A DNA stretch of 64,000 nt from positions 2,464,914 to 2,528,913 of the forward strand of contig BAOK01000001.1 of NCBI GenBank assembly GCA_000509225.1, given 5' to 3'. The notes below the pieces were generated by a model. It had not been told where the DNA came from. It did no database searches and saw only the letters and a list, made by a program, of their open reading frames with translations. This stretch comes from Parvibaculaceae bacterium Mf 1.05b.01. GTDB lineage: Bacteria > Pseudomonadota > Alphaproteobacteria > Parvibaculales > Parvibaculaceae. Shown here piece by piece: positions 1 to 64,000 of the stretch; position 1 is the first letter of the stretch, and each line of letters starts with the position of its first letter. The translations under genes were made by a program, and so were the position numbers.

Positions 1-18
1 TCTATTTATTATGGAAAG

Positions 19-95
19 TGGCGCACCGGGGAAGATTCGAACTCCCGACCCCTTGATTCGTAGTCAAGTACTCTATCCAGCTGAGCTACCGGTGC
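19..95 (-). tRNA. tRNA-Arg (anticodon ACG)
   Basis: The reverse strand folds as a full cloverleaf. The 7-bp acceptor stem is GCACCGG with CCGGTGC, followed by TA and a GCTC D-stem. The anticodon stem is CTTGA/TCAAG around the loop CTACGAA, giving anticodon ACG, which decodes CGN arginine codons after A34 is deaminated to inosine. The T-loop is TTCGAAT. The discriminator is G and the CCA tail is encoded (plus-strand tgg at 19-21). It resembles the Escherichia coli tRNA-Arg(ACG) layout. Confidence 0.95.
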
Positions 96-373
96 GCATT
101 CGGCTGCGGCACACATGGGCCGCCATCCGAGACTGAGAGCGCTGCCGCCCTCAGAGAGCGACACTCTTATAGCGATCCCCTTTTAAAGGCAAGCCGCAGA
201 GACCCGTCCTTTTTAGGAAATTTGGATTTATGCGTCTGCAAGAGGTCGGTCTGGGTTGTGGTCGCCCAATCGGAGGCCCCTAACCCTTGGAAAATCAAAC
301 TTCTTGCTTTCGCCATAAGGACTTGTGGCCTAAAATCCCTTTGGTTAAATTGCTTTCGCATCCGCGAAGTGCC

Positions 374-392
374 GTCATGCGCGCGGCATGAC
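374..392. repeat. Perfect inverted repeat upstream of lipoprotein gene
   Basis: Arms GTCATGC and GCATGAC (7 bp each) flank a 5-base GCGCG loop. It lies in the roughly 520-base gene-free stretch 98-619, between the tRNA and the lipoprotein gene. No T-run follows, so it is not a normal intrinsic terminator; it may be an operator or an mRNA hairpin. I see nothing else in 98-619 that I can support: the short open frames there have no family features. Confidence 0.4.
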
Positions 393-619
393 AGTTGGCT
401 TGTCGCGCGGCGGCTATAAGAGGGGCATCGAGGCCAATTAATGGCTTAAGCGTTGGAGGGGTGCGATCGGCTCAAAAAGTCGGTCACTATTCCCAAAATC
501 CAGTCATTTTGTTGGATGTTCCTTAAACAACGGGTGCGGCTGCCAAGCCGCCGAACTGCCGAATTCCTGAGGATTTCCCCCGGAAACCGGCCATATAACG
601 GGTGTGGATTTAAAAAATC

Positions 620-1729
620 ATGTCGAGTCAGATTGGACCTAAAAGCCTTCGCCTTCTGGCCCTTAGTGCGATGCTCGCGCTCGGCGGCTGCGCCTTTGCC
701 GACGAGGTCATCTGGCCGACCGTCGCTGGTGATGAAGCTAAAACAGGGGCAAATGCTGCCCCAGCGCTCGGAACCAGCACCGCTGCTGGCTTGACCGTCA
801 CCCCCGGACAGGCGACCGGAACGCCCGTCGGCGCCCGCGTTGGGCAGCTTCGGGGTGATTTGGGACGGCTTCAGACAGCCATGAACACCCGCTCTGCTGA
901 GCTGGAGAGCATCCGCTCCCAGACCAGCACCCATGCCAGCGCCTATCACGCAAGCAAGGCCGGGATTGAAGCCAAACTGCAGGTTGGCACCACGCCAGGT
1001 AATCCGAACCTTGTGTCTGCGTGGAACCAGACCCAGGCAGAGCTCGATCAGATGGCGCGCGACATCAACAATATGACAGCGCTGTCAACTGCCATCGCAG
1101 GCGACGCGTCAACGGCGACCTATCTGCTGGATACGATCCAGGCGACCTTTGGACTGTCCGGCGCGGTTGACGCTGACCATGTTCAACTCGAAACGCTGCA
1201 GGACAATACCAAGCAGACGATCGTTGTGATCAACAGCCTGCTCAGCGAATTGCGGGAAGACACGGCGCGGCAGACGACCTATCTCGCCAATGAGCGGGCC
1301 GCGCTGAACACACTTTCCAATGCGATCAAACGTGGTCAGATCTACGGTGGCGGACTGTCTGTTTCTCAGACACCATCTGCAGCGCCGAACCTTGCTGCCG
1401 CGCCGCGCGCAGCAGGCGAAGTTCCTGGCACACCACCACTCGTGACCATTCGATTTGACCGCCCTGGCGTTGAATATGAGCGCTCGCTCTATACGGCCCT
1501 CTCCCAGGCACTTGAGCTTCGCCCAGGTGCTGAGTTCACGGTTCTGGCGGTTTCACCAGCGGGTGGAACTGCGGCAAATGTTCAGCTGGCACAATCCCAG
1601 TCTCGCGAAAATGCAGAGCGGGTCTTTCGCTCTATGAGCGACATGGGCCTGCCCCCTGATCGGGTGCAGCTGTCAGCGACAACCAGCGCTGGTGTGTCTT
1701 CCAACGAAGTGCGCATCTACGTGCGCTAA
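620..1729 (+). CDS. Lipoprotein with OmpA-like C-terminal region
   Basis: 369-residue predicted outer-membrane or periplasmic lipoprotein. The N-terminus has a short hydrophobic stretch ending in LGGC, so Cys24 would be lipidated. The middle (about residues 70-240) is rich in Ala, Gln, Thr and Leu with heptad-like spacing and is probably helical or coiled. The last 90 or so residues (VTIRFDRPGVEYE onward, ending in VRIYVR) look like an OmpA/MotB-type peptidoglycan-binding fold, with the N-A-x-x-V-F pattern of that family in a diverged form. The specific family is not recognised. It stands alone: tRNA behind, terminator ahead. No strong Shine-Dalgarno precedes the ATG at 620, so the start is chosen by the signal sequence. 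A structural role at the cell envelope is inferred. Confidence 0.7.
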   Translation: MSSQIGPKSLRLLALSAMLALGGCAFADEVIWPTVAGDEAKTGANAAPALGTSTAAGLTVTPGQATGTPVGARVGQLRGDLGRLQTAMNTRSAELESIRSQTSTHASAYHASKAGIEAKLQVGTTPGNPNLVSAWNQTQAELDQMARDINNMTALSTAIAGDASTATYLLDTIQATFGLSGAVDADHVQLETLQDNTKQTIVVINSLLSELREDTARQTTYLANERAALNTLSNAIKRGQIYGGGLSVSQTPSAAPNLAAAPRAAGEVPGTPPLVTIRFDRPGVEYERSLYTALSQALELRPGAEFTVLAVSPAGGTAANVQLAQSQSRENAERVFRSMSDMGLPPDRVQLSATTSAGVSSNEVRIYVR

Positions 1730-1764
1730 GTCGCATTACATAGTTTTTTAAAAGCCCTGCTTTG

Positions 1765-1805
1765 AAGCCCAGTTTTGACCAGATCAGACCTGGGCTTTCA
1801 TTTTG
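1765..1805 (+). terminator. Intrinsic terminator after the lipoprotein gene
   Basis: Stem AAGCCCAG / CTGGGCTT (8 bp, positions 1765-1772 and 1790-1797) followed by a T-rich tail. It sits 35 bases after the lipoprotein stop codon. Confidence 0.75.
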
Positions 1806-1811
1806 GTGTAT

Positions 1812-1860
1812 ATCGCGTTATCGGGCGGATAACCGCACACACTTATCCTGAAAACGCGAT
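1812..1860. repeat. Nested inverted repeats between convergent genes
   Basis: Outer arms ATCGCGTT (1812-1819) and AACGCGAT (1853-1860) overlap an inner palindrome, GTTATC (1817-1822) and GATAAC (1828-1833). The two foldings are mutually exclusive because they share bases 1817-1819. It lies just past the S58 peptidase stop on the minus strand and could serve as its 3' hairpin, but there is no U-tract. Confidence 0.4.
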
Positions 1861-1874
1861 GACGAGCGGGACTT

Positions 1875-2915
1875 TTATTTTATGGCGTCTTTGTAGCTGA
1901 TCATGTCTCCGAGCGTCTCGGCCTCATAGACACCGCGTGCAATGGCACGGGCAACGCAATCACCCGCATACGTCCCGATTTCGGAGAGATGCCGCACACG
2001 CATGTCATCGCCCAAAGCATGCGTGCCGGTTGCAATGACAAAGATCACATCGCCATCCACCGGTGCATGGGCGGGACGAAGGGCGCGCGACAGACCGTCA
2101 TGGGCCATCACCGCAACGCGGTTGCATTCCGCAGCGGTGAGGTCCGCATTGGTCGCAACAATGCCGATGGTGGTGTTCTGCCGGAGCCCCGGATTGCCCG
2201 CCTTTGTTCCCTCAAGCCATTCTGCATCCGGCGACAGAGAAGCCGGAGCGATGCCACCAAACTCCCCATCCCTCTCAAATGGTGCAGCCCAAAAAGCCTT
2301 ACTCCCTGGGACAAGTGCCGACCCGTAGGAATTGACCGCCATCAGCGCACCGATCTGCAAACCGTCGTCGGATACAAGTGACGCGGAGCCAGTCCCGCCC
2401 TTAATACTGCCCGCGCGCGCGCCAAAGCCAGCGCCGGCATTTCCCAATTCAAACCTATCGGAGGCAGTCGCTGCTGCCTCGGCGCCTAACCGCCGGTAAG
2501 GAGGCTCTTCGCCCCAACCCTTGTCGCCACCATTGGAGAGGTCAAACAGGATCGCGCCCGGTACAATAGGCGCACGCACATCACTGCCAGCGATTTCGAA
2601 GCCACGGCCGCGCGCGCCCAGCCAGGCGGTCACGCCTGAGCCTGCATCGAGACCATAAACCGACCCACCAGAGAGCGTGACCGCATCAATGACACCGCCG
2701 AGCAATCTGCTCGGGTCGAGCGCGTCTGTCTCCCGGGTCCCAGGTGCACCGCCCATCACATTTACTGCTGCCGTCACCGGTGCGTCGGGCAGGATCACCG
2801 TCGCGCCCGTGTGCGCTGTACTATCTTCTGCCTGACCGACCTTGATCCCATCGACATCCGTGATCAAGTTACGAGGGCCAGTTTTTAGGCCATTTGGGGG
2901 GAACGATGTGACCAT
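1875..2915 (-). CDS. P1 family peptidase (S58, DmpA/NylC-like)
   Basis: 346-residue N-terminal-nucleophile hydrolase of the DmpA / 6-aminohexanoate-oligomer hydrolase (NylC) family. These precursors cut themselves before a Ser or Thr that becomes the catalytic N-terminus. Family marks seen: ITDVDGIKVGQ near the start, a VNVMGGAPGTRETD stretch, LSGGSVYGLDA, and near residue 247 the QN-TTIGIVATN segment; the Thr after this Asn (T248 from this start) is the likely nucleophile. The ATG at 2915 is preferred over an upstream GTG at 2939 because GAGGAAA lies directly in front of it. It acts on amide bonds (aminopeptidase or amidase); the substrate cannot be told from sequence. No secretion signal is evident. 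It stands alone, divergent from the gamma-glutamyltransferase gene. Confidence 0.85.
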   Translation of the reverse strand: MVTSFPPNGLKTGPRNLITDVDGIKVGQAEDSTAHTGATVILPDAPVTAAVNVMGGAPGTRETDALDPSRLLGGVIDAVTLSGGSVYGLDAGSGVTAWLGARGRGFEIAGSDVRAPIVPGAILFDLSNGGDKGWGEEPPYRRLGAEAAATASDRFELGNAGAGFGARAGSIKGGTGSASLVSDDGLQIGALMAVNSYGSALVPGSKAFWAAPFERDGEFGGIAPASLSPDAEWLEGTKAGNPGLRQNTTIGIVATNADLTAAECNRVAVMAHDGLSRALRPAHAPVDGDVIFVIATGTHALGDDMRVRHLSEIGTYAGDCVARAIARGVYEAETLGDMISYKDAIK

Positions 2916-3074
2916 GGTTTTCCTCGCACGCTGAGGCACGCATTATAGACGTACCATTGGTGGCGGACGCTAGCGATCTGCTGCCTCTGGGTCAATTGCA
3001 TGTCCGTTGGTTATGCTGGGGTCAACGCGACCGCATGAACCCTAAGAGGGGCTTTCCCTCACAAGGAGAACTAG

Positions 3075-4820
3075 ATGAAATTTTCCCGCGCTCTGCTTGT
3101 CCTGATTGGCGCTGCCATTGTCTCTGCTCCCCTTGGCATCTGGTGGAGCCATTCGGGTGCCCCGGGTCGCAGCGGCACAGGCGAATATATGGTGTCCTCT
3201 GCCCACCCAGAGGCCAGCAAAGCGGGCCAGAAAATTTTGTCAGCTGGCGGCTCCGCCGTTGACGCAGCCATAGCGGTACAGTTGGTTCTCACACTTGTCG
3301 AACCGCAATCGTCCGGTATTGGGGGCGGTGCCTATATGCTGCATTGGGACGAGCGCGCCCGCCTGCTTGAAGCGTATGACGGGCGCGAAACAGCACCGGC
3401 TGGTGCAACACCTCAGCTCTTCCTTGATGAAGCCGGACAGCCTCTATCCTTTTTTGACGCTGTGGTCACCGGACAATCCAATGGCGTGCCCGGTGCCATA
3501 GCCATGCTTCATCTCGCACATAAAGAACACGGACGCTTGCCCTGGGCGGACCTTTTTCAACCTGCGATCCAACTCGCGGAAGACGGTTTTCTCGTCACGC
3601 CCCGTCTCAATATGATGATTGCCTGGTCACCAGCGCTGCCGCGCCTGCCCTGGTCACGTGCTTATTTCTTTACAGAAGATGAGACCGGGAATGCCGTCCC
3701 TCTCGCCGTTGGCACGCGGCTTAAAAACCCGGCTTATGCAAAGAGCCTGCGGCTGCTCGCCGAGCAGGGCCCTGATGTGTTTTACAAAGGGGAATTAGCC
3801 GAAGCCATTGTCGCGGCCTCCCAAAATGCCCCTATGCGTCCAGGCACGCTCAGCATGGCTGACATGGCAGCCTACGAGCCTGTTAAACGCAAGCCCATCT
3901 GCCTTGAATACCGCGTCTATAATGTCTGCGGCATGCCGCCGTCAACGTCCGGCGGCCTTACCAGTCTGCAGACCCTCGGCATTCTTAGATCCTTTGACAT
4001 GGGCGCGCTGAAACCCGGTTCTGTCGAAGCAGTGCATCTCATCACAGAGGCAAGTCGTCTCGCCTATGCTGATCGCGATCTCTATATCGGGGATACAGAT
4101 TTTGTCGATGTTCCTGTTGCAGCCATGCTTGATGAAGGCTATCTCGCCTCTCGTGCACGGTTGATCGATCCTTCAAGCAGCCTCGGGAAAGCGGAGGCGG
4201 GCGTGCCGGACGCTTCAGGCGATCTGGGCTCTCGCTACGCGCCGAACGAGTCCCGGTCTCGTCCGTCGACCAGCCATCTCAGTATTGTGGACGCGCAAGG
4301 CAATGTGGTGTCCATGACAACATCGGTTGAAGCCCCATTTGGCAGCCACCTGATGGCCGGCGGGTTCTTCATCAATAACCAACTCACCGATTTCTCCTTT
4401 CGACCGGTGATTGACGGCAAGCCCGTTGCCAATGCAGTGGCCCCTGGAAAAAGACCCCGGTCTTCCATGACACCAAGCATGGTTTTTGATGCATTCGGGA
4501 ATTTTCATTTGGCGATCGGGTCTCCTGGTGGCAGTCGCATCATTGCCTATGTCACCCAGACGCTAGTGGCGCTTCTCGACCATCACCTGCCGATGCAGGA
4601 AGCCATCAATCAGCCGCGACATGTGAATCGCAATGGCCCGCTGGAAATTGAAGAAGGCACCGCGGTTGCGGATTTAAAGGATGAGTTGGAACAGCTCGGC
4701 CATGAGGTCATTGTGAAAGAAATCACCAGCGGGCTCCATGGCATCCGCCGGTTGGAAGGCGGGCTTGAAGGCGGTGCTGATCCGCGCCGTGAAGGCGTCG
4801 TCCTGAGCGGTACACCCTAG
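3075..4820 (+). CDS. ggt: Gamma-glutamyltransferase
   Basis: 581-residue Ntn hydrolase that moves or hydrolyses the gamma-glutamyl group of glutathione and related peptides. The N-terminus has a basic start and a hydrophobic segment (about residues 5-24), so it is exported or membrane-anchored and acts in the periplasm. Seen motifs: SSGIGGGAYM (substrate pocket), and RPSTSHLSIVD, where Thr399 aligns with the autocatalytic cleavage residue, giving a large subunit 1-398 and a small subunit 399-581. FINNQLTDFS and GSPGGSRI are typical small-subunit motifs. Shine-Dalgarno AGGAG sits 8 bases before the ATG. It ends head-on with glk, the two stop codons sharing CTAG. Confidence 0.93.
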   Translation: MKFSRALLVLIGAAIVSAPLGIWWSHSGAPGRSGTGEYMVSSAHPEASKAGQKILSAGGSAVDAAIAVQLVLTLVEPQSSGIGGGAYMLHWDERARLLEAYDGRETAPAGATPQLFLDEAGQPLSFFDAVVTGQSNGVPGAIAMLHLAHKEHGRLPWADLFQPAIQLAEDGFLVTPRLNMMIAWSPALPRLPWSRAYFFTEDETGNAVPLAVGTRLKNPAYAKSLRLLAEQGPDVFYKGELAEAIVAASQNAPMRPGTLSMADMAAYEPVKRKPICLEYRVYNVCGMPPSTSGGLTSLQTLGILRSFDMGALKPGSVEAVHLITEASRLAYADRDLYIGDTDFVDVPVAAMLDEGYLASRARLIDPSSSLGKAEAGVPDASGDLGSRYAPNESRSRPSTSHLSIVDAQGNVVSMTTSVEAPFGSHLMAGGFFINNQLTDFSFRPVIDGKPVANAVAPGKRPRSSMTPSMVFDAFGNFHLAIGSPGGSRIIAYVTQTLVALLDHHLPMQEAINQPRHVNRNGPLEIEEGTAVADLKDELEQLGHEVIVKEITSGLHGIRRLEGGLEGGADPRREGVVLSGTP

Positions 4821-5815
4821 TCTGTCAAAAGGGCTGATCCCAATTGAGCAAGCCCCTTGAGTGCAGGATCGGGTGCAATCACGAGATATGTCGGAATCGG
4901 TTTCACATAGGCGCTGATTTTTCCGCGATCCTCGAAGCGCGCGCGGAACCGGGGCCCTTCAAAAAGGCCACCCCATTGCGGAACAATGCCACCCGCAATA
5001 TACACGCCCCCCGTCGCCCCTATCGTGAGGGCCACATTGGCTGCCGCAGCACCGAGCCAGTTTGTAAAACAGTGGACAGCTTCGGCGCTGACCGGCTCAC
5101 CACCTGTCGCCGCCCGTGCTGCAATCTCCGGCGCGCTGACCGGTTCACATTCGAGGCCCTCCATCTCGCATAGGGCGTCATGAAGCGCTTCAAGACCACT
5201 ACCCGACAGAATGGTTTCCGCATTCACATGCCCAAACCGTCTCAGCAAGCGTTCGTAGATGGCAATCTCACGCGTGTTTGCAGGCGCAATATCGACATGA
5301 CCACCTTCCCCATCGATCAGCGCATATTGCCCGCGCCCGTCTGGAATGAGACCTGCAACACCTAAGCCGGTGCCGGCCCCGAGAACCGCGAGTGGTCCCG
5401 CCGGGTCGCGCACGCCGGTTCCAATCTGCAATAATTCTTCATCATCAAACAGCGGCAAGGCATGAGCGATCGCGGCAAAGTCATTCACAAGCTGTACACG
5501 AGGCGTGTCCAATCGGGCTTTCAAGTCTGCCTCTGTCAGTTGCCAGGGGCAGTTGGTCATATCAATCGACGCATCGCCGTTGTTCACAATAATCGGCCCG
5601 GCACCACAAACAGCTGCCGCGCTTACTTTTGGGCGCCCTGTTTCATCCAAAACTTCCTGCACCACATCACCAAAGCTCGCAAAGTCATCCGTTTCCAGCA
5701 CGATCGGCGGTGTTAGTGTCTCTATACCCAGCTCAGCATCAACGTAGGAGAAACGCGCATAGGTGCCGCCAATGTCTGCGACCAGCACGCGCGAGCCGTC
5801 TCTAATCTGTTCCAT
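4817..5815 (-). CDS. glk: Glucokinase
   Basis: 332-residue ROK-unrelated bacterial glucokinase (Glk family), phosphorylating glucose with ATP in the cytoplasm. Visible: phosphate-1 motif VADIGGTYARF near residue 12; NDFAAIAHALP, which carries the catalytic-type Asp; VLGAGTGLGVAGL (adenosine/phosphate-2 region); GEGGHVDIAP; and a C-terminal GGVYIAGGI block. Length matches the family (about 320-335). GGAGAGG just upstream supports the ATG at 5815. It is the last gene of a possible five-gene minus-strand run starting at the DUF547 gene, 58 bases after the histidine kinase. Its stop overlaps the ggt stop on the opposite strand. Confidence 0.92.
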   Translation of the reverse strand: MEQIRDGSRVLVADIGGTYARFSYVDAELGIETLTPPIVLETDDFASFGDVVQEVLDETGRPKVSAAAVCGAGPIIVNNGDASIDMTNCPWQLTEADLKARLDTPRVQLVNDFAAIAHALPLFDDEELLQIGTGVRDPAGPLAVLGAGTGLGVAGLIPDGRGQYALIDGEGGHVDIAPANTREIAIYERLLRRFGHVNAETILSGSGLEALHDALCEMEGLECEPVSAPEIAARAATGGEPVSAEAVHCFTNWLGAAAANVALTIGATGGVYIAGGIVPQWGGLFEGPRFRARFEDRGKISAYVKPIPTYLVIAPDPALKGLAQLGSALLTD

Positions 5816-5873
5816 GGTGCACCTCTCCTTTTCGAAGCTCTTCGTCAGACTTTCGTCGACGTCTTAATCGCTT

Positions 5874-7355
5874 TTACTGCGCCGCGCGGACAAATTCCTT
5901 GCGGTGAGGTATGCATATTCTAAACCGTGTTCCATTGGCACTGGTTTCAACAAGGTCCAGCGTGCCGCCATGCGCCCGAACCAGGTCCGCAGATATTGCA
6001 AGACCGAGCCCTGTCCCGCCCTGACGGGTGGTTCCGCCAAACGGCTGGAAGAGACGCTCACGGGCAGCGTCGGGAATGCCTGGCCCGTTATCAGCCAATT
6101 CAATGGTGACTGAGTCTACATCATTGACGGCTGATACTGAAATCTCTCCCCCCGCTTCCATGGCCTGAGCGGCATTTCTGCCCAAATTGAGAAGAATACG
6201 GAACAAATGATCCGGATCTGCGTCAATCTCCAACCCATCGGCGACATCAATGCGGATGGCGACAGGGCTGCTTTCGTCCAGGCCTATCGCCTCCATCGCC
6301 TCGGTGGCGAGGTCTTTCAACGCCACAGGGCGACGGTCCGGCGGCGCTTCCTCGCTGCTGCCAAACTTGAGCGTGTTGGTGCATAGCTGAATGGCGCGAT
6401 CAATGGATGCGAAAAGACGCGGCGCCAAGCTTTGCACCGTTGGATCATCCACACCGCCGAGGCGATCAGAAATCAGCTGCGTGCTCGCCAATATGTTCCG
6501 CAGGTCATGGTTGATCTTGCTGATCGCGGTTCCAAGCGAGGCGAGACGCGCCTGTTGGTTCAGTGTCGAGCGCACCTGTGTCTGGAGGTCAGCCAATTCC
6601 CGCTCGGCAACACCAATTTCATCCAACCGGGCTGATGGTTCAATGACACGGGACGCATCGTCCGGCTTTTTGCTGAACGCCACCATGTTTTCGGTGATGC
6701 GTCGCATGGGGCGGACTAGAAAAAAGTTCAGGGCAAAAAAGACAAGAGAGGCCGTGATGATGGAGATCAGGATCGACAGGTTGAGAATATTGGTCGAAAA
6801 ATCGAGCATGGCCTGTCGGAGCGGCGTCTCGTCGAAAACGATTTCGATAAAGTCGCCGCCTTCAAACCGAGGTTTGCCGATCACCCGAATGGTACGGCCA
6901 TCTTCTGCCATCAGGCAGTCAAACATGTCCATGATGATGTCGAGAAAGGTGGCATCGCGCAAATCATAGGTGGCGTCAATCGCCGGCGGCATGTCATCGC
7001 GCAGAATCAATCGACGCGCCGCGTTTCTATGCAGAACAACGGCAAAGGCTTCAGCGTTCGTCAGAAGTTCATCGCGGAGCGTGTTCGCGACCATATTGTC
7101 CGGCGTTGCTTCAAGGGCAAGAGTCGCGATCTGTGCCTGTGCCAGGCGCTGCTTGATCCAGCTGTCTCTGAAATTGGAGAGTGAGGGCACATAGATCAGC
7201 ACTTCTGCCAGCATCACAAAAAGAACGGTGAGCACCAGGAGCTGTGCCGACAGACTGCGGCGCAAGGGGGCGACAAGACGTGTGACCGGTGCCGCGATGA
7301 CCCGCGGCTCGGCGTCTTTACTGGCATCCGTCGCATCGCTGATCTCTCGATCCAT
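5874..7355 (-). CDS. Sensor histidine kinase, orphan
   Basis: 493-residue membrane histidine kinase. One membrane segment at about 38-56, a periplasmic sensor region (57-185) without a recognised fold, a second membrane segment (about 190-214) and a HAMP-like linker starting at RPMRRITENM. The dimerisation/phosphoacceptor helix has H283 in the H-box INHDLRN. The ATPase domain has the N-box NLGRNAAQAM, G1 DNGPGIP, an F-box, and G2 GGTGLGLAI. No response regulator lies nearby, so the partner is elsewhere on the chromosome. It sits 63 bases after the flavoprotein gene and 58 before glk, so it may be co-transcribed. The sensed signal is unknown. Confidence 0.88.
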   Translation of the reverse strand: MDREISDATDASKDAEPRVIAAPVTRLVAPLRRSLSAQLLVLTVLFVMLAEVLIYVPSLSNFRDSWIKQRLAQAQIATLALEATPDNMVANTLRDELLTNAEAFAVVLHRNAARRLILRDDMPPAIDATYDLRDATFLDIIMDMFDCLMAEDGRTIRVIGKPRFEGGDFIEIVFDETPLRQAMLDFSTNILNLSILISIITASLVFFALNFFLVRPMRRITENMVAFSKKPDDASRVIEPSARLDEIGVAERELADLQTQVRSTLNQQARLASLGTAISKINHDLRNILASTQLISDRLGGVDDPTVQSLAPRLFASIDRAIQLCTNTLKFGSSEEAPPDRRPVALKDLATEAMEAIGLDESSPVAIRIDVADGLEIDADPDHLFRILLNLGRNAAQAMEAGGEISVSAVNDVDSVTIELADNGPGIPDAARERLFQPFGGTTRQGGTGLGLAISADLVRAHGGTLDLVETSANGTRFRICIPHRKEFVRAAQ

Positions 7356-7418
7356 GTTCCGCCCGTTTTCCGTTGCGCGTCGCTTATGCGCTGCCCAAGA
7401 GTATAGCGGAAAGGGACC

Positions 7419-8843
7419 CTATCCGAACAGGCCAAGGAACTTCACAATTGCTCTCGTCTTCCAGCTAAAGAGCGTCGGCGTGTAGTAGGAACCCGCGGCC
7501 CGCTTGCTGATTTCAGTCAGGGTCGGGTATGGCGCAACCGCCCCGGCCATCGCCCCAATTTTCATCCCTTGAGACTTGGCAAGCACCCAGGGTTGCAACA
7601 GGTCACCAGCATGGGGCCCCACAATGCTGGCACCCAGAATACGTCCATGACTGTCGGTTACGACTTTAACAAGACCACGTGTCCGGCGTTCGGCTTGTGC
7701 CCGGTCATTTTCTGCAAGTGGCCAGCGCAACACTTCGATCTTGCCGTGTTTCTTGCGGGCTTCCTCTTCCGTCTCGCCCACATGGGCAAGCTCTGGATCG
7801 GTATAGGTTGCCCAGGGAATGGAAGAATGGTCGGCTTTTGCGGGGATCCGAAACAGGATGTTCCGGATCACGATGCCCGCATGGTACCCAGCTACATGAG
7901 TGAACTGGAGGCCACCTGCGACGTCACCAATCGCAAAGACTTTTTTGTTTGTGGTTCTGAGCCGTGCGTCAACGGTGATGCCGGCGCGCTCATATTTGAT
8001 GCCCGCATTTTCAAGGTCGAGCCCGTCGACATTTGGACGCCGGCCTACAGCAAGCAACAGATGTGATCCGGACACTGTTTCTTCGCCAGCCTCTGTCTCG
8101 ATGGAGACACTGACGCCCTCACCGTCTTTCGCAACGGAGGTGACTTTCGCACCTTCGCGAATATCGACTCCATCTTCACGAATGGCATCAAGCACCAGCG
8201 CGGTGAGCTCTGGATCGTCTTTGCCGAGCGCTTTCAAACCTTCGAGCACGGTTACCTTTGCGCCGAGGCGACGATGCGCCTGCGCCAACTCCATCCCAAT
8301 GGGGCCGCCGCCGACAATGATGAGATGATCCGGGCGTTCTTTCAGGTCGAACATGGTTTCATTGGTGAGGAATGGCACCGTGTCGAGGCCGGGGATGGGC
8401 GGAACAGCGGGAGATGACCCGGTTGCGATCACAAAACGGCGGGCCTTGATGGTCTGGTCGCCTGCCTTCACGGTCTGTGGGCTCGCAAAGCGCGCAGCAG
8501 CCTGAATGACTTGCACGCCCAAGCCTTCGAACCGCTCCACGCTGTCCACCGGTGCAATGCCTGCAATCACTTCATGGATGTGATCATGAACGCGGCCAAA
8601 GTCGACGTCTAGCGGTTGTGGCTTCACACCAAAGGCTGCGCCATCGCTCATACCATGGGCATGTTTGGCCGCTGCAATCAGCGCTTTGGAAGGAACACAG
8701 CCATAGTTCAAACAGTCGCCGCCCATCTTGCCTTTTTCGATGAGGACAACTTTTGCGCCCATCTGCACAGCACCTGCCGCCACAGACAGGCCACCTGACC
8801 CGCCTCCAATGACACAAATGTCCGCTTCAATCACATTGCTCAT
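7419..8843 (-). CDS. Mercuric-reductase-like FAD disulfide oxidoreductase
   Basis: 474-residue class I pyridine-nucleotide disulfide oxidoreductase. N-terminal FAD site GGGSGGLSVA, redox-active pair C44/C49 in GGDCLNYGCVPSK, NAD(P) site IVGGGPIGMELA, second FAD motif AIGDVAGG, and the dimerisation domain at the end. The segment that holds the catalytic His-Glu pair in lipoamide dehydrogenase reads PYPTLTE here: the His is Tyr and the Glu remains. It is therefore not a normal lipoamide dehydrogenase, and no lipoyl or heavy-metal domain is fused to it. GAGGAAA precedes the ATG. It lies 34 bases downstream of the VTT membrane protein, in an operon with it and the DUF547 gene. The substrate is unknown. 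Confidence 0.85.
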   Translation of the reverse strand: MSNVIEADICVIGGGSGGLSVAAGAVQMGAKVVLIEKGKMGGDCLNYGCVPSKALIAAAKHAHGMSDGAAFGVKPQPLDVDFGRVHDHIHEVIAGIAPVDSVERFEGLGVQVIQAAARFASPQTVKAGDQTIKARRFVIATGSSPAVPPIPGLDTVPFLTNETMFDLKERPDHLIIVGGGPIGMELAQAHRRLGAKVTVLEGLKALGKDDPELTALVLDAIREDGVDIREGAKVTSVAKDGEGVSVSIETEAGEETVSGSHLLLAVGRRPNVDGLDLENAGIKYERAGITVDARLRTTNKKVFAIGDVAGGLQFTHVAGYHAGIVIRNILFRIPAKADHSSIPWATYTDPELAHVGETEEEARKKHGKIEVLRWPLAENDRAQAERRTRGLVKVVTDSHGRILGASIVGPHAGDLLQPWVLAKSQGMKIGAMAGAVAPYPTLTEISKRAAGSYYTPTLFSWKTRAIVKFLGLFG

Positions 8844-8877
8844 GATGTTTCCTCACACTCCCAGATAGAGGAGGCCC

Positions 8878-9609
8878 TTATGCTTCTTCTTTTGAAAAAC
8901 GTTTGTAGATGACAGGCACCAGCGACAGAGCGGCAAGCGCCAGGATTGGTCCCAATACTTCCGGCTGAAAAATAATGCCGAGATTGGGCTCCCCGCCTTC
9001 ATCAAAAATTGCGCCGAGACCATTGCCAACACTGGCAAAGACAAAGGTGCCAGGAATGATGCCGAAGAAGGTCGCCACAATGAAGGTGCGCAGCTTCACG
9101 CCTAAGAAGGCTGGCGCCAGGTTCACGAGGAAGAATGGAAACAGAGGCACCAGACGCAGCACCATCAGGTAAGAGAATGCATTCTTCTGAAAGCCCGCTT
9201 CCATTTTCTGAATGCCGGGACCTGCTTTTGCGCGCAATGTGTCGCCGAGGGCCGTTTTGGCGATCAGGAACACGATGGTTGCACCGATGGTCGCCGCAAC
9301 CACCGTGGCCAGCCCACCAAAGATGGTGCCGAAAAGAAAGCCGCCGGTCAGCGTTGCAATGAGGGCACCCGGTAATGAGAAGGCGACCATGACTGTATAA
9401 ATTGCCATATAGACCGTGAACGCCAGCGCCGTGTTTTCAGCGACGAAGGTCTGCAAAAATTCGCGGTTCTCTTTCAGAGCATCAAGGCTGACATATTGCC
9501 CAAGATCAAAGACAAAGAAGGCTGCAAGTCCTGCGGCGAGTATCACCAAGGGTATCAATCTGCCGAGACTGAACCCCGACTGCTTCACATCTGAACTTTC
9601 GTCGCTCAT
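8878..9609 (-). CDS. TVP38/TMEM64 (VTT domain) membrane protein
   Basis: 243-residue inner-membrane protein of the VTT/DedA superfamily. A first helix lies near residues 20-37, then the conserved region PGALIATLTGGFLFG, a helix-rich core, and the RLVPLFPFFLVNLAPAFLGV re-entrant-like segment typical of TVP38/TMEM64. Members act in lipid scrambling or transport-like functions; the exact role here is unknown. The ATG at 9609 is preceded by GGGAGG, better than a start 39 bases upstream. It follows the DUF547 gene by 22 bases and precedes the flavoprotein gene by 34, indicating one operon. Confidence 0.88.
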   Translation of the reverse strand: MSDESSDVKQSGFSLGRLIPLVILAAGLAAFFVFDLGQYVSLDALKENREFLQTFVAENTALAFTVYMAIYTVMVAFSLPGALIATLTGGFLFGTIFGGLATVVAATIGATIVFLIAKTALGDTLRAKAGPGIQKMEAGFQKNAFSYLMVLRLVPLFPFFLVNLAPAFLGVKLRTFIVATFFGIIPGTFVFASVGNGLGAIFDEGGEPNLGIIFQPEVLGPILALAALSLVPVIYKRFSKEEA

Positions 9610-9631
9610 TCTTTTCCTCCCAGTCGGTTCC

Positions 9632-10531
9632 TCATGAACCAGACGCATCGTTCAGGGACCAATCATAGTCGTATCCCTGGACGCGTGTTGTGTTTTCGAG
9701 CTTCTCAGCAAGATCACCTTCGGCATATAACCGCAGATGCGCAATAAGATTGGCGGGGCTTTTTCCGAAATCTTCCGAGTACCAATCATAGATTTTGGAG
9801 ACTCGAAGTGCGCCTCCGTCAAAGGTCGCGCCGCGCGGACTGTTAATGTAAGCGCGTGCCGCGGCTTCCAAATCTGCTTCGAGGGTTTTCCCGGTGAACG
9901 GCTTGGTCGGCAGGTTGGGACATCCGATGGATGCACAGTTTACTGCATAATGAACACGAGGGTCCTTCCAGATCGGGCGCAGAATGCGGTGTTCAATATC
10001 GTCCAGCGTCAATCGCTCGCCATCAACGGTCACGAGCTTCGCACCCCAGGGGCCTGTTGAGAAAAAGCCAGGCGAGATACTGATCTTGCGGATGGAACTG
10101 ACCGGGTAGTGATCGAGGATCACCCGGACCGTTGCGGCATTGTAAAGATTGGCCCAAAAGGCGAACTGTTCGTTCTTACCCAGCCCATCCACGTCCACTG
10201 CTTCGAGGCTCGTGATGTAGAGCTCCAACTTGTCACGATCTTCCTCACTCGCCGCCAGGCTCGCATAATCGACCTTGTTGGCCTCGCCGTCCGTACCGGG
10301 CACGAGATAGGCATCCAAAAGAGACTGCCAATCGGAATGATTTATGGTCATGGTCGAACTCTCCTCATATGCGCTCCACCGGGTCCAGGCATCAGCTGCC
10401 GGGACCTGGGTCGCGCCAATCAAAAGCCAACCTAGGGCGATTATGCCTAGAAAGAACAACCCAATGGGCCTTGAGCGCTTTTTTGAACCGCCCAGGCGTC
10501 GATAATGCCGCTCTGTCACTGTCAGGACCAT
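9632..10531 (-). CDS. DUF547 domain protein, membrane-anchored
   Basis: 299-residue protein with a basic N-terminus and one membrane or signal segment (about residues 22-40, ending near VPAADA), followed by a DUF547 domain (about 80-260). DUF547 marks seen: QFAFWANLYNAATVRVILD and VHYAVNCASIGCPNLP with its conserved Cys pair. DUF547 has an unknown biochemical role. The ATG at 10531 has AAGGAGG six bases upstream, so the longer open frame to 10813 is not used. First gene of the DUF547-VTT-flavoprotein operon, which recurs in other bacteria as far as I recall. Probably periplasmic. Confidence 0.83.
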   Translation of the reverse strand: MVLTVTERHYRRLGGSKKRSRPIGLFFLGIIALGWLLIGATQVPAADAWTRWSAYEESSTMTINHSDWQSLLDAYLVPGTDGEANKVDYASLAASEEDRDKLELYITSLEAVDVDGLGKNEQFAFWANLYNAATVRVILDHYPVSSIRKISISPGFFSTGPWGAKLVTVDGERLTLDDIEHRILRPIWKDPRVHYAVNCASIGCPNLPTKPFTGKTLEADLEAAARAYINSPRGATFDGGALRVSKIYDWYSEDFGKSPANLIAHLRLYAEGDLAEKLENTTRVQGYDYDWSLNDASGS

Positions 10532-10794
10532 ATCGCCTCCTTCCTGCGCCAGGCTGCTATGCTTTCTTGGTTTGCTTTCTGGGCGCAATGTTCTGTGTGT
10601 AGCTGAAGGTAGGAGGTCCATGCGAAAAAACCCGCAAAAGTCACCTGCTTGTGAGAGAGTGTCAGAGCAGGTGAGCCCCAAGTGATCGGCACTAGAGCGC
10701 CAGATTCCGCGACTTTTCCGGTCTCCTCGGTCATTTGAGCCGAAAATTGGCTGAATTCTGCGGCATTTACCTTCAAGAGGCGCCCGGACAGTCG
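10532..10794. other. Divergent intergenic region, DUF547 operon / rpmH
   Basis: About 390 bases (10532-10921) separate the divergent DUF547 and rpmH genes. The rpmH-side part holds the promoter listed next. The rest must hold the DUF547 operon promoter, which I could not place. A 21-codon open frame with a good ribosome-binding site (ATG at 10620) is present but has no other support. Confidence 0.4.
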
Positions 10795-10823
10795 TTGACT
10801 TGCCCCCCGCCATTGCTTATACA
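10795..10823 (+). promoter_or_regulatory. Sigma-70-type promoter for rpmH-rnpA-yidC
   Basis: TTGACT (10795-10800), a 17-base spacer, then TATACA (10818-10823). This is close to the housekeeping consensus and lies about 100 bases before the rpmH start. Confidence 0.65.
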
Positions 10824-10921
10824 CGCGGCCAGTCTGGCCGTTGGGCATCCGCCCGCGGCTTCTATTGTTATGGGGGCACACCAGCGATGGTCTGGTCAGG
10901 AGCCCTAGTCGGAGAAGACCC

Positions 10922-11056
10922 GTGAAACGGACATACCAACCAAGCGCACTCGTTCGCAAACGCCGTCATGGTTTCCGCGCTCGCAAAGCAACAAAAGCTG
11001 GCCGCGCAATCCTTTCTGCGCGCCGGTCAAAAGGCCGCAAGAAGCTTTCTGCTTAG
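10922..11056 (+). CDS. rpmH: 50S ribosomal protein L34
   Basis: 44 residues, starting with GTG at 10922 (read as Met): [20 protein letters not shown] and ending GRKKLSA, the classic L34 sequence. GGAGAAG lies just upstream. Length equals the family norm. L34 is a basic protein of the large ribosomal subunit. First gene of the rpmH-rnpA-yidC-engB-argB block. Confidence 0.97.
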
Positions 11057-11132
11057 TCTTTCCCTAAGGGCGAGATGACCCTCTTAAGCAGGGTTTCTGA
11101 TGCGGAGAGCCCCCTTATCTTGTGAGGACCCG

Positions 11133-11534
11133 ATGGAGCGCCTCAAGGCCCGCCGCGATTTCCTGAAAACCGCCAAAGGCCGCAAATGGGCGGCTCCAGG
11201 GCTCGTGCTTCAGGCCCAGAAGCAAACACCGGCACAGAAGCCAACATTGGCCGAGCCCAATGCAGAGGCACGAGTCGGCTTTACCGTTACAAAAAAAGTG
11301 GGCAAAGCCCATATCAGAAACCGGGCGAAACGCCGGCTGCGTTCTGTCGCATCTGACGTTCTGGCACTTGCCGCCCGTCCGGGGTACGACTACGTCCTAA
11401 TAGGGCGCGCGGGAACCATTTCCCGCTCATACACCGATCTCACAAGAGATCTCGAAACGGCTCTCGCCAAGGTGCACGCGGAGAAGACACGCGATACACA
11501 CAAGCGGCGACAGGCATCTCAGAAACAAGGGTGA
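11133..11534 (+). CDS. rnpA: Ribonuclease P protein component
   Basis: 133-residue protein subunit of RNase P, which helps the RNA subunit remove tRNA 5' leaders. It starts MERLKARRDFLKTA; the ATG at 11133 follows GAGG, whereas the upstream ATG at 11100 has no binding site. The RNR motif is clear (IRNRAKRRLR, about residues 60-70). An insertion rich in Gln, Lys and Ala lies between the first strand and GFTVTKKVG, as often in alphaproteobacteria. The C-terminal tail is basic. It is followed by yidC after 9 bases; no yidD lies between them. Confidence 0.95.
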   Translation: MERLKARRDFLKTAKGRKWAAPGLVLQAQKQTPAQKPTLAEPNAEARVGFTVTKKVGKAHIRNRAKRRLRSVASDVLALAARPGYDYVLIGRAGTISRSYTDLTRDLETALAKVHAEKTRDTHKRRQASQKQG

Positions 11535-11543
11535 TCTTCGATC

Positions 11544-13355
11544 ATGTCTGACAATAAGAATTTACTTCTTGCCGCCGTCCTTTCGATGGCCGTTCTTGCG
11601 GGATGGCAGTACTTCTTCATTGAGCCGAAGATGGAAGCCGAGCGCGCTGTGCAGGCAGAAATCGCTGCGGCGCAGGAAGAAGCAGCTGAAAACGCTATCC
11701 CCCAGGTGCTTGAGACCCGCCCAAACAGCCCCGCTGATCTGGGCGACGGCACGTTGCTTACCGGCCTGCCCCGTGACCTGGCGCTGACGCAAAGCGAGCG
11801 CGTTCAGATTGATACAGATCTGGTCGCAGGCTCGATCTCGCTTACTGGTGCGCGGATCGACGATCTGCAATTGCACACCTATCGCGAGACGGTTGATCCC
11901 ACCTCACCGGAAATCGTTCTCTTCTCGCCGGCCAATTCCATCTCACCCTATTTCGCTGAATTCGGCTGGTCTGCGCCTGCATCTGCTGGCCTAAAACTGC
12001 CAACACGCGAAACCGTCTGGACAGCCCCTGCAGGCTCATCGCTTGCAGCGAACGGCTCCGTCACGATCACTTATGACAATGGTGAAGGCCTCGTCTTCAA
12101 CCGCACCTTCACGATTGACGAGAACTACATGTTCACCGTCGAGCAGAACGTAGTGAACAATACAGGGGCGCCCGTCACGCTCTACCCGTATGGCCTGGTG
12201 TCCCGCACCGGCACGCCGGAGATTGAAGGCTTCTTCATTCTGCATGAAGGCATGATCGGGGTGCTGGGTGAAGAAGAAGGACTTGTCGAAATTGACTATG
12301 ACGACATCCTTGACGAGCGTGAAATCAAATATACCGCCAATGAAGGTTGGCTTGGCATTACCGACAAATATTGGGCGACGGTTCTGATCCCGGAACAAGG
12401 CGCCAACTTTGACGCGCGCTTCTCAGAGGGGCCGAACCCACGGAAGAATGTCTATCAGACCGACTATCTTGTCATTGACGGGCTGACGGCTGCACCTGGC
12501 GCTACAGTCAGCCATACGGCGCGCCTTTATGCAGGTGCCAAAGTGGTCGACATGATCGACGCTTATGATGAAGAAGGCATCTTTCGTTTTGAGCTTCTGA
12601 TTGATTGGGGATGGTTCTACTTTCTGACCAAACCCCTCTTCCTTGGCCTCGACTATGTGTTCGATATTGTCGGCAATTTCGGGATCGCCATTCTGATCGT
12701 CACGGTCATCATCAAGATCTTCTTCTTCCCGCTTGCCAACCGCTCTTACGAAGCGATGAGTAAGATGAAGAAGCTGCAGCCCGACATGGAAAAGCTGCGG
12801 GACCAATATGCTGATGACAAGATGAAGCAGCAGCAAGAGATCATGGAGCTCTATAAGAAGGAGAAGGTGAACCCCCTTGCCGGTTGTTTACCGGTTGTGA
12901 TCCAGATCCCTGTCTTCTTTGCGCTCTATAAGGTCCTCTTTGTCACCATCGAAATGCGCCATGCGCCCTTCTATGGCTGGATCCAGGATCTGTCCGCGCC
13001 CGATCCAACGACCCTGTTCAACCTGTTTGGACTGATCCCGTGGGATCCACCATCGCTTCTGATGGTCGGTGTCTGGCCGCTCCTCATGGGCATCACCATG
13101 TTTGTCCAGCAGCGTATGAACCCTGCACCCGCAGACCCAACGCAGCAGATGATCTTCACCTGGATGCCGGTCTTCTTTGTCTTCATCCTGGCAAGCTTCC
13201 CTGCTGGCCTCGTGATTTACTGGGCATGGAACAACCTGCTGTCTGTTCTGCAACAAGGCGTCATCATGCGCCGCCAGGGCGTACCAATTGAGCTTTTCTC
13301 AAACCTTGGTTTTGAGAAATTGTTTAAGCGCTCTGCCAGCAAAGACGAAACTTAA
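11544..13355 (+). CDS. yidC: Membrane protein insertase YidC
   Basis: 603-residue Oxa1/YidC family insertase. It has an N-terminal helix (residues 7-25), a large periplasmic beta-domain (about 60-360), then the conserved C-terminal core with five helices, including FFPLANRSYEAMSKMKKLQP, NPLAGCLPVVIQIPVFFALYKVL, and the last helix PAGLVIYWAWNNLLSVLQQ. It inserts inner-membrane proteins alone or with SecYEG. Length is typical for Gram-negative YidC. It lies in a tight cluster with rnpA before and engB 6 bases after. Confidence 0.97.
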   Translation: MSDNKNLLLAAVLSMAVLAGWQYFFIEPKMEAERAVQAEIAAAQEEAAENAIPQVLETRPNSPADLGDGTLLTGLPRDLALTQSERVQIDTDLVAGSISLTGARIDDLQLHTYRETVDPTSPEIVLFSPANSISPYFAEFGWSAPASAGLKLPTRETVWTAPAGSSLAANGSVTITYDNGEGLVFNRTFTIDENYMFTVEQNVVNNTGAPVTLYPYGLVSRTGTPEIEGFFILHEGMIGVLGEEEGLVEIDYDDILDEREIKYTANEGWLGITDKYWATVLIPEQGANFDARFSEGPNPRKNVYQTDYLVIDGLTAAPGATVSHTARLYAGAKVVDMIDAYDEEGIFRFELLIDWGWFYFLTKPLFLGLDYVFDIVGNFGIAILIVTVIIKIFFFPLANRSYEAMSKMKKLQPDMEKLRDQYADDKMKQQQEIMELYKKEKVNPLAGCLPVVIQIPVFFALYKVLFVTIEMRHAPFYGWIQDLSAPDPTTLFNLFGLIPWDPPSLLMVGVWPLLMGITMFVQQRMNPAPADPTQQMIFTWMPVFFVFILASFPAGLVIYWAWNNLLSVLQQGVIMRRQGVPIELFSNLGFEKLFKRSASKDET

Positions 13356-13361
13356 CCCGCG

Positions 13362-14045
13362 ATGGACGACGACATTCCTGAAGAGAAGGCAGCGCTGGAG
13401 GCTGGACATTGGCTTTTTGCGCAGCCATGCACTTTCGTGAAAGGTGTCGTCAACCTGGACGGACTTCCAAACGACGCGCTCCCTGAGATCGCCTTTGCGG
13501 GGCGGTCCAATGTGGGCAAGTCGAGCCTCGTCAACGCCATGACGGGCCGCAAGACCCTCGCGCGCACATCCAATACGCCCGGCCGCACACAAGAAGTGAA
13601 CTATTTCACCCTTGGCCAACCCGGCCGCGAAGGTCTGTTTCTGGTTGATCTGCCCGGCTATGGCTACGCACGCGAATCCAAGGACCGGATTGCGACCTGG
13701 ACCAATCTGGTGATGACCTATTTGCAGGGACGCGCCACATTGCGCCGGGTCCTGCTGCTTATTGATGCGCGCCATGGCATCAAGAAGAATGATGAAGAAG
13801 TGATGGCCATGCTGGACAAGGCCGCCGTTTCCTATCTCATCGTTCTCACCAAATCTGACAAGCTTAAAAAAGGTGAGATTGAAAAACGGCTGGAGACGAC
13901 TAAAACCCAGCTGCGCAAACATGTCGCTGCTTTTCCAGAAATCGCCGTCACCTCCTCAGAGAAGGGTACAGGCATTCCTGAACTCCGCGCCCATATTGCC
14001 GAACTGGCAGAGCTTGCGCCCATGGGATATAAAGCTGACACGTAA
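13362..14045 (+). CDS. engB: Ribosome biogenesis GTPase YsxC/EngB
   Basis: 227-residue GTPase needed for large-subunit ribosome assembly. G1 is GRSNVGKSS (about residues 47-55), G2 falls in the TSNTPGRTQ stretch, G3 is DLPGYG, and G4 is TKSDK. The TPGRTQ-x-x-NYF stretch is the family hallmark. It starts 6 bases after the yidC stop in the conserved alphaproteobacterial order yidC-engB-argB. Confidence 0.95.
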
Positions 14046-14126
14046 AGTCTGGCACGATACCGGGCTCACAATGCAGGGGACAGGCGTGCGCTTGCGCAAG
14101 TAGGGCGCACCCATCAGACAGCAGCG

Positions 14127-15029
14127 ATGATCGACCAAGAAAACGACCCAGAGACCGGTGTCGACCGGGCAAAAATCCTCTCTGAAGCGCTGCCCTACAT
14201 GCAGCGCTATGACAAGCGGACGATTGTCGTCAAATATGGCGGGCACGCCATGGGCAATGCCGAGCTGTCAGCTCAGTTCGCCCGAGACATTGTCCTTCTC
14301 AAGCAGGCTGGCCTTAACCCGATCGTCGTCCATGGCGGCGGTCCGCAAATTGGGGCCATGCTGAAAAAGCTCAATATTGAAAGCACGTTTTCCGACGGCC
14401 TCCGGGTGACCGACAAAGACACGGTCGAAGTTGTGGAGATGGTGCTGGCAGGTTCCATCAATAAGCAGATTGTCGGCGCGCTCAATCAAGCGGGCGGGCG
14501 GGCAGTGGGTCTTTCGGGCAAGGATGGCAATCTCCTTATTGCTCGGAAAGTCGCTCAAAAGCACGATCCGGACTCAAATGTTGAGAAGGCAGTCGACCTT
14601 GGCTTCGTAGGAGAACCTCAAAAGGTAAACCCGGAAATTCTGGAAACCATGATTGCCTCTGACATTATTCCGGTCATTGCGCCTCTTGGTGTGTCAGAGA
14701 CCGGAGACACCTACAATATCAACGCCGATACCGCTGCGGGCGCCATCGCTGCTGCCACATATGCCAAACGCCTTCTCCTTCTCACCGATGTGAGCGGCGT
14801 TCTCGACAAAGAAGGAAAGCTCGTCACCGGCCTTACTGTTGCTGAAGCCAAGGCCTTGATGGCAGATGGCACCATCTCCGGTGGCATGATTCCGAAGCTT
14901 GAAACCTGCATTGACGCTGTAAATGAAGGGGTTGAGGCTGTGGTCATCCTGGACGGCCGCGTGCCCCATGCTGTCCTGCTGGAACTCTTTACCGAACATG
15001 GTGTCGGCACCCTCATCAAAGACGTTTAG
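14127..15029 (+). CDS. argB: Acetylglutamate kinase
   Basis: 300-residue amino-acid kinase, second step of arginine synthesis (N-acetylglutamate to its 5-phosphate). Seen: [10 protein letters not shown] (ATP phosphate site), [35 protein letters not shown], and [16 protein letters not shown] with [10 protein letters not shown] near the C-terminus, all argB signatures. An N-terminal extension of about 25 residues before the kinase core resembles the arginine-feedback form. It lies 81 bases after engB. Confidence 0.95.
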
Positions 15030-15146
15030 TAACCAAGAGACGACAAACTCGCCGTTGAGACCTGAGACCACTTGGCAGGTCTCCCAAGAATGCTATTGTC
15101 TGCCAAAGAGACTTGGCCGGGGGGCGCGTGTTTTGGGTCGAGAATT

Positions 15147-16193
15147 ATGAACGACGTTAGCGGCGGTCTGCGATGGTCCGCTCCGGACAGAACCTTAGCG
15201 ACTGCCCTATTCTGCATCGCGTTCCTTTTCGCATCTCTGGTCCTGGCCTCTCCGGTGCAAGCGGAATATCGCTTCTGCAACACCACCACCTATGTCCTGG
15301 ATGCTGCGATTGGGTATGAATCCGACGAAGGGTGGCAAAGCCAGGGGTGGTTTCGCATTCTGCCCGGCGCCTGCAACGCGGTTCTTCCCGGCCGCATTGA
15401 ACATGACGAATATTATGTTTTTGCCCGCTCAATAGACGCTCATGAAGGTGGCACAAAATATTTCAGCGGATCCGATCGCTTCTGCACAGCGCCGGGGGAT
15501 TTTCTCGTCAATGACCGGACAAATTGCGCCACGCGGGGATTTGATGGGTTCGACTTCACCCGCGTAGAAACGCGCACAGGCGACAAGTGGACGACGACCT
15601 TCTCAGAACCCAGCAATTACACTCGGAAGCGTGCCGAGATTGCCGGAACCCAGAGACTGCTGCGCGACACAGGCGCCTCAATTTCCCAGATCGACGGCCT
15701 GAGCGGCAGACGCACAACCACGGCTATTACGAACTTTCAGCAATCAAAGAACCTCCGAGCAGACGGCAAAATCACACCCGCTCTCTTCAATGCACTTATC
15801 GAAAGCGCTGATCAGCGCCAGGCCGCCACCGGCTTGTCGATCTGCAACACAACAGACTTTCTCGTCTGGGCTGCGGTTGGCTACCAAAGCGGTGAAGATT
15901 TTGCCTCCAGCGGTTGGATCCGCATCGAGCCGGATCGGTGCGAAAAAGCCATCAAGGGCGAACTGAAAGAGCAATATTATTACACCTATGCAGAAGCTGT
16001 TGATGGCGGCGGGCTGGTGGCGCGCCGCGCTAGCCAGGATCTCGTCTGGGCGGGCAATCACACTTTCTGCACAAAGGGCACAAGGTTTGAAATTGAGGGC
16101 CGGGAAGGATGCCCCGAGCGTGGGTTTGATGAAACCGGCTTTAAACGGATCGATACGGGTGAAGCACTTGTGTGGACAGAAACGCTTAAATAG
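15147..16193 (+). CDS. Secreted DUF1036 / peptidoglycan-binding-like / DUF1036 protein
   Basis: 348-residue exported protein. The signal peptide ends near VQA (residue 39). Two DUF1036 domains (about 40-135 and 212-348) show the same plan: a Cys-Asn-x-Thr start (RFCNTT, SICNTT), Ala-rich strand, GW-x-x-I and a Cys-rich end (TNCATRGFDGFDF; EGCPERGFDETGF). Between them, EIAGTQRLLRDTG through FNALIES resembles a PG_binding_1 fold. DUF1036 is common in alphaproteobacteria with unknown function. The ATG at 15147 was chosen because it gives a clean signal peptide; an upstream start at 15072 adds residues unlike a signal. It ends directly against the DUF2336 gene. Confidence 0.8.
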   Translation: MNDVSGGLRWSAPDRTLATALFCIAFLFASLVLASPVQAEYRFCNTTTYVLDAAIGYESDEGWQSQGWFRILPGACNAVLPGRIEHDEYYVFARSIDAHEGGTKYFSGSDRFCTAPGDFLVNDRTNCATRGFDGFDFTRVETRTGDKWTTTFSEPSNYTRKRAEIAGTQRLLRDTGASISQIDGLSGRRTTTAITNFQQSKNLRADGKITPALFNALIESADQRQAATGLSICNTTDFLVWAAVGYQSGEDFASSGWIRIEPDRCEKAIKGELKEQYYYTYAEAVDGGGLVARRASQDLVWAGNHTFCTKGTRFEIEGREGCPERGFDETGFKRIDTGEALVWTETLK

Positions 16194-17465
16194 CTAACCG
16201 GCCTCTCCCTTGGGTTCAATTTCGAAGAATGCCAATTGCAGGTTCATTTTCTTGTCTTCAAGCGGGTATTCGAACCCGTTTTTGGGAAGAAGAAGGTCCG
16301 TGTGCTTTATGCTGAGCGCCTTCTGAACAGCCAACGCTGTTCTCATGCTGAGCTCCGCCTTCCAACAGACCGATGTGATCGCTTCCGGAGACTTGGCGTC
16401 CATAATCTCGGTAATTTTTTTGACGGGCACTCCAATCAGGAGTGAGAGCGCCATGCTCACGCATTCTTTTTGCCCTGTATCTGCAAGCGTGGTGACCAAG
16501 GCATTGTCCAGCTTACCTGCTTCATAAGCCTTGCGAACAGATGCAAGAGTGGCATCGAGCTTTTCCGTGCCATCTTCACCCTCAACGCGCTCCATGACAC
16601 GGTCGCGCAGTTCTTTCTGCGTTTCTTCGTCTAAGCCTTCGCGTGCCAACAAGTCCTCCAGAAGGGACCTGGCGACAAAACTTGCAATACGTTTGATGGC
16701 ACGGATGGAGAGGTTCGGCCGCATCACCAGAGGTTCATGAAGCGCTTCGACATCAATTGCTGTCGTGATGAGAAGGTCGAGTGTGTCTTCCCTGATCTGC
16801 ACGTTTGGATTGGCGAGCAACGCGGTCACAGCTGGTATGTCCAGAGACTGCGCTACCTTCTCGACGATCTCGTCGCCCATGTTTTCGCGTCGCGCAATAG
16901 CTTCCGCAGCGCCATCCACCGCGCTGCCAGCGATCAGCTCCATCAAGTCTGCATCGGACAGGAGCGGCGAATATTCAAGCACCGGCGCTGCAACAGATAT
17001 CTCAACATCATTGGCGAGCTTCTTGACAATGCGAGGTGGAACATTGTTGGTCGCCTTGATTTCTTCAGCGACAATGGCCCGCACACGCGGCAGTTTGTCA
17101 GCGGCGAGCTTCTCGACAAGTGCAATCACCCGCTCGAGCAAATCTCCCTGCATGTTTTCATCAGCACCGGGTACGAGCCTTGAGATCCGCCGTGCAAGTT
17201 CGACGCGCACAAGCTCTTCAGGATCGTCTACCAAAATCTCGCTGGCCTGGATGGGTGTTGACGGATTTGCGGCAACCGCGACGCGAACATCCAGCATCTC
17301 GTCTTCCGACAGGTAATAGAGCACTTCGCGCGGCGCATCAGTCCGAGAGGCCAGCTCCCGTTTGGCAGCCCGGGAATGCTTCTCCAGGACAGCACGCGCG
17401 TCCTCATAGCTCAGCTCATCGGGCAACCGCCGCCAGGAGAAAATCTTGTTCAACAGGTTCTTCAT
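16194..17465 (-). CDS. DUF2336 domain protein
   Basis: 423-residue cytoplasmic helical protein of the DUF2336 family. No signal or membrane segment. The sequence is a string of about 30-35-residue helical pairs rich in Ala, Leu, Glu and Val (for example the VRVAVAANPSTP and VTALLANPNVQIRED repeats), like HEAT or ARM solenoids, which suggests a protein-binding scaffold. Function of the family is not established. Its ATG overlaps the stop of the diguanylate cyclase by 4 bases (ATGA), so the two are translationally coupled and DUF2336 is the second gene. Confidence 0.8.
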   Translation of the reverse strand: MKNLLNKIFSWRRLPDELSYEDARAVLEKHSRAAKRELASRTDAPREVLYYLSEDEMLDVRVAVAANPSTPIQASEILVDDPEELVRVELARRISRLVPGADENMQGDLLERVIALVEKLAADKLPRVRAIVAEEIKATNNVPPRIVKKLANDVEISVAAPVLEYSPLLSDADLMELIAGSAVDGAAEAIARRENMGDEIVEKVAQSLDIPAVTALLANPNVQIREDTLDLLITTAIDVEALHEPLVMRPNLSIRAIKRIASFVARSLLEDLLAREGLDEETQKELRDRVMERVEGEDGTEKLDATLASVRKAYEAGKLDNALVTTLADTGQKECVSMALSLLIGVPVKKITEIMDAKSPEAITSVCWKAELSMRTALAVQKALSIKHTDLLLPKNGFEYPLEDKKMNLQLAFFEIEPKGEAG

Positions 17466-19279
17466 GATGTCCCCTCGGACAGTTCCCCGATTATCCCATT
17501 GCCGATTGTTGGCTGCGCAGCCGGTTCAAGAATCGCCAGGCTGTTCTCAGACGCCATTTTCCAGGTTCCCTTGCCAGACCGCTTCACGTCGTAAAGCGTG
17601 TGGTCGGCGCGAGCCATGAGGCTCTGAAGCTCTTCGCCAGGCTTTGCGCTTGCGATACCGATAGAGAGGCCTGGCAGAACCTCTTCGCCATATTCCGCTG
17701 CGACAACATTGAATGCCCGGACAAGCCGTTCTGCTGTCAGGGCGGCAAGAGCGCCAGGCGCTTCGCCACAATGGCCAATCCACATGGCAAACTCATCACC
17801 CCCCAATCGGGCGGCAAGATGATCTCCACCGGGCAGGTCTGTTATCACCTCTCCCATCAGGGAGGAAAGTGATGTCAACAATGCATCGCCAACAGGATGA
17901 CCATAGGTGTCATTGACCGCTTTGAAATTGTCCATATCGATGAACATGAGATTGCCAGCTGCATCCTCACCGGTATATAGAGACAAGCTGTCGCTCACGC
18001 CGGCAATGAAGGCGCGCCTATTCAAAAGTCCCGTCAGTTCATCGGTCCGGGACAATCGATCCAGCTCACGGAGTTGCCGGGCATGTTCAATCGCGTTCGA
18101 GAGATGGTCGGCAGCATGGGCAAGCATGGCCTCTGCGCGGCCGGCTGTATCCAATAGGACGACAAACCCGTTCATGACATCCCAATGATGGGTGAGAAGA
18201 CAGAGAAACGGTCCCTCCCGCCAAATCTGGTAGGCCTGCGCCTGCGCATCTGACGGAATAGCGGTGTCCATCAGAGTGCCAAAATCCGGATCGGGCAGAT
18301 CGGTTGCCATGGTCGTGTCAATGTGCCGCGCAGCTGGCTTCAACGGTGTGCCGTCGGCCTGGAGAGGCACAACCCATGCGGCGGCAGCCTGGAAAGATGT
18401 CACCAGAACGCGGGCTGCTGCCCGCAGCATGTCGTGGGGCTGCATTTCCTGCTGGATTGCGCGCGCAATCGCAGAGATGAGCGCGTCGTCATCGCGCTGT
18501 TCGTCCAGTTCGCGCGCCCGGCGGCGGTCAGCGGTCACGTCGCGCGCGACACCGCGCGCGCCACACCATTCTCCACAATCATCGGTCAATGGCCGAACCG
18601 AGGCGACAAGACAGGCGGCATTCCCGTCTTCGCCTCTGATCCAGACTTCGGTTTCCGTAATCGGTTCTCGTGCCGCGAACAGCGCCACGAGATGACTTGC
18701 CTCGTGGGGGTCCATGGCGAGGCCCGCAGGAGACGCACCATTCAATGCCAGTGGCAGATAGCCGACAATGCCCTGGGGGCTAACAAATGAGAATTTCGAT
18801 GACGCATCAACTTCCCAGACAAAATCGCCGGAGCAGTCCGCAAGGTCTCGATATAGGGCGCGGGAGCTGACAAGCGCCTCGACCAGGTTTCCTTCCAATG
18901 AGACATTGCGGGCCAGCAACAGGATGCCCGCGCCAACACTCATGGAAAGGTCCACCGGGAGGGCGGTGATGTCATAGGTCAAGTTGCCTTCCGCCTGCGC
19001 TGCTGACGGCACGACAATGCGCTTGGAAAGAGGCACACCTGTACGACCAACATGTAGGAAGGCGTTCGCGGTTTCGCTGATCTGATCGAGCGGTCGTCCA
19101 GACGTCGCGCCCATGAGCGACATGAGCTCCTCGCCCGCATCGTTTTTTGCGAGTACCGCGCCGTCCTGCGCCAACAACAAGCCCGGTCCACGGAAGCGCC
19201 GCAGCAGCTCACGCGGCGCGATTGATGCAACATCATCAAGAAGCTCCGAAGGAGACACATCAGTTTGCGCGGTGGACAT
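17462..19279 (-). CDS. Diguanylate cyclase with PAS-like and GAF-like regions
   Basis: 605-residue soluble GGDEF protein making cyclic di-GMP. The order is a PAS-like region (about 20-100), a second PAS region with WEVDASSKFSFVS and a PAC-like tail (about 125-245), a GAF-like region (about 255-400), and GGDEF (about 405-580). The catalytic signature GGDEF is intact (about residues 493-497). The inhibitory RxxD site expected just before it is absent (PGGD is seen), so product inhibition is probably weak. The ATG at 19279 is used; an in-frame TTG at 19327 is possible. No EAL domain. It is coupled to the DUF2336 gene and divergent from the HAD gene. Confidence 0.87.
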   Translation of the reverse strand: MSTAQTDVSPSELLDDVASIAPRELLRRFRGPGLLLAQDGAVLAKNDAGEELMSLMGATSGRPLDQISETANAFLHVGRTGVPLSKRIVVPSAAQAEGNLTYDITALPVDLSMSVGAGILLLARNVSLEGNLVEALVSSRALYRDLADCSGDFVWEVDASSKFSFVSPQGIVGYLPLALNGASPAGLAMDPHEASHLVALFAAREPITETEVWIRGEDGNAACLVASVRPLTDDCGEWCGARGVARDVTADRRRARELDEQRDDDALISAIARAIQQEMQPHDMLRAAARVLVTSFQAAAAWVVPLQADGTPLKPAARHIDTTMATDLPDPDFGTLMDTAIPSDAQAQAYQIWREGPFLCLLTHHWDVMNGFVVLLDTAGRAEAMLAHAADHLSNAIEHARQLRELDRLSRTDELTGLLNRRAFIAGVSDSLSLYTGEDAAGNLMFIDMDNFKAVNDTYGHPVGDALLTSLSSLMGEVITDLPGGDHLAARLGGDEFAMWIGHCGEAPGALAALTAERLVRAFNVVAAEYGEEVLPGLSIGIASAKPGEELQSLMARADHTLYDVKRSGKGTWKMASENSLAILEPAAQPTIGNGIIGELSEGTS

Positions 19280-19423
19280 CAAACCAGGAACCTTTGACCT
19301 CAAGAATACTGGGCTCAAATCTACCAATTGGCTCTTAATGGGCCTTTAAGCAGTGATTTAAGTTGGTTGCCAATTGGTGAATGCGTCGGCAGAGTGCGGC
19401 TTGGAACCACGAGTGCCCCTGAT

Positions 19424-20128
19424 ATGTCTACAGACCCCAAGCAAAGCCTGAAAAACCCCGATTTTCTCCACATTGAGACCTGGGTGTTTGATCTGGACAA
19501 CACGCTCTATCCGCCCGAATGCGATCTGTTTTCGCAAGTGGATGTGCGAATGCGGGACTTCATTTCAGACTATTTAAACGTTGATCCAGAAGAAGCCCGA
19601 CGGTTGCAGAAGCACTATTATGTTGAACATGGCACCACGCTCAGCGGCCTGATGAAAGTGCATGATCTCGCGCCGAAGGCATTCCTGGACTATGTGCACC
19701 AAATTGACGTGAGCCATATCACGCCGGCAGATGATCTCAACCAGGCGATCGAGCGCCTGCCTGGCCGCAAAGTCATTTTCACCAACGGGACTGTTGCTCA
19801 CGCCGAAAACGTGACGGAGCAATTGGGAATCACCCACCATTTCGACGAGGTCTATGACATTGTGGCCGTCGACTACACACCCAAGCCCGCCGTCCAAGCC
19901 TATGAACGGTTTGTATCAGGGACGGGTATCAACCCCACCCGGTCGGCCATGTTTGAGGATATCGCCCGCAATCTGCAGGCACCCCACGACATGGGTATGA
20001 CAACCGTCTGGGTGCGGCCCGGAGAGCCCGGCCCGGAAAAGCACCAGCAAATGTCTCATGAAGGTTCCGACGGGGCCCATGTCCACCATGTGACCGATGA
20101 TCTGACGGAATTTCTTCAAGGTCTCTAG
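19424..20128 (+). CDS. HAD hydrolase, pyrimidine 5'-nucleotidase type
   Basis: 234-residue HAD-superfamily phosphatase similar to the SDT1/pyrimidine 5'-nucleotidase group. Motif I is FDLDNTLYPP (nucleophile is the first Asp), motif II FTNGT, a Lys in YTPKP, and motif III FEDIARNLQAP. The helical cap spans about residues 30-100. Likely dephosphorylates UMP or CMP, or related metabolites, in the cytoplasm. The start at 19424 has no strong binding site but aligns with family N-termini; the open frame extends upstream without family similarity. Confidence 0.85.
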   Translation: MSTDPKQSLKNPDFLHIETWVFDLDNTLYPPECDLFSQVDVRMRDFISDYLNVDPEEARRLQKHYYVEHGTTLSGLMKVHDLAPKAFLDYVHQIDVSHITPADDLNQAIERLPGRKVIFTNGTVAHAENVTEQLGITHHFDEVYDIVAVDYTPKPAVQAYERFVSGTGINPTRSAMFEDIARNLQAPHDMGMTTVWVRPGEPGPEKHQQMSHEGSDGAHVHHVTDDLTEFLQGL

Positions 20129-20203
20129 CCTGGTGGGTTAGTCCGTTGTTTCGGCGCATTTCCTGACGCTCAAAAGCTGCAACTTCCGCCGGAAATGCTC
20201 CGG

Positions 20204-20231
20204 TTGACAACCCCCCGCCCCCCGCTATGGT
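20204..20231 (+). promoter_or_regulatory. Sigma-70-type promoter for dapD
   Basis: TTGACA (20204-20209), a 16-base spacer and TATGGT (20226-20231), about 50 bases before the dapD ATG. The -35 box is a perfect consensus. Confidence 0.6.
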
Positions 20232-20283
20232 GCCGCGGCGCTCGAAGACGCGCCAAAGCTGCCGATACATAAGGATCCCCAAG

Positions 20284-21129
20284 ATGACCCCAGCAGAGCT
20301 TCAATCCATCATCGACACGGCTTTCGACAATGTGGACGCCATCGACACCAAAACGACCGGTGACGTGCGCGACGCGGTCAACGAGGCCCTGACGCTGTTG
20401 GACAATGGAGAGGTTCGCGTTGCCGAGAAAGGCGACAAAGGCTGGGTGGTCAATCAATGGCTGAAAAAAGCGGTGCTCCTGTCCTTCCGCCTGAATGACA
20501 TGGAAACCATCGCAGGCGGTCCGGGCAACAGCACGACTTGGTGGGACAAGGTTCCTTCGAAGTTTGAAGGTTGGGGACCGCAGGAATTTTCTGCTGCCGG
20601 CTTCCGAGCGGTGCCAGGTGCGATTGTGCGTCGGTCAGCCTATATCGCACCTGGCGCTGTCCTGATGCCCTCTTTTGTCAATCTGGGTGCCCGCGTTGAC
20701 AGCGGCACCATGGTCGACACCTGGGCAACGGTCGGGTCTTGCGCCCAGATCGGCAAGAATGTGCATATTTCAGGTGGCGCTGGCATTGGTGGTGTTCTCG
20801 AACCACTTCAGGCCGGACCCGTCATTATTGAAGATAACTGCTTTATCGGTGCCCGGTCTGAAGTGGCAGAAGGCGTTATTGTGGGGACCGGCGCGGTGCT
20901 CTCCATGGGCGTGTTCATCACGTCGACAACCAAGGTCGTCAACCGCGACACGGGCGAGACCCATATCGGGTATGTTCCACCTTACTCGGTTGTGGTCCCT
21001 GGTGCGCTGCCTGGCAAACCACTTCCAGACGGGACACCTGGTCCGAGCCTTGCCTGTGCTGTCATCGTCAAAACCGTAGATGAGCGCACACGGTCCAAAA
21101 CCTCTGTGAACGAGCTTCTGCGCGACTAA
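20284..21129 (+). CDS. dapD: Tetrahydrodipicolinate N-succinyltransferase
   Basis: 281-residue enzyme of the succinylase branch of lysine/diaminopimelate synthesis (adds succinyl from succinyl-CoA to tetrahydrodipicolinate). The N-terminal helical domain is followed by a left-handed beta-helix with hexapeptide repeats ([50 protein letters not shown]). AAGGAT precedes the ATG at 20284. First gene of dapD-dapE-(membrane protein)-murI. Confidence 0.96.
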
Positions 21130-21133
21130 AGCC

Positions 21134-21172
21134 AATCAAGCGCGAAGATCGCGATGGTTTCACCGCTTGATT
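21134..21172 (+). repeat. Inverted repeat between dapD and dapE
   Basis: Perfect 9-bp arms AATCAAGCG (21134-21142) and CGCTTGATT (21164-21172), starting 4 bases after the dapD stop. No T-run follows, so it is more likely an mRNA-stabilising or partial-termination hairpin than a full terminator. The nearby sequence also holds the direct repeat TTGACCCTC twice. Confidence 0.5.
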
Positions 21173-21220
21173 GACCCTCTTGTTTGACCCTCAAGGGCAC
21201 AACCGGGTAAACCGGGTGTC

Positions 21221-22399
21221 ATGGAAACCGATGCACCCACAGATGCTGGTCTGATTGAGCCAGTCTCCCTCGCGCAAGACCTGATCCGCTGTCAGAGCGT
21301 CACCCCGGTTGAGGGCGGCGCCCTTAATTTGCTGGAGGCCCGCCTCACCGAGCTTGGGTTCGTCTGCACACGCCTTCCGTTCAGCGATCAAGACACGCCG
21401 GACGTCGACAATCTTTATGCCCGTCTGGGGTCCGAGGCCCCCAATTTCTGCTTTGCCGGTCACACCGATGTTGTGCCTGTGGGCGATGCTAAAGCCTGGA
21501 GCGTCGACCCGTTTGAGGCCGTCATCAAAGATGGCCTGTTGCTCGGACGCGGCGCTACGGACATGAAAGGCTCGATTGCTGCCTTTGCTGCGGCCGTATC
21601 GCGGCTTGTTGCTAATGGCGGCATTAAGGGCTCCATCAGCTTCCTGATCACAGGTGACGAAGAAGGACCGGCGATCAACGGCACCCGGAAAGTGCTGGAA
21701 TGGCTGGAGGCCCAGGGCGAGGTGATTGATGATTGCCTTGTCGGCGAACCTACCAACCCTCAAGAGCTTGGCGACATGATCAAGATCGGTCGCCGCGGCA
21801 GCACGAATGGCTGGATTACCGCATTTGGTGCACAGGGCCATGTGGCCTATCCGCACCTCGCTGATAATCCGACGCCGCGTCTCATCGCCATGCTTCAGCG
21901 CCTGACAAGCGATCTGCTGGACGAGGGCACCGACCATTTTCAGCCGTCCAATCTTGAGATCACACAGGTCACCGTTGAAAACGAGGCGACCAATGTCATT
22001 CCTGCAGAAGCGAAAGCACGGTTCAATATTCGCTTCAATGACCTGCATACACCAGACGCGCTGGAAGCCCGGGTGCGGGCCCATCTGGATGCCGTGACCG
22101 CTGAGATGGGCGGCGCCTATGACCTCAACATGATTGCGAGTGGAGATGCCTTTCTTACTGCCCCTGGTAAATTGAGCGCGCTGATATCTGACGCCACAAC
22201 ACAGGCGACGGGACGCACGCCGGAGCTTTCAACCAGCGGTGGGACCTCTGACGCCCGGTTTATCAAAAATTACGCCCGGGTTGTTGAATTCGGGCTCGTC
22301 AGCCAGTCCATGCACAAGGTGGATGAACATGCAAAGGTCGACGATATTGTTGCTCTTACCGACATCTACGAAACTGTTCTAAGGGGCTATTTCAGGTAG
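21221..22399 (+). CDS. dapE: Succinyl-diaminopimelate desuccinylase
   Basis: 392-residue M20 family metallohydrolase, removing succinate from N-succinyl-LL-diaminopimelate. Metal and catalytic motifs: [41 protein letters not shown], and [10 protein letters not shown] near the C-terminus; a dimerisation lid domain lies at about 185-300. Follows dapD by 91 bases, so both steps of the branch are adjacent. Confidence 0.95.
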
Positions 22400-22404
22400 A
22401 GCGC

Positions 22405-23001
22405 ATGCCGACAAGCACAGAAATCATCAATGCCTTCATCGGTGCCTGGAAAATCGCCCAACGCGACCCTTCTGCCCTGTCGCATTTCGATTTCAGCGCC
22501 GATGCTTTCTGGCGGTCCTTCGCTGCGTTCATCTTTGCGACGCCTTTCTATCTGGTCTTTATCAGCGCTGAATGGCGGATGATCGGAGAAGCCGACATCG
22601 TCGTGACCAATTCACTGCTCGGCTACACCACAATCGAGCTCCTGTCCTATGCGGCGTTCTGGGTCCTTTATCCCCTTTCGATGGTGTTTATCTGCCGAAG
22701 GCTGAACCTGACGCACCAATTTGCGCCCTACATCATCGTGTTCAACTGGTCGTCTGTGCTGGTTGCGGTCTTACTGGCACCGCCCTATGTGCTTTACAGT
22801 TTCGGGATCGCCACCATCGAAACTGCAGCCTTCCTCATCCTGCTGGTCTTTGTGACGGCCCTTCTCTATCACTGGCAGATCGCCGTTACGGCATTCAGAA
22901 CAACATCTGCTACGGCCGCAGGTATCGTTGCCTTCGAAGTTGGTCTGGGTTTCCTGATCAATATGGTCGCCAGTTCCTTTCTGGGCGTCGGGCCGCAATA
23001 G
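22405..23001 (+). CDS. Unrecognised integral membrane protein
   Basis: 198 residues with about five predicted helices (roughly 36-50, 68-92, 104-125, 130-155, 170-190). A hydrophilic N-terminus (PTSTEIINAFIGAWKIAQRDPSALSHFDFS) faces the cytoplasm by the positive-inside trend. I do not recognise the family. It starts 5 bases after dapE and ends immediately before the murI ATG, so it is co-expressed with cell-wall precursor genes. A link to envelope synthesis is only an inference from position. Confidence 0.7.
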   Translation: MPTSTEIINAFIGAWKIAQRDPSALSHFDFSADAFWRSFAAFIFATPFYLVFISAEWRMIGEADIVVTNSLLGYTTIELLSYAAFWVLYPLSMVFICRRLNLTHQFAPYIIVFNWSSVLVAVLLAPPYVLYSFGIATIETAAFLILLVFVTALLYHWQIAVTAFRTTSATAAGIVAFEVGLGFLINMVASSFLGVGPQ

Positions 23002-23829
23002 ATGAGTGATCCGCGTGCCATTGGCGTTTTTGATTCAGGTATGGGGGGGCTCACTGTACTGCGGGCACTGCGTGACACACTCCCGCACGAAGACCTTGTC
23101 TATCTGGGCGACACGGCGCGTCTTCCCTATGGCACAAAAAGCGCCGATACAGTCACCGCCTATGCCCTGCAGGCCACCAAAAAATTGCTTGCTCATGATG
23201 TGAAGATGGTCGTCATTGCCTGCAACACCGCAAGCGCCGTCGCGATTGAGCCACTCGCGGAGCAACATGCGCCCCTTCCTGTCATTGGCGTGGTGGAGCC
23301 TGGCGCGCGCGCTGGCGTTGCCGCCACCAAAACAAAACGGATCGGGGTGCTTGCAACCGAAAGCACGGTCAAAGGGGGCGCTTATGCCCGCGCAATTTCT
23401 GCACTCGCGCCGGACGTCCACATTCGTCAGCAGCCCTGTGCTCTCTTCGTTGCGCTGGCAGAAGAAGGTTGGGGCGACGACGCCATCGCGGAAGCCGCAG
23501 CTCAGCGATATCTCGAACCCCTCTTTAATGATCCGGAAACGGCGCCGGACACGCTTGTTCTGGGATGCACCCACTTTCCAGTGCTCGCCCCTGCGATCGC
23601 CAGAGTTCTTGGTGACCGGGTGACCCTGGTAGACAGCGCCGCGACGACCGCTGAGTCGGTGGCAGCGGCCCTCAGCAAAAACGGTCTTGCGACGGATGCT
23701 TCGTCAAAGGGGTCCGAGCGGTTCCTGGCGACGGATGCGCCGGAGCGTTTTGCCCGTGTGGGCGGCCTCTTCTTTGGCTCTGAGATTGATGCTGATGCCG
23801 TCGAGCTGGTGGACCTTCAACTGTCTTAG
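23002..23829 (+). CDS. murI: Glutamate racemase
   Basis: 275-residue cofactor-independent racemase supplying D-glutamate for peptidoglycan. Seen: GVFDSGMGGLTVL near the N-terminus, YLGDTARLPYGTKS, the first catalytic Cys in ACNTASA and the second in LGCTHFP. ATG follows the previous stop directly. The gene ends 10 bases from the convergent truA. Confidence 0.95.
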   Translation: MSDPRAIGVFDSGMGGLTVLRALRDTLPHEDLVYLGDTARLPYGTKSADTVTAYALQATKKLLAHDVKMVVIACNTASAVAIEPLAEQHAPLPVIGVVEPGARAGVAATKTKRIGVLATESTVKGGAYARAISALAPDVHIRQQPCALFVALAEEGWGDDAIAEAAAQRYLEPLFNDPETAPDTLVLGCTHFPVLAPAIARVLGDRVTLVDSAATTAESVAAALSKNGLATDASSKGSERFLATDAPERFARVGGLFFGSEIDADAVELVDLQLS

Positions 23830-23839
23830 AGGCAAAAAG

Positions 23840-24580
23840 TCAGTCGTAGTCGACTGCCGTCAGATAGAGGCCATCTGGGGGTGCCACCGGTCCGCAGCGG
23901 GACCGGTCCGCTGCCTTCAACGCTGCTTCCATGTCTTTTGGACGCCATTTGCCTTCGCCCACGCATTTGAGGGAGCCGACGATGGAGCGGACCTGGTTAT
24001 GCAGGAAGGAACGCGCCCGGCAGATCACCTCGATCTCTTCGCCATAGCGAGAAACAGTGATCTCATCCATTGTTCGAATAGCTGACTTAGCCTGACAATG
24101 AACGGACCGGAAGGTCGTGAAGTCATGTTTTCCGATGAGTGCCTGCGCCGCCCGGTGCATAGCGTCTGCATCAAGGGGCACGGGCACAGCCCAGGCCTGC
24201 CCGAGATCAAGCGTGAGTGGCGCGCGGCGATTGATGATGCGGTAGAGATAGTGACGTTTTGTGGCATCAAAGCGCGCGTGAAATTCGTCACTGACGCGTT
24301 CTGACGCAACAACAGAGATGGGTGCGGGCTTTAAATGAAAATTGATCGCGTCCTTCACCTTGTCGGCCTTGTCGCCCCGTTCCAGATCCAGATGAACCAC
24401 CTGACCGAGTGCATGGACGCCGGTGTCGGTACGCCCCGCCGCAAAGACTTCTGCCTCTTCGCCACTATAGGCACGAACCGCTTTCGTCACCTGATCCTGG
24501 ACTGCGCGCCCATTTGTTTGTGACTGCCATCCATTATAAGGGCCGCCATCATATTCAATGGTGAGTTTGTAGCGGGGCAT
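23840..24580 (-). CDS. truA: tRNA pseudouridine(38-40) synthase
   Basis: 246-residue TruA, converting uridines 38-40 of the anticodon arm to pseudouridine. The catalytic Asp lies in [17 protein letters not shown] (about residues 47-63); [13 protein letters not shown] and [11 protein letters not shown] are further family blocks. Its ATG shares one base with the fmt stop codon (TGATG), indicating coupling in def-fmt-truA. Confidence 0.95.
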
Positions 24581-25524
24581 CAGCTAACACTTTCGCCCTT
24601 CGCCAGGGGAAAGCCCCGGAGAAACTCCTCGGCGGTTGCGCGTCCTTTGCCCGCCCGCTGAACTTCCGCCAAGCGCAACGCGCCCTCGCCACAGGCAATG
24701 GTGAGCTTATCGTCCAGCACCGACCCTGGGGCACCGCTGCCTGACACAGCCTCAGCGCGCAAAACTTTGACCCGTTCAGGTTTGCCCTTGCGGATGATTT
24801 CAAAATAGGCGCCAGGAAAAGGGGAAAGTCCGCGTATGTGACAGTCCAGTTCTTTGGCGGGCCGTGTCCAATCGATGCGCGCTTCCGCCTTATCGATCTT
24901 CTTGGCGTAGGTGACACCCTCACCTGATTGCTCAACCGGGATGACCTCGCCTGCCGCAAGCTTCGCCAGTGTCTCCACCATCAAAGGTGCCCCGATGGTG
25001 GCAAGCTCATTGTGCAGGTGTGACGACGTCATGTCGCCGGTGATCGCAATCTGTGCTGTGCCCAGCACCGGACCAGTATCCAGCCCTTCGTCCATCTGCA
25101 TCACCATCACGCCGGTCTCCGCATCGCCCGCCATAATTGCCCGCTGGATCGGCGCGGCACCACGCCAACGTGGCAGGAGAGAGGCATGGAGGTTGAGGCA
25201 ACCAAGGCGTGGGGCTTCAAGAATGGGCGCTGGGAGCAGGAGACCGTAGGCCACAATAATGGCCACATCCAAATCCAGGTCAGCAAATGCCTGCTGCTCT
25301 TTTTCGCCCTTCAGGCTTTTAGGCGTGCGGACTTCAAGGCCTTTTGCCTCCGCAAACTCATGTACCGGAGACTTTTTCAGGTCCATGCCGCGGCCAGCCT
25401 TTCTCGGTGGCTGCGAATAAACTGCGACAAGCTCATGGCCCGCCTCAACAAGAGCAGCAAGCACGCCCACTGAGAAATCTGGCGTGCCCATAAACGCAAT
25501 GCGGAGAGGTTTGGGGTTTGTCAT
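24580..25524 (-). CDS. fmt: Methionyl-tRNA formyltransferase
   Basis: 314 residues. Formylates initiator Met-tRNA. Seen: [12 protein letters not shown] at the N-terminus, the formyl-transfer motif [34 protein letters not shown], and the smaller C-terminal tRNA-binding domain after residue 205. Follows def by 27 bases and couples to truA. Confidence 0.96.
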
Positions 25525-25551
25525 GGTTTAAAAGTGCGTGTTTAGAACCAG

Positions 25552-26079
25552 TCAGGCCAGTTCTTTTTCTTTCAAACGCCGTTCTTTCAGGAGCTTCTTT
25601 AAAACCCGGTCGCGTTTCAGCTTGGAGAGGTGATCGATGAACAGCACGCCCTCGAGATGATCCATTTCATGCTGGAGGCAGGTGGCCAACATCTCGTCGC
25701 ACTCCAATTCGCGAATTTCGCCCTGATAGTCAAGAAAGCGGACGCGGCATTTCGCGGGGCGCTCAACCTCGTCATAGAATTCAGGCACCGACAGGCAGCC
25801 TTCTTCATAAACCCTGGTCTCGCTGTCATCGGTCCAGATGATTTCAGGGTTCACGAAGTAGCGCGGCTCGGGCTCTTCACCCTCTCGCGCGAGATCCATC
25901 ACAATTACACGTTTGGGCACGCCTACCTGGATGGCAGCAAGGCCAATGCCCGGCGCGTCATACATGGTTTCCAACATGTCATCCATCAGCGCACGCAGCT
26001 CATCATCCACCTTTTCCACAGGTGTTGAGACCTGTTTCAGGCGTCTGTCGGGAGCTGTCACTATTGGTCGAATGGCCAT
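25552..26079 (-). CDS. def: Peptide deformylase
   Basis: 175-residue metal hydrolase that removes the N-formyl group from new proteins. All three motifs are present: [13 protein letters not shown] (metal-ligand Cys) and QHEMDH (two metal-ligand His and catalytic Glu). The ATG at 26079 gives the usual N-terminus [14 protein letters not shown]; the open frame runs further upstream to 26148 without family similarity. First gene of def-fmt-truA. Confidence 0.96.
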
Positions 26080-26165
26080 GGGGACGAAATAGGCCCCTGG
26101 CGTTCTGCCGTCAAGCCTTACCAAGCCATTCCGGCCACTGCGCGGCAAGTGAAAACTGGCGGCGA

Positions 26166-26223
26166 GCCTCTATTCTTCGCAGTTTGCAACGCAAGTCTCT
26201 ATTCCTCACAGTTTGCGACGCAA
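26166..26223. repeat. 29-bp tandem repeat at the 3' end of the Cys-rich lipoprotein gene
   Basis: Two adjacent 29-bp units, 26166-26194 and 26195-26223, identical at 25 of 29 positions with only transitions as differences. The second unit holds the last codons and stop of the lipoprotein gene. The first lies just past the stop. Read on the minus strand each unit can spell CVANCEE-stop, with three of the differences at synonymous third positions. Confidence 0.8.
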
Positions 26224-26648
26224 ACCTGGCGCTCCCGCACCTGGCCACCGCAGGAGCGGTAGCACATGTTGAAATTGGCCTGACACTGCGAGCCCTGATT
26301 GTCGCATTGGTAGTAAGAGGGATAGCCCTTGGTCGGCTCAGTCGGCTTGCTGAATTTCTCCGGTGCCGCTGCATAGAGCAGACGATCCTCATTGTACCGC
26401 TCCCGAGCCTCGTAATATTCGTCTTCTACACGACGCTCTTCATTGTAGCGGCATTGTTGAACGGCCTCCGCTGCATCCCGGTTGCACTGGTTCTGGCCCT
26501 CCTGGCATGCGGTGAGGCACTGCATGCCTGCCTGACTCGCCGGGGGCGCATAGTCATAATGGGTTTCGATCACGGGACCGCAGGCCGCCAATGCGAGAGC
26601 GGCGACCGGCCAAGCCACAAAACGGCTCATATTCTTGAAAAACTGCAT
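26199..26648 (-). CDS. Cys-rich small lipoprotein, family not recognised
   Basis: 149 residues. Signal segment ends in LAAC, so Cys23 is the likely lipidation site. The mature part has eight further Cys arranged as CLTACQ, C near 55, C near 66, then CDNQGSQC, CYRSC and CVANC, with a charged Glu/Arg/Tyr-rich middle. Such spacing suggests disulfide pairs in the periplasm. No domain is recognised. Monocistronic on the minus strand, divergent from rmuC. The 3' end carries a 29-bp tandem duplication. Confidence 0.7.
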   Translation of the reverse strand: MQFFKNMSRFVAWPVAALALAACGPVIETHYDYAPPASQAGMQCLTACQEGQNQCNRDAAEAVQQCRYNEERRVEDEYYEARERYNEDRLLYAAAPEKFSKPTEPTKGYPSYYQCDNQGSQCQANFNMCYRSCGGQVRERQVCVANCEE

Positions 26649-26774
26649 GATATCCCCTCGTCTCCAGGACTTACCCCTTTTTATTTATGGCCGTGCCGCG
26701 CTCATTAGGTCAAGGGCACTGCGCCTTTTCTGATTTCGGGTATAGTTGGCTCCTGGTCAAAAAAGTGAGATTCG

Positions 26775-28016
26775 ATGGACGCTTCTATTCTTCCCTATCT
26801 GGTTTCGGCGGTGGTTACCGCGGTTGTGGTGACCGTGGCCCTCATGCTGCGTCTGCAAAAAGGCAAGCCGGTAGACGAAGCAACGGGTCCCAATCCGGTT
26901 GAGCAGCAGCTGGCGCAACTTGCCGATATGCAGAGCCAGTTGGCCGGCCGGTTGGCGACGCTTCAGGAAGGTCAGACGACCAGCCAACAGACGCTCAATC
27001 AAGCGCTCAACGAGCGGCTTGATGCGGTGAGCCAGCGGCTCAATCAAAGCCTGACGGAGAACACACAAAAGACCAACCAGACGCTCAATGAGCGGCTGGA
27101 GAAGGTCAGCAAAAACCTCACAGAAACCTCTTTGAAAAACCGTGAGCAGTTAGGCGAGCAATTGGGCATGCTCAACACCCGCCTTGCCGTCATCGGCGAA
27201 GCGCAGAAGAAACTGGACAGTTTGACGACAGAGGTCGTCGGGCTACAGGAAGTGCTCGGCAACAAACAAGCCCGCGGCGCCTTTGGCGAAATTCAGCTGA
27301 ATGACCTGGTGACGAGCGCCCTGCCGCCGTCCGCCTATTCGTTCCAGACTCCACTTTCCAATAAAAGCCGCCCAGATTGTCTGATCAAACTGCCGAACCC
27401 ACCGGGCTCCATTGCGGTCGACAGTAAATTCCCCCTCGACAGCTATCGGCGGCTGGTTGATGCGTCTGATGAGACCGCAAAATTGGCGGCGACCCGCCAA
27501 TTGCGCACGGACGTGCAGAAACATATCAAGGACATTTCAGAGAAATACATTATTCCCGGCGAGACGGCGGAGTCTGCGCTCATGTTCCTGCCGTCCGAGG
27601 CGGTCTATGCAGAACTGCATGCCCGGTTCGCGGATGTGGTGGATCAGGGTTACAAGGCCCGGGTCTGGATCGTCTCGCCGACGACCTTGATGGCGACACT
27701 CAATACGGTGCGCGCCGTGCTCAAAGACGCACAGATGCGCGAGCAGGCCCACGTCATTCAGGCCGAAGTGGGGAAACTTCTGGAAGATGTGAGCCGCCTC
27801 GACGCCCGGGTGGACAAGCTCAAAGGACACTTCGCGCAGGCGGAGAAAGATATCCGCGACATCGAGACGTCGACGGCGAAAATAACGCGGAAAGGCGAGC
27901 GGATTAAGGAAGTCGAGCTGGAAGATCCCGCCGAACTATCCCCGCCTTCTGAGAGCACGTTACAATCAAGCGGCAAGGTGGCTGGAAGCCAACCGGACCT
28001 GCTTGCCGGTGAATAG
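26775..28016 (+). CDS. rmuC: DNA recombination protein RmuC
   Basis: 413 residues. N-terminal membrane helix (about 7-26), then a long coiled coil rich in Gln, Leu and Asn with near repeats of TLNERL (about 40-160), then the RmuC nuclease-like core: GNKQARGAFGEIQL, RPDCLIKLP, IAVDSKFPLDSYRRL, FLPSEAVYAE, and VWIVSPTTLMATLNTVRAV. RmuC limits inversion events at short repeats and is related to PD-(D/E)XK nucleases. The gene starts a plus-strand run with the amino-acid symporter. Confidence 0.92.
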   Translation: MDASILPYLVSAVVTAVVVTVALMLRLQKGKPVDEATGPNPVEQQLAQLADMQSQLAGRLATLQEGQTTSQQTLNQALNERLDAVSQRLNQSLTENTQKTNQTLNERLEKVSKNLTETSLKNREQLGEQLGMLNTRLAVIGEAQKKLDSLTTEVVGLQEVLGNKQARGAFGEIQLNDLVTSALPPSAYSFQTPLSNKSRPDCLIKLPNPPGSIAVDSKFPLDSYRRLVDASDETAKLAATRQLRTDVQKHIKDISEKYIIPGETAESALMFLPSEAVYAELHARFADVVDQGYKARVWIVSPTTLMATLNTVRAVLKDAQMREQAHVIQAEVGKLLEDVSRLDARVDKLKGHFAQAEKDIRDIETSTAKITRKGERIKEVELEDPAELSPPSESTLQSSGKVAGSQPDLLAGE

Positions 28017-28053
28017 AACACGCCACTAATACAACACGTCTGGGGGACGGCAC

Positions 28054-29421
28054 ATGGAAATGATCGAAGCCTTTGTGGGGCAGGTGAACAGCATTGTCTG
28101 GGGTGTGCCCATGCTCATCCTGATCGGGGCGACGGGGGTTTTCCTGATGGCGGGCCTTCTCTTCATGCCCCTGCGAAAGCTCGCACATGGTTTCAAGCTG
28201 CTGCTGTCCCCTGCGACCCAGGGCGAAGGCGACATTCCCCCCTTCAAGGCCTTGATGACCGCGCTGTCTGCGACGGTCGGCACCGGGAATATTGCAGGTG
28301 TTGCCACCGCAATTTTCCTCGGCGGGCCTGGCGCGCTGTTCTACATGTGGCTCATCGCGCTCATTGGCATGGCGACGAAATATGCTGAAGCTGTCTGCGC
28401 CGTCACGTTCCGCGAAACGGACGCCAAAGGCAATCATGTTGGCGGGCCGATGTACTACCTCAAAAACGGCGTCGGGGAAAAATACCCAACCCTCGGCAAG
28501 CTTCTTGCACCGCTTTTTGCTCTCTTTGCAGCTGTTGCTGCCTTTGGCATCGGCAATGGCGTGCAGGCTAACTCCGTGGCTGACGCCATGAGCTCCAGCT
28601 TCGGCGTGCCTCACATCGCAACAGGCCTTATCATGATGGCGATTGTGGCCGCTGTTCTGCTCGGCGGCATTCGTCGCATCGCGGATGTGGCAGGCGCCCT
28701 CGTTCCCCTCATGATCATTCTCTATGTGGGGTCTGCGCTTGTGATCCTCGTGATCAACGCGGCCGCTATACCAGATGCATTTGCCCTCATCTTCCATCAC
28801 GCTTTTGAGCCAGCGTCAGCGGCTGGTGGTTTTGCGGGTGCAACTGTCGCTGCTGCCATTCGCTTCGGGATTGCCCGGGGGGTGTTCTCCAACGAAGCGG
28901 GACTTGGGTCTGCGGCCATCGCGCATGCGGCTGCCAAGACCAATGACCCTGTTCGTCAGGGTCACATTGCGATGCTCGGCACGTTCATCGACACGATCAT
29001 TGTCTGCACCATGACCGGCCTTGTGATCATCACGTCGGGCCTCTGGACCTCCGGCGACACGGGCGCTGCGCTCACAAGTGCGAGCTTTGCCATGGCACTT
29101 CCGGGGGGTGCGGAGATCGTCTCCGTGGCACTGGCTGTCTTCGCCTTCACCACCATTCTCGGCTGGTCCTATTATGGTGAGCGGTCTGTGCAATATCTCT
29201 TTGGTGACCTTGCGATCCTGCCCTACCGGGTCATCTGGATTGTCGCCATTCCGGTGGGTGCAACGCTCAACCTTGGCTTCATCTGGCTCTTGGCTGATAC
29301 GCTTAATGCCATGATGGCGATCCCGAACCTGATCGGCCTCATCATACTTGGGCCCATGGTCTTCAGGGCAACGAAGACCTATTGGGAAAAGCGAGCGGCA
29401 AATCCGCAAAGCGCGGACTGA
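28054..29421 (+). CDS. Alanine/glycine:cation symporter (AGCS family)
   Basis: 455-residue inner-membrane carrier with about ten helices. Family marks: GEGDIPPFKALMTALSATVGTGNIAGVATAI, GGPGALFYMW, FGIARGVFSNEAGLGSAAIAHAAAKT, and FTTILGWSYYGER. Members import alanine or glycine with sodium or protons. GGGGGAC lies upstream of the ATG. It is followed by a DUF2834 gene after 15 bases. Confidence 0.92.
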   Translation: MEMIEAFVGQVNSIVWGVPMLILIGATGVFLMAGLLFMPLRKLAHGFKLLLSPATQGEGDIPPFKALMTALSATVGTGNIAGVATAIFLGGPGALFYMWLIALIGMATKYAEAVCAVTFRETDAKGNHVGGPMYYLKNGVGEKYPTLGKLLAPLFALFAAVAAFGIGNGVQANSVADAMSSSFGVPHIATGLIMMAIVAAVLLGGIRRIADVAGALVPLMIILYVGSALVILVINAAAIPDAFALIFHHAFEPASAAGGFAGATVAAAIRFGIARGVFSNEAGLGSAAIAHAAAKTNDPVRQGHIAMLGTFIDTIIVCTMTGLVIITSGLWTSGDTGAALTSASFAMALPGGAEIVSVALAVFAFTTILGWSYYGERSVQYLFGDLAILPYRVIWIVAIPVGATLNLGFIWLLADTLNAMMAIPNLIGLIILGPMVFRATKTYWEKRAANPQSAD

Positions 29422-29436
29422 CGGGGAGACGAGCCC

Positions 29437-29781
29437 ATGCTCCGCTGGTTCTACTTCAGTGCGATGGTGGCAGGCACGCTCCTGCCACTGTCGCAGTTCC
29501 TGCCCTGGCTCTCGGAACACGGTCTCGACATTCCAATCTTCTTTGCAGAATTGTTCGCTAATCGCATTAGCGGCTTCTTTGGCTGGGATGTCATCATCTC
29601 CGCCACAGTGCTCATTCCCTTCATCCTGATGGAAGGAAAGCGCCTTGGCATGGCCCGGTTATGGATGCCGGTTACTGGCACCTTCCTAGTGGGCGTTTCC
29701 TGCGGACTGCCAATGTTTCTCTATTTGCGGGAAGCGCGTCTGGAACAGATGAAGGGCATTGCTGTCAATAAAGTGGTTTAG
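29437..29781 (+). CDS. DUF2834 membrane protein
   Basis: 114 residues with three hydrophobic helices (about 4-22, 44-62, 75-96). [22 protein letters not shown] is typical of DUF2834, a small integral-membrane family of unknown function. GGGGAG precedes the ATG. Likely co-transcribed with the symporter. Its stop codon overlaps the convergent recR stop by 4 bases. Confidence 0.8.
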
Positions 29782-30380
29782 ACCGGGCGGCGGGATTTCA
29801 TCGCTGCCGCGAGCGTACCGTCATCGAGATAATCCAACTCACCGCCCACAGGCACACCATGGGCAAGGCGCGTGACGGAGACACCTGTCGTCGCCAGACG
29901 GTCGGTAATGTAGTGGGCCGTTGTCTGGCCATCGACAGTTGCATTGGTGGCAAGGATCACTTCGACAATCTCGTCGCCAGAGGCGCGCTCCAACAGCGAA
30001 CCGATCGTCAGATCTTCCGGCCCAATGCCGTCAAGCGCAGAGAGCGTGCCGCCCAGCACATGATAGCGCCCTTTGTGGGCCCCGGCGCGCTCCAGCGCCC
30101 AGAGATCGCCGACATCTTCCACGACACAAAGGCTTTTGGGCTCCCGGCGCGGATCAATGCAGATCATGCAGGGATCTTGTGTGTCCACGTTTCCGCAGGT
30201 AGTACAGATGACAGCCTTCTCCGCAGCGTCAGCCATAGCGACCGCCAGTGGCTCCAGCAGGGTCTGCTTTTTCTTAACCAGATGCAGAACAGCCCGGCGC
30301 GCAGAGCGTGGACCCAAACCTGGCAGCTTCCCAAGCAGTTGGATCAACCGCTCAATCTCAGGGCCGGAGAGACTACTCAT
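29778..30380 (-). CDS. recR: Recombination protein RecR
   Basis: 200 residues. RecR works with RecF/RecO in gap repair. Helix-hairpin-helix [18 protein letters not shown], a four-Cys zinc finger starting CTTCGN and ending CMIC, and a Toprim domain with [13 protein letters not shown] and [15 protein letters not shown]. Third gene of dnaX-ybaB-recR, separated from ybaB by 2 bases. Confidence 0.96.
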
Positions 30381-30382
30381 AA

Positions 30383-30706
30383 TTAGAGACCGAAATTCAT
30401 GCCAGGCGGCAGCGGCAGACCGCCGGTGAGTTCTTTCATGCGTTCAGCCACCAGCGCTTCGGCTTTCGCCTTTCCATCGTTGAAGGCCGCCACAATCAGG
30501 TCTTCCAGGATTTCGGCTTCATCGGGCTTCATAAGCGACGGGTCGACATGCAGCCGCTTCATGGTGCCTTTGCCCGACAGGGTGACGCGCACGAGCCCCG
30601 CGCCGCTTGCACCTTCCACTTCGGCATTTTCAAGTTCAGCTTGGGTCTCGGCGAGCTTTGACTGCAACTCGCGCGCCTGCTTCATCATGTCGGTCAGGTT
30701 TTTCAA
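30383..30706 (-). CDS. ybaB: YbaB/EbfC nucleoid-associated protein
   Basis: 107 residues. Starts with TTG at 30706 ([17 protein letters not shown]), supported by GAGGAT just upstream; the TTG overlaps the dnaX stop. Contains the family core [22 protein letters not shown] and ends PPGMNFGL. Forms dimers that bind DNA. Part of dnaX-ybaB-recR. Confidence 0.93.
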
Positions 30707-32526
30707 TCCGCATCCTCGTCTTTTGTACTCTCGCCCTCAGCAGGCGCTGGACCCAGAAGTTCTGGCTCCACAACATTTCTAATCTTCGCGCCGGGAAACG
30801 CTTCAAGCACCGCTTTCACCAGCGGATCTTCCTGAACTTCGAGATGCAGTTCATCCCGCCGGGTTTCCTTTTGCTGGCGAAGAGTCGGTGCGCCTTCTGC
30901 CTTGGAGATGGACACGAGCCACCGTTCGCCAGTCCACTGACGCAGCTTCTCTGCAAGCTGGCCTGCAACGGAATTGTCGCCATGAACGACGTTGACTTCG
31001 ATGCGGCCCTTCTCGAAATGCACGAGACGCAGGCCAGACTCCATCAAGTGTGCGAGTTTAATGTCCCGCTGTGACTGGGCATAGGCGATGACCTCTGCGT
31101 AGGACCGAAACTCCGGGGCTCGGGCAGGCTCAGGCTGTCCCTGTGGCGTCGGTTGAGACTGCCCGATAGCCTGCGCAGCACCACCCCCGCCCCTCATGCT
31201 TGCGCGCGCGCCGCCATTCGGCGCACCCCCCATGTTCGCAGCGCTCCCCCCGGCAGCGGCTCCAGCAGGCTGGTCCTTGAGCTTGGCAACCAATTCTTCA
31301 GGCGACGGCTGGTCTGCCACGTAAGCCAAGCGCACCAGGATCATTTCCGCCGCTGCAATCGGCTTGGCCGCGCCCTGCACTTCCCCGATGCCTTTTAACA
31401 GCATCTGCCAGGTCCGAGAGAGCACACGCACTGGAAGGGCCTTCGCCATTTCCTGGCCTCGTACGCGCTCGGTCTCTGTGACTGTCAGGTCATCGGCAGC
31501 ACTTTCCGCGAGCTTGAGGCGCGTCAACCAATGCGTGAGTTCGGCCAGGTCAGACAAAACGACTGCAGGGTCTGCTCCTGAATCATACTGATCGCGCAGC
31601 TCTGCAAGAGCCGGGGCAATTTCGCCCTTCATCACCAGATCGAACAGATCAAAGACACGGGCCCGGTCGGCGAGCCCCAACATGTCGCGCACATCTTCTT
31701 CTTTGATGGCACCGGCGCCGTGAGCAATGCCCTGGTCGAGCAGCGACAGACCATCGCGCGCCGAGCCTTCTGCCGCGCGGGCGAGCAGCCCAAGGGCAGC
31801 GTCTTCAATAGCCACGCTTTCTTTGTCGGCAACTTTCTTCAGAAGACCCATCAGCTCTTCCGCACTTAGACGGCGCAGATCAAAGCGTTGGCAGCGTGAG
31901 AGGACGGTGACGGGAACTTTCCGGATTTCTGTCGTCGCAAAAATGAACTTCACATGTTCTGGCGGTTCTTCCAGCGTCTTCAGCAGCCCATTGAAAGCTG
32001 CCTTTGAAAGCATGTGCACTTCGTCAATAATGTAGACTTTGTAGCGCGCACTCACCGGATTGTAGCGCACGCTCTCAATGATCTCGCGAATGTCGTCAAT
32101 GCCGGTGCGCGATGCGGCGTCCATCTCCAGCACATCCTGGTGGCGCGATTCCATAATGGCTTCGCAATGTTCACCAAAATCGTGGAGCTCAATGGTGGGC
32201 TTGTCGCCTTCAGCCTTCGAGTAGTTCAGCGCCCGGGCAAGAATACGCGCTGTTGTCGTTTTACCGACGCCGCGCACACCGGTCAGCATGAAGGCATGGG
32301 CAATCCGACCGCTCTCAAAGGCATTTGAGAGCGTGCGCACCATGGCTTCCTGACCTACCAGGTCATCAAAGGTTGTGGGACGGTACTTACGGGCAAGAAC
32401 GCGGTAGCCAGCGTCAGGTGTGGCGGCCGGTGCCCCCCCTAGATCGAATCCGGGCTCGGTAGCGGGATCGGGCCTCAGGTCTGGGGTTGGCGCCTCTTCA
32501 GGTGCGCTGTCAGCGACGTCATCCAT
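30703..32526 (-). CDS. dnaX: DNA polymerase III subunit gamma/tau
   Basis: 607-residue clamp-loader ATPase. Walker A GVRGVGKTTTARILARAL, DEVHMLSKAAFNGLLKTLEEPP (Walker B and beyond), SRCQRFDLRR sensor region. The zinc-finger Cys cluster is mostly lost: only one Cys (EHC) remains between the Walker motifs, a pattern I recall from other alphaproteobacteria. A Gly/Ala/Pro-rich linker (about 430-470) leads to the tau-specific C-terminal domain. A short Asp-rich end follows. Lies downstream of the SRP RNA. Confidence 0.95.
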   Translation of the reverse strand: MDDVADSAPEEAPTPDLRPDPATEPGFDLGGAPAATPDAGYRVLARKYRPTTFDDLVGQEAMVRTLSNAFESGRIAHAFMLTGVRGVGKTTTARILARALNYSKAEGDKPTIELHDFGEHCEAIMESRHQDVLEMDAASRTGIDDIREIIESVRYNPVSARYKVYIIDEVHMLSKAAFNGLLKTLEEPPEHVKFIFATTEIRKVPVTVLSRCQRFDLRRLSAEELMGLLKKVADKESVAIEDAALGLLARAAEGSARDGLSLLDQGIAHGAGAIKEEDVRDMLGLADRARVFDLFDLVMKGEIAPALAELRDQYDSGADPAVVLSDLAELTHWLTRLKLAESAADDLTVTETERVRGQEMAKALPVRVLSRTWQMLLKGIGEVQGAAKPIAAAEMILVRLAYVADQPSPEELVAKLKDQPAGAAAGGSAANMGGAPNGGARASMRGGGGAAQAIGQSQPTPQGQPEPARAPEFRSYAEVIAYAQSQRDIKLAHLMESGLRLVHFEKGRIEVNVVHGDNSVAGQLAEKLRQWTGERWLVSISKAEGAPTLRQQKETRRDELHLEVQEDPLVKAVLEAFPGAKIRNVVEPELLGPAPAEGESTKDEDAD

Positions 32527-32611
32527 CTGGCGGTTTGCCGCTCCCCGGTTGGCAGGCCTGACGCCTGAGGGGCTTTTCGCCTTCTTCTCCGACGCATGGG
32601 CTGGAATTCTA

Positions 32612-32720
32612 TAGTGGGAGGCTGGAACAGAGACCCGAGTAGGGCTCGTTACGGCTGCTTCCTTCCGGACCTGACCGGGTTGGCGAGAAACTCGTCCACC
32701 GCCAACCTCCCGGGGACACT
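32612..32720 (-). ncRNA. ffs: Signal recognition particle RNA (4.5S)
   Basis: On the minus strand the conserved Ffh-binding hairpin is visible: GGTCAGGTCCGGAAGGAAGCAGCC pattern with the GGAAG loop, here around 32648-32674 (shown only as its core CCGGAAGGAAGCAGCC). The 5' and 3' ends pair as GGGAGGTTGG with CCAGCCTCCC. Size is about 105-110 nt, a bacterial small SRP RNA. Ends are approximate. Location just upstream of dnaX is the usual alphaproteobacterial arrangement. Confidence 0.93.
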
Positions 32721-32858
32721 ATATCAGGGTTCGCGAGGGAATTGGCAAGAATTGGATTAGAAATCACCCCCCATTCTTCGGGGTTTTGCATTTAGCGGGG
32801 GGCCATGCCACCTTGCCGCCATCAAAATCAGAGAATCCCCGACATTGGAGGCAGGTCC

Positions 32859-33800
32859 ATGGCACTGGAAGCCAATCCCAACATTTTTGCCAATAATCCC
32901 CTCGACCGCGCGGGTCACTTCCGCACGAATCCCGATTGGATTGCTGAGAAGCTGGCTGATACCGCCAGCCTTGCCGTGCCTCTATGGAATCTGAAGCCGC
33001 TTGTGCTGCCAGAAGAGCAGCCCGGTGCTGGAAAAGACGTGGGCTGGCTGCCGGTCAATATGGTTCAGTCCGCAGCTCCCGGCGGCACGACGGTCTTCCT
33101 TGGCATTAATCGTCGGGGCAAATCGCTCTTCGCCCATGATGTGTCCAGTCTTAAAGATCCAGAGGGAGAGGGCCCTTTCAAGGGCATGGGCGGATTTGAA
33201 GATCTGCGCGCTGTGGGCATGATGGGCGAACTGCCCAACACAGAACTTGCGATCCTCGCGCAAGCCAAAGCGATGATCGACTGGCATGCCCGCCACGGCC
33301 ATTGCGCCGTTTGTGGCGCAGCGACCAATGTTGCTGAAGCCGGCTACAAGCGCGCCTGCCCGTCCTGCAATGCTGAGCATTTCCCACGGACAGACCCGGT
33401 CGTCATCATGTTGGCAACTTACGGCGACAAGGCCTTTCTTGGGCGTCAGAAGATCTTCCCGAAGGGCATGTATTCCGCGGCCGCTGGTTTTGTAGAGCCT
33501 GGCGAGAGCATAGAAGAAGCTGTCGCCCGCGAACTGGATGAGGAAGCCAAGATTGACGTTAAGTCAGTGCGCTACCACTCCACCCAGCCCTGGCCTTTCC
33601 CGTCCAGTCTGATGATCGGCTGCATTGCGGAAGCGACCAGCGAGGATTTCGAGATTGACGGAATTGAACTGTCAGAAGGTCGCTGGTTCACACGAGACGA
33701 GCTGGCAGCGGCTCTTGACGGCAAAGCGGACGGGTTCTTTGTGCCGCCTGCCTTTGCTATCGCCCATCATCTGGTGAAAGCGTTCGTTGAGAAATGGTGA
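32859..33800 (+). CDS. nudC: NAD(+) diphosphatase / NAD-decapping Nudix hydrolase
   Basis: 313 residues. NudC cleaves NADH/NAD+ and removes NAD caps from RNA. A zinc ribbon (HCAVCGAAT ... RACPSC) precedes the Nudix domain. The Nudix box is GFVEPGESIEEAVARELDEE, followed by AKI, and the family tag TQPWPFPSS (consensus SQPWPFPxS) is present. Catalytic Glu residues of the RE-x-x-EE core are intact. The ATG at 32859 has GGAGG upstream. Its last 44 bases overlap the end of a convergent membrane-protein gene. Confidence 0.93.
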   Translation: MALEANPNIFANNPLDRAGHFRTNPDWIAEKLADTASLAVPLWNLKPLVLPEEQPGAGKDVGWLPVNMVQSAAPGGTTVFLGINRRGKSLFAHDVSSLKDPEGEGPFKGMGGFEDLRAVGMMGELPNTELAILAQAKAMIDWHARHGHCAVCGAATNVAEAGYKRACPSCNAEHFPRTDPVVIMLATYGDKAFLGRQKIFPKGMYSAAAGFVEPGESIEEAVARELDEEAKIDVKSVRYHSTQPWPFPSSLMIGCIAEATSEDFEIDGIELSEGRWFTRDELAAALDGKADGFFVPPAFAIAHHLVKAFVEKW

Positions 33801-34439
33801 GGCGCCACTGTCTACGTACGGAGACATAACTCGCGTATAAAACGAATAACGCTCCGATGAATTCCAGCGCCTCCTCTATCATCTCAGAACGGTTGATTCC
33901 GTAATTAGTCGTGCCGTCTGTGAAAATATGTTTGTCAGCCATGTCGGCAACGATGTACAGGACAGCGCCCGCAAAGAACCACCCGCCTGCAATGCTAAGT
34001 AACCATTTCACGCCGGCATGCCAGGTAGCGCCTGCGCCCCTCACAGCGACGTACATCAGTCCCACCCAAAACATCAGCAAGAGAATATAAGGAATACGGT
34101 AGGGAGTGAGACTTCCAAGATAGGGCTCCAGGCTGGTGCCACGGACATCCACTTCGCGAGCCAGCAAGCTCATGCAGAATAGTACCAATCCGCACATGAC
34201 CGACCTATGTGCCTTGTCATCTGCCATGGCTGCAGTAGCAAAAAAACAATGCCACTTGCGAGGAAGAGGAAGTTCTGGCCAGTCTCAAACAGACCATTCT
34301 CCTGAAACGAGTCTATGTCGCCAAAGTAAAAATAGATGACATAGCAAGCACCAACAAACAGTGAGGCCATAAATGTATCGCTGATCCGAGCTTTGGTCAG
34401 CAAGGGTGTTGAGCGGCCAGATGTCGACGGATTAACCAA
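33757..34439 (-). pseudogene. Membrane protein gene split by a frameshift at a T7 run
   Basis: Two overlapping frames together look like one membrane protein of about 227 residues. The first part (34439 to 34170, TTG start with GGAG upstream) gives ASLFVGACYVIYFYFG, then an ENGLFETGQNFLFLASGIVF stretch, and then runs out of frame. The second part (ATG at 34227 to 33757) gives CGLVLFCMSLLAREVDVRG and three more helices. At the minus-strand T7 (plus A-run 34240-34246) one added T, or a -1 slip, would join them as GIVF-(F/L)-ATAAMADDK. This could be a real inactivating indel, a sequencing error, or programmed frameshifting. The 3' end overlaps nudC. The family is not recognised with certainty. 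Confidence 0.65.
34239..34246 (-). other. Possible -1 slippery heptamer T TTT TTG
   Basis: In the upstream reading frame the codons are GTT TTT TTG, so the mRNA reads T-TTT-TTG, which fits the X-XXY-YYZ pattern of -1 frameshift sites. A -1 slip would enter the downstream frame with no intervening stop. Whether a stimulating structure follows was not determined. Confidence 0.4.
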
Positions 34440-34589
34440 ACCAACTCCATAATGATTTCGCGAAGGAATGTTCTGATATCATATTTGTCAATTGGATGAC
34501 GCAGGCAAAGAGATACACATTCTGCATTGAGTTGAGAAGCCAACAAGAAGACAAGAAGATGTTATCTCGCCGCGCGCCGCCGCTCTTGA

Positions 34590-35009
34590 CTATTTCATTG
34601 CAAGGATAAGTTTCGGCACAAACCAGACCGGCCAAGCGGCAATAATAATGTTGGGTATCCACCAACTTGGATCGAAATCACTAAGGATCACCCAATAGCA
34701 TATCGCCATGAAACCAGCGCAAAATGTGAGCGCTGCAGATACTAATGCGTAGCCGAACCAGCGATTGTCCCCCTTGGTGAACAATCGTGCTGCATAAATG
34801 CCGAGCGCAGCGAAAATCACATCTAGGGGAAAGAACGACCAGTTCCAGGCGACCACGCGCGGGTCGTAATAGTCCTTGAACAAATAGCCTTCCGGGATTG
34901 AGAAAATACCCAGAGCTACCAGCGTAGTGACGAACCAATAGGTCAGAAGGAGCCAGTCAGTGCCCAGCATCCAGGGGCGCATTCTCCGAAAAACGTCATC
35001 TGATCTCAC
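34590..35009 (-). CDS. DUF5360 (YvaD-like) membrane protein
   Basis: 139 residues, four helices (about 15-37, 49-68, 78-103, 113-133). WLLLTYWFVTTLVALG, then SFFPLDVIFAALGIYAA, and a Trp-rich end WWIPNIIIAAWPVWFVPKLIL match the DUF5360 pattern of short membrane proteins. GTG at 35009 is chosen because GGAG precedes it; longer upstream frames run into the operator and the divergent gene. The local base composition is AT-richer than the neighbours. Probably repressed by the divergent TetR regulator. Confidence 0.75.
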   Translation of the reverse strand: MRSDDVFRRMRPWMLGTDWLLLTYWFVTTLVALGIFSIPEGYLFKDYYDPRVVAWNWSFFPLDVIFAALGIYAARLFTKGDNRWFGYALVSAALTFCAGFMAICYWVILSDFDPSWWIPNIIIAAWPVWFVPKLILAMK

Positions 35010-35020
35010 AACACACTCCA

Positions 35021-35050
35021 CATTACGTTTGTTACGTAACGATAGTAATG
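35021..35050. promoter_or_regulatory. Palindromic operator between DUF5360 and tetR genes
   Basis: A 10-bp perfect palindrome GTTACGTAAC (35031-35040) lies at the centre of a wider imperfect palindrome with outer arms CATTAC (35021-35026) and GTAATG (35045-35050). It lies in the 83-base gap between two divergent genes, the expected place for TetR-family autoregulation. Confidence 0.65.
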
Positions 35051-35092
35051 TTAAAATGTTCGCATACGCAACCACCATCTCAGTTGGGATTG

Positions 35093-35665
35093 ATGCCAAA
35101 GAAAATTGACCCCAATGAACGCCGACGCGAGTTGGTTCTGGCCAGTTGGGACGTCCTATGTGCAGATGGACTGGAAGGTGTTTCACTGCGACGGGTCGCC
35201 GATGCCGCAAACTGCACAACTGGTCGGATTGCGCATTATTTTGAGGGCCGCGACCAACTCTTGATTGCGTCGCTGCGCATGGCCAATGCGCAAGCTGCTG
35301 AGCGAATGCAAGCTATCGCAGAGAGTGAAGCTGACTCTTTAAAACGTCTTCGAGCGATCCTGATGGAGAGCCTGCCGCTGGACACACGCCGGCTTAAAGA
35401 ATGGCAGGTGTGGCTGAGTTTCTGGGCGGCGAGCATCGGGCACAAGGACCTCGCGGTAGAAAACCAGAGACGCTACGCTGAATGGCGCGCGGCGCTCCAG
35501 TCTGCCCTGCGCGCCCTGACGTCAGAAAGTGACGCCACCATCCTAGCGGATCGTCTTGTTACGCTGATCGATGGTCTGGGGATTGGTGTGACCCTTGACC
35601 CGAGCAAAGAAAAACGGCGACGCGCGGAAGCCGAAGTGGATGCCTTCCTGAACAGTCTCAGATAG
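35093..35665 (+). CDS. TetR/AcrR family regulator
   Basis: 190 residues. The N-terminal helix-turn-helix spans about residues 10-55 (VSLRRVADAANCTTGRIAHYFEGRDQLL, key turn TTGRIAHYF). The C-terminal half is a helical ligand-binding and dimer domain (WQVWLSFWAAS; BetI-like in style). The ATG at 35093 is used. It is divergent from DUF5360, with a palindromic operator between, so it likely represses itself and that gene. It ends 3 bases from the convergent pheA. Confidence 0.87.
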   Translation: MPKKIDPNERRRELVLASWDVLCADGLEGVSLRRVADAANCTTGRIAHYFEGRDQLLIASLRMANAQAAERMQAIAESEADSLKRLRAILMESLPLDTRRLKEWQVWLSFWAASIGHKDLAVENQRRYAEWRAALQSALRALTSESDATILADRLVTLIDGLGIGVTLDPSKEKRRRAEAEVDAFLNSLR

Positions 35666-35668
35666 GCG

Positions 35669-36538
35669 TTAGTCGGTCGCCGGCATCTCAGCTCTGAAAG
35701 GACTGGCCTTGTAGACGCCCAGGATCTTGAGTTCAGAACAGAAGAACTCCAACTCCTCCAACGCTAACCGTACATTGCGTGAGGACGGATGCCCCTCCAC
35801 GTCCGCATAGAATTGCGTGGCATTGAAGGAGCCGCCGAGCTGATAGCTTTCCAGCTTGGTCATGTTGACGCCGTTTGTGGCAAAGCCGCCCATGGCTTTG
35901 TACAGCGCGGCCGGCACGTTGCGCACCCGGAAGATGAAGCTCGTAATCACGGGCTCTTCTTCCGGCTCCGCATCATCTGGCTCTGTCGCCATCACAAGGA
36001 AACGTGTGGTGTTGTGGGCAGCGTCCTCAATATCCTCTTTCAGGATATCGAGACCATAAACATCAGCGGCGAGCTTGGTCGCGATGGCCGCCCGGCTCGG
36101 GTCGCCTGCTTCGGCGATCTGGCGCGCGGACCCAGCCGTATCGGCACCCACCACCGCCTTCAGTTTCATATCGCGAATAAGCGTGCGACATTGGCCCAGC
36201 GCCATGACATGCGATTGAACCGTTTTGAGATCTGCAAGGTCAGCCCCTTTGACACCCAATAGCTGGTGGCGGATGGGCAAGAAGTGCTCGCCAATCACAT
36301 AGGCCTTTGATTGCGGCAGCAGATGGTGAACGTCAGCCACCCGGCCTGCGAGTGAGTTCTCAATCGCGATCATGGCAAGGCGCGCCTGCCCTTCGGTCAG
36401 CGCGGCAAACGCATCTTCAAACGTATCGCAGGGCAGCACATCCATGTCCGGATAGGCTTGCTGACAGGCAATGTGGGAATTTGCTCCCAATTCACCCTGG
36501 AAGGCGATTGTGTTGTCCGGAGATGCTGATTTTGCCAT
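35669..36538 (-). CDS. pheA: Prephenate dehydratase
   Basis: 289 residues, a mono-functional enzyme (no chorismate mutase domain) making phenylpyruvate. Seen: IAFQGELGANSHIA, IENSLAGRVADVHHLL, HNTTRFLVM (catalytic Thr motif TRF), and a C-terminal ACT domain with FATNGVNMTKLESY and F-x-x-T-QFYADVEGH for phenylalanine feedback. The start is uncertain: ATG at 36538 and ATG at 36547 are both possible, neither with a strong binding site. kdsB lies upstream on the same strand. Confidence 0.93.
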   Translation of the reverse strand: MAKSASPDNTIAFQGELGANSHIACQQAYPDMDVLPCDTFEDAFAALTEGQARLAMIAIENSLAGRVADVHHLLPQSKAYVIGEHFLPIRHQLLGVKGADLADLKTVQSHVMALGQCRTLIRDMKLKAVVGADTAGSARQIAEAGDPSRAAIATKLAADVYGLDILKEDIEDAAHNTTRFLVMATEPDDAEPEEEPVITSFIFRVRNVPAALYKAMGGFATNGVNMTKLESYQLGGSFNATQFYADVEGHPSSRNVRLALEELEFFCSELKILGVYKASPFRAEMPATD

Positions 36539-36640
36539 CTGGGCCATCTGGTCAGCGGCGTGAGCCACCCTTTCTTCATTTATCGCACACCCGGACGGAA
36601 AACCGCCCAAATCTGATCCGGTACTTTTCCTGGCTGGTGC

Positions 36641-37390
36641 TCAACCCAGTTCTGCGCGGGCCAGTTCTGCGCGGGCCTTTTCCAAGTCGGCGGGAGTATC
36701 GACACCGAGCGGAACAGTGTCAACGAGGGCCGCATCAATGCGCATGCCCGCCTCCAGCGCGCGCAATTGCTCCAATTTCTCGCGCACCTCGAGTGGTGAG
36801 GGTGGCAGGGCGACAAAACGCGCCAGAGCCTCCCGGCGGAACCCATAGAGCCCGATGTGATGGTAGTCAGGCCCCTCACCATAGGGGGCTGCCGCCCTCG
36901 TAAAATAGAGCGCCCGGCCAACCTGTGCCCCTGGTTCCAGCGCCAAAATTGCTCTTGGGACATCCGGGTTTGTCCGTTCGTCTTCATCCGTGATCTCTGT
37001 CACCAGGGTCGAAATATCGGCCGGCGTGGTCTCCAGCACATCTAAAGCCGCTTTGATGATGGTCGGATCAAGCGTCGGCAGATCGCCCTGAACGTTGAGA
37101 ATCACATCGTGCGTTCCATCAGGATCAATGGCATTCAACGCCGCATATACCCGGTCTGAGCCAGATGGCAGGTCCGGATCTGTCAGAACCGCCTCGCCGC
37201 CTGCCGCTTCCACAGCGTCCACAATCTCCTGCTCGGCCGCTGCAATCACCACACGGCCAATGCCTGCCTCTTCTGAGCGGCGCATCACCTGGACAATCAT
37301 CGGGACGCCCGCGATATCGGCCAAAGGCTTGTTAGGAAGCCGGGTTGAGGCCAAACGGGCTGGAATGAGGATAATTGGGGAAGTAGCCAT
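36641..37390 (-). CDS. kdsB: 3-deoxy-manno-octulosonate cytidylyltransferase
   Basis: 249 residues. Activates KDO with CTP for lipopolysaccharide. Seen: [18 protein letters not shown] (nucleotide site), [39 protein letters not shown]. The C-terminus ends [11 protein letters not shown], produced by a perfect 15-bp tandem duplication. Lies upstream of pheA on the same strand. Confidence 0.95.
36646..36675. repeat. Perfect 15-bp tandem duplication in kdsB 3' end
   Basis: Units 36646-36660 and 36661-36675 are identical (each ccagttctgcgcggg on the plus strand). In frame, so the protein gains a second ARAEL at its C-terminus, a few residues before the stop. Confidence 0.9.
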
Positions 37391-37637
37391 GATATCCGCT
37401 CAGATGGGGTAAAAATGGGTGATTCGGCCTCTTACCACCCACCCGAACAGCTCACCCGTCCGGCGCAGGCTCCAAGAGGGCGGCAGAGCGCCGCATGTTT
37501 TGGGCTGTTATACGGGTTGCAGGGCCCTCACGGAAGCGGGTAATCTCCGCGCCAACCAGCGGGTGGGGGCTTTGCGGGTGCATTTGTGACTGCCGAGACC
37601 CTTCCCAGAGACTTTTTAAGGCCGGAGCCGCTTTTCC

Positions 37638-38186
37638 ATGGATAGTTTTGAATTCAACAAAATCGCAGGTGCATTCCTTTTTTCGATCCTGCTTCTGATG
37701 GGCGTGCGGGAATTGACCTCCGTGATGTTTTCGCCCGAAGCGGCAAACCCTGCCTCTTATCCGGTAGAGGTTGCTGATAGCGGCGCGCCTGCAGGCGGTG
37801 ACGCTGGTCCGGTCGCAGATGAAGGCCCAAGCCTTGCAACCCTGCTTGCCAGCGCAGACATTGGCAAAGGCGAAAAGGTCGCCAAGAAGTGCGCAGCCTG
37901 TCACACGTTTGATGAAGGCGGCGCCAACAAGGTTGGACCTAACCTCTATGGTGTTGTTGGACGCCCTGTTGCTCAAGCAGCCGGTTTCAATTTCTCTGGC
38001 GCGCTGCAGGGCCTTGGAGGTGAATGGACATTTGATCGGTTGGATGGATATCTCGAAAAACCAAGAGATTATGCCCCTGGCAACACAATGTCCTTCGCTG
38101 GGCTGCGCAAGCCAAACGACCGAGCAAACATTATTGCTTATCTGAACGCGCAAGGTTCGAACGTGCCGCTGCCTGCCGCTGAGTAA
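37638..38186 (+). CDS. cycM: Membrane-anchored cytochrome c (CycM-like)
   Basis: 182 residues. N-terminal uncleaved helix (about 9-28) anchors it to the inner membrane. A Gly/Ala/Pro-rich linker is followed by a class I cytochrome c domain: heme motif CAACH (C85-H89), VGPNLYGVVGRP, and the Met ligand in GNTMSFAG (M151). It passes electrons from the bc1 complex to the aa3 oxidase in alphaproteobacteria. Divergent from kdsB. A terminator follows. Confidence 0.92.
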   Translation: MDSFEFNKIAGAFLFSILLLMGVRELTSVMFSPEAANPASYPVEVADSGAPAGGDAGPVADEGPSLATLLASADIGKGEKVAKKCAACHTFDEGGANKVGPNLYGVVGRPVAQAAGFNFSGALQGLGGEWTFDRLDGYLEKPRDYAPGNTMSFAGLRKPNDRANIIAYLNAQGSNVPLPAAE

Positions 38187-38221
38187 GCCACCCCTGTTTG
38201 GGCACATTAAAGTTTCTTAAG

Positions 38222-38256
38222 AGGCGCTGGTCCGGCAAGGATCGGCGCCTTTTTTC
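38222..38256 (+). terminator. Intrinsic terminator after cycM
   Basis: Stem AGGCGC / GCGCCT (38222-38227 and 38245-38250) followed by a run of T. Confidence 0.8.
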
Positions 38257-38348
38257 ATGCTAACCTCGCCTATTGAGTATCGCAGTCTTGCCACAATCCT
38301 TTCGTGGAATGAGACGGACATCGCTTGAGATCTGAGGGAGAAGTTGGT

Positions 38349-40160
38349 TTGGCGTGGATTGGACGTTTTGCAGGTGCGGGTTTGGCTCTGGCGGTGGGCA
38401 TCGGCGCCGCCTTTGCAGAGAATGCTGAGCGGCACGGTCTCTCCCTTTTCGGATCGCTCAAATATCCAGCTGGTTTCGAACGATTTGACTATGTGAACCC
38501 GGACGCACCCAAAGGCGGCACGCTGCGTTATGCCAGCATTGGCAGTTTTGACAGCCTCAACCCCTTTATTGTCAAAGGTCGGGCTGCTGCGGGTGTCTCG
38601 ACGTTCCTCTACGACACTCTGATGGCCAGTTCTTTGGACGAGGCCGCCAGCGAGTATGGGCTTTTGGCAGAAAGTGTATCGCACCCGGACGACTATTCTT
38701 CCGTCACCTTCAAACTGCGCCCGAACGCAAAGTGGCACGATGGCAAGCGGGTGACACCAGAAGACGTCATTTGGTCTCTTGAAACGCTGACCACGAACAT
38801 GCCTTTCTATAACGCCTATTACGCAGATGTGGAGAGCGTCGAGATGCTCTCCCCTCTTGAAGTGCGTTTCAACTTCTCCGTCTCGGGCAATCGCGAACTG
38901 CCACAGATCGTTGGGCAACTACCGGTCCTGCCGAAACATTATTGGGAGACGCGCGACTTTAACGAGACCACGCTGGAGCCTCCCCTTGGCAGTGGCCCTT
39001 ACAGGGTGGCCAAAGTTGATGCGCCGACCAGCATCACCTTTGAACGGGTGCCCGACTATTGGGCGGCTGATCTCAATGTAAATATCGGCGCCCACAACTT
39101 TGATGAAATTCGGTTTACCTATTTCGGTGACAGCACCATTGCTCTTGAAGCTTTTAAGGGCGGTCAGATTGACGTTCGTCTCGAGAATTCCGCGAAGAAC
39201 TGGGCCACAGCTTATGACTTCCCCGCGGCCCGCGACGGGCTCGTGCGCAAGCAGGAGCTTTACACATCAAACCCTGAACCCATGCAGGGCTTTGCCATGA
39301 ACCTGCGTCGCGACAAGTTTACTGACGTCCGTGTTCGCGAGGCAATCGGCCTTGCCTTCGACTTCGAGTGGGCCAACAAAACACTCTTCTATGGTCAGTA
39401 CACACGCACCGACAGTTATTTCGAAAATTCAGAACTTGCATCGAGCGACCTGCCCGAAGGCGCAGAGCTCGCCCTTCTTGAACCTTTTCGCGATCAACTA
39501 CCCGCCTCTCTCTTCACAGAGGCGTTCAGCGTGCCGACGACCGATGGGAGCGGCGACAATCGGCGCAACCTGCGCGCCGCCACGAAGCTGCTTCAAGATG
39601 CCGGATGGTCGGTCAATGAAGAGGGGGTTCTGGTCAATAATGAGAGCGGCGGGACGTTGGATATTGAGTTCTTGCTGGTTTCGCCAACCTTTGAACGGGT
39701 CGTGCAACCCTACATACAGGCACTGAAAAAACTCGGCATCAATGGGAGCATTCGCATTGTCGACACATCCCAATATCAGAACCGGTTGGACAGTTTCGAT
39801 TTTGACATGATCATTCACAGCGCCGGGCAATCGCTCTCACCGGGCAATGAGCAACGGGAATTCTGGGGCTGTGAAGCTGCTAACCGCAATGGCAGCCGCA
39901 ACGTGATCGGTATTTGCGATCCTGTTGTCGAAGCGCTGATTGATGAGATCATTCTCGCGACGGACCGGGAAGCTCTTGTCGTCGCAAGCCACGCGCTTGA
40001 CCGTGTACTTCTCTGGCGCCACTACATCGTGCCGCAGTGGCATATCCCCTTCACCCGCGCTGCGGTCTGGTCTCATATCGCGCATCCCGATCCGACGCCT
40101 GCGTTCAATCCAGGCTTCCCCACTATCTGGTGGCATACAGGCGATGAGGCCCAGAACTGA
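38349..40160 (+). CDS. yejA: Peptide ABC transporter substrate-binding protein 1 (YejA-like)
   Basis: 603-residue family 5 periplasmic binding protein. Signal peptide of about 23 residues ends near AAFA. DYVNPDAPKGGTLRYASIGSFDSLNPF is the YejA-type start (the PDAPKGG block is typical). Start choice: TTG at 38349 follows AGGGAG; another TTG at 38325 is possible. First gene of yejA-yejA2-yejB-yejE-yejF. YejA binds oligopeptides such as microcin C in E. coli; the ligand here is not known. Its stop overlaps the second yejA start (TGATG). Confidence 0.9.
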   Translation: MAWIGRFAGAGLALAVGIGAAFAENAERHGLSLFGSLKYPAGFERFDYVNPDAPKGGTLRYASIGSFDSLNPFIVKGRAAAGVSTFLYDTLMASSLDEAASEYGLLAESVSHPDDYSSVTFKLRPNAKWHDGKRVTPEDVIWSLETLTTNMPFYNAYYADVESVEMLSPLEVRFNFSVSGNRELPQIVGQLPVLPKHYWETRDFNETTLEPPLGSGPYRVAKVDAPTSITFERVPDYWAADLNVNIGAHNFDEIRFTYFGDSTIALEAFKGGQIDVRLENSAKNWATAYDFPAARDGLVRKQELYTSNPEPMQGFAMNLRRDKFTDVRVREAIGLAFDFEWANKTLFYGQYTRTDSYFENSELASSDLPEGAELALLEPFRDQLPASLFTEAFSVPTTDGSGDNRRNLRAATKLLQDAGWSVNEEGVLVNNESGGTLDIEFLLVSPTFERVVQPYIQALKKLGINGSIRIVDTSQYQNRLDSFDFDMIIHSAGQSLSPGNEQREFWGCEAANRNGSRNVIGICDPVVEALIDEIILATDREALVVASHALDRVLLWRHYIVPQWHIPFTRAAVWSHIAHPDPTPAFNPGFPTIWWHTGDEAQN

Positions 40161-42034
40161 TGCGCCGCATTGGGGCGGGCGCCGCGATCGCAGCAATGAG
40201 CTTTGCCATCTTCTCGGGCAGTGCCATTGCAGAGCCACGCCATGGCTTGTCAATATTTGGAGACCTTCTGTATGAGGAGGATTTTCCGCATTTCTCCTAT
40301 GTGAATCCTGACGCACCAAAGGGCGGTGCTTTCAGCCAGATTGGCCCAAGCTGGATTCTCAACCAATCGCCGCTCACCTTTGACAGCCTCAACAGCTACA
40401 TTCTTAAAGGGAATGGGGCGATGGGGGCGGAGCTTACCTTCGATACGCTGATGACGCGCTCAGGAGATGAACCTGATGCGGTCTATGGCCTTGTGGCCAA
40501 AACGGCGGACATGGCAGACGATGGCAACAGCATTATCTTTGAGCTGCACCCGGAAGCGCGTTTCCATGATGGAAGCCCCCTCACAGCAGAAGACGCGGCC
40601 TTCTCCCTCATGCTCCTAAAGGAAAAGGGGCACCCTTTGATCTCGCTCACCATCCGCGAGATGGCGGGCGCGGAGGCGCTCGGTCCACATACACTTAAAG
40701 TTACCTTCACCGGCAACCAGACCCGCGACCTGGCGCTGCTCATCACAGGGCTGCCTATTTTCTCCAAGGCCTATTACACGACCCATGATTTCGAAAAGAC
40801 GACGCTCGACGCCCCCTTGGGGAGCGGTCCCTACAGGGTGAAAGAGTATGAGCAAGGCCGATACATTACCTATGAGCGGGTCGACAACTATTGGGCGCGT
40901 GACCTCAATGTGAATGTTGGGCGTTGGAACTTCGATACGGTGCGCTATGAGTTCTACCGGGACCGCACGGCGCAATTCGAAGCGTTTAAGGCCGGAGAAT
41001 ATCTGCTGCGCGAAGAGTTCACGTCCAAAGTCTGGGCGACGGAGTATAACTTCCCTGCCGTCGAAGATGGGCGTGTCGCCCTTCTGACCATGCAGGACGA
41101 AACGCCGTCTGGCGCTCAGGGCTGGTTCCTGAATACGCGCCGAGATCAGTTTGCAGACGTCCGGGTTCGCGAGGCACTGGGCCTTGCTTTCGACTTTGAG
41201 TGGACCAATCGCAATCATTTCTTTGGCCTCTACCAACGCAGCGGCAGCTATTTCGAAAACTCGGAGATGCGGGCCGAAGGCCTGCCTGGTCCTGGAGAAT
41301 TGGAACTGCTCGAGCCCTATCGGGATCAACTCCCGGCGCGGGTGTTTGACGACGCCATCGAACCACCGGTATCGGACGGCTCGGGCAAAGACCGACGCCT
41401 CCTCTTACAGGCGAGTAAATTGCTCGACGCGGCGGGCTGGACCATTCAGGACGGCAAAAGACGAAATGCTGCAGGCGACGTGCTCACTGTGGAGTTTCTC
41501 AACGACGCACCCACTTTTGAGCGGGTGATTTCGGCGTTTCAAGCCAACCTCACCCAGCTTGGCATTGAGACCAGCATCAAACCTGTCAATTCGGCCGAGT
41601 ATCAGGAACGGGTGAAAGTCTTCGACTTTGATGTGATGTCGCGTCGTTTTTCCATATCCGCAACGCCGGGTGTCGAAATCAGCAACTATTGGAGCTCGGA
41701 ATCGGCAGAGACTCCGGGCAGCTTCAACCTGTCAGGCATCAGCGATCCTGTCATTGACGCTTTGATGGATAAAATCATCAATGCTGAGAGCCGCGAAGAA
41801 CAGGTCCAGGCGGCGCGCGCCATCGACCGGGTATTGCGCGCGGGCTTTTACTGGGTGCCCCACTGGTACAAGGCGTCTCATACACTCGCCTTCTGGGACG
41901 TGTTTGCCCGGCCAGACAAGGCGCCCCGCTACTCACGCGGAAGCGCCATCACAGACAAGCGGGGTATTCTCGACACCTGGTGGATTGATCCGGCAAAGGC
42001 CCAGAACACCCCACAGGCGAACCAATCTGAGTGA
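40160..42034 (+). CDS. yejA: Peptide ABC transporter substrate-binding protein 2 (YejA-like)
   Basis: 624 residues, a paralogue of the preceding gene: same mature start AEPRHGLSIFGDL (versus ENAERHGLSLFGSL), SYVNPDAPKGGAF, ATEYNFPA and VREALGLAFDFEWTN blocks. Signal peptide of about 24 residues. The pair is a tandem duplication that has clearly diverged, so the two may bind different peptides through one permease. Overlaps the first by one base. Confidence 0.9.
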   Translation: MRRIGAGAAIAAMSFAIFSGSAIAEPRHGLSIFGDLLYEEDFPHFSYVNPDAPKGGAFSQIGPSWILNQSPLTFDSLNSYILKGNGAMGAELTFDTLMTRSGDEPDAVYGLVAKTADMADDGNSIIFELHPEARFHDGSPLTAEDAAFSLMLLKEKGHPLISLTIREMAGAEALGPHTLKVTFTGNQTRDLALLITGLPIFSKAYYTTHDFEKTTLDAPLGSGPYRVKEYEQGRYITYERVDNYWARDLNVNVGRWNFDTVRYEFYRDRTAQFEAFKAGEYLLREEFTSKVWATEYNFPAVEDGRVALLTMQDETPSGAQGWFLNTRRDQFADVRVREALGLAFDFEWTNRNHFFGLYQRSGSYFENSEMRAEGLPGPGELELLEPYRDQLPARVFDDAIEPPVSDGSGKDRRLLLQASKLLDAAGWTIQDGKRRNAAGDVLTVEFLNDAPTFERVISAFQANLTQLGIETSIKPVNSAEYQERVKVFDFDVMSRRFSISATPGVEISNYWSSESAETPGSFNLSGISDPVIDALMDKIINAESREEQVQAARAIDRVLRAGFYWVPHWYKASHTLAFWDVFARPDKAPRYSRGSAITDKRGILDTWWIDPAKAQNTPQANQSE

Positions 42035-42120
42035 TTTGGGACATGGTAGCGATTCAGTTAGACTCTCTATGCATTCTGAGGGCATTTCCGCCCGCCTCTC
42101 AACAAGACCGGACCTAGACC

Positions 42121-43221
42121 ATGGCCGCCTACATCATTCGACGGCTTCTTCTGATGATCCCCACCATCTTGGGCATCATGTTGGTGAGCTTCACGATTGT
42201 GCAGTTTGCGCCAGGTGGTCCTATTGAGCGGATCATCGCGCAAATCCAGGGCACCGAAGTTTCTGCCACGGCGCGGGTCGGCGGCACCGCCGGCAGCGAC
42301 TTTTCCGGCGGTGGGGCGGCCGTAAGCGATGTCACCGCGAAATATCGCGGTGCTCAAGGCCTTGATCCGGAATTTATTGCGAGCCTAGAAAAACAATTCG
42401 GTTTCGACAAGCCGGTCTATGAACGCTTTGCGCTCATGGTATGGAACTATGCGCGGTTTGATTTCGGCGAGAGCTATTTCCGCGATGTGCAGGTTATTGA
42501 TCTCATCGTTGAAAAAATGCCGGTCTCCATCTCGCTCGGGCTTTGGACGACACTCATCACCTACATGATCTCGATCCCGCTTGGTGTCATGAAAGCAGTG
42601 CGCGATGGCTCGAGCCTCGATGTCTGGACGAGCGCGGTGATTATTGTGGGTTATGCCATCCCGGGCTTCCTGTTTGCCGTGGTGCTGATTGTGCTGTTTT
42701 CCGGCGGGTCTTATTTCGATGTCTTCCCACTCCGCGGTTTGACCTCCGATAACTGGGAAGAGCTCTCCCTCTTCGGCAAAATCACTGATTACATGTGGCA
42801 CCTGGCGCTCCCCATTACAGCAATGGTGATTAGCGGTTTTGCGACGACGACGCTTCTCACCAAGAATTCCTTTCTTGATGAAATCAAAAAACAATATGTG
42901 GTGACAGCGCGTGCGAAAGGGCTGACCGAGCGCGAAGTTCTCTATGGTCACGTATTCCGAAACGCCATGCTGATTGTGATTGCGGGCTTCCCAGGTGCTT
43001 TTGTGGGCGTCTTTTTTACAGGCTCCCTTCTCATTGAGACGATCTTCTCGCTCGACGGGCTCGGCCTTCTCTCCTTTGAAAGCATCATCAACCGGGACTA
43101 TCCCGTGGTCTTCGGCACGCTCTATATATTCGGGCTGCTCGGCCTTGTGATCACACTCATCAGTGACCTTACCTATACGTGGATTGACCCGCGTATCGAC
43201 TTTGAAACGCGGGAGGTCTGA
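42121..43221 (+). CDS. yejB: Peptide ABC transporter permease YejB
   Basis: 366 residues. Six-helix DppB/OppB-type permease. The first helix (IIRRLLLMIPTILGIMLVSF) is followed by a periplasmic insertion with Gly-rich GGTAGSDFSGGGAAV, typical of YejB. The cytoplasmic EAA loop is VTARAKGLTEREVLYGHVFRNA. It overlaps the yejE start by one base. Confidence 0.93.
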   Translation: MAAYIIRRLLLMIPTILGIMLVSFTIVQFAPGGPIERIIAQIQGTEVSATARVGGTAGSDFSGGGAAVSDVTAKYRGAQGLDPEFIASLEKQFGFDKPVYERFALMVWNYARFDFGESYFRDVQVIDLIVEKMPVSISLGLWTTLITYMISIPLGVMKAVRDGSSLDVWTSAVIIVGYAIPGFLFAVVLIVLFSGGSYFDVFPLRGLTSDNWEELSLFGKITDYMWHLALPITAMVISGFATTTLLTKNSFLDEIKKQYVVTARAKGLTEREVLYGHVFRNAMLIVIAGFPGAFVGVFFTGSLLIETIFSLDGLGLLSFESIINRDYPVVFGTLYIFGLLGLVITLISDLTYTWIDPRIDFETREV

Positions 43222-44288
43222 TGTTTCGCTCCCTGCTCGCGCGCTTCAACATCACGATCCCGCAGATGACGCCGCTCAATGAACGTCGCTGGCGGAACTT
43301 CAAAGCCAACCGGCGCGGATTCTGGTCGCTTCGGATTTTCCTGGTGCTGTTTTTCCTCACGCTCTTTGCACCGCTCATCGCCAACGACAAGCCGCTCATT
43401 CTCACCTATGACGGCTCCCTCTATTTCCCTGCTTTCAACACCTATGCGGAGACAACGTTCGGCGGTGATTTTGCGACAGAAGCTGATTATCGAGATCCAT
43501 TTGTTCAGGAACTGATTTCTGAGGCAGACGGAACGATGATCTGGCCGCTCATTCGCTACAGCTATGATACGATCAATCGCAATCTGCCGGTTCCTGCTCC
43601 CGCACCGCCGAGCACGGAGAACTGGCTCGGCACAGATGATCAAGGTCGCGATGTTGTGGCCCGGCTCATATATGGCTTCCGTATCTCAGTGCTCTTTGGC
43701 CTTACGCTTACTGTCTTCTCGTCTATCATCGGCGTCGCCGCCGGGGCGGTCCAGGGCTATTTTGGCGGCTGGCTTGATCTCATATTCCAACGCTTCATCG
43801 AAATCTGGACAAGTGTGCCGCAGCTCTATCTTCTGATCATCATCGCCGCGATCATTGAACCCAATTTCTGGATATTGCTCTGCATTCTTCTGCTCTTCAG
43901 CTGGGTTGCCCTTGTGGGTGTTGTGCGTGCCGAATTCCTGCGCGGGCGCAATTTTGAATATGTAAATGCGGCGCGCGCCCTTGGTGTCTCCAACGGCACC
44001 ATCATCTACAAGCACCTGCTGCCCAATGCGATGGTCGCAACGCTTACCTTTATGCCCTTCATCCTGAATGCGTCCATTACAACCCTCACCTCGCTCGACT
44101 TTCTGGGCTTTGGCCTGCCACCGGGCTCTCCGTCGCTCGGCGAATTGCTCGCCCAGGGCAAAGCCAATCTGCAGGCACCATGGCTCGGCTTCTCTGGTTT
44201 TTTCACCATCGCGATCATGTTGAGCCTGCTGATCTTTATTGGTGAAGCCGTGCGGGATGCGTTTGATCCCAGAAAGACTCTGACATGA
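43221..44288 (+). CDS. yejE: Peptide ABC transporter permease YejE
   Basis: 355 residues. DppC/OppC-type permease with a long periplasmic segment after helix 1 (LYFPAFNTYAETTFGGDF), then NWLGTDDQGRDVVARLIYGFRIS, the hallmark of this subgroup, and EAA loop VNAARALGVSNGTIIYKHLLPNAM. Overlaps the yejF start by 4 bases (ATGA). Confidence 0.93.
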   Translation: MFRSLLARFNITIPQMTPLNERRWRNFKANRRGFWSLRIFLVLFFLTLFAPLIANDKPLILTYDGSLYFPAFNTYAETTFGGDFATEADYRDPFVQELISEADGTMIWPLIRYSYDTINRNLPVPAPAPPSTENWLGTDDQGRDVVARLIYGFRISVLFGLTLTVFSSIIGVAAGAVQGYFGGWLDLIFQRFIEIWTSVPQLYLLIIIAAIIEPNFWILLCILLLFSWVALVGVVRAEFLRGRNFEYVNAARALGVSNGTIIYKHLLPNAMVATLTFMPFILNASITTLTSLDFLGFGLPPGSPSLGELLAQGKANLQAPWLGFSGFFTIAIMLSLLIFIGEAVRDAFDPRKTLT

Positions 44289-44329
44289 CGGACGGGGACA
44301 TGACGGACGGGGACATGAGCGATGTCGGC
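44285..44329. repeat. 15-bp tandem repeat at the yejF start
   Basis: Two perfect copies (44285-44299, 44300-44314) and one diverged copy (44315-44329). Each begins with ATG, so each copy provides an alternative start codon in frame. Confidence 0.9.
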
Positions 44330-45982
44330 ATGACAGAACGCACCAAAGACGGACGCGCCGACACGCCGCTGATCGAGATCGACAATCTTCATGTGGATTT
44401 CCGTCAGGGCGAAGAGGTGACGCATGCGGTCAAAGGTGTCTCTCTCAGCATTGATGCAGGCGAGACCGTCGCTCTGGTCGGTGAGTCTGGCTCCGGCAAG
44501 TCGGTCACTGCCCTGTCGATCCTGAAACTGCTGCCTTATCCGCAGGCGTCCCACCCTCACGGGGCCATTCGCTATCGCGGCGAGAACCTCATGAGCACCG
44601 ACGAAAACGCGCTCAGGTCTGTGCGCGGCAATCAGATCTCCATGGTGTTCCAGGAGCCGATGACGTCACTCAATCCGCTGCACACGATTGAGCGGCAGGT
44701 CGGAGAAGTTCTGATCCGGCATAAAGGATTGAGCAACGAGGCTGCGCGCGCAGAAGTTCTCGTGTTGCTGGAAAAAGTCGGCATTCGGGACGCAGAAGGG
44801 CGCCTCGGCGCCTACCCCCATCAGCTTTCCGGCGGCCAAAGGCAGCGGGTCATGATTGCCATGGCACTTGCCAATGAACCGGACTTGCTTATCGCCGATG
44901 AACCGACAACCGCCCTTGATGTGACAGTCCAGGCTCAAATCCTGGCCCTCCTCAAAGACTTGCAGCGCGAAATGGGCATGGCCCTGCTGCTCATCACCCA
45001 TGACCTCGGCATTGTGCGGAAAATGGCAGACCGCACCTATGTGATGACGGGCGGTGAAGTTGTTGAGACGGGTGAAACAGAGACAATCTTCTCCAACCCA
45101 CAACATGACTATACGAGGCATCTGCTCGCTGCCGAGCCAAAAGGCCGCCCAGACGCACCGCGCAGTGACGCACCTGTAGTGATGGAAACAGATAATCTCA
45201 AGGTCTGGTTCCCCATCAAAAAGGGGCTTCTGCGCAAGACGGTTGACCACGTGAAAGCCGTCGATGGCATCAGCGTTGCTGTCCAGGAAGGCCAGACAGT
45301 TGGCATTGTCGGTGAATCCGGGTCCGGCAAAACAACCCTTGGTCTTGCTCTGCTTCGACTCATCTCCAGTGATGGCCCGATCCGGTTTGAGGGGGCGCAG
45401 ATTGACGGGCTTTCAGAAAAAGACGTACGTCCTCTTCGTGAGCATATGCAGATCGTGTTTCAGGACCCGTTCGGGTCTCTGTCGCCGCGCCTCTCCATCT
45501 CACAAATCGTGGAGGAAGGTCTCATCGTTCAAAATAGAGGCCTGTCCCCAACTGAACGGCGCGCGCGGGTGACATCAGCCCTTCAGGAAGTGGGGATTGA
45601 TCCGGCGATGCAGGACCGTTATCCGCACGAATTTTCCGGGGGTCAGCGACAGCGTATTGCCATTGCGCGTGCCATGGCATTGCAGCCGAAATTTGTGATG
45701 TTGGATGAACCCACAAGCGCGCTGGATATGTCTGTGCAGGCGCAGATTGTTGATCTGCTGCGCGCGCTGCAAAAGAAGTACAACCTGGCCTATCTCTTCA
45801 TCAGCCATGACCTGAAAGTCGTTCGCGCCCTGGCAGATCAGGTGATTGTCATGCGGGCAGGCAAAGTTGTTGAGCAGGGTCCGGCTGACAAGATTTTTGA
45901 TGCGCCAGAGACCGACTATACAAAGACACTCATGGCTGCGGCTTTTGACCTGGAAACCGGCCCCGGTGAAGCCTCTTCCTGA
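44285..45982 (+). CDS. yejF: Peptide ABC transporter ATPase YejF (double domain)
   Basis: 565 residues with two complete ABC domains. Walker A sites are [14 protein letters not shown] and [14 protein letters not shown]; signature motifs are [13 protein letters not shown] and [13 protein letters not shown]; Walker [13 protein letters not shown] and [12 protein letters not shown]. The N-terminus carries a small tandem repeat (MTDGD twice, then MSDVG), so several start codons are possible. Last gene of the importer operon. Confidence 0.95.
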
Positions 45983-46010
45983 GGCATCAGCCTGAGGCAT
46001 CAGCCTGAGG
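45978..46010. repeat. 13-bp tandem repeat at the yejF/nlpC convergent junction
   Basis: Two and a half copies of cctgaggcatcag. The yejF stop lies in the first copy, and the stop of the convergent nlpC gene lies across the second and third. Each unit also contains the small hairpin AGGC-ATCA-GCCT. Confidence 0.85.
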
Positions 46011-46869
46011 CCTTAAGCCGTCTGATGCTTGTGACCGGCCCATCGCTTTTGTCGATCCGGCGAACTGCTTCAACAATCGGTTCTTTTACAGTGCGCATAT
46101 GGGTTGCGTTGGCATGAAGCATCGTCTCCCCGTCCACCATCATGCCCACGTGCCCCCTCCAGAAAATGAGGTCGCCGCGCTGTAAGCTTGATAGATCCTG
46201 AGGATCGCGCAACGCTTCGCCGAGCGTAGCTTCCTGCAGATCAGTGTCCCGCAGGCAGGCAATGCCGCATCTCTCCATGCTCATTTGAACAAGCCCGGAG
46301 CAATCCAGACCCCGCGCATCGCGCCCACCCCACAGATAGGGCACGCCCAAAAACTCCTCAGCGACTGCGACATAGTCAGATGCGAAAGTGTCAATTTTCG
46401 ACAGGTGGGTGGAGACGACATAGCCTCCGCTCGCCAATTCAACGAATCTTCCTGCAGTGCCCGTCACGACCAGTTTCGCGTTCATAGAAAGCGGTATGGC
46501 CGGGCGTGATTTGATGTCTGCGTCGGGATAGATAAAGGTTCGAAGAGCCACCACCCGGTGAGTGACAGGACCTTTTGATGGCCGCAGCAGTTTCGCTGAG
46601 ACATAGCCGACATAGTCGTCCCCGGCGGACTGGCCCCAACACCAGTCCCCTGCTGTCTCGTAAACGCGAAAAGTTTCGCCGTAGAGCAATTCGGTATCCA
46701 TGGGTGCATGCTCTTCCGCCCGGCGGAGCAAGGGTGCGCGCGGTGCGCCCACCTGAAAGTCTTCGCTCTCCACAAACCGGTCAGCATCCACCTCGCCTCG
46801 CAGGTAGGCAGCTGCCAGATCTGCCCGGTAAGGGTTTAGCCGTTTGTCCAAACCATTCCTGTTCGTCAC
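46000..46869 (-). CDS. NlpC/P60 family murein peptidase
   Basis: 289 residues. SH3-like region (about 50-170; ETFRVYETAGDWCWGQ), then an NlpC/P60 domain with catalytic Cys in GLDCSGLVQM, His in GHVGMMVDG and a third polar residue near HANATH. Cleaves stem peptides of peptidoglycan (bond typically gamma-D-glutamyl-diamino acid). No clear signal peptide, so export is unclear. GTG start overlaps the stop of the marR-like gene (GTGA). Confidence 0.85.
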   Translation of the reverse strand: MTNRNGLDKRLNPYRADLAAAYLRGEVDADRFVESEDFQVGAPRAPLLRRAEEHAPMDTELLYGETFRVYETAGDWCWGQSAGDDYVGYVSAKLLRPSKGPVTHRVVALRTFIYPDADIKSRPAIPLSMNAKLVVTGTAGRFVELASGGYVVSTHLSKIDTFASDYVAVAEEFLGVPYLWGGRDARGLDCSGLVQMSMERCGIACLRDTDLQEATLGEALRDPQDLSSLQRGDLIFWRGHVGMMVDGETMLHANATHMRTVKEPIVEAVRRIDKSDGPVTSIRRLKASG

Positions 46870-47210
46870 GCCAGGTGATCCTTTGCCTTGGATATAATCG
46901 TGTCTGACAGCTCACTTAGATAGACGGAGCCCGCCACGGTTCGTTGAACCAGCACATTGCGCTTGTCCGTGTCATCGCGTTTTCGCTTGAGCAAATCTTT
47001 CTGGCCCATCGTGTCGAGCGCGCGGGTTATCGCCGGCTTGGACACATCAAGCTTCGAGGCCAAGCCGCGCACTGTGTGGGGCGGTGGCTCCAGATAAACA
47101 GTGAGCAGGATTGCAAGCTGCCGAGCTGAGAGATCGGGCACATCACGGCGCACGGTATCAAGCACGACGTCGTGCCATAGCTTCAGCGCATCAAGCGGCT
47201 TTAAGTCCAT
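46866..47210 (-). CDS. Small MarR-family regulator
   Basis: 114 residues. Winged-helix core VRGLASKLDVSKPAITRALDTMGQKDLLKRKRDDTDKRN with the MarR wing (DDTDKR). Shorter than most MarR proteins, and the C-terminal dimer helices are abbreviated. First gene of a two-gene unit with the NlpC/P60 hydrolase, to which it is translationally coupled, so it may control it. Ligand unknown. Confidence 0.82.
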   Translation of the reverse strand: MDLKPLDALKLWHDVVLDTVRRDVPDLSARQLAILLTVYLEPPPHTVRGLASKLDVSKPAITRALDTMGQKDLLKRKRDDTDKRNVLVQRTVAGSVYLSELSDTIISKAKDHLA

Positions 47211-47296
47211 CGGGTTCCCGGGTTCAGAATCAGGGGCTCGAATTCCGTTTCGGAGCCGGATCAGTCTACCCGCCTACCTGTCCCACGCCAAGAGTT

Positions 47297-48682
47297 TCAG
47301 CGGTAGCCATATGTCTTTTTGAGATAGACGAAAAGCGCCCGAATGGCCTGCGCTTCGCCGCCGACGGGTCTTCCTGGCCTGGCGCGCGGCACCCAAGCAA
47401 AGACGTCAAAATGCACAAAGGTTTTAGCCTTCTCCACAAAGCGCGCAAGAAAGAGAGCCGCTGTAATGGACCCGGCAAAGCCTCCGTCAGAGATGTGATT
47501 GACGTCAGCAATCTTGCTGCTCAGCCATCCGTCATAGGCTTGCCATAGCGGCATTCGCCACAAGGGATCAGCAGTCTGTTCGGCCGCTTCGCTCAAGGCC
47601 GCCGCAAATGCATCATCATGTGTATAGAAGGGCGGGAGATCCGGCCCCAAGGCCACACGGGCGGCCCCGGTAAGCGTCGCCATATCAATCAACAAATCCG
47701 GCTCTTCACTGTCAGCTTCTGTTAGCGCGTCTGCCAGGATCAACCGTCCTTCAGCGTCGGTATTCCCAATTTCAACACTTAAACCTTTGCGACTGGGCAG
47801 GACATCGCCAGGCCGAAAGGCATTTCCCGCGACGGCGTTTTCAACTGCAGGGATCAACACGCGCAGGCGCACATTCAAATTTGCCCGCATGATGAGTTGT
47901 GCCAGTGCAAGGACATGGGCGGCCCCACCCATGTCCTTCTTCATCAGCGCCATGGAATTGCCGGGCTTCAGGTTGAGCCCGCCTGTGTCAAAGCACACCC
48001 CTTTGCCTACCAGCGTTACTTTGGGTGCCGCCTCATCCCCCCAGGTGAAATCTATCAAACGAGGTGCCGCTCCCTCCGCCGCCGCGCGTCCCACCGCATG
48101 CACCATGGGGTAGTTTTCTGTGAGCAGATCGTCGCCGGTGATCACATAGCAAGACACATCAAACCCATCAGCGACCTGTCGGACTTGCGTTTCCAGCTCC
48201 GCAGGCCCCAGATCGTTTGTGGGCGTGTTGACCAGATCGCGTGTGAGAAAAACCGCGTCGACAATGTCTGTCAGTTCGCCCAGATCAACATTGTCTGGCA
48301 GCACGAGCTTCGGCAGGTCCCGTTCACGGGACTTATATTTTCTGAAACTATAGGTGCCGAGCGCCCAGCCGAGAGCCGCCTGCGACGCGTCCAGTCCCTC
48401 CATGCTGGCGAGCCGATAGGTACCCTCAGGCAGGTTTTCGGAGAGAGCGGCAAAAATGAAGGGATCATCAGCCTTGCCTAGCCCCAAGAGCGCGCCGGCG
48501 AGGCTGCCGGATTCATCTGGAAGCATCAAAACGCGGCCGGCCTCCCCGGCAAAACCGGATGTCCCGACCCAGGCAGCCCCGGCGCCCGCGTGCGCATCGC
48601 ACCATGTTTGCACGTCGCCGGACCGCACCGGCCAGACCGGCAGGGCGACGGCGTCTTTATCTGTTACAAACACATCTTCCAC
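47297..48682 (-). CDS. Leucyl aminopeptidase family protein (M17)
   Basis: 461-residue cytosolic metallo-aminopeptidase. Catalytic domain motifs: VGKGVCFDTGGLNLKP, MKKDMGGAA, and the PepA signature NTDAEGRLILADAL. N-terminal domain about residues 1-150. GTG start at 48682 with GAGGT seven bases before. It removes N-terminal residues from peptides, perhaps those brought in by the neighbouring importer (inference). Confidence 0.92.
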   Translation of the reverse strand: MEDVFVTDKDAVALPVWPVRSGDVQTWCDAHAGAGAAWVGTSGFAGEAGRVLMLPDESGSLAGALLGLGKADDPFIFAALSENLPEGTYRLASMEGLDASQAALGWALGTYSFRKYKSRERDLPKLVLPDNVDLGELTDIVDAVFLTRDLVNTPTNDLGPAELETQVRQVADGFDVSCYVITGDDLLTENYPMVHAVGRAAAEGAAPRLIDFTWGDEAAPKVTLVGKGVCFDTGGLNLKPGNSMALMKKDMGGAAHVLALAQLIMRANLNVRLRVLIPAVENAVAGNAFRPGDVLPSRKGLSVEIGNTDAEGRLILADALTEADSEEPDLLIDMATLTGAARVALGPDLPPFYTHDDAFAAALSEAAEQTADPLWRMPLWQAYDGWLSSKIADVNHISDGGFAGSITAALFLARFVEKAKTFVHFDVFAWVPRARPGRPVGGEAQAIRALFVYLKKTYGYR

Positions 48683-48796
48683 TGGTGCGACCTCTTTTGA
48701 ATTTGCTCAAACGCCCGCAAACAGTATAGAGGGTCTGAATGGCCTGCAATCCCAGCGCCTGCTTGACCTGATCTCTACACCCTTCAAGGAATGCCC

Positions 48797-48976
48797 ATGT
48801 CTGATCTGAAATATCGACTGCTCACCGGCCCAGATGACCATGCGTTTTGTGAACGTGTTTCCAAGGCGCTTGATGAAGGCTACCGCTTGCACGGGTCACC
48901 GGCGATTACCTTCAACGGCGAGCGGGCTATCGTCGCCCAGGCGGTTGTCCGTGACTTAGCCGTCGAAGAGAGCTGA
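48797..48976 (+). CDS. DUF1737 small protein
   Basis: 59 residues: SDLKYRLLTGPDDHAFCERVSKALDEGYRLHG then a short beta end. DUF1737 proteins are short and of unknown function, and the pattern of a YRLLTG-type start plus GY-x-LHG matches. The ATG at 48797 is preferred (AGGA six bases upstream) over one at 48791. Its stop is 6 bases from the convergent TAXI gene. Confidence 0.8.
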   Translation: MSDLKYRLLTGPDDHAFCERVSKALDEGYRLHGSPAITFNGERAIVAQAVVRDLAVEES

Positions 48977-48982
48977 TAGACA

Positions 48983-50077
48983 TCAACGCTCCAGAATGCC
49001 CTTCTCGAAATAGAAGAGCTCCGCGCCCGGGTGCAGAAGGATGGGAACCCCCTGCACAGCCGCATTTGGGTTGACGTGACGCCCATTTGCATTGGCCGTG
49101 ACCAGCGTTTCCCTGTTGCGATCATCAAACAAGGCGCGGGTGATGGCATGGACCAGATCCGAGTCCGTTGTCGACCTGGTAATCCAGAGCGCTCCGATAC
49201 CGATGGTTTTTGCATCGTCCACAAATCGATATGTATTCTCTGGGATGATGAAATTGCTGTAGAAGGTGCGGTCGATCCGCAAGCGATCCGCGGGTTCGCC
49301 TTCAATCGGCACGATATCGATGGCTCCTCTGACCGCGAGATCTTCAATAGAACGCGCTGGCGCACCCGCCACGAGAAAATAGGCATCCAGATTACCGGAC
49401 AGAATCAATTCCGCTGACCGAGATGCGTCTGCACTGACAGGCTCAATATCGGTGAGTGATACACCGAAGGCTTTGAGGATGGAGATCGCATCCGCGCGCG
49501 TGCCCGAACCTTCGGAGCCGATTGACACCCGCAGACCTTTCAAGTCCTCAACGCCATTGATGTCGAGTCCCCGCGCTGTGACGAGGTGGATGGCCTCCAC
49601 ATACAGGTTTGCAATCACGCGAAGATTTTCACGCGGCGGCTCGCCGTCGAATGCCCCTCTTCCGTGAAATGCGTCCTCCAGGACATTTGCCTGAACAAGC
49701 GCTGATTCCAGACGACCGTCTGCAACAGCTCTCGCATTGGCAACCGACCCAGCTGAGCCTTTGGAAATGGCCACCAGGCCCGGAACCCCGCACCGTCCGC
49801 CCGGTATACAAGGATCTGAACCGGGTGGACGACTGATCACGGCCGCCAGTGCCTCCCCCATAGGGAAATAGGTCCCACCCGTCGAGCCTGTCCCTATCTG
49901 GAAAAAGGTCACCCGGGCATCATTTTCATCGCCCCCATAAAGGCTCTTTCCCATGCCTAAAGCCAGAAGGCCCAAAACCGCGGCACCGAGCACAAACAGC
50001 AAGACCCGGTCAAAGCCGAGCCAGTCTATTCCTTTACGGATTGTTAAAATGAAACTGTCGAAACGATCTGACGCCAT
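48983..50077 (-). CDS. TAXI family TRAP-type substrate-binding protein
   Basis: 364 residues. An N-terminal membrane helix (about 25-46) probably anchors it to the inner membrane. Mature region starts FFQIGTGSTGGTYFPMGEALAAVI, with GSAGSVANARAVADGRLESALVQANV, a TAXI-type (TRAP transporter-associated extracytoplasmic immunogenic) fold. A Cys pair (DPCIPGGRCG) lies in the first part. No TRAP permease gene is nearby, so it is an orphan; ligand unknown. Confidence 0.85.
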   Translation of the reverse strand: MASDRFDSFILTIRKGIDWLGFDRVLLFVLGAAVLGLLALGMGKSLYGGDENDARVTFFQIGTGSTGGTYFPMGEALAAVISRPPGSDPCIPGGRCGVPGLVAISKGSAGSVANARAVADGRLESALVQANVLEDAFHGRGAFDGEPPRENLRVIANLYVEAIHLVTARGLDINGVEDLKGLRVSIGSEGSGTRADAISILKAFGVSLTDIEPVSADASRSAELILSGNLDAYFLVAGAPARSIEDLAVRGAIDIVPIEGEPADRLRIDRTFYSNFIIPENTYRFVDDAKTIGIGALWITRSTTDSDLVHAITRALFDDRNRETLVTANANGRHVNPNAAVQGVPILLHPGAELFYFEKGILER

Positions 50078-50232
50078 GGCCCACTATACAAACAAGGCAG
50101 CACCGACCGAAAGAGGTACAGGCAATTTGAGACCAAGTTTATGCTTAAACCTTTCTTGAGACCTGTAAGCGAGGATGGTGCGTGGACAAATGCATGTGTC
50201 CACCGATTTGCTATGAAATGTGGAAACCAATG

Positions 50233-51105
50233 GCTTATCCAACACTCCTTCGTTCACACTCTGGTCTTAAGCGGTCTGTCCTTGCCCGATCTGTGGTTGC
50301 TCGGTCTATTGCGGGCACCGCGCTCGGCGCGTTGATGCTTGGCGGGTGTGCAACCAATGCAGAACCTGAGCGTCCGGGGCTGGGCGCTGCGGCCAATCTT
50401 CCTGTGCACCTCTCTGAACCGCGGGACTTTGTTGCCTCCGCAGCCTATTGGGGTGGTATTTATGAGCAAGACCCCCAGAATGCGGAAGCTGCTGCGCAGT
50501 ATGCGCGCGGACTGCGCCATTTGGGCTCCCTCACACAGGCGCTAGGTGTTTTGAGCCAAGCAAATGCGCTTCACCCCAATGATCCAGCCATTTTGGCGGA
50601 ATATGGCAAGACACTCGCCGCCAGTAGCAAGCCGGACCAGGCCTCCGCGCTCCTGGCTAAAGCTGCTGTCTTGAGCCCTAATGATTGGACCATTCTGTCA
50701 GCCGCTGGCGTCGCGCTAGACGAAATGGGTGAGCACGCGCGAGCCAAGGACCAATACAATCTCGCTCTCCGTCTCGCACCTGATCATCCGACCATTCTGA
50801 CCAATCTTGGTCTTTCACATGCACTTTCAGGCGACCTCGTTGCCGCCGAAACAACCCTTCGCCGCGCCGTGGCCAATCCGTCTGCCGGCGCACATGCGCG
50901 TCAAAACCTGTCATTGGTCTTGGGACTAAAGGGTGATTTTGAAGAAGCAGAGCGCCTGGCGCGCGCTGATCTTCCTCCGAGCCTTGCCTCCAGCAACATG
51001 ACAACCATCCGGTCAATGTTGGCCCAACCTGCGCTCTGGCAGGAGATGGAAGCTCTCGACGCTCCACTTGATACGTCGTGGCAGACTTCAGGCCCGACAC
51101 CTTAA
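50233..51105 (+). CDS. tadD: TPR lipoprotein, TadD-like
   Basis: 290 residues. Signal peptide with lipobox LGGC, then at least four TPR repeats (for example GSLTQALGVLSQANALHPNDPAIL; KPDQASALLAKAAVLSPNDWTIL; EHARAKDQYNLALRLAPDHPTIL). This matches TadD, the outer-membrane pilotin-like lipoprotein of Tad pilus systems. It lies next to tadC but on the opposite strand. Start is uncertain (ATG at 50233; others at 50221 and further upstream). Confidence 0.8.
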   Translation, partial: AYPTLLRSHSGLKRSVLARSVVARSIAGTALGALMLGGCATNAEPERPGLGAAANLPVHLSEPRDFVASAAYWGGIYEQDPQNAEAAAQYARGLRHLGSLTQALGVLSQANALHPNDPAILAEYGKTLAASSKPDQASALLAKAAVLSPNDWTILSAAGVALDEMGEHARAKDQYNLALRLAPDHPTILTNLGLSHALSGDLVAAETTLRRAVANPSAGAHARQNLSLVLGLKGDFEEAERLARADLPPSLASSNMTTIRSMLAQPALWQEMEALDAPLDTSWQTSGPTP

Positions 51106-51134
51106 GAAGCTTTTCGTCAGGCCAAAGACACGAG

Positions 51135-51170
51135 AAAACCCGCACTGGCACGTCCAGCTGCGGGTTTTTT
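51135..51170. terminator. Bidirectional terminator between tadD and tadC
   Basis: Stem AAAACCCGCA / TGCGGGTTTT (51135-51144 and 51159-51168), A-run on one side and T-run on the other, so it can end transcription from both genes. Confidence 0.85.
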
Positions 51171-51197
51171 AAGGCCTATCACGAGCGAGCCGTGTCT

Positions 51198-52166
51198 TTA
51201 CTGATAGAAATTAATAACCGCGGGACCCAGGATCACAAAGAAAAGCACCGGCAGGAAAAAGGTGATCATCGGCACGGTCAATTTGGGCGGTAAACCCGCG
51301 GCCTTTTTTTCCGCCGCTGCCATGCGCATATCGCGATTTTCCTGAGCCATGACTCGAAGTGCAGTGCCCAGAGGTGTCCCGTAGCGCTCCGCCTGGATTA
51401 GGCTCATCGTCACCGCCTTTACCCCATCAAGCCCGGTTCGGGTCGCGAGGTTTTCATAAGCGAGGCGTCGGTCCTGAATATAGGACAGCTCCGCAGTCGT
51501 CAGACTGAGCTCCTCTGCAAGCTCGACGGACTGCGTGCCGATTTCGCCTGCTACTTTGTGAAAAGCCGCCTCAACAGACATGCCTGACTCGACGCAGATG
51601 AGCAGCAGGTCGAGGGCGTCTGGAAACGCCTTTTTGATCGATTCCTGTCGGCGCGCGATCATGTTTTCTACAAAAACATTTGGCAGATAGAAGCCGATAA
51701 AAGCCGCTCCAAAAGAGGCCGCAACGCGCGCTAATGGTTCAAGGCCAAACGAGTTCGCAAAGAACAGATAGAACATCGTCACTACGAACAGGATGATTGG
51801 CATGAAGAAGCGGAAAAACATGAAGGAATAGACAGGCCCATGCCCACGGAAACCTGCTTTTTTCAGCTTGCCGCGAATTGCATCGCTCTCCATCAGCTCC
51901 ATCAGGTTCAATTTGTCGACGAAGTTCTTGATGAAGGTTTTGGGATCCTGGCGGAGCTTTTTGCCTTCGCGCTCCCGCTCCAACTGCTCGCGGTGGGCAC
52001 GACGCAAGGCTTCCCGTTCGCTCGACACCGATTTCATGCGCGTTGATAGTTTGTCTGTCGACAGCATGGGTGCGGCAAGCGTCAGCACCGTTGCAAACGC
52101 AGCCAAGGCCATCAACATCGTGACAATGTTCTCTACACTGAACAGGCTCTCAATGAGTGGAGACAT
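51198..52166 (-). CDS. tadC: Tad pilus inner-membrane platform protein TadC
   Basis: 322 residues. Type II secretion F domain with helices near residues 10-30, 125-145, 150-170 and at the C-terminus (ITFFLPVLFFVILGPAVI). FPDALDLLLICVESGMSVEAAFHKVA is the typical F-domain block. Pairs with TadB as the pilus platform. Last gene of the main tad operon. Confidence 0.92.
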   Translation of the reverse strand: MSPLIESLFSVENIVTMLMALAAFATVLTLAAPMLSTDKLSTRMKSVSSEREALRRAHREQLEREREGKKLRQDPKTFIKNFVDKLNLMELMESDAIRGKLKKAGFRGHGPVYSFMFFRFFMPIILFVVTMFYLFFANSFGLEPLARVAASFGAAFIGFYLPNVFVENMIARRQESIKKAFPDALDLLLICVESGMSVEAAFHKVAGEIGTQSVELAEELSLTTAELSYIQDRRLAYENLATRTGLDGVKAVTMSLIQAERYGTPLGTALRVMAQENRDMRMAAAEKKAAGLPPKLTVPMITFFLPVLFFVILGPAVINFYQ

Positions 52167-52181
52167 TCATCGCTTCCCGTT

Positions 52182-53180
52182 CTAGAAGTTGAAATTGACC
52201 ATTTTGCGCATTACCAGTATTCCCATGCCCATCCAGACCAGGCTTCCAAAAATGATCATGTTTCCTGACGTGGTCGTGAAGAGGACGCTGATATAGTCAG
52301 GGGTCGTAAGGTAGATAAGACCCATCACGCCCGGAGGCAAAACACCAATAATACCAGCAGACGCTTTGGCTTCCTGCGACATTGCTTGGATTTTCGCCCG
52401 CATCTTTTTTCTATCGCGCAAAACATTCGCCAGGTTGCCCAGGGCTTCAGACAGATTACCGCCAGCCTGTGCCTGAATGGCAAGCACGATCATAAAGAAG
52501 TTCACCTCAGAAAGCGGAATGCGCTCATACACTTTCAGCAGGCCCTGCTCAACGGTAACGCCCATGGCCATACCATCTACTAGTTCTTTGAATTCGCTGC
52601 CGACTGGCTCTGGGCTCTCGTTCGCAATTATTTTCAGACAATCATTGATGGGCAAACCTGCCTTCACACCACGGACAATCACATCCAGGGAATTGGCAAA
52701 TTCCTCCACAAACGCTTTTTGGCGTCTTTTGGTTTTGAAATTGACAAACCAGCGGGGCACACCAAATCCGCCAGCAAACCCGCCTAGCACCACAGCGCCA
52801 ATGGGCAATCCAGAAAGTGACATGCCGATTGCCACAAACAGCCCGGTGACTGCGCTCGCGATGTAGAATGTTTTTGGCGTAATCTCGAGCCCGGCACGCT
52901 GCAATCGAAGTCGCACGGTCAGCTTTTCTTTTTCAGCTTTTTGTTTTGCTTCAATTTCCTTCAGGGTTTCCTGAACCTGCTTTCGACGTGGCCCCGCATT
53001 GTCAGACTGAAGATCGTCCTTGTCCTCAACAGCAGATTTCCTAGGATTTCCGCGCGCGACCCTCGCCATGCGCTGGCTCGACTTACCCCCCTTGGCGCCT
53101 GCCAATAGAAGACCCACTGCGCCAACACAGATGGCGACAAGCATAGCAACACCAAAGATTGCGATTGTTGTTTGGTCCAT
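52182..53180 (-). CDS. tadB: Tad pilus inner-membrane platform protein TadB
   Basis: 332 residues. N-terminal helix (about 6-27), a charged cytoplasmic loop with a coiled coil (RKQVQETLKEIEAKQKAEKEKL), then a T2SSF domain (FANSLDVIVRGVKAGLPINDCLKII) and C-terminal helices. Partner of TadC. Fifteen bases separate the two genes. Confidence 0.92.
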   Translation of the reverse strand: MDQTTIAIFGVAMLVAICVGAVGLLLAGAKGGKSSQRMARVARGNPRKSAVEDKDDLQSDNAGPRRKQVQETLKEIEAKQKAEKEKLTVRLRLQRAGLEITPKTFYIASAVTGLFVAIGMSLSGLPIGAVVLGGFAGGFGVPRWFVNFKTKRRQKAFVEEFANSLDVIVRGVKAGLPINDCLKIIANESPEPVGSEFKELVDGMAMGVTVEQGLLKVYERIPLSEVNFFMIVLAIQAQAGGNLSEALGNLANVLRDRKKMRAKIQAMSQEAKASAGIIGVLPPGVMGLIYLTTPDYISVLFTTTSGNMIIFGSLVWMGMGILVMRKMVNFNF

Positions 53181-53188
53181 CGCCGGCC

Positions 53189-54655
53189 TCAGTCCTGCGC
53201 TCGATCAAGTGCTTGGGAAAGCTTGTGATGCTGATTGTAGTACCGCGCTTTGTCCCAGAACGCCGGACGCGCGATGCCGGTTGACTTGTGCCGACCAATA
53301 ATTTTTCCCTGATCATCTTCGCCATCCATGTCGTAGATGAAGAGATCCTGGGTCGTAATCACGTCGCCTTCGGTCCCCAGCACTTCTGTCACATGAGTGA
53401 TCCGACGTGATCCGTCGCGGAGACGCGCCGCCTGCACAATCACATCAACAGAACCGACAATCATTTCGCGAATTGTTTTCGAAGGAAGCGCAAACCCACC
53501 CATGGTAATCATGCTCTCCAAACGCGAGAGCGCCTCGCGCGGGGAGTTGGCGTGAAGAGTTCCCATTGAGCCGTCATGGCCAGTGTTCATTGCCTGAAGC
53601 AAATCAAACGCCTCTGGTCCACGCACCTCACCGACAATGATCCGCTCAGGCCGCATACGCAGACAGTTTTTGACCAGGTCGCGCATGGTCACTTCACCCT
53701 GCCCTTCCAGATTGGGCGGGCGTGTCTCGAGCCGGACCACATGTGGCTGCTGGAGCTGGAGTTCCGCCGCATCCTCGCAGGTGATGATACGCTCGTCGGT
53801 ATCAATGAAGCCGGTCATACAGTTGAGCAGGGTCGTCTTCCCGGAACCGGTACCTCCAGAGATGAGGACGTTGCAGCGGACATTGCCAATCACCGCGAGC
53901 ACATCTGCCCCTTCCGGAGAGATCGACTTGAAACCCACCAGATCGTTCATCGTCAGCTTATCTTTGCGGAACTTACGAATGGTGAGGGTCGGCCCATCCA
54001 ACGCCAGAGGTGGCGCAATCACGTTGACGCGGCTGCCATCTGCAAGGCGCGCGTCACAAATTGGGCTCGATTCATCGACCCGCCGACCCACCTGGCTCAC
54101 AATGCGCTGACATATGTTCAAGAGCTGCGAATTGTCGCGGAACTTCACATTGGTCGGCTCGACACGACCTTCGACCTCAATAAAGGTCAGGCCCGCGCCA
54201 TTGACCATGATGTCAGCAATGTCATCTCTGGCGAGTAACGGCTCCAACGGGCCATAACCCAACACGTCGTTGCAAATGTCCTGAAGCAGATCTTCCTGCT
54301 CGGAGATAGACATGACGACATTTTTGATCGCGATGATTTCGCTGACAATGTCGCGGATCTCTTCACGCGCACTTTCCGTATCAAGCTGCGCGAGCTGGGT
54401 TAGGTCGATCGTATCAATCAACGCATTGAAGATTGTTGTCTTCGTTTGGAAATATTCAGGCGAGCGAACATCAGCGCCTACATGTGCAGGTGCAGGTTGC
54501 GGGGCTGTTGGCTTTGGCGGTGTGACTTTTGGCTTTGCGGGTGCGGGGGCCGCAGCTTTCGGCGCGGCCGATGTTGCAGGCGGAGGCGGTGGCGCCTTCC
54601 CTTCAGCGGGCGCTGAAGATGATCGCCCGTTTGCAGAATCTCGCCGGCCGAACAT
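53189..54655 (-). CDS. cpaF: Tad pilus assembly ATPase CpaF/TadA
   Basis: 488-residue VirB11/secretion ATPase. A Pro/Ala-rich N-terminal linker (about 15-70) precedes the N-terminal domain. Walker A is GGTGSGKTTLLN (about 270), Walker B RIIVGEVRGPEAFD, and the Asp box EDAAELQL. Powers pilus extension (and retraction). Eight bases upstream of tadB. Confidence 0.95.
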   Translation of the reverse strand: MFGRRDSANGRSSSAPAEGKAPPPPPATSAAPKAAAPAPAKPKVTPPKPTAPQPAPAHVGADVRSPEYFQTKTTIFNALIDTIDLTQLAQLDTESAREEIRDIVSEIIAIKNVVMSISEQEDLLQDICNDVLGYGPLEPLLARDDIADIMVNGAGLTFIEVEGRVEPTNVKFRDNSQLLNICQRIVSQVGRRVDESSPICDARLADGSRVNVIAPPLALDGPTLTIRKFRKDKLTMNDLVGFKSISPEGADVLAVIGNVRCNVLISGGTGSGKTTLLNCMTGFIDTDERIITCEDAAELQLQQPHVVRLETRPPNLEGQGEVTMRDLVKNCLRMRPERIIVGEVRGPEAFDLLQAMNTGHDGSMGTLHANSPREALSRLESMITMGGFALPSKTIREMIVGSVDVIVQAARLRDGSRRITHVTEVLGTEGDVITTQDLFIYDMDGEDDQGKIIGRHKSTGIARPAFWDKARYYNQHHKLSQALDRAQD

Positions 54656-54658
54656 GGG

Positions 54659-55945
54659 TTATCCCTTCTTTCCACCGAGCAATGACGAGAGCAAACCCTT
54701 TTTCTTTTCAACAACTGCGTGCCGACCTGTGACCAGTGTCGACAGATGCCGAATGGCGGCAGTTGTCTTGTTTTTTGGGTCAATCTCCTGGAGCATCTGG
54801 CCATTGTTAGAGGCAGTGCCAAACAGGACCGGGTTGAACGGCAGGAGCAAGGTCGGTTCCTGTTCGATCGCTTCGGCAAAATCATCGGCAGGAATTTCGG
54901 GCCTCTTGGGCATGCTCATCTGGTTCAGCACGACATGAGGTGCCGCATCGTTCGTCCGCTGCTTCTTGACCAGGTCCAGGAAGTTTTTTGTGTTTCTCAG
55001 GCTTGCAAGATCAGGCGTGGCTGTAATGATAATCTCGTCTGCATTGAGCAGCGTTTGGCGTGACCAGCGGTTCCACACATGAGGCATGTCTACTATGACA
55101 CAGGGACATGTCTCTCTGACCGTCTCAATGACAGACTCGCAGGCTTCCGGCAGGAGATCTTCGTCCCGGTCCAGTGTGCCCGGCGCGCCAAAAATGGAGA
55201 GACGGTCTGTACACTTCACCAGCAACCGGTCGAGCAGCACATCATCAAGACGTTCTGGCTGCATCAGAGCTTCCGCCACACCTTGCACAGGATCCTGATT
55301 GAAATCGAGGCCTGCTGTACCGAAAGGAAGGTCCATATCAATCAGGGTGACGTCTTCACGCATTTCTTCTGCGATACACCAGCTCACATTATGCGCCAGC
55401 GTACTGGACCCCACACCGCCGCGTGCGCCCAGGAATACAATCGATCGGCCGATCGGGGGCGCATCCGGGTCGGCATAAAGACGCGCCACAGAGTCGACAA
55501 TCTGGATTGGAGACAGCGGGGCTACAAGATATTCATTCACACCCTGACGGATCATCTCACGGTAGAGCGTAATATCGTTGAGGTGGCCGACAATCACGAC
55601 CTTCGTCCCCGCATCACAGACCTCTGCCAATGCGCCGAGCTGCTTGAAGAGTGTTTCTCCACCCTCAACTGTTTCGACAATGATCAGGCTCGGTGTGCCA
55701 GTGTCTCTATAATACTTAACTGCAGCCGGAATGCCGCCCATGTGAACCGTCACGTGGGCTTTTGCGAGGCGGCGGTCTTCGCCGGCCCGCTGAATGACAA
55801 CACCGGTATCAGGCTGTTCACAGAAGACCTCAATCGAGATTCTGGGAACCGGTTTTACGACAGATTGGGTGACGAACTCTTCATCACCGTCATCGTCATC
55901 TTCGAATACCGGATCCTCCGGTAGTAATTGTTCTGCGTTGGTCAT
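54659..55945 (-). CDS. cpaE: Pilus assembly protein CpaE/TadZ
   Basis: 428 residues. N-terminal receiver-like domain (about 45-160; VVIVGHLNDITLYREMIRQGVNEYLVAPLSP) followed by a MinD/ParA-like ATPase domain. The P-loop reads GARGGVGSST, without the invariant Lys of normal P-loops at the GK position. Localises the Tad machine at the pole in Caulobacter. Its ATG overlaps the cpaD stop by 4 bases. Confidence 0.92.
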   Translation of the reverse strand: MTNAEQLLPEDPVFEDDDDGDEEFVTQSVVKPVPRISIEVFCEQPDTGVVIQRAGEDRRLAKAHVTVHMGGIPAAVKYYRDTGTPSLIIVETVEGGETLFKQLGALAEVCDAGTKVVIVGHLNDITLYREMIRQGVNEYLVAPLSPIQIVDSVARLYADPDAPPIGRSIVFLGARGGVGSSTLAHNVSWCIAEEMREDVTLIDMDLPFGTAGLDFNQDPVQGVAEALMQPERLDDVLLDRLLVKCTDRLSIFGAPGTLDRDEDLLPEACESVIETVRETCPCVIVDMPHVWNRWSRQTLLNADEIIITATPDLASLRNTKNFLDLVKKQRTNDAAPHVVLNQMSMPKRPEIPADDFAEAIEQEPTLLLPFNPVLFGTASNNGQMLQEIDPKNKTTAAIRHLSTLVTGRHAVVEKKKGLLSSLLGGKKG

Positions 55946-56619
55946 TCAGCCACTTCGCTCACTGATCCTGAGGCATTACCGGATTCCGCTGCTTCCGTTA
56001 CCTCGCCCGTACGATATTTCTCAACCACTTCATCCCGGCGCGGTGCATAGGCCGGGCCCCATTCACGCGGCCCCATCAGATCTGCAGGGTCTGCCACGAT
56101 CGCGGCCAGATTGCTCTGGGAGGCGCAGCCAAAGTTTGGCGTCCGCCCGTTGTTCGGTGCGAACGCGTAATCCTTCGACCAGTTGCCGCAGGGACTTGCG
56201 CTCGCCACATATCGACGATAGGTCAGGATGACAGGTGCGCTGCTGTTTGCTGAGGAGGCCCGATAGGCGGCATACCCAACTTCTGACCCGCTTAGACCTG
56301 CATCAGCGAGGGCCGCCCGTGTTTCTGCAACGATGGACACCGCCGCAGCTTCATTCGGCGATCCGCTGGGCGCTGCGATGGTCAGAGCGCCGTGCCCGCG
56401 GCTTTTATAGGTCCGCGCAAATGCGTCGATTGCTGCTTTGTCCGCAAGAGTAAGCGCTACCTTGTCTTTTGGAACGTCCATCTGGAACGTCACGACTTGC
56501 GGGTCGACGCTGATTGGATGCTGGTATCTCGCGTCAAACAGCGCGTCCTCGCGTCCGTTGAAGGCACCGCAAGCGCTCAAACCAAAAGACACGAGCAGGG
56601 TTAGGATCAATCTCGTCAT
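55942..56619 (-). CDS. cpaD: Pilus assembly lipoprotein CpaD
   Basis: 225 residues. Signal peptide with LSAC lipobox (Cys at about 16). The mature part has PISVDPQVVTFQMDVP, a region with AIDAFARTYKSRGHG like peptidoglycan-associated folds, and CGNWSKDYAFAPNN near the end, the CpaD hallmark. ATG at 56619 preferred (GGAG-type site upstream) over an open frame to 56712. Sits between cpaC and cpaE. Confidence 0.9.
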   Translation of the reverse strand: MTRLILTLLVSFGLSACGAFNGREDALFDARYQHPISVDPQVVTFQMDVPKDKVALTLADKAAIDAFARTYKSRGHGALTIAAPSGSPNEAAAVSIVAETRAALADAGLSGSEVGYAAYRASSANSSAPVILTYRRYVASASPCGNWSKDYAFAPNNGRTPNFGCASQSNLAAIVADPADLMGPREWGPAYAPRRDEVVEKYRTGEVTEAAESGNASGSVSEVAE

Positions 56620-56635
56620 CAGCTTCTCCACTCCC

Positions 56636-58141
56636 TCAATCCACCACAAAGCCAACAGGGCCCTGCAAAGCACCATCCGAGCCCTCAGAGCCCGCAACTC
56701 CATAAGTCGCATTCAGGCGACCCATCAGGAATGTGTCGAGATCGGATGCTGGTGCATATCCATCTGTCGGCAAGACGATTTTATCGCGACTGGTTGCGTC
56801 CACGAGGTAAGGCGTGACGATAACGACCAGCTCAGTTTCATTGTCCTGAAAGTCGCGGCTTCGGAAGAGCGAGCCGAGCACCGGTACGTCCTTAATACCG
56901 GGAACACCATCTATGTTTTGTTTCGTCGTTTCAGACAGCAGGCCAGCCATGACCATGGAACCGCCGCTTGGCAGTTCAACCGTCGTTTCAGCGCGACGCA
57001 CGCGCAGTGCCGGTACCGTCACGCCGTCCTGTCGGATGGTGTTTCCGTTTATATCTGTGACGCTGGTTCCTTCGAACACAAACGACCCCTCAGAGGTTAG
57101 CTCACTAACTTCTGTCGAAATCTGCAGGCTAATTCGCCCTTCGCCAAGCACGACCGGCTTAAAACCAAGCCCGACACCGAAAGGTTTGAACTCCAAGATC
57201 ACATTGCCGTTTCGGTCCTGGGACGTCGGCACAGGGAATTCACCGCCGGCAAGGAAGCTCGCGGACTCACCAGAGATTGCGGTGAGGTTGGGCTCTGCAA
57301 GCGTGCGAAGAAGCCCTGCGCGCTCAAGTGCGCTCAAGGCCGCTGTAATGTCTGAACCGCCGGTCGCTGGGAGCCCGTTCGGCGCAGATGTCAAACCACC
57401 AAGAGAGCCACCCTGAAGAGAAAGAGCGTTCGCTGTGGCCAGGCTCAACGCCAAACTCCCAATGTCCACGGAACTTGTTAGATCGACCCCCAACTGCTTG
57501 ATCAAGCTGCGCTGCATTTCCGCGACGGTTACGCGCAGATTGACCTGCTCATTGCCTTCGACTGCCAGCATGTTGAGGATCTGATCTGGGTTACCGATAA
57601 AGCGGGCAGCAAGATCACGGGCCTGCGTAGCTTGAGCCGCATTGGGCACAAAACCAGATAGAACAATATTGTCATTGACCGCCTCGACGTTCACACGTGC
57701 ATTGGGCAGAAAACGGGCAATCATGCCGGAAAGCCCCACAAGGTCCCGCTCTACACGGATCTCCAAATTCAAAATCTGCTCGCCGCGCGCATTGAAGAAA
57801 AAGGCGTTCGTTTGGCCGATCTCCATGCCGATGACGTAGGTCCTGCGCGCAGTGCGAACGACAGCATCCACGATGGCTGGATTGGACACCAATACATCTT
57901 TCGCATCCACCGGCAACTCTATGATGGCAGCCTTGTTGAGCCCGAGGGTCAGGGTTCGAGATGCGGTGCTTGCGCCGCCTTCGGTGATGCGCACGAGCTG
58001 CGCGTCGCCCGCTGCCATAACGGCACTGTTAGGCGTCAGACCGGAGACAGCGAAAAGCGGCCCCAAAAATACAAATGCCAAAGCTCTCCGGAGCTTTACC
58101 GGCGACAGGAAGCGATAGCGATACACAGCCATCCAGGTCAT
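56636..58141 (-). CDS. cpaC: Pilus secretin CpaC/RcpA
   Basis: 501 residues, exported. N-terminal pilus-N domain (about 50-125: ALNKAA-type block, VLVSNPAIVDAVV, FFNARGEQILNLEIRVER), a BON-like segment, then the secretin ring domain (QVNLRVTVAEMQRS; LAEPNLTAISGESASFLAGGEFPVP; ELPSGGSMVMAGLL). Forms the outer-membrane pore. Overlaps the cpaB stop by 4 bases. Confidence 0.93.
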   Translation of the reverse strand: MTWMAVYRYRFLSPVKLRRALAFVFLGPLFAVSGLTPNSAVMAAGDAQLVRITEGGASTASRTLTLGLNKAAIIELPVDAKDVLVSNPAIVDAVVRTARRTYVIGMEIGQTNAFFFNARGEQILNLEIRVERDLVGLSGMIARFLPNARVNVEAVNDNIVLSGFVPNAAQATQARDLAARFIGNPDQILNMLAVEGNEQVNLRVTVAEMQRSLIKQLGVDLTSSVDIGSLALSLATANALSLQGGSLGGLTSAPNGLPATGGSDITAALSALERAGLLRTLAEPNLTAISGESASFLAGGEFPVPTSQDRNGNVILEFKPFGVGLGFKPVVLGEGRISLQISTEVSELTSEGSFVFEGTSVTDINGNTIRQDGVTVPALRVRRAETTVELPSGGSMVMAGLLSETTKQNIDGVPGIKDVPVLGSLFRSRDFQDNETELVVIVTPYLVDATSRDKIVLPTDGYAPASDLDTFLMGRLNATYGVAGSEGSDGALQGPVGFVVD

Positions 58142-58983
58142 TGCCCTCTCCCTGCTATTGTTGTCTGGGTTGTTTCAACGCCATAGCGCAGAATACGCAC
58201 GGACGTTCCGTAGCCTGCACTGCTGCGCCCTGACTGCTGGTTGGAAACACTTGTCGGCACCTGGTCAGTCCGCGCGCTGTCGGCCAATGGCCGCAATGCC
58301 AGGGAAAGCTCACCTTGAGCCGCTGCAAGGGCAAAACCTTCGGCCTGCGCCGGCAACATTTCCAGCGTGGCGGTCTTACCAACAACAACTTGTTCGCCTT
58401 CTACCTCTTTGAATGTTTGATCAATGGCCAATACGCGCACATTGCGAAGAATGGTTTCGCTTCGATAGCCATCGCCATTGCCACCGTCCTCGCCGCCAGA
58501 GCGAAGACGCATGGTCACAATCACATCTACACGGTCATTAGGCAGAATAAAGCCGCCAGCGCCCGTCTCCGGCGAGATTCTGGTCGAAACAGCTCGCATG
58601 CCAGGCGACAGAAGTGCCGACATAAAGCCGGCATTTTCGAAACTGACCAATTTTCCAGATGTAATAGGTTCCCCGGCAAGAATTGGACTGCGCGCGATTG
58701 CGCCGCCAAAAACATCCAAGGCATTTGGCTGCACATCCTGCGTCACAAATGAACCAGAGACCGCATCTTCCGGCCATGGCTGCCAAACAAGGTCGCCCTT
58801 GCCAACACGCTGGCCCAGTGGAATATCAGCAGCGGCGACAAGCACTTCCGCCATTGGCTGCTCGATGATTTGTGGCACAACGACCTGCGGCGTCTCGGTG
58901 GACACGAGTGATCGTGCAAGGAATGCCGCGAGCCCCGCAGCAACCAATGCCAATGCCAAAATTCCAATTCTCATCGCGTTCAC
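58138..58983 (-). CDS. cpaB: Pilus assembly protein CpaB/RcpC
   Basis: 281 residues. N-terminal helix (about 3-22), then a SAF/AFP-like domain (VLVAAADIPLGQRVGKGDLVWQPWP) and an RcpC/CpaB C-terminal domain with NDRVDVIVTMRLR and ATLEMLPAQAEGFALAAAQGELSLALRP. GTG start at 58983 with GGTGGTGAT upstream; an internal ATG at 58974 is possible. Between cpaA and cpaC. Confidence 0.9.
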   Translation of the reverse strand: MNAMRIGILALALVAAGLAAFLARSLVSTETPQVVVPQIIEQPMAEVLVAAADIPLGQRVGKGDLVWQPWPEDAVSGSFVTQDVQPNALDVFGGAIARSPILAGEPITSGKLVSFENAGFMSALLSPGMRAVSTRISPETGAGGFILPNDRVDVIVTMRLRSGGEDGGNGDGYRSETILRNVRVLAIDQTFKEVEGEQVVVGKTATLEMLPAQAEGFALAAAQGELSLALRPLADSARTDQVPTSVSNQQSGRSSAGYGTSVRILRYGVETTQTTIAGRGQ

Positions 58984-59134
58984 AGGATCACCACCTTATT
59001 TCCGGCTGTGAGAGATCGATCTGCCCTATCAAACGACTTTTCGATCAACTTATAGTTAATTTTGCTACGCCTTTTTCCTGGGACAGTTCCCAGCATATGC
59101 GGTCTGTTGTTGGACTTTCCTTCCGAGGTTTTGA

Positions 59135-59644
59135 TCAGATGCCGGACACTGCCAGCGCAAACCAGACCGTTTGCGGCAAAGCAAAGAGGGCACCAGCAGC
59201 AAGTGCAATCCCGTAAGGGATGCCCGCTTCTCTGTCGTGCAGTCGTGAAATCCAGGGTCTTGTCTGCATCGCAGCTGCCATTGGCACCCGACGGAACATG
59301 AGCAATGAGAGCGCGAGGAGGCCGCCAATGATCGCGGTCCAGGCGAGATAGACCGGCAGGGAAGGCCATCCTATCCACAGGCCGATTGCCGCCATGAGTT
59401 TGGCGTCGCCACCGCCCAAAAGGTTCATCGCGAACATTGCCATTCCAGCAAACAGCAGCGCCAATCCCAGCGCAACGTGGCCAGCGATCATCGCCCAGCT
59501 CATTCCTGCGAAAGACACAGCCACGACAAAAAGCCCCACCAACGCGAGCGACACCCAGTTCGGAATCCGAAAGGTCAACAGATCGCTGACCGCTGCCACA
59601 ATGAGCAACGCTGGAAAGATGGTGAGGATGCTGGTCTGCAACAT
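59135..59644 (-). CDS. cpaA: Prepilin peptidase CpaA/TadV (A24)
   Basis: 169-residue integral-membrane aspartic peptidase. First catalytic Asp in VSDLLTFRIPNW, second in NLLGGGDAKLMAA, the typical A24A pattern in a short TadV-type form. It cleaves the Flp prepilin after its Gly. 151 bases separate it from cpaB. Confidence 0.92.
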   Translation of the reverse strand: MLQTSILTIFPALLIVAAVSDLLTFRIPNWVSLALVGLFVVAVSFAGMSWAMIAGHVALGLALLFAGMAMFAMNLLGGGDAKLMAAIGLWIGWPSLPVYLAWTAIIGGLLALSLLMFRRVPMAAAMQTRPWISRLHDREAGIPYGIALAAGALFALPQTVWFALAVSGI

Positions 59645-59777
59645 GCAAAAGCCTAAAAGTTGAATGAAAACAAGTACTTTGAACAGTTGAACTCAGAATG
59701 AGAGAGTGTCTCGACGGGTGTAAACACGGCGTAAAGATGGTGCGTTTTTCCACCCAGTGTTTTCAGCCTGATGCCGA

Positions 59778-59817
59778 CAAAAAAAGACCGCTGACTCGCT
59801 ATGCGGTCAACGGTCTT
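59778..59817 (-). terminator. Intrinsic terminator after the flp pilin gene
   Basis: On the minus strand, AAGACCG (59817-59811) pairs with CGGTCTT (59790-59784), followed by a T-run. This would uncouple most of the very high pilin transcription from the cpa genes downstream. Confidence 0.8.
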
Positions 59818-59873
59818 ACTTTTGAAGTCTCGCCAAGCATCCGGCCTAAATGCCAGGACGCCTGAAAAGAGCC

Positions 59874-60053
59874 TTAGCCTGCTACAGGTGCAACAAGTGC
59901 AGTATCGATGGCATTAAAGATCGCCAATACATCGCCACCGATCGTGCCAACAACACCAACGATCGCAACTGAAATACCCGCAGCGATCAAACCATATTCA
60001 ATGGCAGTCGCACCGGACTCATTGTCCATGAAACGCTTCATAAAATTAGTCAT
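59874..60053 (-). CDS. flp: Flp-type pilin
   Basis: 59 residues: short positively charged leader (MTNFMKRFMDNESG) then the cleavage site G-ATAIEYGLIAAGI with the conserved Glu at position 5 and Tyr at 6 of the mature pilin, and a hydrophobic helix. Mature length about 45. ATG at 60053 is supported by GAGGAT upstream. The main subunit of the Tad pilus, processed by CpaA. Confidence 0.95.
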   Translation of the reverse strand: MTNFMKRFMDNESGATAIEYGLIAAGISVAIVGVVGTIGGDVLAIFNAIDTALVAPVAG

Positions 60054-60524
60054 AACTAGATCCTCATAAATACTCTTAGTACAGCACCAGCCCAAACCCA
60101 CCGTCTTGCGACCACTGTCTTTGAGCTCATCCAACCTACTTGGCAGGCCTTACCTCCAAGTTAATCTGAAGATGAAAAACGCTGACATCCTGATTTTTTA
60201 TTTGAACATTTTTACTCAATACAATTTAAAATTCCATTTATCACATCACTACTTTGTCTATTCAAATATTCAATCTCCCTGCGATAGCTGTTTCGCAATA
60301 GGTTGGTTAAAAATCGGTGACTGCAGAGGATCGAGAACTGAAACACTTCAAGAAGATCAAAAACACACGCCACGGTGGGCGTGCACGATGCCAGGACGGT
60401 CCATCCAACCGAATTTTCAGCAAACTATCTCATTTGCAAAGCGTTTAGCCTTTCAGGCCTAAGGTTGGGCCTGTCCTAAACAACCCTGCGACCAAACCTG
60501 TCGCAACTGAAGGGATCTATGTAG
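60054..60524. other. AT-rich divergent promoter region
   Basis: 470 bases without a gene, between flp and the pilus-N-domain gene. The stretch 60181-60240 has about 23 percent G+C, far below its surroundings, typical of an UP-element-like or regulator-bound region for strong pilin transcription. I found no convincing sigma-54 or CtrA box by eye, only TTAA-N7-TTTA near 60227. An open frame at 60106-60462 has no coding character. Confidence 0.5.
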
Positions 60525-61004
60525 ATGACGCACGTTTCGAAGCAGCCATGTCGCGCTCTCGCCTGTGCCGCAGCACTGTCCGGGGGCCTATTGGCACTCC
60601 CTGCTTGGGCAGCAGACCTCAGAGTCGAAGTCAATCATTCGCATTTACACACACTCAAGCACACTGCGTCGACCCTGATTGTCGGCAATCCGGCGATCGC
60701 AGATGTCTCCATCAGCAACAACAACACGCTTGTTGTCTTTGGAAAGACCTATGGCATGACCAACCTCATCGCGCTTGATGCGACCGGTCGGCAAGTTGCC
60801 AATCTCGATGTCAGGGTAACAGAGTCAGGAGGCACGAACATGGTGGTCAATCGTGGCGCGAGCCAGTTGTCCTACTCATGTGCGCCTCGATGCGTTCGAG
60901 TGATAGATACTGCCGATGAGCCGACGCTGACAGATTCATTGATATCCACGACCAAAAGCGTCACCGGGTATGCCGATGCGGCAGCGTCTGGAGACACCGA
61001 ATAA
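60525..61004 (+). CDS. Stand-alone pilus-N-domain secreted protein
   Basis: 159 residues. Signal peptide ends near AWAAD (residue 30). The body matches the N-terminal domain of secretins such as CpaC: ASTLIVGNPAIADVSISNNNTLVVFGKTYGMTNLIALDATG parallels the CpaC segment VLVSNPAIVDAVV ... NAFFFNARG. The ring-forming secretin domain is missing. A short tail with CAPRC (disulfide pair possible) ends it. Divergent from flp. Likely a periplasmic accessory to the pilus (inference). Confidence 0.82.
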   Translation: MTHVSKQPCRALACAAALSGGLLALPAWAADLRVEVNHSHLHTLKHTASTLIVGNPAIADVSISNNNTLVVFGKTYGMTNLIALDATGRQVANLDVRVTESGGTNMVVNRGASQLSYSCAPRCVRVIDTADEPTLTDSLISTTKSVTGYADAAASGDTE

Positions 61005-61025
61005 GACATATTGCACCATCACAGA

Positions 61026-61058
61026 AAAAGGGGCTCCTATTTGAGGAGCCCCTTTTTT
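61026..61058. terminator. Bidirectional terminator, pilus-N / tadG junction
   Basis: Stem AAGGGGCTCC / GGAGCCCCTT around a 7-base loop, flanked by A's and T's on either side. It serves both the pilus-N gene and the convergent tadG-like gene. Confidence 0.85.
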
Positions 61059-61079
61059 GTGTCGTCTGGTTCGGTGTTT

Positions 61080-62609
61080 CTATCTACTCAAGCGCAGATT
61101 CGATAAGTCTCGTGCAATGGCTTGAAAGACGGTCTGCAATTCCTCATTGCTTGGTGAGTCAAAATATAATGCGGGACTGGTTGCGCACCCTTCCATCAAC
61201 GCTTGTGTGTCACTGTTTGAAACCTGGAACGTGATCGTATAAAGCCTAACGCCTTCATCTTTGATGTTTTCGCAAATCTCTGCTGTCTTTGGATCAAGAC
61301 GATCCTCCGCAGCTGATTTGTTGGTCGTGCCAAGCCGACCCTTTCGTATGTAGCCGTAGGCCGTGTACCTGGATCTGTTCCGATTGTTCAGCGTTCCCAA
61401 AACATTTGAACCATCGGTCAAAAGAATGATCGCCTTGTCCACAGACGGGTCATCATATTCGCGCCCTTCTGTGTAAGGCTCGCCAGGCGAGATGAGACGC
61501 CATCCCCAGGACAGACCAACCGGGATGTGCGTAACGCCACTGGCGTTCATGTCATCAATATCGTCAATGAGGAGATCTTTGTCGTTCGTCATCGGCGTCA
61601 CCGGACGCATGGTACATCCTGCATCGGGTCCTCTGCTTGAGGAGCTCACCCAAGCGCCATCATATTTGGAAATATCCTTCTGCTCCGGCCCATCATTCTG
61701 ATCCGGATCAGCATCATCCAAATAATCATTCACATATTTGCTGGCATCGCCTTCATCCGGCGCAAACCACGGCACCCATAATGTATCCGGGTTACCGGCA
61801 CTTGGCGGCGTATCATTTTCGTCAAGCGGTTCAGGGCGCGTCTGCACGCAGCCTTCCCAGGACCGGTTGTTGATCTGATCATAAAGGTCCCACAGGTTGT
61901 TCACATTGGGATCTGTGCTGAATTTGAAGTTCTCACCGTGAATGCTCGAAGCACCGGTCATATCAAGGGCGGTTGTGGGGAATTCGGTTCCCACGTTTAC
62001 ACCAGCGGCAAAAGGAACAAGACCAATATGAATTTTGTCCAGGTCCGGGTTGTCGCCGAAGAGGATATTCACAAGAGATGTCGCAGCCTCCTTCATCGCA
62101 CCAAGCTTGCCGTTTGATCCCATGGAGCCGGTATTATCAAGCACCATGACGATCTCAAGCGCCTTATTCTCTCTGGTGACTTCAATCTCACTGCCAACAT
62201 CCATTTCATCGATACCGAAAACACCCAGCAGCGATGTCGGGAGGGTCGCTGTCGCAGACAAGGTGACAACATTGTCTCCAAGGTTCAGATGAAGTTCTCC
62301 TGGAACACCAATCTCAGTTGTGGGGTAATTCGCATTGAAGAAGTCTTGCGCCAGTGTTTCCAGATACTCCTCTGACGCACCAGGTGACCCAGCAACAGCG
62401 AGCCCGGCAGCGTCCAATGCCTGTGTCAGATGCGCCTTTACGAGGTAGGCACGCGATAGGTCGACGCCAATTCCGGCGGCGGCCATAATCGGCATCAGCG
62501 CCACTGCGAAGATGATCGCGACATTGCCTTGCCTGTTGCGCCGGAACTCGCCAATTGTCGCGAGGAACTTAAACGCCGCCAGCGCCATTCTATTGCCAAT
62601 CTGGTCCAT
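61080..62609 (-). CDS. tadG: TadG-like pilus protein with von Willebrand A domain
   Basis: 509 residues. N-terminal pseudopilin-type helix after RQGNVAIIFAVALMPIMAAAGIGVDLSRAYLVK (Glu5 is absent). A vWA domain follows: VLDNTGSMGSNGKLGAM (metal-binding DxTxS form), and ILLTDGSNVLG, plus a long insertion with acidic and Asn-rich sequence (about 225-330) holding Cys-containing segments. Tad loci often have such a protein. ATG at 62609 is used with GGAG upstream; a GTG at 62636 is possible. Confidence 0.87.
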   Translation of the reverse strand: MDQIGNRMALAAFKFLATIGEFRRNRQGNVAIIFAVALMPIMAAAGIGVDLSRAYLVKAHLTQALDAAGLAVAGSPGASEEYLETLAQDFFNANYPTTEIGVPGELHLNLGDNVVTLSATATLPTSLLGVFGIDEMDVGSEIEVTRENKALEIVMVLDNTGSMGSNGKLGAMKEAATSLVNILFGDNPDLDKIHIGLVPFAAGVNVGTEFPTTALDMTGASSIHGENFKFSTDPNVNNLWDLYDQINNRSWEGCVQTRPEPLDENDTPPSAGNPDTLWVPWFAPDEGDASKYVNDYLDDADPDQNDGPEQKDISKYDGAWVSSSSRGPDAGCTMRPVTPMTNDKDLLIDDIDDMNASGVTHIPVGLSWGWRLISPGEPYTEGREYDDPSVDKAIILLTDGSNVLGTLNNRNRSRYTAYGYIRKGRLGTTNKSAAEDRLDPKTAEICENIKDEGVRLYTITFQVSNSDTQALMEGCATSPALYFDSPSNEELQTVFQAIARDLSNLRLSR

Positions 62610-62895
62610 ATTCTCATTGCTCCGTTCTCGGAACACTCCCGTGCCGGGGATTGAAATCGGGATCAGACTAGGCCGCCGGTGTTAAGGGGGCTTCAATGAC
62701 GAAGGTAAATTTTGGCTCAAATTGTCGCTATTTGACGGGGTGGGAAATGGATAAAATTTGAGACAAATTCGCGTCCCTTTTAGCTCAAATTGCCCCACCA
62801 AAACTGACGCTCCAGAAAACCTTTTCCCCTATTCCTCGTGAAAGGAAAGAACTGTCAAATCCTGACAGGCGCTAGGTCAAAGAGCGAGGCACCCC

Positions 62896-63477
62896 GTGAC
62901 GTACAAGGGCACAAGAACGGGACTATTGAGGAAATGGCGACGTTTGCCGGCCTCTCAGTCCTATAGGCAGGATGAAGGCGGCAGCGTGGCGGTCGAAATG
63001 GGCCTCGTCGCATTCCCCTTCTTTGCACTCCTTTTCGCGCTGATTGAGACAACGCTCATCTTCTTTGCCTCTGTGGCCATGGAGGGGGCAATGGAAGATG
63101 CTGCCCGCATGGTGCGGACTGGCATTGCGCATAATGACGGCATGAATGCTGCGGAATTCAAGACCGAGATCTGCACCAAGAGTCCGCTGTTCTTTAACTG
63201 CGACCAGAAGCTGATTGTCGATGTGAGGACGTTCGACGAGTTCGGCGCCGTCAACGCTGACAGCCCGATCGATGAGAATGGGAATCTCTCAAACAATTTC
63301 CAATATAATATCGGCGGTGCAGGCGATGTGGTCCTGGTTCGGGCGTTCTATGTCTGGGACGTGTTGACACCTATCGGTATTGGACTTGAGAACATGTCCG
63401 GCGGCAATCGCCTGATCGCATCCAGTTCAGTATTCCGTAATGAGCCATTCGGTGAAATTCTGGCAGGAGGCGTTTGA
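62896..63477 (+). CDS. tadE: TadE-like minor pseudopilin
   Basis: 193 residues, starts with GTG. Basic leader, then the pilin-like site GG-SVAVEMGLVAFPFFALLFALIETTLIFF with Glu at position 5 after Gly, a single helix, and a soluble C-terminal domain with a Cys pair (EICTKS, FFNCDQK). TadE/TadF proteins are processed by the prepilin peptidase and aid pilus function. Divergent from tadG; precedes another such gene by 2 bases. Confidence 0.87.
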   Translation: MTYKGTRTGLLRKWRRLPASQSYRQDEGGSVAVEMGLVAFPFFALLFALIETTLIFFASVAMEGAMEDAARMVRTGIAHNDGMNAAEFKTEICTKSPLFFNCDQKLIVDVRTFDEFGAVNADSPIDENGNLSNNFQYNIGGAGDVVLVRAFYVWDVLTPIGIGLENMSGGNRLIASSSVFRNEPFGEILAGGV

Positions 63478-63479
63478 TC

Positions 63480-64000
63480 ATGGCCCTTTTCTTCTCCAAG
63501 ACCAGTTCTCTCGCGCGGACCTTGTTCAAAAGAAATGAGGGCACCTCATCGGTTGAGTTTGCGCTCCTGTTACCACTGATGCTCTCCATTTACTTTGGAG
63601 CGGTCGAATTCAGTAATGCGCTGCTCGCTGACCGGAAGCTCAATAAAACAGGAAGTGCTGTGGCTGATCTGGTCGCACAGGCGGTTGTGATCGACGATAA
63701 CCTGATGGATGACATATTCGACGCCAGCACGACCATTATGGAACCGTTTGGCTCAACCACGCTGACGGTCGTGGTCGCCAGCGTTGTCGCTGATGAAAAC
63801 AGTGTTACGACGGTTGACTGGAGCGACGCTCTGAACGGGACAGCTTTTGCGCCCGGCTCGCCCTATGTATTGCCCGCTGGCCTCGCTGCTGCGGGCTCCA
63901 GCGTAATCGTTGCCGAGGCTACATACACCTACACATCTCCCATCGGACAGTATCTGACGGGTGGCATTACATTCACCAATCAGTATTTTCTGCGCCCCCG
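63480..64000 (+). CDS. TadE/TadF-like minor pseudopilin (cut by window end)
   Basis: At least 173 residues; the stop lies beyond the window. ATG at 63480 with AGGAGG upstream. N-terminus has a basic leader and the pilin-like site EG-TSSVEFALLLPLMLSIYFGAVEFSNALL with Glu at position 5, then a soluble domain (ADLVAQAVVIDDN, YTYTSPIGQYLTGGITF). Paralogue of the preceding gene and co-transcribed with it. Reported as partial. Confidence 0.82.
   Translation, partial: MALFFSKTSSLARTLFKRNEGTSSVEFALLLPLMLSIYFGAVEFSNALLADRKLNKTGSAVADLVAQAVVIDDNLMDDIFDASTTIMEPFGSTTLTVVVASVVADENSVTTVDWSDALNGTAFAPGSPYVLPAGLAAAGSSVIVAEATYTYTSPIGQYLTGGITFTNQYFLRP

Follow-up and report, generated by a model that had tools for sequence, protein, structure and literature searches.

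The window analysed here, a stretch of 64,000 nucleotides from the genome of Parvibaculaceae bacterium Mf 1.05b.01, contains a small membrane-protein gene whose reading frame changes by one base at a run of seven T residues (T7). We consider it probable that this is a frame change in a formerly intact accessory membrane gene, most likely caused by replication slippage that shortened the run. Comparison with homologous sequences indicates an ordinary frame break, and translational recoding is not supported.

Reading frames at the T7 run

The gene is encoded on the minus strand, which reads ...GGCATTGTTTTTTTGCTACTG... at the junction. The frame changes at the T7 run (A7 on the plus strand) at positions 34240-34246, where the frame-0 codons are GTT TTT TTG. 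The frame-0 open reading frame (ORF; minus strand, 34170..34439) begins at a TTG start and encodes 89 aa, with its last ~23 codons, past the T7 run, lying out of the family's frame. Its continuation in the -1 frame (minus strand, 33757..34245) is homologous to the rest of the family and contains no stops over 34245..33760 (162 codons), the stop codon being at 33757-33759; the other two frames, counted from the T7 run, stop after 25 and 9 codons. An ATG-started ORF within the -1 frame covers 33757..34227 and encodes 156 aa. At its 3′ end the broken gene overlaps nudC (plus strand, 32805..33800) tail to tail over 33757..33800 in the ORF listing.

Read through the run, the two parts form a joined protein of 227 aa, and the alignments indicate that the join is more than chance, because homologues match both sides in one frame. 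This bears out a sequence-only reading of the same DNA, which had described the T7 run at 34246-34240 with an open -1 frame behind it, as the sequence and ORF listing confirm, and had predicted a joined protein of about 227 residues, the length of the read-through product that homologues match across the join. Its description of good membrane helices in each frame stands for one part: in a Kyte-Doolittle scan (19-residue window, cut-offs 1.6 and 1.4) the -1 part has three helices and the 89-aa frame-0 ORF has none at cut-off 1.6. The joined protein has six helices at cut-off 1.4.

Homologues and the recoding alternatives

We searched the read-through protein at E <= 0.001 in 146 genomes, one of them the window's own, and identified homologues in 12 of the 145 other genomes, namely four of six genus-mates and eight members of other genera of the family. 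Every homologue is single-frame through the aligned junction; the G001 match carries one stop, near the C-terminal tail and away from the break. Aligned codons show the heptamer at the join in none of the 12, the relatives having GTG TTC TAT, GCC TTC TAT, GCT TTC TTC, GCG TTT TTC and similar codons there. T runs at this point reach 2 bases in seven homologues, 3 in another two, 4 in a single one and 5 in the remaining two, all too short to form the heptamer. The sequence-only reading, which weighed recoding against a homopolymer indel and chose neither, had expected an indel to reveal itself by relatives with eight T residues and an intact ORF: the intact ORF is present throughout, but the run of eight is not. 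For recoding it had expected relatives to keep T7 and both frames, which none does. The uniform single frame and the missing heptamer thus support the indel and not recoding. In a DNA search of 61 genomes, mostly the nudC end of the query was matched, and the gene itself gave only a weak match in G004.

A C-terminal tail (ending LSPD..) is common to the window, G003, G004 and G006, and we considered and rejected it as a conserved motif: since its last part is antisense to the nudC end and the G001 stop falls just before it, the likeness of the tail is probably a by-product of nudC.

The joined window protein matched no Pfam family above the cut-off (best DUF423, at E 0.096 and 13.4 bits where the cut-off is 25) and had no NCBIfam match at 0.05. 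In set A1, whose 12 members are the joined window protein and all the relatives except G006, Pfam and NCBIfam searches matched DUF998 in three members (best E 0.0026) and DUF5963 (E 0.0072), DUF2427 (0.035) and RhaT (0.032) in single members. An AlphaFold2 model of the G004 homologue (L031), built on three alignment rows with a mean pLDDT of 56.6, is all-helical with six long helices, and the alignment places the break within helix 2 of this low-confidence model. Sequence and model suggest, at most, a small, helical, polytopic membrane protein of no named family.

Programmed -1 ribosomal frameshifting at T_TTT_TTG, which would yield a full-length and a short protein, is in our judgement very improbable, and we rejected it as the leading reading for its unconserved site and weak or absent stimulators. 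Known systems of this kind are dnaX and IS1/IS3-type heptamers. The window gene shares with these systems (PMC4066793, in the parts drawn on here) a heptamer of the form X XXY YYZ in the right phase, T TTT TTG within GTT TTT TTG. Unlike them, it has a site kept in no homologue, no clear upstream stimulator and only a weak downstream fold. Inspection by eye of the bases preceding the run revealed no GGAG- or AGGAG-like Shine-Dalgarno element. A 55-nt stretch beginning six bases past the run has a folding z of -1.93, matched by 11 of 200 shuffles, but the two other downstream stretches gave z = -0.36 (80 nt) and 0.77 (140 nt); with one of three stretches mildly stable, the downstream sequence folds at an ordinary level or slightly better than chance. 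The motif itself is unremarkable, since 7 of the 12 homologues have in-phase X_XXZ_ZZN heptamers at other places in their stop-to-stop frames. In the same parts of PMC4066793, U_UU.U_UU.G is among the most efficient motifs in a eukaryotic system, and the efficient E. coli list has H_HH.U_UU.Y; the window motif is named neither among the efficient E. coli motifs nor in the candidate-motif table there, with the proviso that E. coli may not represent this alphaproteobacterium.

We give just as little credence to recoding confined to one lineage, in which T7 would have been gained in a fast-evolving membrane gene of the window's lineage and slippage at a newly born site would make a one-to-two-helix and a six-helix product. 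If the gene were recoded in this way, its frameshift site would be a new one absent from every relative examined, and nothing here requires that. An internal start at the ATG at 34227 is not favoured either: no purine-rich ribosome-binding site was seen by eye upstream, and each of the 12 homologues consists of a single ORF.

Least probable of all is non-programmed slippage of RNA polymerase or the ribosome on T7, which would give a little full-length protein from a leaky allele. In the portion of PMC1088944 consulted, some broken ORFs that carry nine A or T in a row are argued to yield protein nonetheless via transcriptional slippage, and a large proportion of genomes evidently avoid slippage-prone runs once these reach nine nucleotides. 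The window gene resembles these "pseudo pseudogenes" in having a homopolymer at the disruption point and a preserved downstream frame; it differs from those covered in that portion in a run of seven instead of nine and in being known from sequence alone.

A frame break in the gene or in its assembly

The best explanation of the locus is a recent one-base contraction of the homopolymer that either took place in the DNA or exists only in the assembly. In the former case, which we favour, a formerly intact gene encoding ~227 aa, probably with six helices, would have lost one base as replication slippage shortened the homopolymer, a direction and mechanism of change that we infer. As assembled, the product would start with ~65 native residues, which span helix 1 and the greater part of helix 2, and go on for ~23 out-of-frame residues to a stop, and the gene is presumably null. 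The window gene is like frameshift pseudogenes and homopolymer indels in accessory genes in its one-base homopolymer shift, in having halves homologous to single ORFs, and in being dispensable. Unlike them, it shows one lesion only, with the rest of the frame open and conserved, which points to a recent break or an assembly error.

Homopolymers are a classic site of assembly and base-calling errors, and an error of this sort, with the gene intact in the organism, is an unlikely alternative. The sequence beyond the join appears conserved, both in invariant columns and in the proportions of nonsynonymous and synonymous differences (pN < pS), as would be expected if the gene were intact. The window contains seven 7-base runs in total and no longer homopolymer, but extrapolation from the numbers of 5-, 6- and 7-base runs predicts about one run of eight, so the absence carries little weight. 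Against such an error, five of the six other 7-base runs (11291, 16415, 23043, 32433 and 51304) lie inside stretches that align single-frame to G003 ORFs; the sixth (59779) is covered by none of the listed G003 matches.

The wider comparison with G003, in which 60 kb matches the window from 5.3 to 64 kb, points the same way. Of 58 dominant G003 ORFs of at least 100 aa, 57 were matched in the window, 54 of them single-frame and three flagged; we judged two of the three to be upstream start extensions, which would leave the broken gene as the sole frame break. Given the five single-frame runs and this single break, systematic homopolymer error is unlikely, but a single miscall may still explain the break. 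Comparison with G004 flagged 4 of 39 ORFs (the broken gene and three others), and comparison with G002 flagged 2 of 16 ORFs with a match, with five more lacking one; from their coordinates, we read the other flagged ORFs in both genomes as start extensions or antisense shadow ORFs.

Divergence and genomic setting of the gene

Of the 19 alignment columns of the gene that do not vary among the 12 relatives, the window keeps 17, with 4 of 4 ahead of the join and 13 of 15 beyond it; of those that do not vary among the four genus relatives, it keeps 11 of 14 ahead of the join and 35 of 53 beyond. Leaving each genus relative out in turn gave 17/17 invariant columns kept for G004, G001 and G006 and 17/18 for G003, so that the window copy, at 17/19, appears slightly less faithful than its relatives. 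In pairwise comparisons with each of the four genus relatives, both halves show pN lower than pS, a result taken as a sign only, with pS near saturation. The good preservation of the downstream part leaves three readings: a recent break, continued production of the full-length protein, or a break that does not exist in the organism.

The short first part shares 36-57% identity with the genus relatives, and the second part 43-49%. Against G003 the broken gene reaches only 42-44%, compared with 84-97% for its neighbours (nudC, the neighbouring membrane gene, pheA and kdsB, the last two at 97%) and 74.5% for the regulator. Among the five genus rows of the tree, the window's end branch is the longest, at 0.61 (others 0.16-0.54), and the window row is not placed firmly: approximately unbiased (AU) tests rejected neither grouping with G003 and G001 (p-AU 0.278) nor grouping with G004 (p-AU 0.188). 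Such divergence would fit relaxed constraint, or else an old allele that had already diverged; the frame break would then have come recently.

The order of identities also differs along the locus. The broken gene (33760-34439) is closest to G004, whereas pheA is closer to G003 (97%) than to G004 (90%). This mismatch may reflect fast evolution or allele replacement.

The gene belongs to a block at 33757-35665, between nudC and pheA, that comprises two membrane genes and a TetR-like regulator. The second membrane gene (minus strand, 34590..35219) and the regulator (plus strand, 35048..35665) were labelled from reading the sequence. Further along the window, at 38349-42031, lie two tandem genes of ~600-620 codons whose products look ~43-45% alike, and the relatives' product of each matches the other too; this pair is likely an old tandem duplication.

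The accessory block that holds the broken gene is missing in two of the six genus-mates. In G005, nudC and pheA are side by side; in G002, AraC-like and homocysteine-methyltransferase-like ORFs (labels from reading the translations) occupy the interval, and neither membrane gene has a match in that genome. The locus is of use mostly as a negative control, a slippery-looking heptamer of one genome that is absent at that place from all 12 homologues. Because of the adjacency of nudC and pheA in G005 and the other ORFs between them in G002, the gene is dispensable in the genus, and the gene content of these genomes indicates that the nudC-pheA interval is a spot of turnover within a single genus.
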